Shown piece by piece: positions 1-45,371 of a stretch of DNA of 45,371 nt. This DNA comes from Deltaproteobacteria bacterium (GTDB lineage: Bacteria > Desulfobacterota > DSM-4660 > Desulfatiglandales > HGW-15), in the NCBI GenBank assembly GCA_016930835.1, contig JAFGGA010000019.1, positions 1 through 45,371 of the forward strand, read 5' to 3'. Position 1 is the first letter of the stretch; each line of letters starts with the position of its first letter. The position numbers and the translations under genes are program-made. The notes beneath the pieces are model-generated. The model saw only the letters and a list, made by a program, of their open reading frames with translations, ran no database searches and had not been told where the DNA came from.

Positions 1-21
1 GAAAATTACGTGATACAAGGC

Positions 22-50
22 TGGATTCCGTGACTTGATCACGGAATCCA
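22..50. repeat. Perfect 12-bp inverted repeat (dispersed-repeat-like hairpin)
   Basis: TGGATTCCGTGA (22-33) is followed by a 5-base loop and its exact complement (39-50). It lies about 85 bases beyond the stop of the minus-strand Smr gene. No clean U-run follows on either strand, so it resembles a dispersed 'GGATTCCGTGA' hairpin repeat more than a strong terminator, although it may still end the Smr transcript. Confidence 0.6.
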
Positions 51-134
51 CAATTGGTTTGATTTTTCAAAGAGCTAAACTGTTACAAAAAATGAGACTT
101 CTGACTTCTGCCTACCGGCTTCCAAGTATCGGCT

Positions 135-836
135 TCAACGTCTCCTGAGTAATACATACGTCGCCCCCGTCCCCCCATCATAAGGCCGGGATGTGGCAAA
201 TGCCAAGACAATCTTCCGAGCGGGCCCCTGATTCAACCATTTCGGGAGCATCTCCTTGAGTACAGGTAATTGCTCCGGTGAATTTAGGCCGCGACCGTGG
301 ACAATCAGCACGCATCGATACCCGCGTTTCCGACTGGCCACCAAAAACGCTTGAACCGCGTCTTGCGCTGTTTCCCTTGTCAACCCATGCAAGTCAATAT
401 AATCCTGCACGGGGATTCGGCCTCTTTTGAGCCTCCTGATCATTTTTTGGCTTACACCATCTACCGCACCCTCAATGTATTCATCACTGAATGTGATATC
501 CATCTCAATATCCCCTGCGATTAGGTCTTTGAGATGTTTGATCACCACGGATTCTTCATCCGGTGGCGGATGAGCAGGCTTCAACGTTGCCGCCTTATGC
601 GGTGCTGTTTTTTTATGTCCATGGTTGAATGGCGTGACACCCGACATGGCTTCAAGAAAGAGGGCCATATCTTCATCGTAAGAGATATCGCCATCCTTCC
701 CAAGATTGTCGGATTGGTTTTCACCTGTATCATGAACAGGGATCTTATCAGATTCTACCTTAAGGTGAAGACCCTTTAGCACCGGATTAAAGAGATCTTT
801 CTTTTTTTTCTTCATGGCCTTTGATGGATGATCCAT
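135..836 (-). CDS. Smr-domain protein (MutS2 C-terminal-like nuclease family)
   Basis: The C-terminal ~85 residues form an Smr domain: the DLHGLT motif (residues ~147-152) is followed by an amphipathic helix and the HGRGLNS motif, then a closing segment with TSRPYDGGTGATYVLL. Smr domains are nicking endonucleases acting on DNA or RNA; stand-alone proteins with this architecture have poorly known roles. The N-terminal ~120 residues are low-complexity and charged, including a run of five lysines near the start, with no recognisable domain. The start at 836 has no good Shine-Dalgarno; the next methionine (815) is equally possible. The gene is monocistronic and divergent from the DUF3786 gene, with about 100 bases between them. 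The family call is firm; the cellular function is not. Confidence 0.85.
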   Translation of the reverse strand: MDHPSKAMKKKKKDLFNPVLKGLHLKVESDKIPVHDTGENQSDNLGKDGDISYDEDMALFLEAMSGVTPFNHGHKKTAPHKAATLKPAHPPPDEESVVIKHLKDLIAGDIEMDITFSDEYIEGAVDGVSQKMIRRLKRGRIPVQDYIDLHGLTRETAQDAVQAFLVASRKRGYRCVLIVHGRGLNSPEQLPVLKEMLPKWLNQGPARKIVLAFATSRPYDGGTGATYVLLRRR

Positions 837-933
837 ATTTTCCGGGAGATCGGAAGTGATAATGACTTGATTTTCTCTGAACTATAACATAAAACTCAGG
901 ATCTAAAAAACAACAAACCATCTTGGAGACCTC

Positions 934-1572
934 ATGCCGAGAATTGATGATTACAAACTGGCCAGAGATCTGGGGAATCAATCGCTTTCAGGAAAAGATC
1001 CTCAACTGCTTTCAAAGTATTCGAAAGCCGATATTCAAGCAAATGAAAGGGGCGAAAATTTTTTGATCCTCCCCTTCCTAGGCCGATTCATACACATTAC
1101 CTGGCCGGATTTGGCTTTTTCATATCAAGACTCAAAGGATGAAATTCCCATTCAACAACAAGTATTGATGCTTCATTATCTTCATGGTTCATTTTCATCC
1201 ACTGGCGCCGCACCGACAGGAGAATGGATCTCTTTTCAGGATGTTCCGGAGGGCAGGTTTTATATGGACGCCTTTACACGGCGTGCCAAAGATCCCCTCA
1301 TTAAGGGATTCGGACACCAACCCGAACGTATGGTGGAGCTGGCGTCAAAAATCTATAATATTTCATCACTGGATTATGGTGATTTTTCAGTTATCGTAAA
1401 TGCCCTACCCCTTGTGCCCGTAGCTCTCGTCATGTGGGAAGGAGATGATGAATTTCCACCTGAAGGAAACATCCTGTTTGACCGGAATATTTCCGGCATC
1501 CTATCCGCTGAGGATATCGCCTGGCTGGCCGGAATGGTGGTTTATCCATTAATTGGAATGGGCAAAAAATAA
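934..1572 (+). CDS. DUF3786 domain-containing protein
   Basis: A 212-residue soluble protein whose opening (DDYKLARDLG), central part (LPFLGRFIHITWPDLAF; LMLHYLHG) and end (NISGILSAEDIAWLAGMVV) match my memory of DUF3786, a family common in anaerobic Desulfobacterota and Clostridia. Its biochemical role is unknown; links to corrinoid or redox metabolism have been proposed only from gene neighbourhood. There are no transmembrane segments and no signal peptide. A GGAG ribosome site sits six bases before the ATG. It is followed after 190 bases by purE, and the spacer holds repeat-like words rather than a clear terminator. Confidence 0.75.
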   Translation: MPRIDDYKLARDLGNQSLSGKDPQLLSKYSKADIQANERGENFLILPFLGRFIHITWPDLAFSYQDSKDEIPIQQQVLMLHYLHGSFSSTGAAPTGEWISFQDVPEGRFYMDAFTRRAKDPLIKGFGHQPERMVELASKIYNISSLDYGDFSVIVNALPLVPVALVMWEGDDEFPPEGNILFDRNISGILSAEDIAWLAGMVVYPLIGMGKK

Positions 1573-1765
1573 AACGCAAGGCGCAAGGTGAAAGAGCCGG
1601 ATCATTCGAGCCCCTGGCGCGATAGACGACGGGCGAACCATGAATAAATCGAATAACGATTAGCGAACAAGGAACCGCAAAATTTCTTCGTATCCATTTC
1701 GTTATTCGACATTCCTTGTTCGATATTCTACGGTTCTGTCACGCTTTATAAGAAAGGAGTCCACC
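1573..1765. other. Intergenic spacer with degenerate repeat words
   Basis: This 193-base spacer contains the words CGCAAGGCGCAAGG (1576-1589) and CGTTATTCGACATTCCTTG-like phrases (about 1700-1733). Variants of both recur in the che operon spacers near 12362 and 11222. No gene is visible. A strong AAAGGAG site at its end belongs to purE. Confidence 0.5.
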
Positions 1766-2266
1766 ATGTCCGATACAAAACCTCTCGTTGGTGTTATTAT
1801 TGGAAGCACTTCTGACGCAGACGTCATGGAGGCTTGCATCAAACAACTAAAGGATCTCCAGATTCCATTTGAAGCCAAGGTATCCTCCGCGCATCGAACG
1901 CCCGGACAAACCTTGGCCTTTGCGTCGACCGCGGCCGATCGAGGGCTGGAGGTTATTATCGCGGGGGCCGGATGGGCTGCCCACTTGGCAGGTGTCATCG
2001 CCGCGCATACGTTGCTTCCGGTCATCGGGGTTCCCATCGATTCTTCTCCGCTCAATGGAATGGACGCCCTCTTATCTACCGTCCAGATGCCTCCAGGGAT
2101 ACCAGTGGCCACCGTGGCCCTTGGGAAAGGGGGAGCCAAGAATGCGGCCATCCTAGCGGCCCAGATCCTGGCCCTGAAGCACCCGGATATTGCGGATAGA
2201 TTAAGGGTTTTTCGCAATAACCTTACTCAAGACACCATCAAAAAGGCTGAAAATTGGGGAAAATAG
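1766..2266 (+). CDS. purE: 5-(carboxyamino)imidazole ribonucleotide mutase
   Basis: PurE interconverts N5-CAIR and CAIR (class I) or carboxylates AIR (class II) in de novo purine synthesis. The 166-residue length is usual. Visible motifs are the phosphate-binding GSTSDADVM near residue 13, the catalytic SSAHRTP near residue 42, and AGAGWAAHLAGVIAAHTLLPVIGVP. The last has Trp-Ala-Ala-His-Leu-Ala-Gly where E. coli PurE has Gly-Ala-Ala-His-Leu-Pro-Gly, so the class cannot be settled from sequence alone. No purK is present in the window. An AAAGGAG ribosome site precedes the ATG. The 3' end overlaps the next gene by 13 bases, implying translational coupling. Confidence 0.95.
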   Translation: MSDTKPLVGVIIGSTSDADVMEACIKQLKDLQIPFEAKVSSAHRTPGQTLAFASTAADRGLEVIIAGAGWAAHLAGVIAAHTLLPVIGVPIDSSPLNGMDALLSTVQMPPGIPVATVALGKGGAKNAAILAAQILALKHPDIADRLRVFRNNLTQDTIKKAENWGK

Positions 2267-2910
2267 AAAGGGACCTGGTCATTAAATGGGATGCCAAGGA
2301 GAATTTACAATCCGCGGCGATCCGTCGCGCCAAAGAAATCCTTCTCGCAGGAGGTGTGGTGGCGTTCCCCACGGAATCCTTTTATGGTCTGGCTGTCAAT
2401 ATATCGGACGAAAGGGCCATCAAACGCCTCTTTCATATAAAACAAAGGCCCAATGATCAACCCATCTTGATCCTTATTCCATCCTTTCAGACCTTACAAG
2501 ACTATGTGGATATCATTCCTCCATTCGCTCAAACGTTCATTCAAAGATTCTGGCCCGGAGGTCTCACACTGGTCTTTCATGCGGGAAATGCCGTCTCGCC
2601 TCTTCTTACCGCCGGAACCGGGAAAATCGGCGTACGCCTCTCCAGCCATCCCATTGCCACCGCCCTTGCCAGGGAAATAGCCGGACCCATCACGGGGACC
2701 AGTGCCAACCTGTCCGGCAAACCTCCCTGTTCTTCCGCGGAAGATGTCTCTATGCAACTGGGTGATAGGATTGATCTGATATTGGATGGTGGTAGAACGT
2801 CCAGTGATAAAGGGTCGACCATTTTAGATATAACGGTTCATCCACCGGTTATTCTGAGGGAAGGAATGATTGAGCGGGAACAACTTGCCAGCTATCTGGC
2901 CAATTGTTGA
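2254..2910 (+). CDS. L-threonylcarbamoyladenylate synthase (Sua5/YciO/YrdC family)
   Basis: YrdC-fold protein of 218 residues that forms threonylcarbamoyl-AMP from threonine, bicarbonate and ATP for the t6A modification of ANN-decoding tRNAs. The fold signatures are GGVVAFPTESFYGLAVN (~33-49), the basic K-x-R motif in FHIKQRPNDQPILILI (~61-76), RLSSHPIATAL and the SAN motif in GPITGTSANLSGKP. It is the short form, without the Sua5 C-terminal domain. No in-frame ATG suits the conserved beginning. The TTG at 2254, preceded by AAAAGG, is the best start and lies inside purE. A YciO-like role with unclear function remains possible. Confidence 0.88.
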   Translation: MGKIERDLVIKWDAKENLQSAAIRRAKEILLAGGVVAFPTESFYGLAVNISDERAIKRLFHIKQRPNDQPILILIPSFQTLQDYVDIIPPFAQTFIQRFWPGGLTLVFHAGNAVSPLLTAGTGKIGVRLSSHPIATALAREIAGPITGTSANLSGKPPCSSAEDVSMQLGDRIDLILDGGRTSSDKGSTILDITVHPPVILREGMIEREQLASYLANC

Positions 2911-2967
2911 CGGTTGTTTTTCAAGAAGCCAGAATCCAGGGTCGATTCCCACATACAATAAATATTT

Positions 2968-3714
2968 CTAACGAGTCCGCTCATCAAATCGGAAGGAAGC
3001 ATCGTTTGCGATTGAGATAAAACACCCAATCGGTTCATCATCATCCTCTTCCTCTTGAAACACACGACCTTTTTTCTCTTCGGCGGGATAAGTCCATGTG
3101 CCATCGATTTTCCTTTTTAGGATGGTTCCATTCATTCCCCAACCATTATCGTCATATAGGATGATGGTACCACTTGAATTCACACACCCTTTCATGGCGA
3201 TATTGCCTGCCTTGCGGTACAATGTACAGGATGCAGAACCATCAGCATGGATGGTCAAATCCCATTCGCCGGATTCATCTCCGTTAAACCAGCCTGAATA
3301 AACTCCCACAAATTGAGATACATTGTTTTCCCTTAAACCCTCCAGGAGACCTTCGGCCGACTGTTCCAGCCATTTTGCGATCAGACTGCCGGACTCAGCC
3401 ACATACCCGTTAATGATCCGATTACAGACCACTGTATAACCATCCAGAATCCCGCCATTGTCTATGGAAATCTCTTCTCCCCCATCCACGGATTCGGCAT
3501 CATATGACCACAAGACCAATCTGACATCCCCGTGGTCGTTGATAACGGCGATCCAAATCCCCACTTCATCACCTGAAAACCCTCCACTATATGCCCCCTG
3601 GTATTCTTCAACGGCATTGGAAACCGGGCTGCTCATAAGAACCGCAATCGGCATGATGAAAATTCCACAAATGATGGTTCTGATAAACGGTTTTATCTGA
3701 GTCCTTCCTTTCAC
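2968..3714 (-). CDS. Exported acidic two-repeat protein with C-terminal GCFIS motif (paralogue A)
   Basis: Unrecognised family. From the GTG at 3714 (AAGG ribosome site just upstream) the protein has 248 residues. A basic N-terminus, a hydrophobic stretch (FIRTIICGIFIMPIAVLM) and an S-N-A cleavage site form a signal peptide. An ATG at 3825 would add 37 residues but lacks a ribosome site and spoils the signal peptide. Two related beta-rich units follow: YSGGFSGDEVGIWIAVINDH... and YSGWFNGDESGEWDLTIHAD..., the second ending in a G-T-I/G-x-W pattern. Near the end is an acidic stretch, then IGCFISIAND. It is clearly paralogous to the gene at 4184-4945. Likely an envelope or surface protein; no function can be assigned. 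Confidence 0.7.
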   Translation of the reverse strand: MKGRTQIKPFIRTIICGIFIMPIAVLMSSPVSNAVEEYQGAYSGGFSGDEVGIWIAVINDHGDVRLVLWSYDAESVDGGEEISIDNGGILDGYTVVCNRIINGYVAESGSLIAKWLEQSAEGLLEGLRENNVSQFVGVYSGWFNGDESGEWDLTIHADGSASCTLYRKAGNIAMKGCVNSSGTIILYDDNGWGMNGTILKRKIDGTWTYPAEEKKGRVFQEEEDDDEPIGCFISIANDASFRFDERTR

Positions 3715-4183
3715 ATTCAACCTTATCGAAAATAAAAATAAAAACCTTTTACAAACGGCCAGACCCTTAAACAGACCGGTTTTGGAACGCTTCGTGTTTC
3801 CCTTGCTTAGGTTAGGAAGGGCCATTATGAAATCTTTATTGGAATGTCACCTGGATTTTCATCAACGATTGGGAGCAGCATGGCTATCAGCCGGTTTTAT
3901 GAAATTGATCCGAGGAAGATCGGTTTTTAATCTGAACTGCACGAGAATTGACTCCACAAGAGCACAAAGACGAGAAATAGGGAAATGATTACCCACGGGT
4001 ACGGGAGAAGGAGACAAGGGCTAAATGATGAAAAGACATTCACAAGATGAACATTATCTTATCATCTTTTACCAAGGTAAGTAAAGAAGGAAAAAAAGCA
4101 GAGCCGAAGACTCTGCTTTTTGATCAGAAAAACCTTGTGTTCATACCCATCCTTTAATCCCGAAAGGGTTTTCATGATGAATA
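3715..4183. other. Spacer between the two exported paralogues
   Basis: This 469-base spacer contains the upstream part of paralogue A, a bidirectional terminator at 4095-4121, and a possible 19-codon plus-strand frame at 4025-4084 (two ATGs in a row, GGAG twelve bases upstream) that ends just before that terminator. The small frame is too short to accept as a gene on its own. Confidence 0.4.
4091..4121. terminator. Bidirectional rho-independent terminator
   Basis: AAAAGCAGAG (to 4103) and CTCTGCTTTT (4111-4120) form a GC-containing stem with a 7-base loop. On the minus strand the loop contains the UUCG-type core and seven U residues follow, so it should end the transcript of the minus-strand exported protein at 4184. 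On the plus strand five U residues follow as well. Confidence 0.8.
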
Positions 4184-4945
4184 TTAATCAAATAATACGG
4201 AAATAAAGCAACCGCCGCCGCCCCCATCACCGAGTTCGCTCGTGATGGGGCCGCACGTGTCTTTATTGCTGATATAACCGGATTCAGCATCTTCTTCATT
4301 ACGCCAGTACCCGGTCACGTCTCCATCCGATTGAATAGTACCGCGGATACCCGCGTCATCGCTGGTGTATAAAATAAATGTTCCATCCTCATTAATCCCA
4401 CCCTCGACAAAAACATCGGGACCGTCTGATGGGTAAACATGACCAGATACGTACCCAGTGTTCTCTACGGTGATTTCCCAGGTACCATCGGCATCGCCGC
4501 AAAACTCTTCATCATAGTCGTCCGCGTAATCATCCACCTGGCCGGGGTCCTGCTGTGTGCCGGAAAAATCACCGTCATCTCCAGATGGATTATCCCAATC
4601 GCCCTCTACATCGAAATCATTATCATCAATATCCCCGATCACATCCGTTTCATCATCTGTTTCCAGGTCGATCTCACCATTATCGACTACAAAAGCTTGT
4701 CCTCCATCAACGGATTTATGATCATCCGACCATGTAATAAACCGCATGTATCCGGAATTATTAACATATGCAATCCAAATCCCATTATCATCCCCTGAGT
4801 AGTCACCGCTGTATGTACCTTCATAATCCCCCGGTAGGCTCCATACGGGAAAAGATAAAAGACCAAGAAGTAAAACCATGAGAATCGTCAAACCAACCTT
4901 CACCCGAAACTGTCCTTTTACATTCGTATCCGCTAGCCAAGCCAT
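4184..4945 (-). CDS. Exported Asp-rich two-repeat protein ending in GGGGGCFIS (paralogue B)
   Basis: Unrecognised family, paralogous to the gene at 2968-3714. The ATG at 4945 has an excellent AAAGGAGG ribosome site, giving 253 residues. It opens with a signal peptide whose hydrophobic core is VGLTILMVLLLGLLSFPVW. Repeat one is YSGDYSGDDNGIWIAYVNN...SVDGG, matching paralogue A nearly position for position. A strongly acidic linker (IGDIDDNDFDVEGD...DDYADDYDEE), possibly calcium-binding, leads to repeat two (CGDADGTWEITVENTG...GTIQSDGDVTGYW). The protein ends in five glycines, then CFISVLFD. A -35-like TTGACA lies at 5038-5043 upstream. The tandem arrangement implies local duplication. Confidence 0.75.
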   Translation of the reverse strand: MAWLADTNVKGQFRVKVGLTILMVLLLGLLSFPVWSLPGDYEGTYSGDYSGDDNGIWIAYVNNSGYMRFITWSDDHKSVDGGQAFVVDNGEIDLETDDETDVIGDIDDNDFDVEGDWDNPSGDDGDFSGTQQDPGQVDDYADDYDEEFCGDADGTWEITVENTGYVSGHVYPSDGPDVFVEGGINEDGTFILYTSDDAGIRGTIQSDGDVTGYWRNEEDAESGYISNKDTCGPITSELGDGGGGGCFISVLFD

Positions 4946-5242
4946 ATGAATCCTCCTTTGATCTGATGGTTTATGGTTCAAGTGATAAACACTTAGGGTA
5001 TTCATTCGAGGTATTTCATTGCATATTGAATGGAATTTGTCAAATCTCCAGCCTGCCTCTATACTCCTCCGGATCTCTACACCATGACTTCAAAGGGGGC
5101 CATCTCCTCTCGCCTTTATCCCCTCCCCTAGCCCCTCCCCCATGAAGGGAGGGGAGAAACGGGCTGTTTGCTAAAAAAAATTCCAGGCCCCATAACTGCT
5201 CCCGCGAGGGGAGGAAATGATGAAACATGGATAGGGTGAAAG
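4946..5242. other. Spacer with CCCTCCC hairpin
   Basis: About 300 bases without a credible gene. It holds the leader and a possible TTGACA -35 box (5038-5043, minus strand) of the exported protein, and the C/G-strand-biased hairpin at 5132-5154. Confidence 0.4.
5132..5154. repeat. CCCCTCCC/GGGAGGGG hairpin repeat
   Basis: An 8-bp perfect stem with a 7-base loop, preceded by further CCCCTCCCC words. It belongs to the same pyrimidine-rich hairpin family seen at 6313-6331, 15391-15414 and 19674-19784. Confidence 0.6.
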
Positions 5243-6043
5243 CTAAACGAATATCAAAATGACTATTCCCAATAATATACAATAGGGCGCGAAATGATAA
5301 AGCGTCCCTTTGCGAATCATCTTCATGAGGAGCTTCAATGCCAGGTACCCAACCATGGCCGATGTAACGAAGCCCAACAACAACGGAAGGATACCCATTC
5401 GATTCACGGCTTCCGCGTCTAATTGCAGGATAAGTGCACCGACAATAGCCGGTATGGAAAGCAGGAATGAAAAACGACCGGCCAGTTCACGATCCAAACC
5501 GAATACGATACCCGACACGATAGTCGCTCCGGACCGTGAAATACCCGGAATAATGGCCATGCCCTGAGCGATCCCTACAATCAAAGCCCCTATGATCCCC
5601 ACTCTCGTTTTTGTTCCGTGGTCTTTGATAAGCGGTTTCAAGGCGATAGGGGCTATGTGGCCGATAATCAGGATAACGCCGGTTATGATCAACATGATGC
5701 TCACCAGCCAAATGGAACCAAAAGCCTTTTCAAAAAAATCCCTAAAAAAAAGGCCAATAAAAGCGGTTGGTATGGTTCCCATAATAATCGCCCACACCAG
5801 TGAGGCATAAGGGCCACTGAAATTTCCGCGCCATACCTCGGTCATCATCTTCTTTATATCGGCGCGAAGGTAAAAACAGATGGCCGATAAGGTCCCTAGA
5901 TGTAATGCCGTATCCAGAAGTAATTCTGGTTCTTTAAAACCCATCAGATTCCGGAAGATAACCAAGTGCCCTGAACTGCTGACAGGCAGAAACTCAGTCA
6001 AGCCTTGGATAATGCCTAAAAATATGATTTCCAGATTTGTCAT
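5243..6043 (-). CDS. uppP: Undecaprenyl-diphosphatase (BacA/UppP)
   Basis: Integral membrane phosphatase that converts undecaprenyl diphosphate to the monophosphate, recycling the lipid carrier of peptidoglycan and other envelope polymers. The length of 266 residues is typical. Diagnostic motifs are IIQGLTEFLPVSSSGHLVI (~residues 12-30) and PGISRSGATIVSG (~165-177), which hold the catalytic Glu and the phosphate-binding Ser/Arg. About eight hydrophobic segments are visible. It is monocistronic here, between the exported paralogues and the long gap before the MCP unit. Confidence 0.96.
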   Translation of the reverse strand: MTNLEIIFLGIIQGLTEFLPVSSSGHLVIFRNLMGFKEPELLLDTALHLGTLSAICFYLRADIKKMMTEVWRGNFSGPYASLVWAIIMGTIPTAFIGLFFRDFFEKAFGSIWLVSIMLIITGVILIIGHIAPIALKPLIKDHGTKTRVGIIGALIVGIAQGMAIIPGISRSGATIVSGIVFGLDRELAGRFSFLLSIPAIVGALILQLDAEAVNRMGILPLLLGFVTSAMVGYLALKLLMKMIRKGTLYHFAPYCILLGIVILIFV

Positions 6044-6312
6044 GATTCAGTTCAACTTTCATTTAAAATATCGCTTTGGTATGGATTTCGCGGTTTAAAT
6101 ACCATTATTTGTGACAAATGTCCTCAATAAAATGGGCTTTGCCATTTTATCAAACGCGATGCATTTTTGGATTCTGAATACTGGATGCCGGTTATAAAAA
6201 CGGCGATCCCGTTACCGCCATATATTCCCCTCTCCTCGCGCTGTACTTTGCCCTGAAGTTTCCGCTGCACACAGATAGCATAAATATTAGCTTTGAAACA
6301 GCAAGTTATCCT

Positions 6313-6331
6313 CTCCCTCTTGACGAGGGAG
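6313..6331. repeat. CTCCCTC/GAGGGAG hairpin repeat
   Basis: A 7-bp perfect stem with loop TTGAC, followed by GGTTGGGGTGGGGGTGG (about 6358-6374). The pairing of a CCCTC word with downstream G-rich words is the same pattern as the larger element at 19674-19784. Confidence 0.55.
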
Positions 6332-6638
6332 GGCTTCGGCGTGAGCTCAACCGAACGGTTGGGGTGGGGGTGGTAAAGGGAGACCTGAAATGAAACCTGT
6401 TATGGACGTTATTGAGAAACACTCACTTAAATAAGCAAAAAGCTCAAATTGAATTTATTTTGAACAGCTATGACATCACCTCATGCCTGAAAAGAAGCAA
6501 GATGTTTCTCATGACAGGCAGATCAGCGTCAAATCTCCTGACATTAGGACGTCAATTATTAGATATATCAAAAATGGTTTCTTTCGGCCTTATATGGCCA
6601 ACCCATTAAAATATATATCAAAAATCAATCAAAGCTTA

Positions 6639-6654
6639 TGGCATGCATATTGCT
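6639..6654 (+). promoter_or_regulatory. Sigma-54 (RpoN) promoter of the Cache protein-MCP unit
   Basis: TGGCATGCATATTGCT matches the sigma-54 consensus TGGCAC-G-N4-TTGCW with one mismatch, and has the required ten bases between the GG (-24) and GC (-12) doublets. The predicted transcription start is near 6665, leaving a leader of about 315 bases before the ATG at 6980. No enhancer-binding protein gene is adjacent. Confidence 0.6.
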
Positions 6655-6740
6655 GTTAGTTTGCAGTGGCTATCGAGGACAGCCAAGGGTGAAAAAACCG
6701 ATGATAATAGGGTCCGGTGTATTATCAAATATCTGGAAAT

Positions 6741-6870
6741 ATTGCATTGCAATGCGAACCTTAGGTTCAAGACCAACGGTATCTTACCGCCCGCTAAGCG
6801 GGATCCCTGGTAAGACGCAAAATGGAAATGATGGGGTCTAGGAAACCGGGCATGGGGCAGGGGATCAAAG
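6741..6870 (+). ncRNA. Structured 5' leader, possible c-di-GMP-I-like riboswitch
   Basis: In the leader downstream of the sigma-54 promoter, TCTTACC and GGTAAGA pair around an inner CCCGC/GCGGG hairpin. They are followed at once by ACGCAAA, then GGGGTCT, then GGAAACCGGGCATGG. The order ACGCAAA - GGGTCT - GGNANCCGGG resembles the 3' half of GEMM-I (c-di-GMP-I) riboswitches. The expected GGCAAACC at the 5' side and a GNRA loop are absent, so the assignment is tentative. Confidence 0.3.
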
Positions 6871-6979
6871 ATCGGATGGTTGATCCCACGATTTTGGCCC
6901 AAAAATATCTGGTTCCTAAATCGAATAAACAGGCTTTCCCTATCTGGGAAAAATACCAATAAAGAAAGGGATATCTATC

Positions 6980-7546
6980 ATGAAAAAAGTGAAAATTTTA
7001 GGGATTATGATTGCGTTCATTATCATGAGCACAGGGTTAGCATTTTCCGCTGAAAAGGCTCCGCAAAAAATTATCGATCTTGCTCACTCAAAATTATCTG
7101 ATCTTGGAGCGGATCCAATCATTGTAAAAGCGGTCAAAGAGGAGAATGAAAAACGAAAAAGTCTTGCCCAGATCCAGGAGATGGATAACAAATGGAAGGC
7201 CCACGCTGGTATTGCTGATTATATGCAAGCAATGATGGATTCCGAATGCGGGAAACACTTGCGGGACATCCAGAGTAGTGCGGGGTACTACGCTGAAATC
7301 TTTGTCATGGACAACCAAGGCGCGAATGTGGCCATGACCGATAAAACATCCGACTACTGGCAGGGTGACGAAGCCAAATTTAAAAAAACATATAATGGCG
7401 GACTAGGTGCTGTTTTTATTGATGATGTCGAGTTTGATGATAGTGCCCAGGCATACCTTGTTCAGGTTTCTGTCCCTGTAAGAGATGGTGAAAAAACAAT
7501 CGGAGCCATTACTATTGGAATAGATGTGGACAAGGTAGAAAAATGA
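6980..7546 (+). CDS. Periplasmic stand-alone Cache/PDC-like sensor protein
   Basis: A 188-residue protein with a clear signal peptide (basic start, [15 protein letters not shown] core, cleavage after F-S-A). The second half reads [37 protein letters not shown]..., then [24 protein letters not shown]. This is the strand pattern of single Cache (PDC-like) ligand-binding domains, usually found fused to the periplasmic side of chemoreceptors and kinases. Here it is free, with no transmembrane anchor after cleavage. It ends 17 bases before the MCP start, so the two are co-transcribed, and I infer it delivers a ligand signal to that receptor. The ligand is unknown. Confidence 0.75.
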
Positions 7547-7563
7547 GAAAAGGAGATCATGTG

Positions 7564-9303
7564 ATGTTCTCATGGTTAAAGAATCTTAATATAAGAGACA
7601 AGCTAATTATTGGTTTTTCCATTATGATCCTTTTTTTATCAATCGTCGGTTTTACCGGATACCAGAATATCAAAAATATCCAAAAAAATTTGGAGGATAT
7701 TTTTTTGGTCCGGCTTCCGGCTATTGATTATTTGATAGAAGCGGATCGGGATCTTCAGCAGTTACTTGTTTCAGAGCGCTCCATGATTTTTGCCAACACT
7801 TCATCTGAAGTGTTTAACAATCTAGTAAAGGACTATGAAGAGAATCTGGAGCAATCTGAGGAACGTTGGGGGAAATATAAGGCGCTTCCGATCACCCTTG
7901 AAGAAAAATCGATTTTACAGAAATATGAAAAGATCAGAGAAGAATGGAAAGTCATCTCTAGAAAGGTTGTCGATGGTCGTTTGGCAGACACAAGGGAAGG
8001 GCGCAGAGAATCTCTTGACCTCTCTTTAGGTCTTGCAAAAAACAAATTTGAAGAAATGAGAAATCATCTCGACCAATTAACTCAGATCAATTTGGATTTT
8101 GCACAGAGCGCTCATGATGATGCGGCAGCAACCTATCAAAAGACCATAATCATTCTAATTAGTATCTTGGGTGCAGGAATTTTTGTAGGTATTATTTTGG
8201 CATTGACGATCATCCAAAGTATTACACGCCCTCTAAACAACGCTGTGAATGTGTGCAATCGTCTCGCTGAAGGCGATCTTAACCAGAATATTGATGTTAG
8301 CCGTAATGATGAAGTCGGCCAGTTACTTGATGCGATGAAAAATCAGATTAAGAGAATAAAGGAAGTTATACTTGATGTGAAATCCGGGGCAAACAATGTA
8401 GCTGTAGGCAGTCAGGAAATGAGCTCCGTAGCACAACAGATGTCACAAGGTGCGACCGAGCAGGCCGCTTCAGCGGAACAGGCATCTTCATCAATGGAAC
8501 AGATGTCAGCCAATATCAAACAGAATGCTGATAATGCTCAACAGACCGAAAGGATATCCATGCAGGCTGCAATGGACGCTGAGAAAGGCGGCCGGGCTGT
8601 GGAAGAGACTGTGGGGGCCATGAAACAAATCGCTGAAAAAATATCCATCATTGAAGAGATCGCCCGTCAGACCAATATGCTGGCCCTGAATGCGGCCATC
8701 GAAGCGGCCCGTGCAGGAGAACACGGTAAAGGATTCGCTGTTGTTGCGGATGCTGTGCGTAAATTAGCGGAAAGGAGCCAAACCGCGGCCGGGGAAATCA
8801 GCAACCTTTCCACCACCAGTGTGGAGATTGCTGAAAATGCCGGTTTGATGTTGAACAAAATCGTTCCGGATATCCGAAAAACTGCCGAGCTGGTCCAGGA
8901 GATCAATGCTGCGTCTGGTGAACAGAATTCTGGAGCTGAACAGATCAACCAGGCTTTACAACAATTGGATCAAGTGATTCAACAAAACGCCTTTGCATCC
9001 GAAAAAATGTCATCGACATCCGAAGAATTGGCAGCCCAGGCAGAGCAGCTCCGGGATGCCATTTCTTTTTTTGATGTTGGTGATAATACTAGAAAAGAGA
9101 ATAAACGAGCCCGAACCATTCAAGAAAAGCTATTCCAACCTGTCCCCTCTCCGGCAAAGGTTCCAATGGCCCATTCAAAGGGACACGCGAAGGCCACCGC
9201 AAATAAGGCCGAAAGCAAGGTTAAGTCAAATCGTGTCATGCTGGATATGGGAGAAGGAAAACCTAGTGGCGACGAACTGGATGATGAGTTTGAAAAATAC
9301 TAA
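7564..9303 (+). CDS. Methyl-accepting chemotaxis protein (4HB type)
   Basis: Transmembrane chemoreceptor of 579 residues from the ATG at 7564, chosen because AAGGAG lies eight bases upstream; the in-frame ATG at 7543 lacks this. TM1 (~14-34), a helical periplasmic sensor of four-helix-bundle type (~35-190), TM2 (~194-217), HAMP (~218-272) and the coiled-coil signalling domain follow in order. The CheA/CheW-contact hairpin tip is [20 protein letters not shown] (~364-383). After the bundle, a basic flexible linker of about 60 residues leads to the terminal EFEKY. That fits the aromatic-x-x-aromatic pentapeptide used to dock CheR/CheB. It is co-transcribed with the Cache-like protein upstream and converges on the che operon. 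Confidence 0.95.
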
Positions 9304-9357
9304 AAAAAGGCACGGAACACGAAGTGAAATAATAGAGGCTTTCATCTATTATAAACG

Positions 9358-9400
9358 CCGAACGTCCAACTCGTCAAATTCGAGATGGACGTTCGGTTTT
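9358..9400 (+). terminator. Rho-independent terminator after the MCP gene
   Basis: CCGAACGTCCA (9358-9368) pairs perfectly with TGGACGTTCGG (9386-9396), an inner CTCG/CGAG extends the hairpin, and TTTT follows. It separates the convergent MCP unit and che operon. Confidence 0.85.
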
Positions 9401-9464
9401 CAGCCAATCTTAGGTGAAAAAATAGCCACCGCTTGCGACTTACCACCAACAATCTAGGCTTCCG

Positions 9465-10115
9465 TCAAAACAAATCGATCTTACAGCCCTTGTTTGCCTC
9501 CAACTTCAACGTTTCAGACCATTTTTTTTCTCTGATGCCCACATCTGGGTACAGGGTGGGATTGATTCGTTTAAGGTATACATCGCCTGTATCCGTATGG
9601 AAATAAACCTTTCGGATAACCGTGTCTCCGAAGTCATAACTGACGATCCTAATGCGTTCGTTGTTCAAAAATTTTTTTACAAATTCAACGATTCTTTGAC
9701 CCATGCCATTCTCTTCTGCGATCGTTGGCAAGACAGACCCTCCGCCGAATGCCTTTGCTACGATCTTTCGTCTATCACCACCCAGTCCCATAATGGCATT
9801 GATTAATAACTCCAAGGCATTCATACCATAGCGGGCAGAGGCATCAAAATGTTTGAGATTGGCTCTTCCTGGCAAAAGGATGTGGTTCATACCTCCAATC
9901 TTATTAATGGGGTCATATAGACAAACGGCAACACATGAGCCCAATAAGGTATAAATGGTTGAGGCTTCTTTACTGGCATAATATTCACCGATATTAATGG
10001 TAATCTTTCGTAGCATATGGTCTGTTTTGGCCTCAGGATGGATCGAAAAAAGCGAAATCATTTGACTATATAATGGCCTCGAATCATCTGTGGCTTCGAT
10101 CCATTTGCGGATCAT
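9465..10115 (-). CDS. cheD: Chemoreceptor glutamine deamidase CheD
   Basis: CheD deamidates specific receptor glutamines and, in other bacteria, is tuned by CheC and CheY-P. The catalytic Cys lies in TLLGSCVAVCLYDP and the His in IGGMNHILLPG, the family signature. AKAFGGGSVLP and GDTVIRKVYFHTDTGDVYLKRI follow as expected. At 216 residues it is longer than the usual ~160 because of an N-terminal extension; internal ATGs could shorten it. It is the last gene of the che operon, 13 bases after cheB. No CheC partner is present in the window. Confidence 0.93.
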   Translation of the reverse strand: MIRKWIEATDDSRPLYSQMISLFSIHPEAKTDHMLRKITINIGEYYASKEASTIYTLLGSCVAVCLYDPINKIGGMNHILLPGRANLKHFDASARYGMNALELLINAIMGLGGDRRKIVAKAFGGGSVLPTIAEENGMGQRIVEFVKKFLNNERIRIVSYDFGDTVIRKVYFHTDTGDVYLKRINPTLYPDVGIREKKWSETLKLEANKGCKIDLF

Positions 10116-10128
10116 CGATTTCCAAATC

Positions 10129-11208
10129 TTATTTCATACCCTCCCTCAAAACCGCTCCTGATATAGACGGTAATCCCAAAACCTTATCCACCGCGTTTAG
10201 CTTGATGGCCTCATGAGGCATGCCGAACACAATGGATGTAGCTTCGTCCTGGGCTATGGTGAAGGCCCCTGCCTCTTTCATTTCCAAAAGACCTTTTGCG
10301 CCGTCATCACCCATTCCCGTCATGATCACACCGATGGCATTTTTTCCGGCGTAACGAGCCGCCGAACGAAATAGAACATCTACGGATGGTCGATGACGGG
10401 AAACCAGAGGACCGGATTTAATCTCCACATAATATCGGGCACCGCTTCGTTTGAGCAACATATGATGGTTCCCGGGGGCGATGAGCACCTGTCCGCGCAA
10501 AACCGTGTCATTATTGGCCGCTTCTTTGATGGAAACCTGGCAGATACCGTCCAAACGCTTGGCAAAAGCACGGGTGAAGTTCTCGGGCATATGCTGAACC
10601 ACCACCATGCCCGGTGCATCGGGTGGCAATGCCTCAAATAATATGCGCAAGGCCTCGGTCCCGCCTGTAGATGCACCCACAGCCACGACCTTTTCAGTAG
10701 TTTTGATCATAGCTTTATTTTTGGGTTTTGGAAGTACTGCGTCCGCCGTGAGTTTAGGAGCCACCTTTTTGTAATATTGAATTTTTTGAATCTTTGCGAC
10801 GGATGCCGCTTTGACACTATCGCAAATTCGGATCTTTGATTCTCTGAGGAAATCTTTGGTTCCCATGGTTGGCTTTTGGATAATCTCAACGGCTCCGTAT
10901 TCCAGGGCCTTAAGGGCCGTCTCGGACTTCTCATGGGCAAGACTCGAGCAGATGACCACAGGAATGGGATGCTGGCTCATGATCTTCTGCAAAAAAGTGA
11001 TTCCATCCATGCGAGGCATTTCCACATCCAACATAATCACGTTAGGGGCCTCGTCCTGCATCTTCCGAGCGGCGATATATGGATCAGCCGCCGCCCCGAT
11101 CACGTCAATGTCCCTATCAGAGGACAAAACCTCCATAAGGGTTTGACGGACCATGGCCGAATCATCAACAATGAGAACCTTGGTTTTGTTTTTCACCTCA
11201 GTCTCCAT
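10129..11208 (-). CDS. cheB: Chemotaxis response regulator protein-glutamate methylesterase
   Basis: CheB removes methyl groups from receptor glutamates and may deamidate glutamines. An N-terminal receiver has the acidic pair D15/D16, phospho-acceptor D61 ([12 protein letters not shown]) and K112 (EIIQKP). A linker leads to the esterase domain with the catalytic triad visible as S180 (VGASTGG), H206 ([11 protein letters not shown]) and D302 ([10 protein letters not shown]). The 359-residue length is normal. It lies between cheR and cheD; the 203-base spacer on the cheR side contains repeat words. Confidence 0.97.
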
Positions 11209-11411
11209 TCTTCATTAAAAATATCATGTTCGATGTTCCGTTATTCAGGAAAGGGAATACCGGAATACTGGAATATTGGATTGTTGAAGTATTGGTTTTT
11301 AGAATTCCCCACCACTCCATCACTCTACTACTCCAGATTTGAATCGTTGTATTGAGGAATGAATTACCTTGAAATATTGTTCCATTTTTCATAAATGTCC
11401 TTTGGATATTT
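11209..11411. repeat. cheR-cheB spacer with GAATACTGGAATATTGG-type words
   Basis: The spacer contains TTCGATGTTCCGTTATTC (11229-11246), then GGAATACCGGAATACTGGAA-type repeats (11257-11277), then ACCACTCCATCACTC-type words. These low-complexity phrases recur in varied form in the other che spacers and before purE. No gene is visible. Confidence 0.5.
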
Positions 11412-12296
11412 TCACCCAATCTTCTGATACACTGCCGGCGCGACCGACCTCAGCGGCAATCCCTGACAATGAAGGACCTCTGAATGTCCCATAAACAAAT
11501 AACCCTCAGGCCTTAGATATCGACACAAGCGTAGAATAAGACCATCCTGAGTTTCTTTATTGAAATAGATGATCACATTTCGACAAAAAATAATATCCAA
11601 AGGTTCCCTGAATCGAAAATCCTCGTCCATCAAGTTCAGCCGACGATATTTGACCTTGTCCCTTAATTCCGGTACTATCCGCACGAGCCCTTTATTACGA
11701 TCCTTGCTTTTTAAAAAGTATTTTTTTCTCAAATCAGGTGGAACCGGCTCGATATCTTGGCGATGGTATATTCCACACCGAGCATCTTCGAGGACATCGG
11801 TGGATATATCGGTTGCCAATATGATAAAATCAAACGCCAGACCCTGATATCTTGCGGCGAAGTCACTTAGAACCATGGCAATGGTATAGGCCTCATTGCC
11901 TTTGGAACAGGCAGCACTCCACACCGTAAGCTTCTTTTTAATGCCTGCCTCCCATGTTCTGATCAGATCCGGTACGGCCTTACGAACGAGAAAATCAAAA
12001 TGATTGGGCTCTCTGAAAAAGTCCGTCTTATTGGTGGTAATCACATTAATAAAGTAGGTCAGCTCATGTTCCATACCTTGTGGACTAAACAGGTATTCGC
12101 AGTAATCGGTGAATGACTGGATCTGCAGGCTTCGCAACCGCTTTCTTAGACGCGATTCCACCATATTCATCTTGGACAGTGGCATCTTGATCCCTGCTTG
12201 AGATTGAATAAGCTCACTCAATCGTCTGAAATCAACCTTGGAGAGATGATGTGTGAAATAATCCTGATATGCCGTATCGTGCGTGTAGATGCCCAT
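11412..12296 (-). CDS. cheR: Chemotaxis protein methyltransferase CheR
   Basis: CheR methylates receptor glutamates from S-adenosylmethionine. The N-terminal helical domain (FRRLSELIQSQAGIKMP, with SRLRKRLRSL) is followed by the methyltransferase domain with TNKTDFFREPNHFDFL, the SAM-binding WSAACSKGNEAYTIAM, ILATDISTDVLEDAR, and DIIFCRNVIIYFNKE. I start at the ATG at 12296, giving 294 residues. A longer frame beginning with TTG at 12344 only adds a hydrophobic artefact not found in this family. No clear ribosome site is seen. The EFEKY tail of the neighbouring MCP fits CheR docking. Confidence 0.95.
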   Translation of the reverse strand: MGIYTHDTAYQDYFTHHLSKVDFRRLSELIQSQAGIKMPLSKMNMVESRLRKRLRSLQIQSFTDYCEYLFSPQGMEHELTYFINVITTNKTDFFREPNHFDFLVRKAVPDLIRTWEAGIKKKLTVWSAACSKGNEAYTIAMVLSDFAARYQGLAFDFIILATDISTDVLEDARCGIYHRQDIEPVPPDLRKKYFLKSKDRNKGLVRIVPELRDKVKYRRLNLMDEDFRFREPLDIIFCRNVIIYFNKETQDGLILRLCRYLRPEGYLFMGHSEVLHCQGLPLRSVAPAVYQKIG

Positions 12297-12580
12297 GGCT
12301 AATATTTCGAAAAATAAAACAATAAATAATATCCCAAACCACAATCTTAACTCTCTTATACGGCGAAAGGTTCAAGGTACATCGCACAAGGGGTGGCCTC
12401 CGGTAATTGTCTAATCCGTCTGCGGTGGATAAGTGCTAGCCCGCCTATATTTATGACGGGTTCGATATTCATAGATTGATTTTATTTTCTTTGTGCCCTA
12501 CCCCTTTTGCCCAGCTTTGACATAACAATGAAACGCACCAATAATTGAATCATTGTACAACCTAACGCCACTATTTGGTC
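12297..12580. repeat. cheW-cheR spacer with CAAGG-type repeat words
   Basis: The 284-base spacer has GGTTCAAGGTACATCGCACAAGG-like words (about 12369-12391), resembling CGCAAGGCGCAAGG near 1576. A minus-strand 38-codon frame beginning near 12476 reads through these words without a ribosome site, so I do not call it. Confidence 0.4.
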
Positions 12581-13093
12581 TTAAGACTCCGCTCGCTTCA
12601 GAACAGGTTCCTCTTCCGCATCTTGAAGAAGAGTCAGTTCTTCTGAGGAAAAAACCTTGTCAATATCTAGAATAATGACGAACTCATCATTCTTTTTACC
12701 CATACCTTTGATAAATTCTGTTTTGAGTCTTGTCCCGATGCGAGGCGGCGGTTCGATCTGGTCGGGCTCCAGGGTTAACACTTCTTGTACTGAATCGGCT
12801 AATGCACCTAAAAGCGTACTTTCACCTTCAAGGCTGATTTCCATGATAATGATGCAAGTGTCCACAGTCTTTTCCGTGATGGACATGCCAAATTTCAAAC
12901 GAAGGTCTACGACTGGCACCACTCCCCCTCTTAAGTTGATGACTCCCCGCATAAATTCCGGCATACGTGGTACCTTGGTCACCTCAGTAAAATCAAGGAC
13001 CTCACGCACCTGGATAATGTCCAGTGCGTATACCTCCTGATCCAGCTTAAAGGTCAAGTATTGACTGTTTTCCATAATTCCAATGTCTGTCAT
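12581..13093 (-). CDS. cheW: Chemotaxis coupling protein CheW
   Basis: CheW scaffolds receptors to CheA. The 170-residue protein is one CheW domain: YLTFKLDQEVYALDIIQVRE, VPRMPEFMRGVINLRGGVVPVVDLR with the conserved N-L-R-G, then VQEVLTL and a C-terminal IKGMGKKNDEFVIILDIDKV. An acidic C-terminal tail (~20 residues) follows. An AGAAAGGAGAAC ribosome site precedes the ATG. The 208-base spacer toward cheA contains a perfect 9-bp palindrome. Confidence 0.97.
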   Translation of the reverse strand: MTDIGIMENSQYLTFKLDQEVYALDIIQVREVLDFTEVTKVPRMPEFMRGVINLRGGVVPVVDLRLKFGMSITEKTVDTCIIIMEISLEGESTLLGALADSVQEVLTLEPDQIEPPPRIGTRLKTEFIKGMGKKNDEFVIILDIDKVFSSEELTLLQDAEEEPVLKRAES

Positions 13094-13115
13094 GGTTTGT
13101 TCTCCTTTCTATTAA

Positions 13116-13136
13116 TGAAATCGCTACGCGATTTCA
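13116..13136. repeat. TGAAATCGC-TAC-GCGATTTCA palindromic hairpin
   Basis: A perfect 9-bp stem with a 3-base loop, about 23 bases upstream of the cheW start in the operon. It probably folds in the mRNA as a processing or stability element, or is a dispersed palindrome. Confidence 0.6.
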
Positions 13137-13301
13137 TATAACGTCCCACTTCGCGAGACTTTCAAAACAACTTGACCAAAACACCATGTGCTATGCACTA
13201 GTATAAATGGTTAATAGCACTTATTCATTGTTTAATGATCATTGTTTATTGTTCATTGATATCGTTCGACGTTCATCTTTTCTGAACCTTAAGCCTTGTT
13301 T

Positions 13302-15374
13302 TCAAACCAACGCATTTACATCCAATATCAATGCCACCGTGCCGTCTCCCAAGATCGTGGCGCCGGAAACATCTTTGACGCCTTTAAAGGCCGGCCCCAA
13401 CGACTTGATTACGGTCTGGTGACCCCCCACCACATGATCCACCACAAATCCGATTCGTTTGTCGTACACATCCGCAATGACGATATGTTCCAGATCCGGC
13501 TTGTTTTCCTTCATCTCAAAATGATCACGCAAACGTACATATGGAACGATTTCACCACGAACGTTCATGATGTTTGCGCCATGTGCTTTTTCCACGTCCT
13601 CTTTGGTCAGCTCGGTACATTCCTCCACGGTGGCTAGAGGGAGGACATAATAACTGTCGCCGATGGTCACCAGAAGCCCATTAATAATGGCGAGGGTGAG
13701 CGGCAGTTTTAACGTGATGCATGTTCCCTTGCCTTTGACACTTGAGACATCCACGGTGCCCCTGAGTGATTCAATAGTCTTTTTCACCACATCCATGCCG
13801 ACCCCTCTACCGGACAAATTCGTGATCTTTTCAGATGTCGAAAAGCCGGGGGCGAAGATCCGAGAAAGGATTTCTTTTTCAGTCAGTTCGGCCTCTTTTG
13901 GAATAAGCCCCTTTTCTATGGCTTTCAATCGAATAGCATCAGGATCCAGCCCGATTCCATCATCCTCAATGGTGATGACCACATTGGCCCCTTTATGAGC
14001 CGCCGCAAGACGAATGGTTCCGGTTTCGGGTTTGTTTTTTTTCTTTCTTTCCGCGGGGGGTTCTATCCCATGATCAATGCAATTTCTAATCATATGAACT
14101 AGCGGATCATCCAGACGTTCAATAACCGTCTTATCCAGTTCGGTTTCAGCACCTTCGGTAATTAAAGCAATATCTTTACCCAACTCCGCGGAGAGATCTC
14201 TCACCAGGCGTCTGAACTTGCTGAAGGTTGTTCCAATGGGCATCATGCGGATATTCAGCACGCTGTCCCTGAGTTCAGTGGTTAATCTTTCTATCTCTTC
14301 AACAGGATTAACCAATTCCGCATGATTCATGTCGGCCGAAACCTGACTGAGTCTTGCCTGGGTGATGACCAACTCACCGACGAGATTCACCAGCTTGTCC
14401 AATCGATCCGAAGGCACTCGGACTGTTCCAACCCTCGCGGACAGCCGTTGTTTTTCTAAACGTTGCTGTTCAATAAGAGCGGACTCGACCTTTCCACGCG
14501 ACACCGATCCGGAGTCCACCAACAACTCACCAATTTTTTTCTGTTCACTTAAGGCCTTGGTCACGGTTTCCGGTATAACATCGCCCCTCTCTACAAGGAT
14601 CTCTCCGAGACGAGGGACGGGCTCTTCCACATTCTGTTCAGCAGCTTCCACGATATCAATACGTATATCGCAATCATCTTCCACGAATATGAAGATATCC
14701 CTGACGGCATTGATTCCCTTGGCGGTTACAAGGATAATGTCCCAATACAGATAACACGATTCGGGATCGAGTTTTTCAATGGATGGTATACCGTCTGTGT
14801 GGGCCATAATGGAGCAATCGCCCATTTCCCGGAGTTCGTCTAAAAGAAGGGCTGGATCCATGCCTCTTGAAAATATCTCCCTGTTGGGCCTAAACCGTAT
14901 GCGATAGGTCATGTCTTTGCCTTGAGTCGTATCAAAAGATGGAGGCCGGCCGATATCTTTTTCAGCCGAAAGTGTTTTATCATTTTCAGATTCGAAAAGC
15001 ATGGCATTGAGTGATTCAATGATCTTTTGCCGGGTCCCGGTATCCGGCTTTTGATGACCTTCCGTCTCGTTCAACATCATCATAATCTGGTCCCTTGAGG
15101 CGAGGACCAGATCGATCAATCGTTTACTTACCGGCACTAAACCTGCTCGAACCTTATCCAGAACCGTCTCCACATGATGGGTAAACTCGGCAATAGCATC
15201 AAACCCGAACATCGAACCCGACCCCTTAATGGTGTGCATGCAGCGAAAAAGGCGGTTCACCGCCTCCCGGTCTTCAGGATCATCTTCAATGTCAAGGATC
15301 GCCTGTTCAATCTCGGAAAGAAGTTCCTCGGCCTCCTGTCTATAGGCGTCCATAAATCTGTTTGATTCACTCAT
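13302..15374 (-). CDS. cheA: Chemotaxis histidine kinase CheA
   Basis: The central kinase phosphorylates CheY and CheB. Domains in order are: HPt with phospho-accepting H47 (CMHTIKGSGSMFG); a ferredoxin-like segment (~155-245, RIRFRPNREIFSRGMDP) in place of a typical P2; two short repeats LGEILVERGDV...ALSEQ and IGELLVDSGSV...ALIEQ (~256-303) resembling the GspE/PilB N-terminal fold; dimerisation helices (LDKLVNLVGELVITQ); HATPase with the N box (MIRNCIDHGIEPP), DDGIGLD and GRGVGMDVV; and a C-terminal CheW-like domain. Length is 690 residues. An AGGAGG ribosome site precedes the ATG. Confidence 0.97.
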   Translation of the reverse strand: MSESNRFMDAYRQEAEELLSEIEQAILDIEDDPEDREAVNRLFRCMHTIKGSGSMFGFDAIAEFTHHVETVLDKVRAGLVPVSKRLIDLVLASRDQIMMMLNETEGHQKPDTGTRQKIIESLNAMLFESENDKTLSAEKDIGRPPSFDTTQGKDMTYRIRFRPNREIFSRGMDPALLLDELREMGDCSIMAHTDGIPSIEKLDPESCYLYWDIILVTAKGINAVRDIFIFVEDDCDIRIDIVEAAEQNVEEPVPRLGEILVERGDVIPETVTKALSEQKKIGELLVDSGSVSRGKVESALIEQQRLEKQRLSARVGTVRVPSDRLDKLVNLVGELVITQARLSQVSADMNHAELVNPVEEIERLTTELRDSVLNIRMMPIGTTFSKFRRLVRDLSAELGKDIALITEGAETELDKTVIERLDDPLVHMIRNCIDHGIEPPAERKKKNKPETGTIRLAAAHKGANVVITIEDDGIGLDPDAIRLKAIEKGLIPKEAELTEKEILSRIFAPGFSTSEKITNLSGRGVGMDVVKKTIESLRGTVDVSSVKGKGTCITLKLPLTLAIINGLLVTIGDSYYVLPLATVEECTELTKEDVEKAHGANIMNVRGEIVPYVRLRDHFEMKENKPDLEHIVIADVYDKRIGFVVDHVVGGHQTVIKSLGPAFKGVKDVSGATILGDGTVALILDVNALV

Positions 15375-15390
15375 TTTCTATTCCTCCTCG

Positions 15391-15414
15391 CCTCTCCCCC
15401 TCTATGGGGAGAGG
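15391..15414. repeat. CCTCTCCCC/GGGGAGAGG hairpin in the cheY-cheA spacer
   Basis: A 9-bp perfect stem with a 6-base loop, followed by CTTCCGACTCCTGACTTCT-like words (about 15424-15442) that also occur near base 95. Same hairpin family as 5132-5154. Confidence 0.6.
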
Positions 15415-15475
15415 AATTCCCGATCTTCCGACTCCTGACTTCTAACACCCGGCTCCTGTCTTCCAATTTTAAAGG

Positions 15476-15841
15476 TCATTTAAGCACCTTTTTAATCACA
15501 CCCAGAAGTTGATCCGGCTTAAAAGGCTTTACAATCCATCCGGTGGCGCCGGCGGCCTTGCCCTCTTGCTTTTTACGATCTTGTGATTCCGTGGTAAGCA
15601 TAATGATGGGGATAAATCTATATCGTGGCTTGGCCCGTACCTGTCTGATCAATTCAGTCCCATCCATCCTGGGCATATTCAGGTCTGTAATCAACATGCT
15701 GACCAAATGGCTATCGAGCTTTTCAATGGCGTCTTGTCCGTCCACTGCCTCTATGACTTCGTAACCGGCCTGTTTTAATGTGAAATTGACCATCTGGCGG
15801 ATACTGGCCGAATCATCGGCGGTCATGATTAATTTTGACAT
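15476..15841 (-). CDS. cheY: Chemotaxis response regulator CheY
   Basis: A single receiver domain of 121 residues with D9/D10 and phospho-acceptor D53 (LITDLNMPRMDG), T83/T84 (IMLTTES) and the conserved Lys in IVKPFKPDQL. Phosphorylated CheY acts on the motility output. An excellent GGAGG ribosome site precedes the ATG. It lies between the STAS gene and cheA. It is the only free receiver in the window, so the likely substrate of any phosphatase in this operon. Confidence 0.96.
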   Translation of the reverse strand: MSKLIMTADDSASIRQMVNFTLKQAGYEVIEAVDGQDAIEKLDSHLVSMLITDLNMPRMDGTELIRQVRAKPRYRFIPIIMLTTESQDRKKQEGKAAGATGWIVKPFKPDQLLGVIKKVLK

Positions 15842-15873
15842 TTCATTCCTCCGAAATTCACTAAGACCTTAAC

Positions 15874-16161
15874 CTATTTTCCATCCCATTCCAAACCGAT
15901 GCGATCCGCTGCATACTGGACTGTCTGAGAAAAACCTGGAAAAGATATCTTTTTCCCTGATTCTTTGGCGCTTTTGAATATGCAATAGAGGAGTTGAACC
16001 CCCGCGGTGTCACAATCCGTTATACTGCTCAGATCAAGGAAAATTTCATCTGAGCCCTCGAATGCCTGGGCATATTTTTGATAGATTTCCATCGCTTCGT
16101 GAATCATCAAGGCACCTTCCAAACTGAAGGCACTTCCCTCATTTGTTTTCTTTTTCTTCAT
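15874..16161 (-). CDS. STAS-domain protein of the chemotaxis operon
   Basis: A 95-residue STAS domain: EGALMIHEAMEIYQKYAQAFEG, the strand-loop DEIFLDLSSITDCDTAGVQLL with the conserved D-x-A/S-G pattern of anti-sigma-factor antagonists and MlaB, and a final helix. In the family a Ser or Thr can be phosphorylated at the loop; here the loop is D-C-D-T-A-G, with Thr at that place. Such genes often precede cheY-cheA in Desulfobacterota and Geobacter operons. Its role in signalling is not known. Confidence 0.85.
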   Translation of the reverse strand: MKKKKTNEGSAFSLEGALMIHEAMEIYQKYAQAFEGSDEIFLDLSSITDCDTAGVQLLYCIFKSAKESGKKISFPGFSQTVQYAADRIGLEWDGK

Positions 16162-16181
16162 AAAAACCAGATCCTTTTACT

Positions 16182-18047
16182 TTAAAAAAGTTCCACATTT
16201 TCGCCTAAATCACTTTGTTTTTCTTGTCTATGGTTCACTTTTTCATCAATGTTTTTTTGATCGCGATCAATGGTTTGACCTTCGCGCCATGACCAGTGAG
16301 CCCTCTCAATATTGGCTTTTCCTCCCCAAGACTGAATCTGCTGACAAATCTCCCTTTCACTCTCCATGGTGTAACGTTGAGTGGCGGAAGACAGATCGAT
16401 ATGCAGTTTTTTTTCAACATCGGTGATTAATTGGCTTAAAGATTTAATGGCGCTTTCGATTTTTTTCAGGATATCCGAAAGCCTTTCCTTTACATCCGTT
16501 ATAAACCCTAAATCTGAACCGATACGTGAAATGAGTTTTTGGAGTGTCTGCGACCGTTCCAATGCGATGGAGGTGTCTTTTTCAATATTGGCATATATTT
16601 TTGACACATGATCAACACTCACGTCCAAAGACATGGTTGATCCGGTATCATCACAACGACTTTCTTTTTCACGCCTCCAAGAGCAGTCACCCAAAACCTT
16701 AACATATTCTGAGATGGATACGAGTGTCTCCACCACTTGCGCCACAAAACTATTGGATTCTTTTGATACTTCCGTAACCTCCTGCGCAAGTACTTCGAGT
16801 GTTCTCCCCTCTCCGCCCAATCGCTTAGACATGACCACTGCATTAATGGCCTTAATGTGGAGTTCCATACTAATGCTTTCCACTAAATCCAGGTGAGCGG
16901 ACAATTTGGAGACGGTTTCTGATGATTGTCTCATCGACTTCTCAACCTGCTTTCCCAAATCATGTCCTTGACTGATGAGATGGTTTAATCGTTCCAAGGC
17001 TGACCTGAGGGTCATGAATTTTTTATCAAACCCTTCTTCATCCGAAGACTCCACCTCAAGATCCAGGCCACTATCAAGCATCATCTCAACTTCATGGCCG
17101 ACATCCTTGAATGCCTTTTCAACTTTGTCTTGGACATCATCCAGTTGGGAAAGGACTTGTTTGATATGGGCAACCTGTAGTTCAAGGATCGAATGGACAT
17201 GCACAATTTGATTGGATCTTTTAGGATCGGCATCATCATGGATGCACGATTTCCGGCAAATCTCCTCTACATCCACCAGGGCATTGATTACATGCTCCAG
17301 CTGTTGCCGAGTAATATCGTGGAATTGAATGGCCTCAACAATTTCACCAATCTTATGGTTGATCTCTTGGCCATGTTCTTCAGCCTTCCCTAGAGAAGCC
17401 AGAGATGTATCGAAGAGCCGTTCGATCTTTTCAACACTCTCCCGCGCGGTTTTATCGGCCTTATGGGCAAGGTCTTCTAATTGGGTCTGGCGCACCGCGA
17501 TATCACCCAACGTATCCAATTGGATTGACCGGGCCGTTTCCGCGTCATTATGGATATTGACGGAAACTTCGTGTATCGTCTTTGCTAGCCTTTTGATCTC
17601 CTGGGCAAACGAAGCAAACATCTCTTCACATCCTGTTGAACGGCTGCTCTCCACTCCGATATTCATGGCAACGATATTCAGGCTTTTTGAAATCTTTTTG
17701 ATTGCATAAGACATGGTTCGAAGCTGTTCAAGGTGCTTGGAACCGCTTTGGATGTTCGGGATGTACATGGATATATCGGACTGACAATCTTTAAATTCCA
17801 CCAAGGACCGGTTCACCAGGGTTTCAATCCTGCCGAGAAAATTGTTATTCGTTTGTCCGCCGATCTCCTTTGCCGTCTCAATGGTTAATCTTTTCAAATC
17901 GTTCGTTACAGAATAAACGGACTGAAGATCATTACCCAACTGGATGAATCTTGGCTCAATATCTTTTAATAGCTCACCCAATGGCCTTTTTAGACCCGTT
18001 ATCTGGGCCCGCACTTGATTTATTTGTGGCGTAATAGGATCCATCAT
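16182..18047 (-). CDS. Cytoplasmic double-tip MCP-like protein with CheZ-like motif
   Basis: A 621-residue predicted coiled-coil protein without signal peptide or transmembrane segment. Two regions resemble the MCP hairpin tip: KKISKSLNIVAMNIGVESSR (~117-136) with FAQEIKRLAK, and LHIKAINAVVMSKRLGGEGR (~396-415) with LEVLAQEVTEVSKE. Between them, IQFHDITRQQLEHVINAL (~240-257) matches the active helix of CheZ phosphatase (F-Q-D-L-T-G-Q), with D244 and Q248 at the catalytic spacing. A flexible basic C-terminus ends in DLGENVELF, similar to the acidic/aromatic CheY-binding tail of CheZ. It overlaps the preceding gene by four bases. I infer a hybrid scaffold/phosphatase; the motifs are visible, but activity is untested. 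Confidence 0.75.
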   Translation of the reverse strand: MMDPITPQINQVRAQITGLKRPLGELLKDIEPRFIQLGNDLQSVYSVTNDLKRLTIETAKEIGGQTNNNFLGRIETLVNRSLVEFKDCQSDISMYIPNIQSGSKHLEQLRTMSYAIKKISKSLNIVAMNIGVESSRSTGCEEMFASFAQEIKRLAKTIHEVSVNIHNDAETARSIQLDTLGDIAVRQTQLEDLAHKADKTARESVEKIERLFDTSLASLGKAEEHGQEINHKIGEIVEAIQFHDITRQQLEHVINALVDVEEICRKSCIHDDADPKRSNQIVHVHSILELQVAHIKQVLSQLDDVQDKVEKAFKDVGHEVEMMLDSGLDLEVESSDEEGFDKKFMTLRSALERLNHLISQGHDLGKQVEKSMRQSSETVSKLSAHLDLVESISMELHIKAINAVVMSKRLGGEGRTLEVLAQEVTEVSKESNSFVAQVVETLVSISEYVKVLGDCSWRREKESRCDDTGSTMSLDVSVDHVSKIYANIEKDTSIALERSQTLQKLISRIGSDLGFITDVKERLSDILKKIESAIKSLSQLITDVEKKLHIDLSSATQRYTMESEREICQQIQSWGGKANIERAHWSWREGQTIDRDQKNIDEKVNHRQEKQSDLGENVELF

Positions 18048-18412
18048 ACTTGGTTTAAGATATCCGTTTCAGATGATAAGGGGATAAGCTCCTGCTTTGA
18101 CCCAACCGAATAATCACTATTTTCAAAAATATCTTTTTCCATTAAGCCTTCAAGATTGTCAGAACATGTCAACATCATCACCGAAATCTCCTTCAGTTTC
18201 CTTATCGTTAAAGCCTGAAACAAACTTTTCGTCTCTTGAGGATCTTTCCGGGTTTGTTCGTCCATCGTGTTGTTCACCACGATCTTTTCCTCATCTTTGG
18301 TAAGTAAGCGATATGTAATCTTTCGGTTGAATTCATTGGTTCCGGCATGGATATCTTGAAGGTTTTCAAGGATTTGCGAAAAATGCGATTCTGTCTCCCT
18401 CGCTACCATCAT
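18044..18412 (-). CDS. Uncharacterised first protein of the chemotaxis operon
   Basis: A 122-residue soluble, mostly helical and charged protein that I do not recognise. Its beginning (ETESHFSQILENLQDIHAG) could form a short coiled coil, and the end is acidic. The stop overlaps the start of the MCP-like gene in an ATGA-type junction, so the two are coupled and probably act together. No Shine-Dalgarno is seen before the paired ATGs at 18412/18409. Confidence 0.65.
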   Translation of the reverse strand: MMVARETESHFSQILENLQDIHAGTNEFNRKITYRLLTKDEEKIVVNNTMDEQTRKDPQETKSLFQALTIRKLKEISVMMLTCSDNLEGLMEKDIFENSDYSVGSKQELIPLSSETDILNQV

Positions 18413-18537
18413 TAAGTGTGGAGAAAAGGTTCAAAATGAAAAAGTGTTAGATAGATATGGTGTCTTCCGTTCCTCCAATAACAAAAAGCGATTACAAAAG
18501 TGTCTGGTTGGAGATGTGAGGCTTTCACCTTGGATGC

Positions 18538-18563
18538 GATTCGGCCAAATATCCATTCTTTTA
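18538..18563 (-). promoter_or_regulatory. Possible sigma-28 (FliA) promoter for the che operon
   Basis: On the minus strand TAAAAGAA is followed after ten bases by GCCGAATC. The FliA consensus is TAAAGTTT-N11-GCCGATAA, so the match is good but the spacer is one base short. It lies about 125 bases upstream of the first operon start codon. Confidence 0.35.
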
Positions 18564-18712
18564 CATGGAGTCTATTTTTACCCCATAGAGAACAGCACGA
18601 TTTGTACCAATTCGGCCTCGGCGAATATTTTTTCGTGAAATCAAATAATTACGATAATCGAGGCAAAAAATCTCATCAAATGAATAACCAAAATGGGTGG
18701 GTAATTTGTCGC

Positions 18713-18732
18713 AGGGTCAAACTTTTGACCCT
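18713..18732. promoter_or_regulatory. Perfect AGGGTCAAA-CT-TTTGACCCT palindrome
   Basis: Nine-base half sites separated by two bases, with no U-run on either side. The geometry suits a homodimeric regulator's operator rather than a terminator. It lies 240 bases upstream of the C39-like gene and 300 bases upstream of the che operon. Confidence 0.5.
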
Positions 18733-18971
18733 TAAAGATCTTGCTAGGCCACTTTTATGGTGATTCAATCTATAAGAAAGAAGGGAAACTATATGGTAAA
18801 GATAGATAATTCGCAAATTATGCGCGGTAATCAATACCAAAAGTCATGATTGGAATATAGGATTTGATCTCTGTTCTAAAAATCTGGTAAAATGGTGAAT
18901 ATCTCAAAAAAACTTTGCTTTGATTATCCTGTAAAAGCGTGAAATGACAAAAATTTAGAGAAATCAAACGA

Positions 18972-19565
18972 ATGTACATCCCTTTACAGTACCAGATATC
19001 GGAATACGATTGCGTTCCCACGGCCTTTATGAATGCGGTAACATATCTCTACGAGCGCAATGAAATTCCACCTATGGTGATTCACCATATCTACCTATAC
19101 AGCCTTGACACGGTAGGAAGAGAGGCACGACTCGGGAGCGCTGGTACCAGTCGATACGCAATCCGGCTACTGGGAAATTGGCTGAATTCCTATAAATTCA
19201 AAAAATTTTCCGTGACCACGGAATATCTGGAAGGTGAAGAGGTTCACGTGGATCCGGGAAATAGATTATTTGTCTGTTTGAGTGAAGGAGGAGTCGTCCT
19301 CTGTAATGTTTTCCTGGGTATCAGGCAAGAACACTATATCATGCTCATGGAGATCAAAGAGGGCTGGGTATATTGTTTTGATTCATATTTTCGAAAATCC
19401 CTTCGTGGATTACGAAATAGAGTCCAGATCTTAAGGAAAAGCAATCTCCACTCTCCCAATCTGAAAATTCGTGTCGATTGGATGGCGCAAGAAGTCGAAA
19501 CATTTCGTTTCTGCCTGGGCCCAATCGACAAGCGCGAATGCCTTTTGATCTGGCGAAGTCGCTAG
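18972..19565 (+). CDS. Peptidase C39-like protein
   Basis: A 197-residue soluble protein of the papain-like C39-like group. The start (LQYQISEYDCVPTAFMNAVTYL) has the oxyanion Gln (Q7) and nucleophile Cys (C14) in the usual Q-x6-C spacing. A His follows in IRQEHYIMLME (~120) and an Asp in VYCFDSYF (~138), completing the expected triad. LGSAGTSRYAIRLLGNWLNSY is also typical. Unlike bacteriocin ABC transporters there is no transmembrane or ATPase part, so it is an intracellular stand-alone form whose substrates are unknown. The ribosome site is weak. No bacteriocin precursor is seen nearby. Confidence 0.75.
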   Translation: MYIPLQYQISEYDCVPTAFMNAVTYLYERNEIPPMVIHHIYLYSLDTVGREARLGSAGTSRYAIRLLGNWLNSYKFKKFSVTTEYLEGEEVHVDPGNRLFVCLSEGGVVLCNVFLGIRQEHYIMLMEIKEGWVYCFDSYFRKSLRGLRNRVQILRKSNLHSPNLKIRVDWMAQEVETFRFCLGPIDKRECLLIWRSR

Positions 19566-19673
19566 AAAGGATGAAACACCATCCCGATAAACCGATCCTC
19601 AACAAAGGCAAAACGTCGAAGGTGTTTCGGGACAAGCCTCCACACCCCCTTTATGCTTCGGAACCTATTCATC

Positions 19674-19784
19674 GTCTCAAAAAAAAAATTTCATCTTGTC
19701 TTCCCCCTCACCCCAACCCTATCCCACAATTTTGGGAGAGAGGGCAGGGTAAGGGGGTGAAATATGTCTAGATTATTTTGAGAC
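19674..19784. repeat. 111-base nested inverted-repeat element (MITE/REP-like)
   Basis: The ends are GTCTCAAAA (19674-19682) and TTTTGAGAC (19776-19784), a perfect 9-bp terminal inverted repeat. Inside, ATTTCA pairs with TGAAAT, and CCCCCTCACCCC-type words pair with AGGGCAGGGTAAGGGGG. The whole element can fold into one long imperfect hairpin. No coding capacity is present. Confidence 0.65.
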
Positions 19785-19863
19785 CCTTAATATATGGCTT
19801 TAGATGTGAACTCCTTGACAAATTTTTCTCAATCTTGAATTTATTGAAAATTAAGGGATGATT

Positions 19864-20079
19864 ATGAAAGAAAAGGTTTTGATGGTTGCTTTATGTTTTG
19901 CCGGACTCATCGCGGTTTTTTTTGGTATGGTCGAAGATTATAACGGGGTATTTATTGTCGGGATAACGATGGTCGTTGGTGGATACCTGATGATGCGAAA
20001 AAGACTCAAAGAATCCATTCCCGGAAAGAAAGAGGAACCATCAAATGAGAACACCGGGGAAAGCAAAAAAAATCCTTAG
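19864..20079 (+). CDS. Small two-helix membrane protein
   Basis: A 71-residue protein from the ATG at 19864, with AAGGG six or so bases upstream; the ATG at 19858 is too close to it. Two hydrophobic helices (VLMVALCFAGLIAVFFG and FIVGITMVVGGYLMM) are followed by a charged, Lys/Glu-rich tail (KRLKESIPGKKEEPSNENTG). The tail probably lies in the cytoplasm. I do not recognise a family. It stands alone and converges on the oxidoreductase gene. Confidence 0.55.
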   Translation: MKEKVLMVALCFAGLIAVFFGMVEDYNGVFIVGITMVVGGYLMMRKRLKESIPGKKEEPSNENTGESKKNP

Positions 20080-20123
20080 ATGCAGAATAAAATTTCGCCC
20101 CCAGAGTTCTGTTTGTTCCCTCT

Positions 20124-21464
20124 TTATATTTTTTTTAGTAACTGATTAGCCGCCGTGAGCATGGGATCCCAGACCGGGCTGAAGGGTGGGGCATAGGCCA
20201 GATCACATTGGCTAAATGCCTCAACGGTCATGTTTTGGTGCAACGCAACAGCCGGGGCATCGATCCGGTGTGCAACCCCTTCCCTTCCGACCATCTGGAC
20301 CCCAAGGAGGCGACCGGATCTCCGGTCCCCTACCATATGGATACCCATGGTCGTACTACCGGGATGAGCATGGGCGCGGGTTGGACTGGTGATCGTGATC
20401 TCAGCGGGATCAAATCCGGACTTCTCCGCCTCCGAGATACTCAGGCCCGTTCGGGCTATCTGAAGGTCAAAGACCTTGAACACGGCAGTACCCGCCACGC
20501 CTTCCAGTTCGACTCTCTTACCGCACACGTTATCCGCCACGGCCCATCCGGCACGATTCGCCCTGAGGGCCAGGGGTATCCATGTCTTTTGGCCGGTGAC
20601 CACATGAAAGGCATCCGCGCAATCACCTGCTGAAAAAATATCTTCATTAGATGTGCGAAGGGTTTTATCCACCGCAATGGATCGATCAGGTCCTAATTCC
20701 AGGCCAACCTGCTCAGCCAATCCACTGTTGGGTGTGACCCCTATGGCTACCAAGACCATTTGACCGGTCAACTCCAGATCCCTACACACCACCCGAAGAT
20801 CATTATCCTGTTTTTCGATACATTGGATCTCGTGACCTATATGGATACCCACCTGATGCGCACTCACTTCTTCCTGAACCATCTCCGAAAGGGTCCTGTT
20901 CATCCAGGGGAGAAACACTGAACGGGGTTTGACCATATCCACTTCGATATGATTGGCCCTGAGGGCCTCGCACATTTCAAGGGCAATGTAGCCCATCCCG
21001 ATGATGACCGCTCGTTGAACGTGATGATCCTTGATAAACTGTTTAATTTGCCTCCCCTGCTCAAGGGTTTTAAGGGCCAGAACGCCGGGAAGATCAAAGC
21101 CGGGAAGATCAGGGATGACAGGAGAAGCCCCGGTGGCAATCAGGAGCTTGTCATAGCTCAATGTCGCCTCCTTCCCCTCTAGGGTCTGGAAGCCTACGCT
21201 CTTGTTATTCGGGTCAATACTGATGGCCCGGTGCCCGATCCGAAGGTCGATCCCTTGCTTTTCCCTAAAGACATGGGCCTTTCGTACGACGAGCTCTTCC
21301 ATATCCCGATCCGGATCGGCAATATTATACGGCATACCGCAGGCGCTATACGAAACATCCAGGGTCTGTTCCAAGACCACCACATCCATTTCCTTTTGAT
21401 TTCTCTTGGCACGGCTCGCCGCACTCATGCCCGCGGCATCACCACCAATAATGACAAAATGCAT
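20124..21464 (-). CDS. CoA-disulfide reductase / NADH oxidase-like flavoprotein
   Basis: A 446-residue FAD/NAD(P)-dependent disulfide oxidoreductase of the CoADR/Nox group. FAD binding is seen at VIIGGDAAGMSAASRAKR (~4-21), the single redox Cys at C42 in SYSACGMPY, NAD binding at AVIIGMGYIALEMCEAL (~151-167), and the second FAD contact at IFSAGDCADAFHVVTG. A dimerisation domain follows, with FKVFDLQIARTGLSI and YAPPFSPVWDPMLTAAN. Substrate could be CoA disulfide, polysulfide, persulfide or oxygen; sequence alone does not decide. A GTAAGGAGAT site precedes the ATG. It is the last gene of the cooC-serC-asnS operon, 15 bases after asnS. Confidence 0.88.
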   Translation of the reverse strand: MHFVIIGGDAAGMSAASRAKRNQKEMDVVVLEQTLDVSYSACGMPYNIADPDRDMEELVVRKAHVFREKQGIDLRIGHRAISIDPNNKSVGFQTLEGKEATLSYDKLLIATGASPVIPDLPGFDLPGVLALKTLEQGRQIKQFIKDHHVQRAVIIGMGYIALEMCEALRANHIEVDMVKPRSVFLPWMNRTLSEMVQEEVSAHQVGIHIGHEIQCIEKQDNDLRVVCRDLELTGQMVLVAIGVTPNSGLAEQVGLELGPDRSIAVDKTLRTSNEDIFSAGDCADAFHVVTGQKTWIPLALRANRAGWAVADNVCGKRVELEGVAGTAVFKVFDLQIARTGLSISEAEKSGFDPAEITITSPTRAHAHPGSTTMGIHMVGDRRSGRLLGVQMVGREGVAHRIDAPAVALHQNMTVEAFSQCDLAYAPPFSPVWDPMLTAANQLLKKI

Positions 21465-21479
21465 AGGTTTATCTCCTTA

Positions 21480-22868
21480 CTAAAAAGAAATATTCCCAGG
21501 TGTGCGGGGAAAAGGGATCACATCTCGAATATTGGTCATGCCGGTGACAAATTGGATTAATCGCTCAAATCCGAGCCCAAAACCGGCATGCGGGACAGAG
21601 CCGAATTTCCTCAGTTCCAGATACCACCAATAGTTATCAGGCTCAAGCCCCATATCTTTTATCCTCTGAAGGAGAATATCATGATCATCTTCGCGTTGAC
21701 TGCCGCCGATAATCTCCCCCACCTTAGGCACCAATACATCCATGGCCCGCACGGTCTTATTGTCCTGGTTGACTTTCATGTAAAAGGCCTTGATTTCTTT
21801 GGGATAGTCGATCACCACGATCGGCCCCTTGAATACCTTTTCACATAAATAGCGTTCATGCTCGGATTGAAGATCCGTTCCCCAGGCCACGGGAAATTCA
21901 AATCCCTCCTTTGCTTCGGATAGGATTCGGACGGCTTCACCATATGAAACCGTCTCAAAATCTTTGGAAATAATTCTCTCCAAAGTCTCAATAATGGTAC
22001 TGTCCATAAAACGGTTAAAAAAGGCCATATCTTCTCGACAATGTTCCAGGACATAGGTAAAAACATATTTGAGAAAGGCCGTGGCCATTCCAACATCGCC
22101 CTCTAGATCGCAAAAGGCCATCTCCGGTTCCACCATCCAAAATTCAGCCAAATGACGGGAGGTGTTCGAGTTTTCCGCCCTAAAGGTGGGGCCGAAGGTG
22201 TAAACATCCCCCAAGGCCAAGGCATAGATCTCCGCTTCCAGTTGACCGCTGACGGTCAAATGGGCGGGCGCGCCGAAAAAATCTTTTTCAAAGTCTATGT
22301 GACCATCCTTTTGCGGGACTTGAGCCAAATCCAAAGTGGTCACCTTGAACATCTCACCGGCCCCTTCGCAATCACTGCCCGTGATAATAGGGGTATGAAT
22401 GTAAAGGAAGCCCCGATCCTGGAAGAAACTATGAATGGCTATGCTCATGGCATTGCGGACCCTCGCAATCGCGCCGAACGTGTTGGTGCGCGGCCGTAAA
22501 TGGGCAATGGTCCTCAGAAACTCAAAAGAATGCCGTTTTTTTTGTAATGAATATTGATCCGGATCGGACCACCCAATGACATCGATGAACTCGGCCTGAA
22601 GCTCAACGGTTTGCCCTTTTCCCTGGGAAGGGGCCACGATTCCAGTAACACGCACAGAGCAACCAGTCTGAAGTCTGAGGATTTCCGTCTGATAATTGGA
22701 AAGACTACCGTCCGCAATGACTTGAAGATTCTGAAGACAAGACCCATCATTGATTTCAATAAATGAAAAACCGCCTTTCGAATCCCTTCGCGTCCGGACC
22801 CAGCCCTCGACTGTCAATTTATCCCCGATCCGCTCCAAAAAAAGGATCGAGGAGATCTTGTTTCGCAT
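21480..22868 (-). CDS. asnS: Asparagine--tRNA ligase
   Basis: Class II aminoacyl-tRNA synthetase of 462 residues, the usual length, from the ATG at 22868; a longer frame would run into serC. The N-terminal OB anticodon-binding domain ([20 protein letters not shown]) is followed by class II motif 2 ([20 protein letters not shown]) and motif 3 ([16 protein letters not shown]). The Asn-type rather than Asp-type identity follows from [11 protein letters not shown] and [18 protein letters not shown]. It lies 16 bases after serC in the operon. Confidence 0.96.
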
Positions 22869-22884
22869 GAAGGTTTTTCCTTCC

Positions 22885-23970
22885 TTATCCTGCTTTTTTC
22901 TCAAATTCAGCCATGAATGCAACCAAGGCCCGAATAGCATCCATCCCGGTGGCGTTGTATATGGAGGATCGACATCCTCCCACGGAACGGTGTCCTTTCA
23001 GGCCACCGAGGTCTGTCTTGAGGGCGTCAGCTATAAATTTTTTCTCCAGATCCTCATTGGGCAATCGAAAGGTGACGTTCATAAGTGAGCGGCTATCTTT
23101 CTCTGCGGTGCCTTTATAGAAACTGGAATGGTCAATAAAATCATAAAGGGTACTGGCCTTTTCTTTATTGATCCGTTCCATCTCTTCTAGTCCACCGATT
23201 TTATCTTCCAACCATTTTAAAACCAGGTTGATCGTATAAATAGCAAAGCAAGACGGTGTATTAAACATGGAATTATCTTCTGAAAAGGTCGTATATTTCA
23301 GCATAGTCGGGAGTTCTTTGGGGACCCTTTCCAGCATGTCTTTCCTGACAATGACCAAGGCGGTTCCGGACGGACCGATATTCTTTTGCGCCCCGGCATA
23401 GATTAGACCAAAAGGGCTCACATCAAAAGGCCTGCTCATGAAATCGGATGACATATCCGAGATCAATGGCACATTGCCGCTTTTTGGAAATTCTGCCCAT
23501 TGAGTTCCTTTTATGGTATTATTGGAGGTGAAGTGAAGATAAGCTGCGTCTCCATCGACTTTATAATCCTTCGGGATATATGAAAAATTTTTATCTTCCG
23601 AAGATGCTATGACTCGTACATCCTTTCCTTGAATTTTGGCCTCCTTAATGGCCTTGGTGGACCATGTCCCGGTGTTGATATAATCCAGAGGGTGGCCTTG
23701 TATTGCGAGATTCATGGGGATCATGCAAAATTGTAAACTGGCCCCCCCTTGAATAAACAACACATGGTATCGGTCCCCTAAGTTCAAAAGCCTTTTGGTT
23801 CTCTCAACGGCTTCATTAATAACATCATCAAACCATTTGGATCGGTGGCTCACTTCCATGATGGACATGCCGGAGCCTTTAAAGTCAAGCAATTCTTCTT
23901 GGATTTCCTCCAGAACAGGAAGTGGCAAAGCAGCGGGACCTGCGTTAAAGTTAAATATTCGTTTTCCCAT
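22885..23970 (-). CDS. serC: Phosphoserine aminotransferase
   Basis: PLP-dependent class V aminotransferase converting 3-phosphohydroxypyruvate to phosphoserine in serine synthesis (and acting in pyridoxine synthesis in some bacteria). The opening [19 protein letters not shown], the PLP Lys in [13 protein letters not shown] (~residue 197) and the end [18 protein letters not shown] are diagnostic. Length 361 is normal. A strong AAGGAGAAGG site precedes the ATG. It sits between cooC and asnS with short gaps. Confidence 0.97.
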
Positions 23971-23994
23971 TTTTCCTTCTCCTTTTCGTAATTT

Positions 23995-24756
23995 TCATTT
24001 CTCTAATCTACTGATCATCTCTCTGACAGCCAAAAGACCTTCTTGATTTTTTTCAAAAGGCGGTCGGCCTTCCAAATCCGCCTCGATAACCTCTGTGGCA
24101 AACGGAATATAGCCCAAAAAATCCACGTTGGGCATATGCTCCTGAAAAAAGGCCTTATCCTTGTCAGACCGAACTTTATTCCCCACGAAGCTGAGGTTTT
24201 TGATGCCCAAATCCTTTGCCAGTCGTACGACATGATGAGCGGTCTCAATACTTCGCCGTCCTGGCTCCACGACCACCACCAATCTGTCCACACCCATGGC
24301 CGTACCTCGACCCAGATGTTCCAAACCCGCTTCCATGTCAATGACAACGGCCTCATCTCGGGCGAGAACAATATGCCGAATCAGGGCCTTTAACAAGGTG
24401 CTTTCCGGGCAGATGCAACCGCCCCCTCCCGTTTTAACACCCCCGAGGACCATCAATCGGATGCCGTTGAGTCGAATGGACAGTTTTTCAGGCAGGTCAT
24501 CCACCTTGGGATTCAATTTAAAAAAAGATCCCATGGTCCCTACCTTGGCTTCGGTCCTTTCTTCAATGATCTCTTTCATCTCGGATATGGGGACGATTTC
24601 CGCGTCTTTCCCCACACCAAGCGCCTGTGCAAGATTCGCATCGGGGTCCGCATCAATGGCCAAGACCCTCTTCCCTTGGTCGGCCAATGCCTTGATCAGG
24701 AAAGAGGAAAATGTAGTCTTACCGACCCCACCCTTGCCGCTCACCGCGATTTTCAT
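23995..24756 (-). CDS. CooC/AcsF-type ATPase for carbon monoxide dehydrogenase maturation
   Basis: A MinD/SIMIBI-class P-loop ATPase of 253 residues. The deviant Walker A is GKGGVGKTT (7-15), Walker B-like segments are IDADPDANLAQ and AVVIDMEAGLEHLGRG, and the C-x-C motif GGGCICPES (C114, C116) marks the nickel-binding CooC dimers that help build the CODH C-cluster or acetyl-CoA synthase. I start at the ATG at 24756, preceded by CCAGGAGAAA, rather than the longer frame to 24894. No CODH/ACS gene is in the window, so its target is elsewhere. It heads the operon with serC and asnS. The presence of CooC suggests Wood-Ljungdahl-type carbon metabolism. Confidence 0.88.
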   Translation of the reverse strand: MKIAVSGKGGVGKTTFSSFLIKALADQGKRVLAIDADPDANLAQALGVGKDAEIVPISEMKEIIEERTEAKVGTMGSFFKLNPKVDDLPEKLSIRLNGIRLMVLGGVKTGGGGCICPESTLLKALIRHIVLARDEAVVIDMEAGLEHLGRGTAMGVDRLVVVVEPGRRSIETAHHVVRLAKDLGIKNLSFVGNKVRSDKDKAFFQEHMPNVDFLGYIPFATEVIEADLEGRPPFEKNQEGLLAVREMISRLEK

Positions 24757-24813
24757 TATTGTTTCTCCTGGTTTGTCTGATCTGAGTATCTTTTCGAATA
24801 GTAAAATGGTCCA

Positions 24814-24842
24814 TTCATATACCAACGAATTCGTTTTGACAA
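24814..24842 (-). promoter_or_regulatory. Possible promoter and palindrome before the cooC operon
   Basis: On the minus strand TTGTCA (24842-24837) and TATGAA (24819-24814) are spaced by 17 bases, a moderate sigma-70 match about 58 bases upstream of the start. The spacer contains the perfect palindrome AACGAATTCGTT (24824-24835), a possible operator. Confidence 0.35.
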
Positions 24843-24894
24843 TCTCTTTGTCTTGAAAACATCGGGTTTTGAGATTGTCGTAGATCAAAATCAT

Positions 24895-26050
24895 TACGAT
24901 AATGGGAAATGATTTTTTACAATATCATGAGAACAGGGTCCAAAAAGGGATTTTAAAGGGATGAAAACCTTCGCAGGCCAGTCCCATATCTTCTTTTATA
25001 TCGAGAATAATAAACTGTCTCCGGACTTTCTACGGTTCAGTGTGCCACCAGGGACATCCCGCATGTCGAGATATGGGATTTCGGGGCTTCTGTCTCTAAG
25101 AAATAAAAGGATCTGCCTTTTTGATCAAAAAATACGATACTGGTGCATTTCCTCTTCATCTTTCTTTCCCATAAAGGTTTTGCAGTGATATCGATGGCCC
25201 GTTATGTCCATAACAGGTTGTCATCATAGAAAAATTCCCCCTCATCCCTGAAATCTTTTTACAATTTAGTCAGTTACATGACATGTCAAAATAAAAGATC
25301 CGTTTCTTATTATTAAGAAGCGTCAAACTTCCGTCATTCAATGCGGTACATTTATTATCATTTTCGATATTTTATCCAGAAATATCTTCAATTTCAATAT
25401 ATTACATAATATCTTTTCAAAATAATCCAGGTCCAATATTTTTTACTTCTTCACGATAATTTTAGAGGATTTTTTGACACACTAAATGGATAATATTTCG
25501 CTAACTTGTTGTAATTCGGGAGAAAATTCAAAAAACCGTCGTTTGGCATACAGATTGCTATTAGTAAAGCAAATACAATATAATGATCTATGGATGTATC
25601 TCGAGTGTACGTGCAACTTTTGGGCGTGCATCTTAAAAGTATAATAGAGACGGAAAGAAACGCAGCCGATTACAACGACACAAGGGAGCATTTAATAGAT
25701 CACCTTCAAAAACCCCGTTTTTTCCCCCACCATCATGAATTTGTGATGGAGACCTTAAGTACCTTATTACAGGGAACAAGGTCTTCATCACGTCTTTTCC
25801 TCCGACAAGCATCCACGATCGTTGAAACTCCACCCGCATATATTCACCACCGTAAAGTCTCCCAGGTGTTTCGACTTTTTTGTAAGCGCGAATGGATCTT
25901 AAAAACGATTGACCTTGCCACGTCAACGCTCCTCTTGGATAATCCTTGAATTGATCTGGTTATTTTTATATATTCCAAAAATTTGAAGATGCCGTAAGGG
26001 AAACAGAACCCTTTTTTTCATAAATCATATAAAAAAGGCTTTAATAATAT
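24895..26050. other. Long AT-rich gap
   Basis: About 1150 bases with very AT-rich stretches between 25240 and 25560. It contains a possible 119-codon frame (25590-25949, listed separately) and a 75-codon frame at 24961-25188 lacking family resemblance. TTGACA occurs near 25474 but with no well-spaced -10. I see no RNA gene. Confidence 0.4.
25590..25949 (+). CDS. Doubtful hypothetical protein
   Basis: An open frame of 119 codons (MDVSRVYVQLLGVHLKSIIE...) without recognisable domain, signal peptide or ribosome site. Codon composition is not unlike the neighbours and the base composition rises here relative to the AT-rich flank, which is the only support. It may be a decayed gene or a chance frame. 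Confidence 0.22.
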   Translation: MDVSRVYVQLLGVHLKSIIETERNAADYNDTREHLIDHLQKPRFFPHHHEFVMETLSTLLQGTRSSSRLFLRQASTIVETPPAYIHHRKVSQVFRLFCKREWILKTIDLATSTLLLDNP

Positions 26051-27214
26051 ATGGATGAGAATCCCAACATACACAAAATGACATATGATGGCAAAGAAAT
26101 TATTTTGATCGGCACTGCCCATGTATCAAAAGAGAGCGCTGATTTGGTGGCTCATGTAATCGAAACAGAAAGACCTGAAACAGTCTCCATCGAACTTTGC
26201 CAGGCCAGATATCATGCCGTTACACAAAAAAATTTATGGCAGGAAACCAATTTAATAAAAGTCATTCAGGAGAAAAAGGCATTCTTTCTTCTGGTCAATC
26301 TAGTTTTGGCCTCTTTTCAAAAAAGGATTGGGAAAAAGCTTGGTATCCAGCCTGGCCAGGAGATGATACAAGCCATACAGACGGCACAGTCTATTGATGC
26401 GAATATTCATCTCGCGGACCGGGATATACGCGTCACCCTCTCACGGGCTATGCATTTGATGGGATTCTGGACCAAACTTAAGCTAATGACCCAGTTTATT
26501 CTATCCCTGGGCGACGTTGAAGATATCTCCGCGGAAGATGTCGAGAAGATGAAGGATAAGGATGTTTTGGAATCCATTCTTGCTGAAATAGGAGAAGCAT
26601 TACCTGGCATGAAACGAATACTCATAGATGAGCGAGATCAATATCTTGCTTATCAAATCAGGAATGCCCCGGGGAAAAAGATTGTTGCCATCGTTGGCGC
26701 AGGACATGTTCAGGGTATCCAAAAAAATTGGAACCAGGCTATTAATATCAAATGCCTTGAACAGATGCCTCCAAAGAGAAAGATCACTGGTCTTATCAAA
26801 TGGGGGGTTCCCGCATTCATCATCGGGTTGATCATTATGGGCTTTTTTATGGCCGGCGCCACCGCTGGAAAAGATATGATTCGATGGTGGGTCTTGGCTA
26901 ATTCCGTCCTCGCAGGACTTGGAGCCCTTGCGGCCCTAGCTCACCCCTTTACCATCTTAACCGCTATCATCGCGGCTCCGTTGACGTCGTTAAACCCTTT
27001 GATAGCTGCTGGTTGGGTCGCTGGATTGACGGAGATCTTATTGGGAAAACCCAAGGTAAAGGATTTCGACTCCTTACCGGAAGATATTACTTCGGTTCGC
27101 GGGTTCTGGAAAAATAAGGTGACACGCATTCTGTTGGTGGTTGTATTTACAAATCTGGGGAGTTCATTCGGTACATTTGTGGCTATTCCTCTGATGGCTA
27201 AAGCATTGGCATGA
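26051..27214 (+). CDS. TraB/PrgY-family membrane protein
   Basis: A 387-residue member of the TraB/PrgY/GumN family. The N-terminal domain has IILIGTAHVSKESADLV (~16-32), the Glu in VSIELCQARY, IHLADRDIRVTLSRA and IVAIVGAGHVQGI, the conserved metal-protease-like signature (GTAHVS, E, R, GAGH). The C-terminal ~150 residues hold about four transmembrane helices (FIIGLIIMGFFMAGATAG, LANSVLAGLGALAALAHP and others), as in archaeal and deltaproteobacterial members. PrgY modulates peptide pheromones in Enterococcus; the bacterial role of this form is unknown. There is no strong ribosome site. Confidence 0.88.
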   Translation: MDENPNIHKMTYDGKEIILIGTAHVSKESADLVAHVIETERPETVSIELCQARYHAVTQKNLWQETNLIKVIQEKKAFFLLVNLVLASFQKRIGKKLGIQPGQEMIQAIQTAQSIDANIHLADRDIRVTLSRAMHLMGFWTKLKLMTQFILSLGDVEDISAEDVEKMKDKDVLESILAEIGEALPGMKRILIDERDQYLAYQIRNAPGKKIVAIVGAGHVQGIQKNWNQAINIKCLEQMPPKRKITGLIKWGVPAFIIGLIIMGFFMAGATAGKDMIRWWVLANSVLAGLGALAALAHPFTILTAIIAAPLTSLNPLIAAGWVAGLTEILLGKPKVKDFDSLPEDITSVRGFWKNKVTRILLVVVFTNLGSSFGTFVAIPLMAKALA

Positions 27215-27463
27215 ATCTTTTTATCAAGATTTAGGGTTTTTATAAAAAACAAACTATATATTGGGGAAATTGTATAATTTTATTTGCAATTTAGTTAATT
27301 TTAATATAAAAAGACGATAAGATTAAAATCGGTTCCAGAAGATACTCAACCAGAAAAATCAAAACGCCTTTGCATTTTCATTTTGCGCTGATATCCAATT
27401 GTTCATCCGTCATTGCTCACATTGCTCGAATATGACTTCTTTCATCGGCATAGGAGGTTCCCC

Positions 27464-29839
27464 ATGGCCCGTAGAACCGGAAAAGAATTGGAACGACATA
27501 TCAATGACCTAGAGTCAGAGATCACAAAATTAACACAACTAATTGATACTCTACGCGAAAATGATAGCTTTCATTCCAATATTATACACCTCTCAATCCA
27601 TCCTATCCTTGTCATCAACCCCGACACATCCATACGATATATGAATCCCGCATTTGAAACCGCAATCGGTTACTCCTCTCAAGACCTGATGGGACAGTGT
27701 GCGCCTTACCCGTGGTGGACGACGGATTCGGCATATCAATCCAAAGAGGTGTTTGCCAAAGCCATTCAAGAGGGCCAAATGAATCAAAAGGAAGATTTTT
27801 ATCAAAAACATGATGGGGACCGACTCGTGGTTGAGACCACCAGCACACCTATTTATCATAACGGAGAACTCCTTTACAGCATCATGACCTGGTTAGACAT
27901 TACTCGATATAAAGCAATAGAGACGGCTTTTCAGGAAACTGAAAGGCGACTGCACCTCGTCTTACAGGGAGCGAATATAAGTTGGTGGGATTGGGATATC
28001 AAAAACAATCATTTTGTTATGGATAAACGATGGTTGGAGATGGTGGGATATGAACCGGACGAGATTAAGCCCCGCATTCAATCATTAAGAGAATTGGTTC
28101 ACCCGGATGATATATCAAAGGTTATATGGACGGCGGGTGATTTTCCAAGATGGCGAACGGATAGCTATGTGACCGAATACCGTTTAAAAGCCAAATCCGG
28201 AGAGTGGCGATGGATCATGGTCACGGGAAATGTGGTAGAAACCGATAAGAACGGTGGCCCTTTGAGGGCCACCGGGATACATACGGATATCAGTGAACGA
28301 AAAAAGACTGAACAGGCATTGCGTGATAGTGAGGAAAGATTTAAGGCCCAATATCAAGGAAACCCCACACCCATTTTTACATGGCAGTCCAGGGACGATG
28401 GGATGTTCCTAATCGATTATAATAGGGCCGCGGAAAAAATCACGAATGGAAATTTAAAGACATTGTTGGGTCGGTCGCTCGATGAGGTATATCCAGATAA
28501 TCTAGAAATATTGGATGATTTCAAGAAATGTTTTCAGGGAAAAAGTGTCATCATCAAGGATAAGCCAACGCGGGACTTTATTCCCGGCAAGCATGTCATC
28601 TTGAGTTATGCATTCGCCGCACCTGATTTGGTGATGGTTCATACAGAAGATATTTCGGAGCAGGTCAAGGCTGAAGAGGAGAAAAAGAAACTCGAGGCCC
28701 AGTTTTGGCAGGCCCAAAAAATGGAGTCTTTAGGCACCTTAGCGGGTGGTTTGGCCCATGACTTCAACAACCTGCTTCAGACTATCCAAGGGAATGTTTC
28801 CCTAATGTCTTTCGATATCCAAGAGAACCACCCCCACCAGAAAAGCCTGAGAGATATCGAGGCGGCCGTTCAAAGCGGCGCGCAACTGACAAGGCAGCTT
28901 CTGGGTTTCGCAAGGGGCGGTGTATCACACACGAAACAAATGGATATCAATGACCCCATCAATAAAACATGTGATATATTTGGACGTACGAAAAAAGAGA
29001 TTCAGATTCATAAAAATTTTGGAGAAGGAGTATGGTCGGTTGAAGCCGACCCCGGACAGATAGAACAAGTCCTTTTAAATATCTATATCAATGCCTGGCA
29101 GGCCATGCCCAATGGCGGACATATTCACATCAAAACGGAAAATGTAACGATCCATGAAAGCTACAGCAGATTCTACAGGGTGAATCCGGGTCGATATGTG
29201 AAGGTCTCCGTAACGGATACCGGATCAGGAATGGATAAAGAAACACAGCAGCGGATCTTTGAACCCTTTTTTACTACCAAAGAACTGGGCAGGGGAACGG
29301 GTTTGGGGTTGGCGTCTGCTTACGGTATGATCAAAAATCATGGGGGTGTCATCAATGTTTATAGCGAGCTGGGGCAAGGGGCCACATTTAATATCTACAT
29401 ACCCGCCTCAAAGAAAGAGAACTTGGCCTCCGAAGAACTGCAAGAGGATATACTGAGAGGATCTGAAACGATTCTTCTGGTAGATGATGAAGCAACGGTG
29501 ATTGATGTCGGCAAAAAATTATTGCATAAATTAGGATATAAGGTCTGGATCGTGCGAAACGGTAGGGAGGCAGTTGATTTTATTCGAGATAGACATCAAT
29601 CAAATCAAAAGATCGATCTTGTGGTTCTGGACATGATTATGCCGTACATGGGAGGTAGTGAGGTTTATGATCAAATAAAGAAAATTGATCCTGAATTAAA
29701 GGTCCTCCTGTCCAGCGGCTATAGTATCAACGGTCAGGCAACGCGAATCTTGAAAAAGGGATGTAATGGATTTATCCAAAAACCATTTAACATGGAAGAA
29801 TTCTCTAAAAAGATCCGTGAAATCCTGGATATGAAATGA
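27464..29839 (+). CDS. PAS-domain hybrid sensor histidine kinase with receiver
   Basis: A 791-residue soluble hybrid kinase starting at the ATG at 27464 (TAGGAGG site six bases upstream). An N-terminal coiled coil is followed by three PAS domains (about 39-153, 160-280 with a PAC-like end at [11 protein letters not shown], and 288-403). The HisKA H-box is [20 protein letters not shown] with phospho-His H432. The NtrB-like HATPase has [17 protein letters not shown] and [17 protein letters not shown]-terminal receiver has D723 ([13 protein letters not shown]) and a Lys in IQKPFN. No transmembrane segment is seen, so it senses a cytoplasmic cue. No output regulator lies next to it; phosphotransfer probably goes to an unlinked partner. 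Confidence 0.93.
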
Positions 29840-29842
29840 AGA

Positions 29843-30643
29843 TTAGGCGTTTAACAGTTTCTGCGCTTTTATAAGAGATGTGAGGTCATCGATTCCCATG
29901 ACCTCGATTTCATCTTCAGCGATGGTGTAACCAATCTTTAATCCATCGTCGTTCATCAGCTCGATCAAATCCGTAATGAAAAATTCTTCAATCGTCACCA
30001 TACGGCCGTTTCTCTCTTTTAAAACCGTATGCGGCTTTTTCTCGAGAATATGGATATATCCGGCAAGAACATCCCTTCTCGCCGCGTAGATTCCTGAATT
30101 GCAAATCTGAAGCTGATCCTGTTTTTCCTTTGAGTATGCACTCCAATATTTCCACTCCGTCACCCTGATAACATGATCATCCATGATCTCAAGGACACCA
30201 TATTGCTTTTTGTCATCGGGGGTAAACCCCAGGACAACCATAGGATAATAGTCTAACGCTTCGGTTAAACCCATATAGGTCGATGATTTGACAAAAGGCA
30301 CATCTCCCATGGTGATAATCAATCGATCATAATCTCGATCTAAGATAAATGACTTGGATGCCAGCAGCGCACCGCCTGTGCCATTGAGTTCGGGCTGTTC
30401 AAAATACTGGATACCAAGATTCCGTGTAGCGGCAATCACATCCTCCTTTTTATGGTTTATCACCAATGCGCTAGGACCTGGAGGAAGATTTTCTAATATG
30501 TGCAAAAGGATCGGGTGGGTTCCTTCAAACGGGGATTGATCAGGTTCGAGCGGTAGCAATGTTTTGTTACCATGATAGTTTTTCATTCGACTGCCTTTAC
30601 CCGCGGCGAATATCAAAGATGCGATGATAGATTCGGACGGCAA
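29843..30643 (-). CDS. Sugar-phosphate nucleotidyltransferase (GlmU N-domain-like)
   Basis: A 266-residue NTP-transferase with the signature SLIFAAGKGSRMK...NKTLLPL (~9-30), LNGTGGALLASK, ITMGDVPFV (the metal-binding GD), VLGFTPDDKKQYGVL, and ICNSGIYAARRDVL. The pattern is closest to the pyrophosphorylase half of GlmU, without the left-handed beta-helix acetyltransferase. The start is TTG at 30643 with AAAAGGAGATG seven bases upstream. Its stop lies three bases from that of the convergent kinase gene. Substrate cannot be told. Confidence 0.85.
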   Translation of the reverse strand: MPSESIIASLIFAAGKGSRMKNYHGNKTLLPLEPDQSPFEGTHPILLHILENLPPGPSALVINHKKEDVIAATRNLGIQYFEQPELNGTGGALLASKSFILDRDYDRLIITMGDVPFVKSSTYMGLTEALDYYPMVVLGFTPDDKKQYGVLEIMDDHVIRVTEWKYWSAYSKEKQDQLQICNSGIYAARRDVLAGYIHILEKKPHTVLKERNGRMVTIEEFFITDLIELMNDDGLKIGYTIAEDEIEVMGIDDLTSLIKAQKLLNA

Positions 30644-30749
30644 TTTTCATCTCCTTTTGGATGTTTTTCTTCGTTCATTTATCTCATAGATTGTGCTAAT
30701 AATCAAGAGCAGGAGCCCTCGGGGGAAAAATTGTCAACAACCTTTGCCT

Positions 30750-33700
30750 ATGTTTAAAGACCTGACCTTTCAACAATTTTGCGCATTGGATTACGGCCGG
30801 AACATGGTGGTGACGGCCGGGCCTGGCGCCGGGAAAACAAAAGTCCTCAGTCATCGATTTTGTTTTATCCTCCTGACGGACGACGATGTCACCTTACCCC
30901 AAATCCTTACCCTTACATTTACTGAAAAGGCTGCCAAGGAGATGGAGGCTCGTATCTATGCAATGCTGAGTCAAAGCGAACGTGGCCTCATCACGGAGAA
31001 GGACGGTGCCATGAACAGGAAGATCAGAGAGGCACGGGAACATTTCCACAAAAATAATATCTCTACGATCCATTCATTCTGTGCCAAGATGCTCCGAGAG
31101 AATCCGGTCGAGTCTGGTATCGATCCCGGCTTTGCCGTAATTCAAGGCGCCAAGCAAAGACAGATGATGGAACGAGCCGTTGAACTCGGGATTTCTCACG
31201 CCTGGCAGAGCAGCAAAGATGATCTCATTGTACTCATGCGGGCCTTAGGCGGTCGTAAGAATCTCCTCATTGCACTACAAAGCGTTATTGAACACCCTCT
31301 CACCCTTGAACGCGTTATTCAAACCAAAGAGCGTCTATTTCATACCAAAGACTGGGAGAAAAAGGTGTTCAAAGACTATTGCTGTTTCATTCAAAACCAT
31401 TACCTCTTGCCCTATCTTGAAGGGTTACGGGAGATACGAGATAAAAAGGGGCAACATGTGGAACTACTAAACATAATAGAGGCATGGGGCTCCAAGAAGC
31501 AAGATGAATCGGAGTTCTTGGGTGTTCCTGGTGTTTTTCATGAAATGAGGATCCTGGCATCCCGCCGCAAGCCCTCTGAATCCAGACTATCCATAATAAA
31601 AGGACTTCGGGAGATCTCTTATGTGGATCTGATTGAGGAGTTCTATCCTGACTTGTTCGTGGACCAATCACCAGACCTTCTTTTTAGGGCCCAGCTTGAT
31701 TTCTTTTTGGGAATGGCCGTTCATTGCAAAAACATCTATCAGAATGAAAAAGAGAGTGCTAATGGGCTGGATTTTGCCGACCTTGAGGCCCGGAGTCACG
31801 GATTCCTCTCACGACTCCATAATAATCCCAACCGGTTCGGGATCAGCGGCATTCAAAAACACTTTAAATATATTATGGCTGATGAATTTCAAGATACCAA
31901 CAGGATCCAATGGGATATCATCCGGTTTCTATGCTCTGATATGGACGAGACCGGAAAACTTCACCTTCAAAAGGGAAAACTCTTTGTCGTGGGCGACAAG
32001 AGACAGGCCATATATAAATTTAGGGGAGGCGATGTGACCGTGTTCCAATCCGTGATAGAAGAAATCATCGATTCAAATCCGGCTCAACCCACTCCTCTGT
32101 TCCTGCAAGATGAAATGTTGGATCATCACCTAAGAAAAATGGATGATCCATATCATCAAATGATGAATGATCGAAGACACGAATTTGATAATCTACCGCA
32201 CCTTGAAAAAGAGAAAATTCTGAAAGGAGATATTTACCTCCCTCATAACTTTCGAACGGATACCATGCCGATATCCTTCTTGAATAGCGCTTTTCATAAA
32301 ATATTTAGCAATAAGGGGATCGGCGCATTAGAACGGTATGAGACAGCCCCGAAGCCTATTCACAGACCTGTGAACTTCAAAAAGGTCGATAAAAAAGACG
32401 GATCCGTAACCATCTATCTAATGCACATGAAAAATACTGAAGGAGACAAAGCGGAATCCGAGGCATCATTAATCGTGGATATCATTGAACGTATTCTGGG
32501 CCGGCAAGGTAAAGATGCATGGGAATACGGGCATTACGCGGACATTCGCGAAAAAATCGAAAATAATCGAATGGCAATAGGCATTCTGTTCTTTTCTTAT
32601 AGCCGAATCAAAACATTTGAAAATGTGTTTCGGGAGGCCTCGCTTCCTTTTTCCATCCACAGAGGAAGAGGGTTCTACCGCTGTCAGGAGGTTATGGAGA
32701 TAATCCAGTTACTGAAATATCTTTCTGATGAGCGAGAAACGATTTCCTTGCTGGGAAGCTTGAGAAGTCCCATTTTCGGGATTAACGACGCCGAGATATT
32801 TGATCTTTTTCAAGGAAGGAAGGTCACGCTTGCACACCTATTGGATTCCCGACATCCATATATTCGAACCGTTGGAGCACAAATCCAATCATGGCGAAAA
32901 CTTCTGAATACTTTGACCTTATCGGAATTTATCCGTCGGGTAATATCGGATCGATCCCTTATTGCTATCCACTCGATTCACCCCAATGGCATCCAAAGAT
33001 TGGCCAATCTAGAAAAATTCATTGGAATCGCCAGGCAATTCCAGGCGGAAGGCAACGGATCCTTGCCGGAATTTGTTGAGTACTGTACCCAAATGTCCGA
33101 AGAGGATGAAGAAGAAGGGGAAGCCGAGGTCATGGGAGACGGTGACAGCCCGATCTGTTTCATGACCATCCACGCGGCAAAAGGGCTTGAATTCCCCATG
33201 GTCATCATACCCGAGCTTGACTATCATGTTCCTTTTAGGACCAATCCGGGAAAACCGGTTCGTCTCTATTCTTCCGATAATATGGGACCGGATGCCTGGA
33301 ATGCCGAAGAAGGGCAGATTCCCATATGGCCTGTTGAGATACCTAAACTGGCATTTCTTAGACAAAAAAGCCCGTTGGGTTATCTCCTGTTGCGTCGAAA
33401 CAGGTTGGAACATATAGCCGAAAGAAAACGGGTCTTCTATGTTGCTTGCACCCGGACCATGAACCACCTCATTTTATTGGGCAACATGAGCAAACGATTG
33501 ATGGAGAAGGACAAGAACCAACTTTCCGCAGAGGATTATCAAGAGCGTGCGACCATTTTGGATCTTCTGGATGACCATTATCGTTTTGCAATCAACTTCC
33601 CGCCCGATCATGCTGATATCACGAAAGGGTTTGAAGGGTTGTCTTGGGTAATATGGCGAGATACGGACCCGAAATCCTTTAAGGGATTTAGATATGATCA

Positions 33701-34631
33701 AAACCGGATCAGAGGTGAGGATCTGGGGGTTTATGATGATCAGATAAAAAAGATTGATTTGAGTGACCCCATTCAATCGGAACCCTATCTCCAAATCAGC
33801 TTCCACTCCCTTCATTTATTCCGGCAATGTCCGGTTCGTTTTTATTTTCGGGTCATCTTGGGTCTCAATCCGGAAAGACTCAATAAGGGCTTGGGTTTCG
33901 CCGATTCCTCTTTTATTGAAACGACGGGCGCGGATAATCCACCCGGTGTAGATTATTTTTCTGACGAAGCGCTTCTGATAGGGAATCTTATCCATGCTTA
34001 CCTTGAAAACCATCAATTCGGCACCCCCTTGGATGAGAAGCAGTTTTCTCGTGTTTGGAGAAACTGTTTGCCGAATGATCCGGAGTTAAATGGATTGAAC
34101 AAGGAACGATTGGTGAAAATCAAGGACCGGGCATTGGAGCAGGTCCAAACGACTATCCAAGATAATGATCTCATCTCGCTCCTGGAAGGACAAAAGGACT
34201 ATCGTGAGATTCCTTTTCTATTTCGAATCGATCAAACCTGCGACTTTAAGGGTGTTATAGACAGGCTATTTAAAAATAAGAACACCGGGAACTGGAGCAT
34301 TATTGACTGGAAGAGTAACGACCTTACTGGTAAGGATCCCTTTAAAGTGATGGATGAAAATGATTATCATCTTCAATTAGCGTGCTATGGATGGGCCGTG
34401 GAACATATTTTGGGTGAAAAAGTCGGGGATCGGTACATCTATTTTACAGACAAAGGGCGACTGATTAGAAGTCAATGGGGTGATGATCCTCAAAGGATTG
34501 TTTTGGATATGCTGCGTTATATCGCGGATAATAATAATACTGGAAGGCAATGGATCAGGCAAATTCGCAAAAGGCAAGAACGTACTGGAAAATGTCGATC
34601 CTGTGAATTCGCGAGGGGATTCTGCAAATGA
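30750..34631 (+). CDS. UvrD/Rep-type helicase with C-terminal Fe-S nuclease (AddA/AdnA-like)
   Basis: A 1293-residue helicase-nuclease for double-strand break end processing. Superfamily 1A motifs are complete: Q-motif LTFQQFCALD (5-14), Walker A TAGPGAGKT (22-30), TLTFTEKAAKEME, STIHSFCAKML, DEFQDTNRIQWD, VVGDKRQAIYKFRGGDV, MTIHAAKGLEFPMVIIP and RVFYVACTRTMNHL. The C-terminal RecB-type nuclease has LIGNLIHAYLENH, GVIDRLF and IIDWKSND. A Cys in LFRQCPVRFYF and three in CRSCEFARGFC could bind a 4Fe-4S cluster, as in AddB and AdnA. I start at ATG 30750, at the Q-motif; an in-frame GTG at 30693 is less likely. No AddB partner is adjacent. Confidence 0.93.
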   Translation: MFKDLTFQQFCALDYGRNMVVTAGPGAGKTKVLSHRFCFILLTDDDVTLPQILTLTFTEKAAKEMEARIYAMLSQSERGLITEKDGAMNRKIREAREHFHKNNISTIHSFCAKMLRENPVESGIDPGFAVIQGAKQRQMMERAVELGISHAWQSSKDDLIVLMRALGGRKNLLIALQSVIEHPLTLERVIQTKERLFHTKDWEKKVFKDYCCFIQNHYLLPYLEGLREIRDKKGQHVELLNIIEAWGSKKQDESEFLGVPGVFHEMRILASRRKPSESRLSIIKGLREISYVDLIEEFYPDLFVDQSPDLLFRAQLDFFLGMAVHCKNIYQNEKESANGLDFADLEARSHGFLSRLHNNPNRFGISGIQKHFKYIMADEFQDTNRIQWDIIRFLCSDMDETGKLHLQKGKLFVVGDKRQAIYKFRGGDVTVFQSVIEEIIDSNPAQPTPLFLQDEMLDHHLRKMDDPYHQMMNDRRHEFDNLPHLEKEKILKGDIYLPHNFRTDTMPISFLNSAFHKIFSNKGIGALERYETAPKPIHRPVNFKKVDKKDGSVTIYLMHMKNTEGDKAESEASLIVDIIERILGRQGKDAWEYGHYADIREKIENNRMAIGILFFSYSRIKTFENVFREASLPFSIHRGRGFYRCQEVMEIIQLLKYLSDERETISLLGSLRSPIFGINDAEIFDLFQGRKVTLAHLLDSRHPYIRTVGAQIQSWRKLLNTLTLSEFIRRVISDRSLIAIHSIHPNGIQRLANLEKFIGIARQFQAEGNGSLPEFVEYCTQMSEEDEEEGEAEVMGDGDSPICFMTIHAAKGLEFPMVIIPELDYHVPFRTNPGKPVRLYSSDNMGPDAWNAEEGQIPIWPVEIPKLAFLRQKSPLGYLLLRRNRLEHIAERKRVFYVACTRTMNHLILLGNMSKRLMEKDKNQLSAEDYQERATILDLLDDHYRFAINFPPDHADITKGFEGLSWVIWRDTDPKSFKGFRYDQNRIRGEDLGVYDDQIKKIDLSDPIQSEPYLQISFHSLHLFRQCPVRFYFRVILGLNPERLNKGLGFADSSFIETTGADNPPGVDYFSDEALLIGNLIHAYLENHQFGTPLDEKQFSRVWRNCLPNDPELNGLNKERLVKIKDRALEQVQTTIQDNDLISLLEGQKDYREIPFLFRIDQTCDFKGVIDRLFKNKNTGNWSIIDWKSNDLTGKDPFKVMDENDYHLQLACYGWAVEHILGEKVGDRYIYFTDKGRLIRSQWGDDPQRIVLDMLRYIADNNNTGRQWIRQIRKRQERTGKCRSCEFARGFCK

Positions 34632-34928
34632 TCATTATTCTATTTGAGGTTGGCTTAATGATGATATATAATATGTTGTCGGGTCGATCTTTTCCACCAA
34701 TAATCCTTAATAGTACAACCCTTTTTCCAAAGCTACAGGTTCCTTAGACAACGATCTTCATACCCTCGAAAGTGATTTTAGCAGGAAACGCAAATGATGT
34801 ACTTTTTAAGTTCGGGGGCATTTTTCAGTTGACCAAAGAGGGGCAACCTGGTAAATTTTTGATGGAAATCAGATCCTCTCGGTCATCAAAAATGATAGAT
34901 ATGATCATTCTTTTTTATTAGCATTAAG
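34632..34928. other. Convergent spacer with a 10-bp inverted repeat
   Basis: ATTTTTGATG (34855-34864) and CATCAAAAAT (34884-34893) form a perfect A/T-rich inverted repeat with a 19-base spacer. It may serve to end either the helicase or the rtcB transcript. No gene is visible; a 29-codon frame at about 34660 has no support. Confidence 0.4.
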
Positions 34929-36368
34929 TTAGCCTTTTATAACACCTAAGGGTCTGAGACGTGCCACTTTCCTGGCTAAGTCAGTATGATGAACCACTTC
35001 AACAACCTGGCTTACATCCTTGTAAGCTTCAGGCATTTCTTCCTGAAGTGTTCTTTTATCCCTGGACTGAACAAAGATTCCTTTGTCCTCCAGTTCACGA
35101 CTAATGGCTCTCCCTTTTGCCTTTTTAATGGCTTTACTGCGACTTAGGACGCGGCCGGCCCCATGACAGCACGATCCAAAACTTTGATCCATAGCTCCCT
35201 GGGTACCGGCAAGTACATAAGAGTGGGTTCCCATGTCTCCCGGGATGAGGACGGGTTGGCCCCAATGATGGTAAGTCTTCGGTAAGAAGGGATGTTTGGG
35301 AGGAAGGGAGCGGGTTGCGCCCTTACGATGAACACACAGTAATCTTTCATGATTATCTACCAAATGGTATTCTTTTTTAGCGATATTGTGACAAACATCA
35401 TAAAGGAGCGCCATACCTAAATCCCGGGGGTTTAAGGATAGGGTTTTCATTATAGTCTCCCTGGCCAGATACATCAGGATTTGCCGGTTTGCCCAGGCAT
35501 AGTTGGCCGCACACGACATAGCCGCTAAGTAGCGACGTCCCAGGTCGGATTGAAGACCCGCATAGGAAAGTTGCCTATCGGGGAGCTGAAATCCGATTGT
35601 TGAAATATGTTTATTCATCTCTTTTAGGAAATCATCACATATCTGGTGTCCGAAACCCCGTGAACCGGAATGGATAAACACGGTGACGTAACCTTCAAAG
35701 AGATTAAATGCCCTTGCTACTTCTTGATCATAGATTCGATCGATCTCCTGGATCTCAAGAAAATGATTTCCAGACCCCAAGGTCCCCAGCTGATCCAAGC
35801 CCCGTTTGATGGCCCGATCACTGAGTACTGAAGGGTCGGCCCCTTCCATGGTGCCACGATCTTCGGTTCTTTCGAGATCATCAAGCTGCCCAAAGCCGCT
35901 TTTTACGGCCCAAGCAGCACCTTCAACAGCGACTTTCGTTTCATCCTGTTTGGAAAGACAGACGACTCCTCGAGAACCGACACCGGAAGGGATGTTTTGA
36001 TAGAGTGCCAAGACAAGGTCTTTGATAAATGGTTTGATCTCATCAGCTTTCAACGATGTAGACATCAGACGGCACCCGCAATTGATATCGTAACCGACGC
36101 CACCGGGCGAAACGATACCTTCTTCGATATCAAAGGCCGCTACACCACCAATGGGAAAGCCATAGCCCCAATGGATATCGGGCATACCCAACGAGTAATT
36201 GATGATTCCGGGTAACGTGGCCACATTTACAACTTGAGCCAGACTCTGATCTTGTTGAATGGTTTTCATAAGCTCATCATTTGAAAACACGAGACCCGGC
36301 ACACGCATATTCCCTCTCTTGGGGATAAGCCAACGATAACGATCAATCTTTTGAAATTTGATGTCCAT
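34929..36368 (-). CDS. rtcB: RNA-splicing ligase RtcB
   Basis: RtcB joins RNA 3'-phosphate (or 2',3'-cyclic phosphate) and 5'-OH ends using GTP and Mn2+. The 479 residues from ATG 36368 (AAAGG site upstream) carry GVGYDINCGCRLM with the metal-binding Asp and Cys, LGSGNHFLEIQEI, FIHSGSRGFGHQ, YDVCHNIAKKE, and the guanylylated His in FGSCCHGAGRVLSR. The end RPLGVIKG is canonical. It is the second gene of an archease-rtcB operon, ten bases after archease. It probably repairs damaged tRNA or other RNA. No RtcR activator or RtcA is present. Confidence 0.97.
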   Translation of the reverse strand: MDIKFQKIDRYRWLIPKRGNMRVPGLVFSNDELMKTIQQDQSLAQVVNVATLPGIINYSLGMPDIHWGYGFPIGGVAAFDIEEGIVSPGGVGYDINCGCRLMSTSLKADEIKPFIKDLVLALYQNIPSGVGSRGVVCLSKQDETKVAVEGAAWAVKSGFGQLDDLERTEDRGTMEGADPSVLSDRAIKRGLDQLGTLGSGNHFLEIQEIDRIYDQEVARAFNLFEGYVTVFIHSGSRGFGHQICDDFLKEMNKHISTIGFQLPDRQLSYAGLQSDLGRRYLAAMSCAANYAWANRQILMYLARETIMKTLSLNPRDLGMALLYDVCHNIAKKEYHLVDNHERLLCVHRKGATRSLPPKHPFLPKTYHHWGQPVLIPGDMGTHSYVLAGTQGAMDQSFGSCCHGAGRVLSRSKAIKKAKGRAISRELEDKGIFVQSRDKRTLQEEMPEAYKDVSQVVEVVHHTDLARKVARLRPLGVIKG

Positions 36369-36378
36369 TGGTAAACCT

Positions 36379-36801
36379 TTATAGATCAAATATGACCCGG
36401 GCTGTCCATTGGTCACCCCGTTGGGTCACTTCAATCTGATGATAGGTGACTGCTTTAATTTCCCTTAATATGTTGTGGGACTCGGGTTCAAAGGGAACCG
36501 TTTTAAGCTTTGCACTCAATGTAAATCCGGTAAAGGGGTAAATCTCTATTCCCGTGACCACAAGGCGTTCACCCTCGAATAGATAGAGGATCTCCCCTAA
36601 CCATTGAACCATGAGATCTTCCAAATCATCGCCTGAAATAGAGATATTCATGGACGTTGATTTTTTAAGGACCTTATGCTGGAACATAAGATCCAGAACG
36701 GCCTCGCCTGCGTTTTGAAAAAGATCTACCAGGTCATTACCGTGTATAATGATCCCCAGATCCGCTGTGTGATCAATGAGTGTATAAGGAGTAAGGGGCA
36801 T
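36379..36801 (-). CDS. Archease (RtcB cofactor)
   Basis: A 140-residue archease that speeds RtcB guanylylation and lets it turn over repeatedly. The N-terminal metal-binding segment TLIDHTADLGIIIHG, the middle LEDLMVQWLGEILYLFEGE and the end AVTYHQIEVTQ...WTARVIFDL match the family. It directly precedes rtcB, the known pairing. A strong sigma-70 promoter lies upstream at 36861-36889. Confidence 0.93.
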   Translation of the reverse strand: MPLTPYTLIDHTADLGIIIHGNDLVDLFQNAGEAVLDLMFQHKVLKKSTSMNISISGDDLEDLMVQWLGEILYLFEGERLVVTGIEIYPFTGFTLSAKLKTVPFEPESHNILREIKAVTYHQIEVTQRGDQWTARVIFDL

Positions 36802-36860
36802 CTAAGCTGCTCATTTTTTGATGAAGTGATTTTGAAATAAACCAGGAATTGAACGTAAAT

Positions 36861-36889
36861 ATTGTACTTTTATCAATAAGGAATGTCAA
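36861..36889 (-). promoter_or_regulatory. Sigma-70 promoter of the archease-rtcB operon
   Basis: On the minus strand TTGACA is followed after exactly 17 bases by TACAAT, which is near consensus. Transcription should start near 36854, about 53 bases upstream of the archease start. This suggests constitutive expression, unlike the sigma-54/RtcR control known in E. coli. Confidence 0.65.
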
Positions 36890-36964
36890 AAGACTTGAAC
36901 CTTTTATCCGAACACCCGGCATTGGGTTCATATTCTCAAAAATTTTATATTTTACGATGACGTT

Positions 36965-37008
36965 TCATCATCTGAATCCTTTTGGATTCACCTGATGAAT
37001 ATATTTTT
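36965..37008 (+). promoter_or_regulatory. Leader hairpin followed by a U-run (possible attenuator)
   Basis: TCATCA...TGATGA encloses TGAATCC-TTTT-GGATTCA, giving a two-part stem with a 2x2 internal loop, followed by ATATATTTTT. It sits 26 bases before the Cys-rich protein start. Nothing transcribed on the plus strand lies just upstream except the divergent archease promoter region, so it may be a leader attenuator rather than an operon end. Confidence 0.5.
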
Positions 37009-37033
37009 CCATTAATCAGGAGGAATAGGCATA

Positions 37034-37318
37034 ATGGTATGTGCTTTTTGTAATAAAAAAATTCGTACTCATGGAAAGGTCACAAGGCAGGATGTATGCC
37101 CGCATTGCAATAGGGATCTGCGTTGCTGTAAGCAGTGCAAATATTATGATCAAGGCGCTTACAATGAATGCAAAGAAGTTTCCGCTGAGCGTATTCTGGA
37201 TAAAGAACGGGCCAATTTTTGTGACTTTTTCATACCCAATGGTTCGGAAGGAAAAGGGGGCATTTTTAACCGTACGAAAGAGGCTAGAGCAGCCCTCGAG
37301 GCCCTCTTTAAAAAGTAG
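37034..37318 (+). CDS. Cys-rich small protein (zinc-ribbon-like)
   Basis: A 94-residue protein with ten cysteines in the first 65 residues. They include C-x-x-C pairs at VCAFCNKK and DVCPHCNRD, the cluster LRCCKQCKYYDQGAYNECKE, and NFCDFF. Two treble-clef or zinc-ribbon knuckles, or possibly a metal cluster, are likely. I recall similar uncharacterised small proteins in Desulfobacterota, but no named family. The AGGAGGA ribosome site is very strong (37018-37024). The C-terminus is a charged helix. It converges with the CBS gene, 14 bases apart. Confidence 0.75.
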   Translation: MVCAFCNKKIRTHGKVTRQDVCPHCNRDLRCCKQCKYYDQGAYNECKEVSAERILDKERANFCDFFIPNGSEGKGGIFNRTKEARAALEALFKK

Positions 37319-37332
37319 ATTCAATCTTTTTG

Positions 37333-37809
37333 CTACCCGTTTCTGATAACTTTTAGCATATCCAGAGAACTAATGATTCCCACTAGTTTTTCATTGGTGG
37401 TGACAAAAACCCGGTGGATATGCCCTCTTATCATGGCATCGGCCACCTGCTTGAGATCCGTATTTTCACCGACATGAAAGACAACGGACGTCATAATATC
37501 CCGGACCGCTACCATTGATTCGGCCTCAAGTCGAAAAGATTCAATCTCTTCCTGGGAGTATTGGCGTTCAGGTGCGTAAATGTAGTATTCATGAGGGGTA
37601 TCTGTTTGAGGATTGTTCAGAGGTATGCTTTTATATCGAACAATATCCGTCAGAGACACCACCCCGACCAATTTTCCCGCCTCGGAGACGACCGGTGCCC
37701 CTGAAATGGAATGCTCGATGAAAAAGTCGGCCAACTGATCTATAGGCCAGTCCGCCTGGACAGATAAAACATTCCGGTTCATTATTTCTTTTGCTTTAAG
37801 ATTTTTCAT
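37333..37809 (-). CDS. CBS-domain pair protein
   Basis: A 158-residue protein with two CBS motifs: AKEIMNRNVLSVQADWPIDQ...SGAPVVSEAGKLVGVVSLTDIV (~6-57) and VRDIMTSVVFHVGENTDLKQ...IHRVFVTTNEKLVGIISSLDML (~101-154). A ~40-residue insert with Tyr/Glu-rich sequence separates them. Such Bateman modules bind adenine nucleotides and usually regulate a partner; here it stands alone. A GGAGGAAGGG ribosome site precedes the ATG. The partner is unknown. Confidence 0.88.
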   Translation of the reverse strand: MKNLKAKEIMNRNVLSVQADWPIDQLADFFIEHSISGAPVVSEAGKLVGVVSLTDIVRYKSIPLNNPQTDTPHEYYIYAPERQYSQEEIESFRLEAESMVAVRDIMTSVVFHVGENTDLKQVADAMIRGHIHRVFVTTNEKLVGIISSLDMLKVIRNG

Positions 37810-37869
37810 GACCCCTTCCTCCGTAAATTCTTCTCCGATTTTGACCGAACTTCAAGATCATGCTTGCCT

Positions 37870-37925
37870 AAAAACGGCTTTCGGGGATACGGGGATCTCT
37901 TTTCCAGTTCACCACCCGAAAGCCG
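37870..37925 (-). terminator. Rho-independent terminator after the M18 aminopeptidase gene
   Basis: On the minus strand CGGCTTTCGGG pairs perfectly with CCCGAAAGCCG, separated by 29 bases, and TTTTT follows at once. It lies about 145 bases beyond the aminopeptidase stop and 61 bases before the CBS start, so it should insulate the two genes. Attenuation of the CBS gene is an alternative. Confidence 0.7.
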
Positions 37926-38068
37926 CGTTTCATTTATCTTGGACACCACAATGCTTCACGATATTACCCAATAGCGATATCTGGTGCCAAGCATCTTTGT
38001 TCATGAATTGCATGATCCGAAGCAAACCACTTATTCATATTGGATTATAATATATTATTAGACACTTC

Positions 38069-39493
38069 TCAATCATCGTTTAAAAAAGCTTTGAACCCTT
38101 TATAGGTCATGTAGATATCACCCTTGTGCGTAATCTCAAAAGGAGAATGCATGGATAGGAGCGGGGGGCCATAATCAATAATCTCCATACCATATATTGC
38201 CAGAAACTTTGCGACTGTTCCACCACCACCTTCGTCAACTTTGCCCAATTCACCCGTTTGCCATATCACTTTGTTTTTATTTAATAACCTTCTAATCCAC
38301 CCAAGATACTCGGCATTGGCATCGTTTGCGCCCACCTTTCCCCGATGCCCTGTAAACTTCGTGAGACAAACACCATACCCAATCCGTGCGGCATTCCTTT
38401 TTTCATGAACTTCTTGATAATCAGGGTCCAGGGCGCCGTTCACGTCCGCGGATAGCGCCCGCGCACTACCGAGTAGCTTATAAGCATCCATAGCACTTGG
38501 TGTTTTTTTGCTTTTTGCTATGATATCGTAGATAACGGATTCGAGAAATTTCGACTTGGCACTGGTCGCCCCATCACTCCCGATTTCTTCCTTGTCCACA
38601 AAAAGCACAACCGTCGTTCGAGCCGGTTCGTTTGTATCAAGAATGGCCATAAGACTGGTATAAGCGGAGGCGCGATCATCCTGGCCATAAGCCCCTATCA
38701 AAGAGCGATCCCAACCTACATCCCTTGCTCTTTCGGCAGGCACGACTTCAAGTTCAGCGCTGATAAAATCTTCCTCAACAAGCCCATACATTTCATGAAG
38801 CTGGTTGAGTATGGAAAGTCTAAATCGCTCCTTTTGCTTTTCATTACCAAGCGGAAGACTTCCTACGATCAGATTAAGTTTTTCGCCGACAAAAGCCTCA
38901 TCTAATTTTTTATTGGTTTGAACCTTTGCCGCAAGATGGGGTAACAGGTCAAGGATGGTAAAAACAGGATCTGATTCCTTCTCGCCCATGGCTATATCCA
39001 CAACATCACCATCCGTTTTGATTATTCGGCCATGGACGGCAAGAGGTCGTGCGAGCCATTGAAACTTTTTAATCCCTCCATAATAGTGTGTTTTGAAAAA
39101 AGCCAAATCGACTTCTTCATATAAAGGTCTCTGTTTCAGATCTAATCGAGGCGCGTCAATATGAGACACGATCAGACGGATCCCTTTATCCAACGGTGCT
39201 TTTCCCGGTCTAACGAGGGCGATGGACTTTTCATGGAAAATCTTGATCATCGGTTTCGAGGCATGCGACGATGCATCGTTGATGAATCCCTTCTGCTCAG
39301 CCATCCTACGAATGGAAATTACGGCCTCTCTTTCCGTTTTTGATTCGTCGAGGAACTTTTTATACGCATTCCCGAATGCCATAACCCTATTCTTTTCATT
39401 CTCATTAATCTCATCCCAAATCAATTTAGGGCTATAGCTTAGCTTTTTCTCCAATTTGTCTAATTCTTTTTTCGTATGAATTCCCTTTTTCAT
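38069..39493 (-). CDS. M18-family aminopeptidase
   Basis: A 474-residue zinc metalloaminopeptidase (aspartyl/LAP-type). Metal ligands and neighbours are visible in RLIVSHIDAPRLDLKQRPLYE (His and Asp; ~115-135), IGAYGQDDRASAYTSLMAI (Asp), VVLFVDKEEIGSDGATSAKS (the E-E catalytic/metal pair) and a terminal LLSMHSPFEITHKGD (His). It releases N-terminal residues from peptides in the cytoplasm. I start at ATG 39493; the TTG at 39508 would add five residues. A sigma-70-like promoter lies at 39543-39571. Confidence 0.93.
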   Translation of the reverse strand: MKKGIHTKKELDKLEKKLSYSPKLIWDEINENEKNRVMAFGNAYKKFLDESKTEREAVISIRRMAEQKGFINDASSHASKPMIKIFHEKSIALVRPGKAPLDKGIRLIVSHIDAPRLDLKQRPLYEEVDLAFFKTHYYGGIKKFQWLARPLAVHGRIIKTDGDVVDIAMGEKESDPVFTILDLLPHLAAKVQTNKKLDEAFVGEKLNLIVGSLPLGNEKQKERFRLSILNQLHEMYGLVEEDFISAELEVVPAERARDVGWDRSLIGAYGQDDRASAYTSLMAILDTNEPARTTVVLFVDKEEIGSDGATSAKSKFLESVIYDIIAKSKKTPSAMDAYKLLGSARALSADVNGALDPDYQEVHEKRNAARIGYGVCLTKFTGHRGKVGANDANAEYLGWIRRLLNKNKVIWQTGELGKVDEGGGGTVAKFLAIYGMEIIDYGPPLLSMHSPFEITHKGDIYMTYKGFKAFLNDD

Positions 39494-39542
39494 CGCTTCC
39501 CTTTCCAACGTATATAATGCTTCTCATGTATTCATGCTCTTA

Positions 39543-39571
39543 AATGTAGACTTCTTCAAATAGGAAGTCAA
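39543..39571 (-). promoter_or_regulatory. Sigma-70-like promoter of the aminopeptidase gene
   Basis: On the minus strand TTGACT and TACATT are spaced by 17 bases, about 50 bases upstream of the start codon. GACTTC (39549-39554) and GAAGTC (39564-39569) form an inverted repeat across the spacer. Confidence 0.5.
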
Positions 39572-39734
39572 TATGGGGTCAAGGTTCTAAATCATTATAT
39601 CATGTTGTCTGGACATATTGTAAAAAGATATGATATTTTGATCATCTCATTGATGAATCATAAAACATCCGGCCTTGATAACTTAATATGAATACGGCCA
39701 TGAGCACCCAAATCTATTGCCTAACTGACAGCAT

Positions 39735-41807
39735 ATGATCAAACCATTCGAATCTATCCTCTTTTCATTATTCCATGCATCAAATCGAGAAAATGGCTTT
39801 TTCCTGCTGGACCCATCCGAGTTTTTTAATCCAAACCGCAACGATCATATGGGGATTGCTCAAACGTTGAACAGTGCCTTTATGATCGCCCTTATAGGCC
39901 AAAAACACCCCCTATTTTCTCAAGCGATGGATTTCTTGATACGGATGTCGAAATCCCCTGTATGGGCTCAAACCGCCCATTTTTATTTGGATGGGGTTAC
40001 GCTGGTGCAAGCGGAGATTGAAGATGTATTCGTAAGCGATCATGAATTTGCTAACCATCTTAATGAATTACACGACTATATTTCAACAAAAGAAACATCC
40101 CCCCAATATGATTGTGTAAGAGAAAAAATCTGGTCTGTATTTTTTCCTGAGGCTGTGGGGATAGAAGATGATAGGCAGGCGAATATCACAAATTTGAGAA
40201 AAAAACGAACGGTCACCATAACCGGTTTAAATCAATCACCCATCTCAGACCCGGGCAGAGAAATTCTATTCACTTCGAACATCCTCCTTACGATCCCACG
40301 CGCTTTGGAAGACGCCGATACGAACTATTTAGGGGACAATCTTAAGGAGAGATTAAAAAATATCATGAAAGAACCCCAAATCTATTGGTATGATCATCCA
40401 ATACAAATGGGTATCGCCCCGGGGAAAAATGAGATCCTGCATGGTTTGCGAGGTCTAGAGGAGGCCTTTGCATTTGAACGAAAAATGGGAAACATGACCC
40501 CTGATCTACGTCCCGTTTGCCTCCTATCTATATCAGTGACTCATAAAGGTCTTCATGAGATCGCGAAAGATTATCTGCAAGAGGCCTTGTCACTTGCGGG
40601 TGGAATAAAAGATCTGGCCCTTTATGTGTTTACGGAGAAAGATACCCGACAAATCATAGACGAGATTCTTGCCCCGGCAGTCCAACATTATGGAATAAAA
40701 GAAAATAATCATGGGCTTCTACAAATATTTGGCGTAGATGGCGAATACGGAAGGCATTATAATTTTCTAAAGGCCATGGCTGCCTTCTGGGCGATCTTGA
40801 TCCACCCTGAAATAAAGGCCACGTATAAAATCGATCTTGACCAAGTCTTTCCCCAAAAGGAATTGAGACAAGAAACCGGGTCAACGATCTTTGAACATTT
40901 CAAGACACCTTTATGGGGCAGCAAGGGCGTAGCTAGTAATGGAAGATCATTAGATATGGGGATGATCGCCGGGACACTTGTAAATGAAAAAGACATCAGC
41001 ACCTCCTTGTTTACCCCGGATATTGGTTTCCCGGATTCTCAACCTGCCCCCTACGAATATATCTTTTACAGCCGACTGCCCCAAGCTCTGTCAACGGAAG
41101 CTGAAATGATGACACGTTATCTCGATGGCCCCTTGGACGGCATACAAAAAGCCATCCAACGTATCCATGTAACGGGCGGGACCAATGGAATTCTCATAAA
41201 AAGCCTTCGCAGGCATCGCCCCTTCACGCCTTCTTTTATCGGACGAGCGGAAGATCAGGCCTACATTCTTTCAGTCCTTCTCGGTAATGATGAAAGAGTT
41301 GCCTACGTGCATAAAGACGGATTAATCATGCGGCACGATAAAGAGGCCTTTGCTCAAAAAGCCATTCAATCGGCCTACGTCGGGAAACTGTTGGGGGACT
41401 ATATCCGTATCTTATACTTTTCCGCCTACGCAAAAGTGCTTTGCAAGGAGATTTCTAAGGTAAAAGAAGAAATTGACCCATTCACGGGATGTTTTATCTC
41501 TAAGATCCCCAAAACGGTCGTATATCTTCGCTTTGCACTTCAATCAGCATCTTTTTTTAATGAAGGAGAAACCAAACAAGGACTTGAATTTGTGAACAGT
41601 GGCAGCCATCGACTTTCTCAGGCTCTGGCTTTTATCGATGAAAAAAAAGGAATGATCCAAGAGCAATATGAGGAAGAACGATTAGGATGGGATCTATATT
41701 ATGACACGCTTTCTTTCATAGAAGATGGGCTTCGGGACGGTGATGGTTTCTCAAAAGATCTTCAAAAAAAGGCGATTCATATTATCAACCAATGCGCTAT
41801 TAAATGA
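39735..41807 (+). CDS. Uncharacterised 690-residue protein, GT-A glycosyltransferase-like
   Basis: I do not recognise a named family. The protein is soluble and has no signal peptide. The C-terminal half carries features of GT-A-type sugar transferases: LLQIFGVDGEYGRHYNFLKAM (~328-348), ATYKIDLDQVFPQ (~362-374) with a D-x-D motif at D367/D369, LWGSKGVASNGRSLDMGMIAG, and FIGRAEDQAYILS (~501-513), resembling the G-x-x-E-D-x motif of many GT2/GT-A enzymes. The N-terminal ~220 residues are helical. Activity, donor and acceptor are unknown. The ATG has no ribosome site. It lies alone, divergent from the aminopeptidase gene. Confidence 0.6.
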   Translation: MIKPFESILFSLFHASNRENGFFLLDPSEFFNPNRNDHMGIAQTLNSAFMIALIGQKHPLFSQAMDFLIRMSKSPVWAQTAHFYLDGVTLVQAEIEDVFVSDHEFANHLNELHDYISTKETSPQYDCVREKIWSVFFPEAVGIEDDRQANITNLRKKRTVTITGLNQSPISDPGREILFTSNILLTIPRALEDADTNYLGDNLKERLKNIMKEPQIYWYDHPIQMGIAPGKNEILHGLRGLEEAFAFERKMGNMTPDLRPVCLLSISVTHKGLHEIAKDYLQEALSLAGGIKDLALYVFTEKDTRQIIDEILAPAVQHYGIKENNHGLLQIFGVDGEYGRHYNFLKAMAAFWAILIHPEIKATYKIDLDQVFPQKELRQETGSTIFEHFKTPLWGSKGVASNGRSLDMGMIAGTLVNEKDISTSLFTPDIGFPDSQPAPYEYIFYSRLPQALSTEAEMMTRYLDGPLDGIQKAIQRIHVTGGTNGILIKSLRRHRPFTPSFIGRAEDQAYILSVLLGNDERVAYVHKDGLIMRHDKEAFAQKAIQSAYVGKLLGDYIRILYFSAYAKVLCKEISKVKEEIDPFTGCFISKIPKTVVYLRFALQSASFFNEGETKQGLEFVNSGSHRLSQALAFIDEKKGMIQEQYEEERLGWDLYYDTLSFIEDGLRDGDGFSKDLQKKAIHIINQCAIK

Positions 41808-41819
41808 CATCATGGGTGC

Positions 41820-41844
41820 CCGAAATAAATGAAATTCGGCTTTT
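41820..41844 (+). terminator. Weak terminator after the 690-residue protein gene
   Basis: CCGAA and TTCGG form a 5-bp stem with a 10-base loop, followed by CTTTT. It lies just after the stop at 41807. The stem is short. Confidence 0.3.
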
Positions 41845-41943
41845 GGGTGCTGCAGATTCCCGTACCCACAAAAACCGTTTTTAGATAAGCATGAGGAGAT
41901 ATAATAAATTATTTATGCACTAGCAAAAGAATCAGTCCATGCA

Positions 41944-42693
41944 TTAACGAAGACGCAATTTTAAAATCTCCTCACAGAGAGCATCAAACTCCTCTGCACT
42001 CTTGGAATTCCGCATGGATTTCCAAACGGGTTCTCCTGCTATATTGGCCTGATTAAGGGCCTCACTCTTGCTGATGATAGTCCGAAAAACCTTCTGTCGG
42101 TAATCTTCGATAAGTTCATCGATAATAGCATTTGTGCGAGATGTCCGGATATCGAACATGTTGATAAGAATACGATACGGAACGAGTGTTTCATCTCGAA
42201 GCTCTTGAGCCGCTTCCAGGAGCGCCGCAATTCCCATCACTGCCCCCATTCCGGGTTGGATGGGAATGATCAGGAGGTCCGCTGCATGAATAGCGTTATA
42301 GGTCAGAATGCCCAATGAAGGAGGACAATCAATAATGATATTTTTATATGGTTCTCTTAATGGGTCAAGGGCTCGAAGAAGACGTTCTTCACGTCGGATA
42401 CGACTAGATAGAAGCTCGGCGGTTTCCGTAAGTTCTATCGTAGCGGGCACGATATGCAAGCTGGGATATTCGGTTGGGATAACGGACTTGGAAGCCAGTG
42501 AAGGTTTATCCATAATCAGGTCACTCACATCCCTTTCCAACTCACCGTCTACAAAACAACGGGACGCATGACCTTGAGGATCCAGATCAATAAGGAGTGT
42601 CGGCCTACCCTTATCTGCAAATCCCGCGGCGATGTTAACGGCGACGGTCGTCTTTCCGATTCCCCCTTTGGCGTTTGTAACGGCAAATATCAT
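41944..42693 (-). CDS. ParA-family ATPase (orphan)
   Basis: A 249-residue ParA/Soj-type ATPase. The deviant Walker A is NAKGGIGKTT (8-17), Walker A' DLDPQGHASRCF and Walker B NIIIDCPPSLGILTYNA follow, then ILINMFDIRTSRTNAI. ParAs position DNA, chemoreceptor arrays or other cargo by cycling on the nucleoid. No ParB, no centromere-like repeats and no partner gene are adjacent, so a cargo other than the chromosome is possible. AAGGAG precedes the ATG, and a strong promoter lies at 42763-42791. Confidence 0.93.
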   Translation of the reverse strand: MIFAVTNAKGGIGKTTVAVNIAAGFADKGRPTLLIDLDPQGHASRCFVDGELERDVSDLIMDKPSLASKSVIPTEYPSLHIVPATIELTETAELLSSRIRREERLLRALDPLREPYKNIIIDCPPSLGILTYNAIHAADLLIIPIQPGMGAVMGIAALLEAAQELRDETLVPYRILINMFDIRTSRTNAIIDELIEDYRQKVFRTIISKSEALNQANIAGEPVWKSMRNSKSAEEFDALCEEILKLRLR

Positions 42694-42762
42694 ACATGAC
42701 TCCTTATTGCATGAAATATTTTAACAAGGCGCGATTTTCCTCCAAAGATGTCTTTTTTATGC

Positions 42763-42791
42763 ATTATATAGTGCGGAGATAAGGTCGTCAA
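42763..42791 (-). promoter_or_regulatory. Sigma-70 promoter of parA
   Basis: TTGACG and TATAAT are separated by exactly 17 bases on the minus strand, near consensus. The start would be near 42756, about 63 bases upstream of the parA ATG. Confidence 0.7.
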
Positions 42792-43067
42792 CTTATGTAT
42801 CAAAAAAACTTGCTTTTTGACTGTATATCAAGGTTCAATTCAATCTTTCATATTTAATAAAATATATTCAATATTAACTGCAATATTGTTTTATAAATAC
42901 ATATGAATAGACATTTAAATGCTAATAAAAGAAAATATTAAAATATCTTAAAATTTATGAATTGGTTATCGAATAATGAATTAAGTTGCAAAATATAAAA
43001 GTAATTGTAGCGATGAGAATAAAAAAATGGTTATTTTCGAGATAATCTGCCATAATTCAGGAGGTCT

Positions 43068-43202
43068 ATGTGGTTTTTTTACCACGATATTTTTCCTTAC
43101 CTGGCAACGTTTCAGTTTGGAGGTCGTCTCCCTTGGTGGCAAGGGTACAAAATCCGAGTGGAGTGCCCTGATAAATACAATCTCGTGACCTTAACCCTGT
43201 AA
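43068..43202 (+). CDS. Small aromatic-rich protein of 44 residues
   Basis: The frame begins ATG TGG TTT seven codons into a region where GC content rises abruptly from the AT-rich flank. CAGGAGG lies four to five bases before the ATG, a near-perfect ribosome site. The peptide starts MWFFYHDIFPYLATFQFGG, continues RLPWWQGYKIRVECPD and ends KYNLVTLTL. Its composition (three Trp, five Phe, four Tyr) is unusual. A strong hairpin with a U-run follows 50 bases later. I do not recognise it. It could be a small toxin or regulatory peptide, or the 5' remnant of a longer gene. Confidence 0.5.
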   Translation: MWFFYHDIFPYLATFQFGGRLPWWQGYKIRVECPDKYNLVTLTL

Positions 43203-43247
43203 AGAAGCAAAAGAGAAGAAGAATGATACCGGCACTTAATCTTCAAT

Positions 43248-43308
43248 AAAAAGGGCTCAGAGATCTTTCCCCGGTTTTCTCGTTGAGAGACCAGGCATCG
43301 CTGAGCCC
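43248..43308 (-). terminator. Terminator between the beta-helix gene and the small gene
   Basis: On the minus strand CTGAGCCC/GGGCTCAG halves form an 8-bp stem around a ~40-base loop that itself contains a small CTCTC/GAGA stem, and TTTTT follows directly. It lies about 50 bases beyond the stop at 43357. On the plus strand CTTATTTTTT follows a few bases later, so it could also end the small gene transcript. Confidence 0.7.
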
Positions 43309-43356
43309 CTTGAAGATGAACTTATTTTTTAAAAGGCAATGTATTATCCGTATTCA

Positions 43357-45339
43357 TCATTTTTTGTTCTTCTTTTTCGCGGAAGAAAGGTAACAACCAC
43401 CCTTATCTTCCTTCCCGTTACCTTTCAGGGAAACCATGACAACCTCCTCATCCGGGTCATCCGACAAGATCTCCAAGGATGCCTTTTTTTCTCCTGATGA
43501 TGCCGGGCTAAATACGATGGCAAGCGTAACAGCGCCTCCCGCGGGAATGATCACACTATTCTCGTTGATTGGATCTGAACCGTTATCGAAATCGATCGAA
43601 AATTCATCCGCATTATCGCCCTTTACCATTATACTGCTTATATTCAGGTTACCGCCTCCTTGATTTTCTATGGTGACCCTCTTGGCCTTCGAGCTTTCAC
43701 CTGTATTGATTTCTCCGAAGTCAACCTTTGCTGGATCAGCTGCAATATCTTGCCCACCAGCCCCAGTTCCAATTAATGTTACATTAACGACATCTTCATC
43801 CGGATCATCTGAGGAAATCTCAAGTGTTGCATATTTATCCCCCATGGATGAAGGGCTAAAGATCACAACCAATGTAACACTTTCACCAGGAGAAATACTT
43901 CCGGGAATCTCGATCGCGTCGTCTGATCCTCGATTCAAATCTATCGCAAAATCAGTTGCATCATTGCCTGCTATGGTTATATCGCTTACGAGTAGATCTG
44001 CGGTTCCAATATTTTCTATAGTCAAGGAGGATGTCACGGAACCATCACCCACTCCAACATCACCGAAATCAATACTAACGGGGTTCACGGATATATCTTG
44101 CACGGCATATTCATGGGCCCCTATATCAACATATGCTGTTCCATCAAGATCCCCATCTATTATGCGATCATTCCCCTCAAGGTCTAGCAATGGTATTTCC
44201 GGAGCGTTATTTTCACCGGCATCAATGCATGGTGAACCCGTCAGGAGGGCAAAATCGATATCGAGTGAAGGATCTTCATTAATATTATCCTCCTCTACAA
44301 AATTAGTTCCATCAACAACAAGGTAATCAACCAGATTATTATTATAAAGATTAATCATCGCGCTAAGATCACTCATATAGAGATCACCAACAACCGATGA
44401 TACATTTCCCCATATGATATTATTGTAGATGTCCGCCGTTGCCTCTCCAGAACCCAAATCGAGGTGAAGGCCTCCCTTATCATTCTGGGCGGTATTACGA
44501 TAGAAAGTATTATTTATTACAGACAAGACCCCCGTATCGGTTGAAATGATTCCCCCTCCCAAATCATTTGCACTGTTGCCGCTAATAATATTATTCGTAA
44601 AAAGGATATGTCCAACAGATGCATCCAAACCAAAGCCTCCGCCCAGTTGGGTTGCCGAATTTTCAATGAATGTGTTTCGTGTGAAGGTAATATCGCCGGA
44701 ATAGGCAACCACATATACACCACTATAATTTGCCGCTATATTCGCTTGGAATAGATTCCTATCCAATACTACATTCCCAGTCATAGAACCCAAAACAGCA
44801 CCACCATAGTAATTGGAGGATTCATTTCCGATGAATCTGCTGTTATAAAAATAGACATTTCCATATGTGGCAATTATATATGCCGCACCACCGTATGAGG
44901 CCGTGTTATTTAAAAATTCAACATTATCAATTGTTACGGCCGCCGTATTTGTAAAAACAGACAGGGCCCCACCATTCCCGGTTGTGTTACCATCCTTTAG
45001 GGTGATGGATTGAATCGTTATGTGTGCATTATAATCCGTTACCCCGGAGGCGATCTGTATCTTGAATATCTGGTATAAGTCAGCGCCAACCAGATTCGTT
45101 GTGCCCGGACCTTCTCCAACAATGGTTAGCGCGAAATTTTCGCCGATCGTGTAGGTCAGTGTGCTGGAAATATTAAAGTCGCCTGAGGCGATATTGATAG
45201 TATCCTCTTCCCCATTCGACTGGGCTGTTGTCAGCGCAGCCTGAAACGACCCGACATCATCGACTTGGAATACCTCACCCCATGTTGAATGGGATAGACT
45301 CAGACCAAAAACCATGACAAGCATAAATATTTTTTTCAC
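43357..45339 (-). CDS. Exported beta-helix protein with two ASH-type domains and C-terminal GCYLS
   Basis: A 660-residue exported protein. A signal peptide (KKIFMLVMVFGLSLSHSTWG) leads to a parallel beta-helix domain (~residues 25-410) with repeats of the type GGA...NVEFLNNTASYGG and NIISGNSANDLGGGI (polymorphic outer-membrane/right-handed-helix style), closing in LTGSPCIDAGEN. Two tandem ASH/choice-of-anchor-D-like beta-sandwich units (~415-525 and ~530-640) follow, each with IDFGDVGVGD- or VDFGEINTGE-type openings and L-E-I-S-S-D-D-P-D-E ends. The end is GKEDKGGCYLSS then a basic tail. The GTG at 45339 has AAAGGGG upstream. Probably cell surface; binding partner unknown. Confidence 0.85.
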   Translation of the reverse strand: MKKIFMLVMVFGLSLSHSTWGEVFQVDDVGSFQAALTTAQSNGEEDTINIASGDFNISSTLTYTIGENFALTIVGEGPGTTNLVGADLYQIFKIQIASGVTDYNAHITIQSITLKDGNTTGNGGALSVFTNTAAVTIDNVEFLNNTASYGGAAYIIATYGNVYFYNSRFIGNESSNYYGGAVLGSMTGNVVLDRNLFQANIAANYSGVYVVAYSGDITFTRNTFIENSATQLGGGFGLDASVGHILFTNNIISGNSANDLGGGIISTDTGVLSVINNTFYRNTAQNDKGGLHLDLGSGEATADIYNNIIWGNVSSVVGDLYMSDLSAMINLYNNNLVDYLVVDGTNFVEEDNINEDPSLDIDFALLTGSPCIDAGENNAPEIPLLDLEGNDRIIDGDLDGTAYVDIGAHEYAVQDISVNPVSIDFGDVGVGDGSVTSSLTIENIGTADLLVSDITIAGNDATDFAIDLNRGSDDAIEIPGSISPGESVTLVVIFSPSSMGDKYATLEISSDDPDEDVVNVTLIGTGAGGQDIAADPAKVDFGEINTGESSKAKRVTIENQGGGNLNISSIMVKGDNADEFSIDFDNGSDPINENSVIIPAGGAVTLAIVFSPASSGEKKASLEILSDDPDEEVVMVSLKGNGKEDKGGCYLSSAKKKNKK

Positions 45340-45371
45340 AGGTCTCTCACCCCTTTCAAATATATTGATGA

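Follow-up and report, generated by a model that had tools for sequence, protein, structure and literature searches.

The 621-residue protein encoded on the minus strand at positions 16182-18047 of the window (the whole 45,371-nucleotide stretch of DNA that was analysed, contig JAFGGA010000019.1 of a Deltaproteobacteria bacterium) is best explained as a CheZ-like CheY-P phosphatase built on a chemoreceptor scaffold and equipped with a CheY-docking tail, a reading to which we assign a probability of about 0.7. Such a protein probably switches off the signal of the adjacent CheY, and the pathway that it would serve is best read as F7-like. The first-pass annotation had proposed a CheZ-like active helix within an MCP scaffold beside CheY, and a place in the receptor array that, for a soluble protein with two degenerate tips, is conjectural. 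The helix is well supported at the sequence level by the invariance of its Asp and Gln, by its register on CheZ and by the synteny, but the match to CheZ (16.9 bits) lies below the Pfam cut-off and, by that measure, the protein falls outside the CheZ family. The anatomy of the protein, the invariance of its tail and its internal duplication can likewise be followed in the sequences. The gene and the elements of its product are as follows.

16182-18047, minus strand: gene of the double-tip MCP/CheZ-like protein, 621 aa (ORF; MCPsignal above cut-off; weak CheZ match; relatives)
17946-17981, minus strand: alpha-1 signature L..L...IEPRF, residues 23-34 (E31 79/79, F34 79/79)
17568-17699, minus strand: hairpin tip 1, degenerate, residues 117-160, turn at about residue 138 (MCPsignal match at 91-233; AlphaFold2 helix break)
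17244-17399, minus strand: CheZ-like putative active helix, residues 217-268 (hhalign with 23 CheZ proteins, 52 ungapped columns, E 1.7e-6)
17304-17327, minus strand: QFHDITRQ, residues 241-248, with the putative catalytic D244 and Q248 (invariance in the 79-row alignment; 27/27 unselected helices)
16743-16880, minus strand: hairpin tip 2, degenerate, residues 390-435 (PF00015, 44.6 bits)
16353-16373, minus strand: YTMESER, residues 559-565 (Y, M and E 79/79; kept in single-tip relatives)
16185-16211, minus strand: DLGENVELF, residues 613-621, putative CheY-docking tail (N617 78/79, L620 78/79, F621 79/79)

The scaffold is that of an MCP. The MCPsignal domain (PF00015) was matched at about residues 361-504 with 44.6 bits, against a Pfam cut-off of 34.6, and a second match, below the cut-off by itself, was found at residues 91-233 (E 5.6e-5); all 79 members of the family described below match PF00015. 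From these two matches, both of the degenerate receptor tips first noticed by inspection are real, and their letters, degenerate by eye, are VESSRSTGCEEMF and VVMSKRLGGEGRTL. The predicted absence of a membrane segment was also borne out, the highest 19-residue Kyte-Doolittle mean being 1.26. No sensor part of an MCP, either ligand-binding or membrane, and no other Pfam domain above cut-off was found in the 621-residue protein. A 122-residue ORF (18044-18412, minus strand) overlaps the gene's 5' end by a few nucleotides; it has no Pfam match, and no relative of it was found across the 78 family loci.

In the AlphaFold2 model, residues 1-269 form a single hairpin (mean pLDDT of 90), in which the helices of tip 1 stop at residues 134-136 and resume at residue 141. 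Residues 1-268 of this model were superposed on the Tsr hairpin with a Z score of 13.8 and an rmsd of 3.7 over 262 residues. A fold search of the PDB with the full-length model gave only generic long-helix matches. When the model of residues 1-275 was used, MCP hairpins were matched along its length, and no CheZ chain stood among the matches listed; a search of PDB sequences, made with the profile of the family, yielded MCPs and coiled-coil proteins among the matches listed. The antiparallel hairpin is common to the canonical MCP (PF00015; Tsr) and to the 621-residue protein, but the latter is distinguished by its two degenerate tips, by a DxxxQ motif on the hairpin arm and by the lack of a sensor domain and of a membrane segment.

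Relatives were collected by scanning genome contigs and related genomes with two patterns, one of which was QFHDI[TSA][RS]Q. The resulting alignment comprises 79 rows, in which the relatives are 17-35% identical to the 621-residue protein; they belong to the Desulfobacterota, Geobacter/Trichlorobacter, Nitrospirota, Bacteroidota/Ignavibacteria and Omnitrophota. Residues E31, F34, Q241, F242, H243, D244, I245, Q248, N402, Y559, M561, E564 and F621 are invariant across the 79 rows. As the motif was itself part of the scan pattern, loci selected through QFHD were not counted as proof of the conservation of D and Q. A second set was obtained with a search model made of the C-terminal half only, from which the helix was excluded. 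In this helix-free set, D and Q were present in 27/27 of the helices in view, the window protein among them, and their neighbours varied (QMHD, QSHD, QYQD, QTQD, QSQD, QFED). Since D and Q are fixed while the flanking F242 and H243 vary, selection falls on precisely the pair that does the catalysis in CheZ.

The two residues (D244, codon 17316-17318; Q248, codon 17304-17306) lie four residues apart in QFHDITRQ, on the arm past tip 1, just as had been described, and their conservation among relatives, on which the first-pass annotation had staked its proposal, turned out to be invariance both in the 79-row alignment and in the helix-free set. D follows the tip turn at a distance of 106 residues in 66/79 double-tip members and of 105-108 residues in the single-tip relatives measured, and E31 stands 107 residues ahead of the turn. 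One family member (locus L012/L027, contig C40 of genome G049) carries an in-frame TGA close to its end, and a further copy in the same genome is split across two contigs (L014, L015). A match on a Shinella plasmid had no clean single reading frame and was left out.

In CheZ, the catalytic pair is formed by Asp143 and Gln147. DxxxQ is the phosphatase motif of this protein (PMC7750401). In the 621-residue protein, the Pfam CheZ family (PF04344) was matched at residues 190-262, which span the helix first pointed out, with 16.9 bits (E 0.0059) against a curated cut-off of 30.7 bits. Among the family, 31/79 members match Pfam CheZ (best E 2.5e-6), which is the commonest family after MCPsignal.

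CheZ-family proteins were then gathered from the same phylum for profile-profile comparison. With hhalign and 23 CheZ sequences, the top alignment covered residues 217-268 and placed the Asp and Gln of CheZ on D244 and Q248 (score 56, E 1.7e-6), in exact register. The next-best register scored 32, and column shuffles that preserve the heptads gave at most 18.8. When the eight motif columns were masked, the same register still came first, with a score of 36.7, a value that falls inside the coiled-coil background, as ordinary MCPs reach 41 against the CheZ profile. Because this helical background is high, the case for CheZ rests on motif, register and conservation, and not on overall similarity.

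Residues 23-34 (L..L...IEPRF) may be the counterpart of the L..V...TE.A signature of CheZ, a correspondence that is no more than suggestive, ordinary MCPs scoring as high against CheZ. T30 occurs in 55/79 members, and the signature is clear in several single-tip relatives. Judging from the distances along the hairpin, E31 should lie opposite D244, as the TE signature should lie opposite DxxxQ in CheZ. In some true CheZs of the phylum (L161-L168), long inserts of >100 residues separate DxxxQ from the TE signature.

CheZ and the 621-residue protein both carry an F-[QH]-D-[IL]-[TS]-x-Q helix on the arm past the hairpin turn, and they are also alike in having a flexible linker, a short hydrophobic/acidic C-terminal peptide and a gene near CheY. 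In contrast to CheZ, the hairpin of the 621-residue protein is far longer (106 residues from turn to D, against roughly 30-50 in most CheZs collected), ends in an MCP tip and is present as a duplicated unit; Arg replaces Gly ahead of the Gln, a YTMxxER element is added, and the tail is GENVELF and not DDLLASLGF. CheC, FliY and CheX dephosphorylate CheY-P by means of an acidic and an amide residue, a pair that the 621-residue protein would putatively share. Their fold differs from that of the 621-residue protein, in which no CheC or CheX Pfam match was found.

The protein ends in DLGENVELF, as first noted, and this end had been likened to the CheY-binding tail of CheZ. In the family, the consensus [LFY]G[DE]N[VI][ED]LF is nearly invariant, a conservation that goes beyond what had been claimed, but the sequence is not the DDLLxSLGF of CheZ; in the phylum's true CheZs, the C-terminus resembles ...DDLLASLGF. 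The basic character ascribed to the preceding linker is no family trait, the linkers of the relatives being mostly acidic. In 10/78 members (L034, L038, L043, L060, L070, L079, L084, L090, L096 and L097), [DE]N[VI][ED]LF also occurs two to five times within the acidic linker, much as multivalent docking motifs do. The second of the five terminal residues is V in 61, I in 14 and F in 4 of the 79 rows. A reading of the tail as a CheR tether was rejected: NVELF does not fit x-[HFYW]-x-x-[HFYW], and V or I occupies position 2 in 75/79 members. EFEKY forms the end of the cluster's membrane MCP (7543-9303, plus strand) and agrees with the class 34H tether for CheR, which reads EFEKF in Geobacter (PMC2577667). 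The YTMxxER element, whose counterpart in single-tip relatives is Y[TVA][MT]xx[EQ]R, was not seen in CheZ.

These single-tip relatives were also returned by the search with the C-terminal half. They are roughly 410-460 residues long and contain a canonical tip, QFQDxx[RS]Q and a tail, for example NNVVLF, KIELF or DVTFF; by eye, most of them have hydrophobic segments at the N-terminus. The order of elements (tip, 106 residues, DxxxQ, YTMxxER, tail) is common to the single-tip and double-tip forms. Two single-tip relatives are encoded on plasmids of Aeromonas and Pseudomonas, immediately 5' of CheY-STAS-CheA. On the single-tip profile, CheZ was aligned in the identical register (E 1.6e-7). Furthermore, this profile has two matches in the window family, one at residues 10-270 (E 2e-26) and one at 243-571 (E 2e-29), so that the 621-residue protein is best read as a tandem duplication of the single-tip unit. 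To judge from the columns that match D and Q, where D occurs in 8/79 rows and Q in 13/79, copy 2 has lost both residues.

Downstream of the gene, the order is STAS, CheY, CheA, CheW, CheR, CheB and CheD:

15874-16161, minus strand: STAS domain protein (PF13466, E 1.3e-11)
15476-15841, minus strand: CheY, proposed substrate (PF00072, E 1.6e-26)
13302-15374, minus strand: CheA kinase (Hpt, H-kinase_dim, HATPase_c and CheW domains)
9465-13093, minus strand: CheW, CheR, CheB and CheD (Pfam above cut-off)

The observation that this operon has CheY without CheZ, CheC or CheX is correct at the operon level. The rest of the genome contains one CheZ (contig C45) and one CheX (contig C123), and no CheC match was found in the window's genome. 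The true CheZ on contig C45, 372 aa by its ORF, adjoins a different CheY; the same contig also bears CheA, CheW, CheB, CheR-like and MCP genes (names given by eye, except for CheZ and MCP). As the genome also has this true CheZ, the 621-residue protein is not the only candidate phosphatase of the cell. The CheY of the window shares 55% identity with the one encoded next to a single-tip relative in Aeromonas and 39% with the C45 CheY, in keeping with two pairs of CheY and phosphatase in a single cell; cross-talk would also be compatible. CheZ was found in 29/118 genomes sampled, 25 of them over cut-off.

Across the family, a CheY relative is present in 72/78 loci and a CheA relative in 66/78, usually just 3' of the family gene, and in some relatives a STAS gene stands between the family gene and CheY-CheA. 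In many loci, one to four extra CheY-like genes were observed just 5' of the family gene. In the window, a 197-residue ORF (18972-19565, plus strand) starts with MYIPLQYQISEYDCVPTAF, which by eye resembles the start of a C39-like cysteine peptidase.

The order of the window operon resembles that of the stage 1-2 F7 clusters, in which an anti-sigma factor antagonist is followed by cheY, cheA and further genes (PMC7184735); the operon is taken to be of F7 type from its gene order. CheZ has been found with F6 only, and not with stage 1-2 F7 clusters (PMC7184735). In McpA-like receptors, the C-terminus, with a Val at position 2, is strikingly conserved and has a role described as "important yet unclear", and it binds none of four CheRs (PMC7184735). 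In P. aeruginosa, CttP is encoded directly 5' of cheY2-cheA2 (PMC3062574).

Like the 621-residue protein, the McpA/CttP-like receptors (PA0180, VCA1088, SO_2117; PMC7184735) are MCPs of unassignable class that adjoin cheY-cheA. The Val at position 2 of their C-terminal pentapeptide agrees with NVELF, and their F7 cluster is devoid of CheZ, as is the window operon. The published members possess a membrane region and, presumably, a single tip, whereas the 621-residue protein is soluble and has two. The single-tip forms resemble these receptors and are set beside them by published description, and their identity with McpA is a prediction. In the papers searched, no proposal of a phosphatase role for McpA/CttP-like receptors was found.

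Other explanations of these data were weighed. The QFHDxxxQ helix might be a non-catalytic surface for binding CheY-P or another receiver, the protein acting as a scaffold or phosphate sink near CheA. Any specific contact with CheY would explain the conservation and the synteny, and another phosphatase is present in the genome. We consider this unlikely, since both catalytic positions, and not only their aromatic neighbours, never change in the helix-free set, and since the exact D-x-x-x-Q register of CheZ is needless for mere binding. The protein might also be a phosphatase whose main substrate is another receiver (an extra CheY-like protein, the receiver of CheB or a CheY that serves a second pathway), which would result in cross-talk and not in the ending of its own signal. 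The CheY-like genes just 5' in many loci point in this direction, as does the published association of McpA-type receptors with an F6 array that belongs to a different pathway; the most constant partner, however, is the CheY just downstream, and the adjacent CheY is of the class paired with single-tip relatives, which makes a different main substrate decidedly improbable.

That the protein is an ordinary soluble chemoreceptor, with a motif that is a structural trait of an MCP subclass and a NWETF-like tail tethering CheR/CheB, would agree with an MCPsignal match above cut-off, with the N-x-E-x-F common to the tail and NWETF, and with the presence of CheR, CheB and CheD within the operon. It is nevertheless highly improbable: the second tail position is mostly V (61/79) and not [HFYW], the membrane MCP of the cluster carries its own EFEKY tether-like end, F[QHE]DxxxQ was absent from the 25 ordinary MCPs examined (0/25), and McpA, which likewise has a Val there, does not bind any of four CheRs (PMC7184735). 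Finally, a coincidental convergence of coiled coils, of no functional meaning, is scarcely credible. Although ordinary MCPs reach a moderate 41 against CheZ and the full-length fold search gave generic long helices only, D and Q are invariant in members from several phyla that share about 20% identity, their spacing to the tip is fixed, and the exact register is found in two independent subfamilies.

For the preferred reading, a CheZ-like phosphatase on a receptor scaffold, we infer the catalysis, the partner of the tail and the geometry of the reaction as follows. The protein would originate from the tandem duplication of an MCP hairpin unit bearing a CheZ-type active helix on its descending arm. 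Its flexible C-terminal peptide, GENVELF, would capture the CheY encoded two genes downstream, and D244 and Q248, carried by the arm of the first hairpin, would insert into the CheY active site and speed the hydrolysis of CheY-P in the manner of Asp143 and Gln147 in CheZ. Copy 2, deprived of D and Q, would mainly retain the YTMxxER element and the tail. The activity might be regulated by receptor input or by contact of the hairpin with CheA/CheW.

In many chemosensory pathways, the ancestral F7 type included, CheY is present and a recognised phosphatase is absent; Geobacter, without CheZ, must rely on a CheZ-independent mechanism (PMC2577667). No description of a CheZ site inside a chemoreceptor was found in the open-access literature (subscription papers were outside the search). 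A long-puzzling class of receptors may be explained by a CheZ site built into them. More tentatively, and with somewhat less than even odds in our estimation, the McpA/24H-like single-tip membrane receptors and the double-tip soluble ones would make up a superfamily of MCP-hairpin CheY-P phosphatases sharing ancestry with CheZ, either CheZ being a receptor hairpin with a shortened tip or the receptors being CheZ hairpins that gained one, and the McpA C-terminus would serve the 'CheZ-less' ancestral F7 pathway as its peptide for docking CheY. If the phosphatase reading is true, a candidate for the missing phosphatase would be encoded beside CheY, and the conserved C-terminus of McpA would gain a directly testable role. 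Enzymes would then be hidden under 'MCP' annotations, and the hairpins of CheZ and of chemoreceptors may share a common origin.
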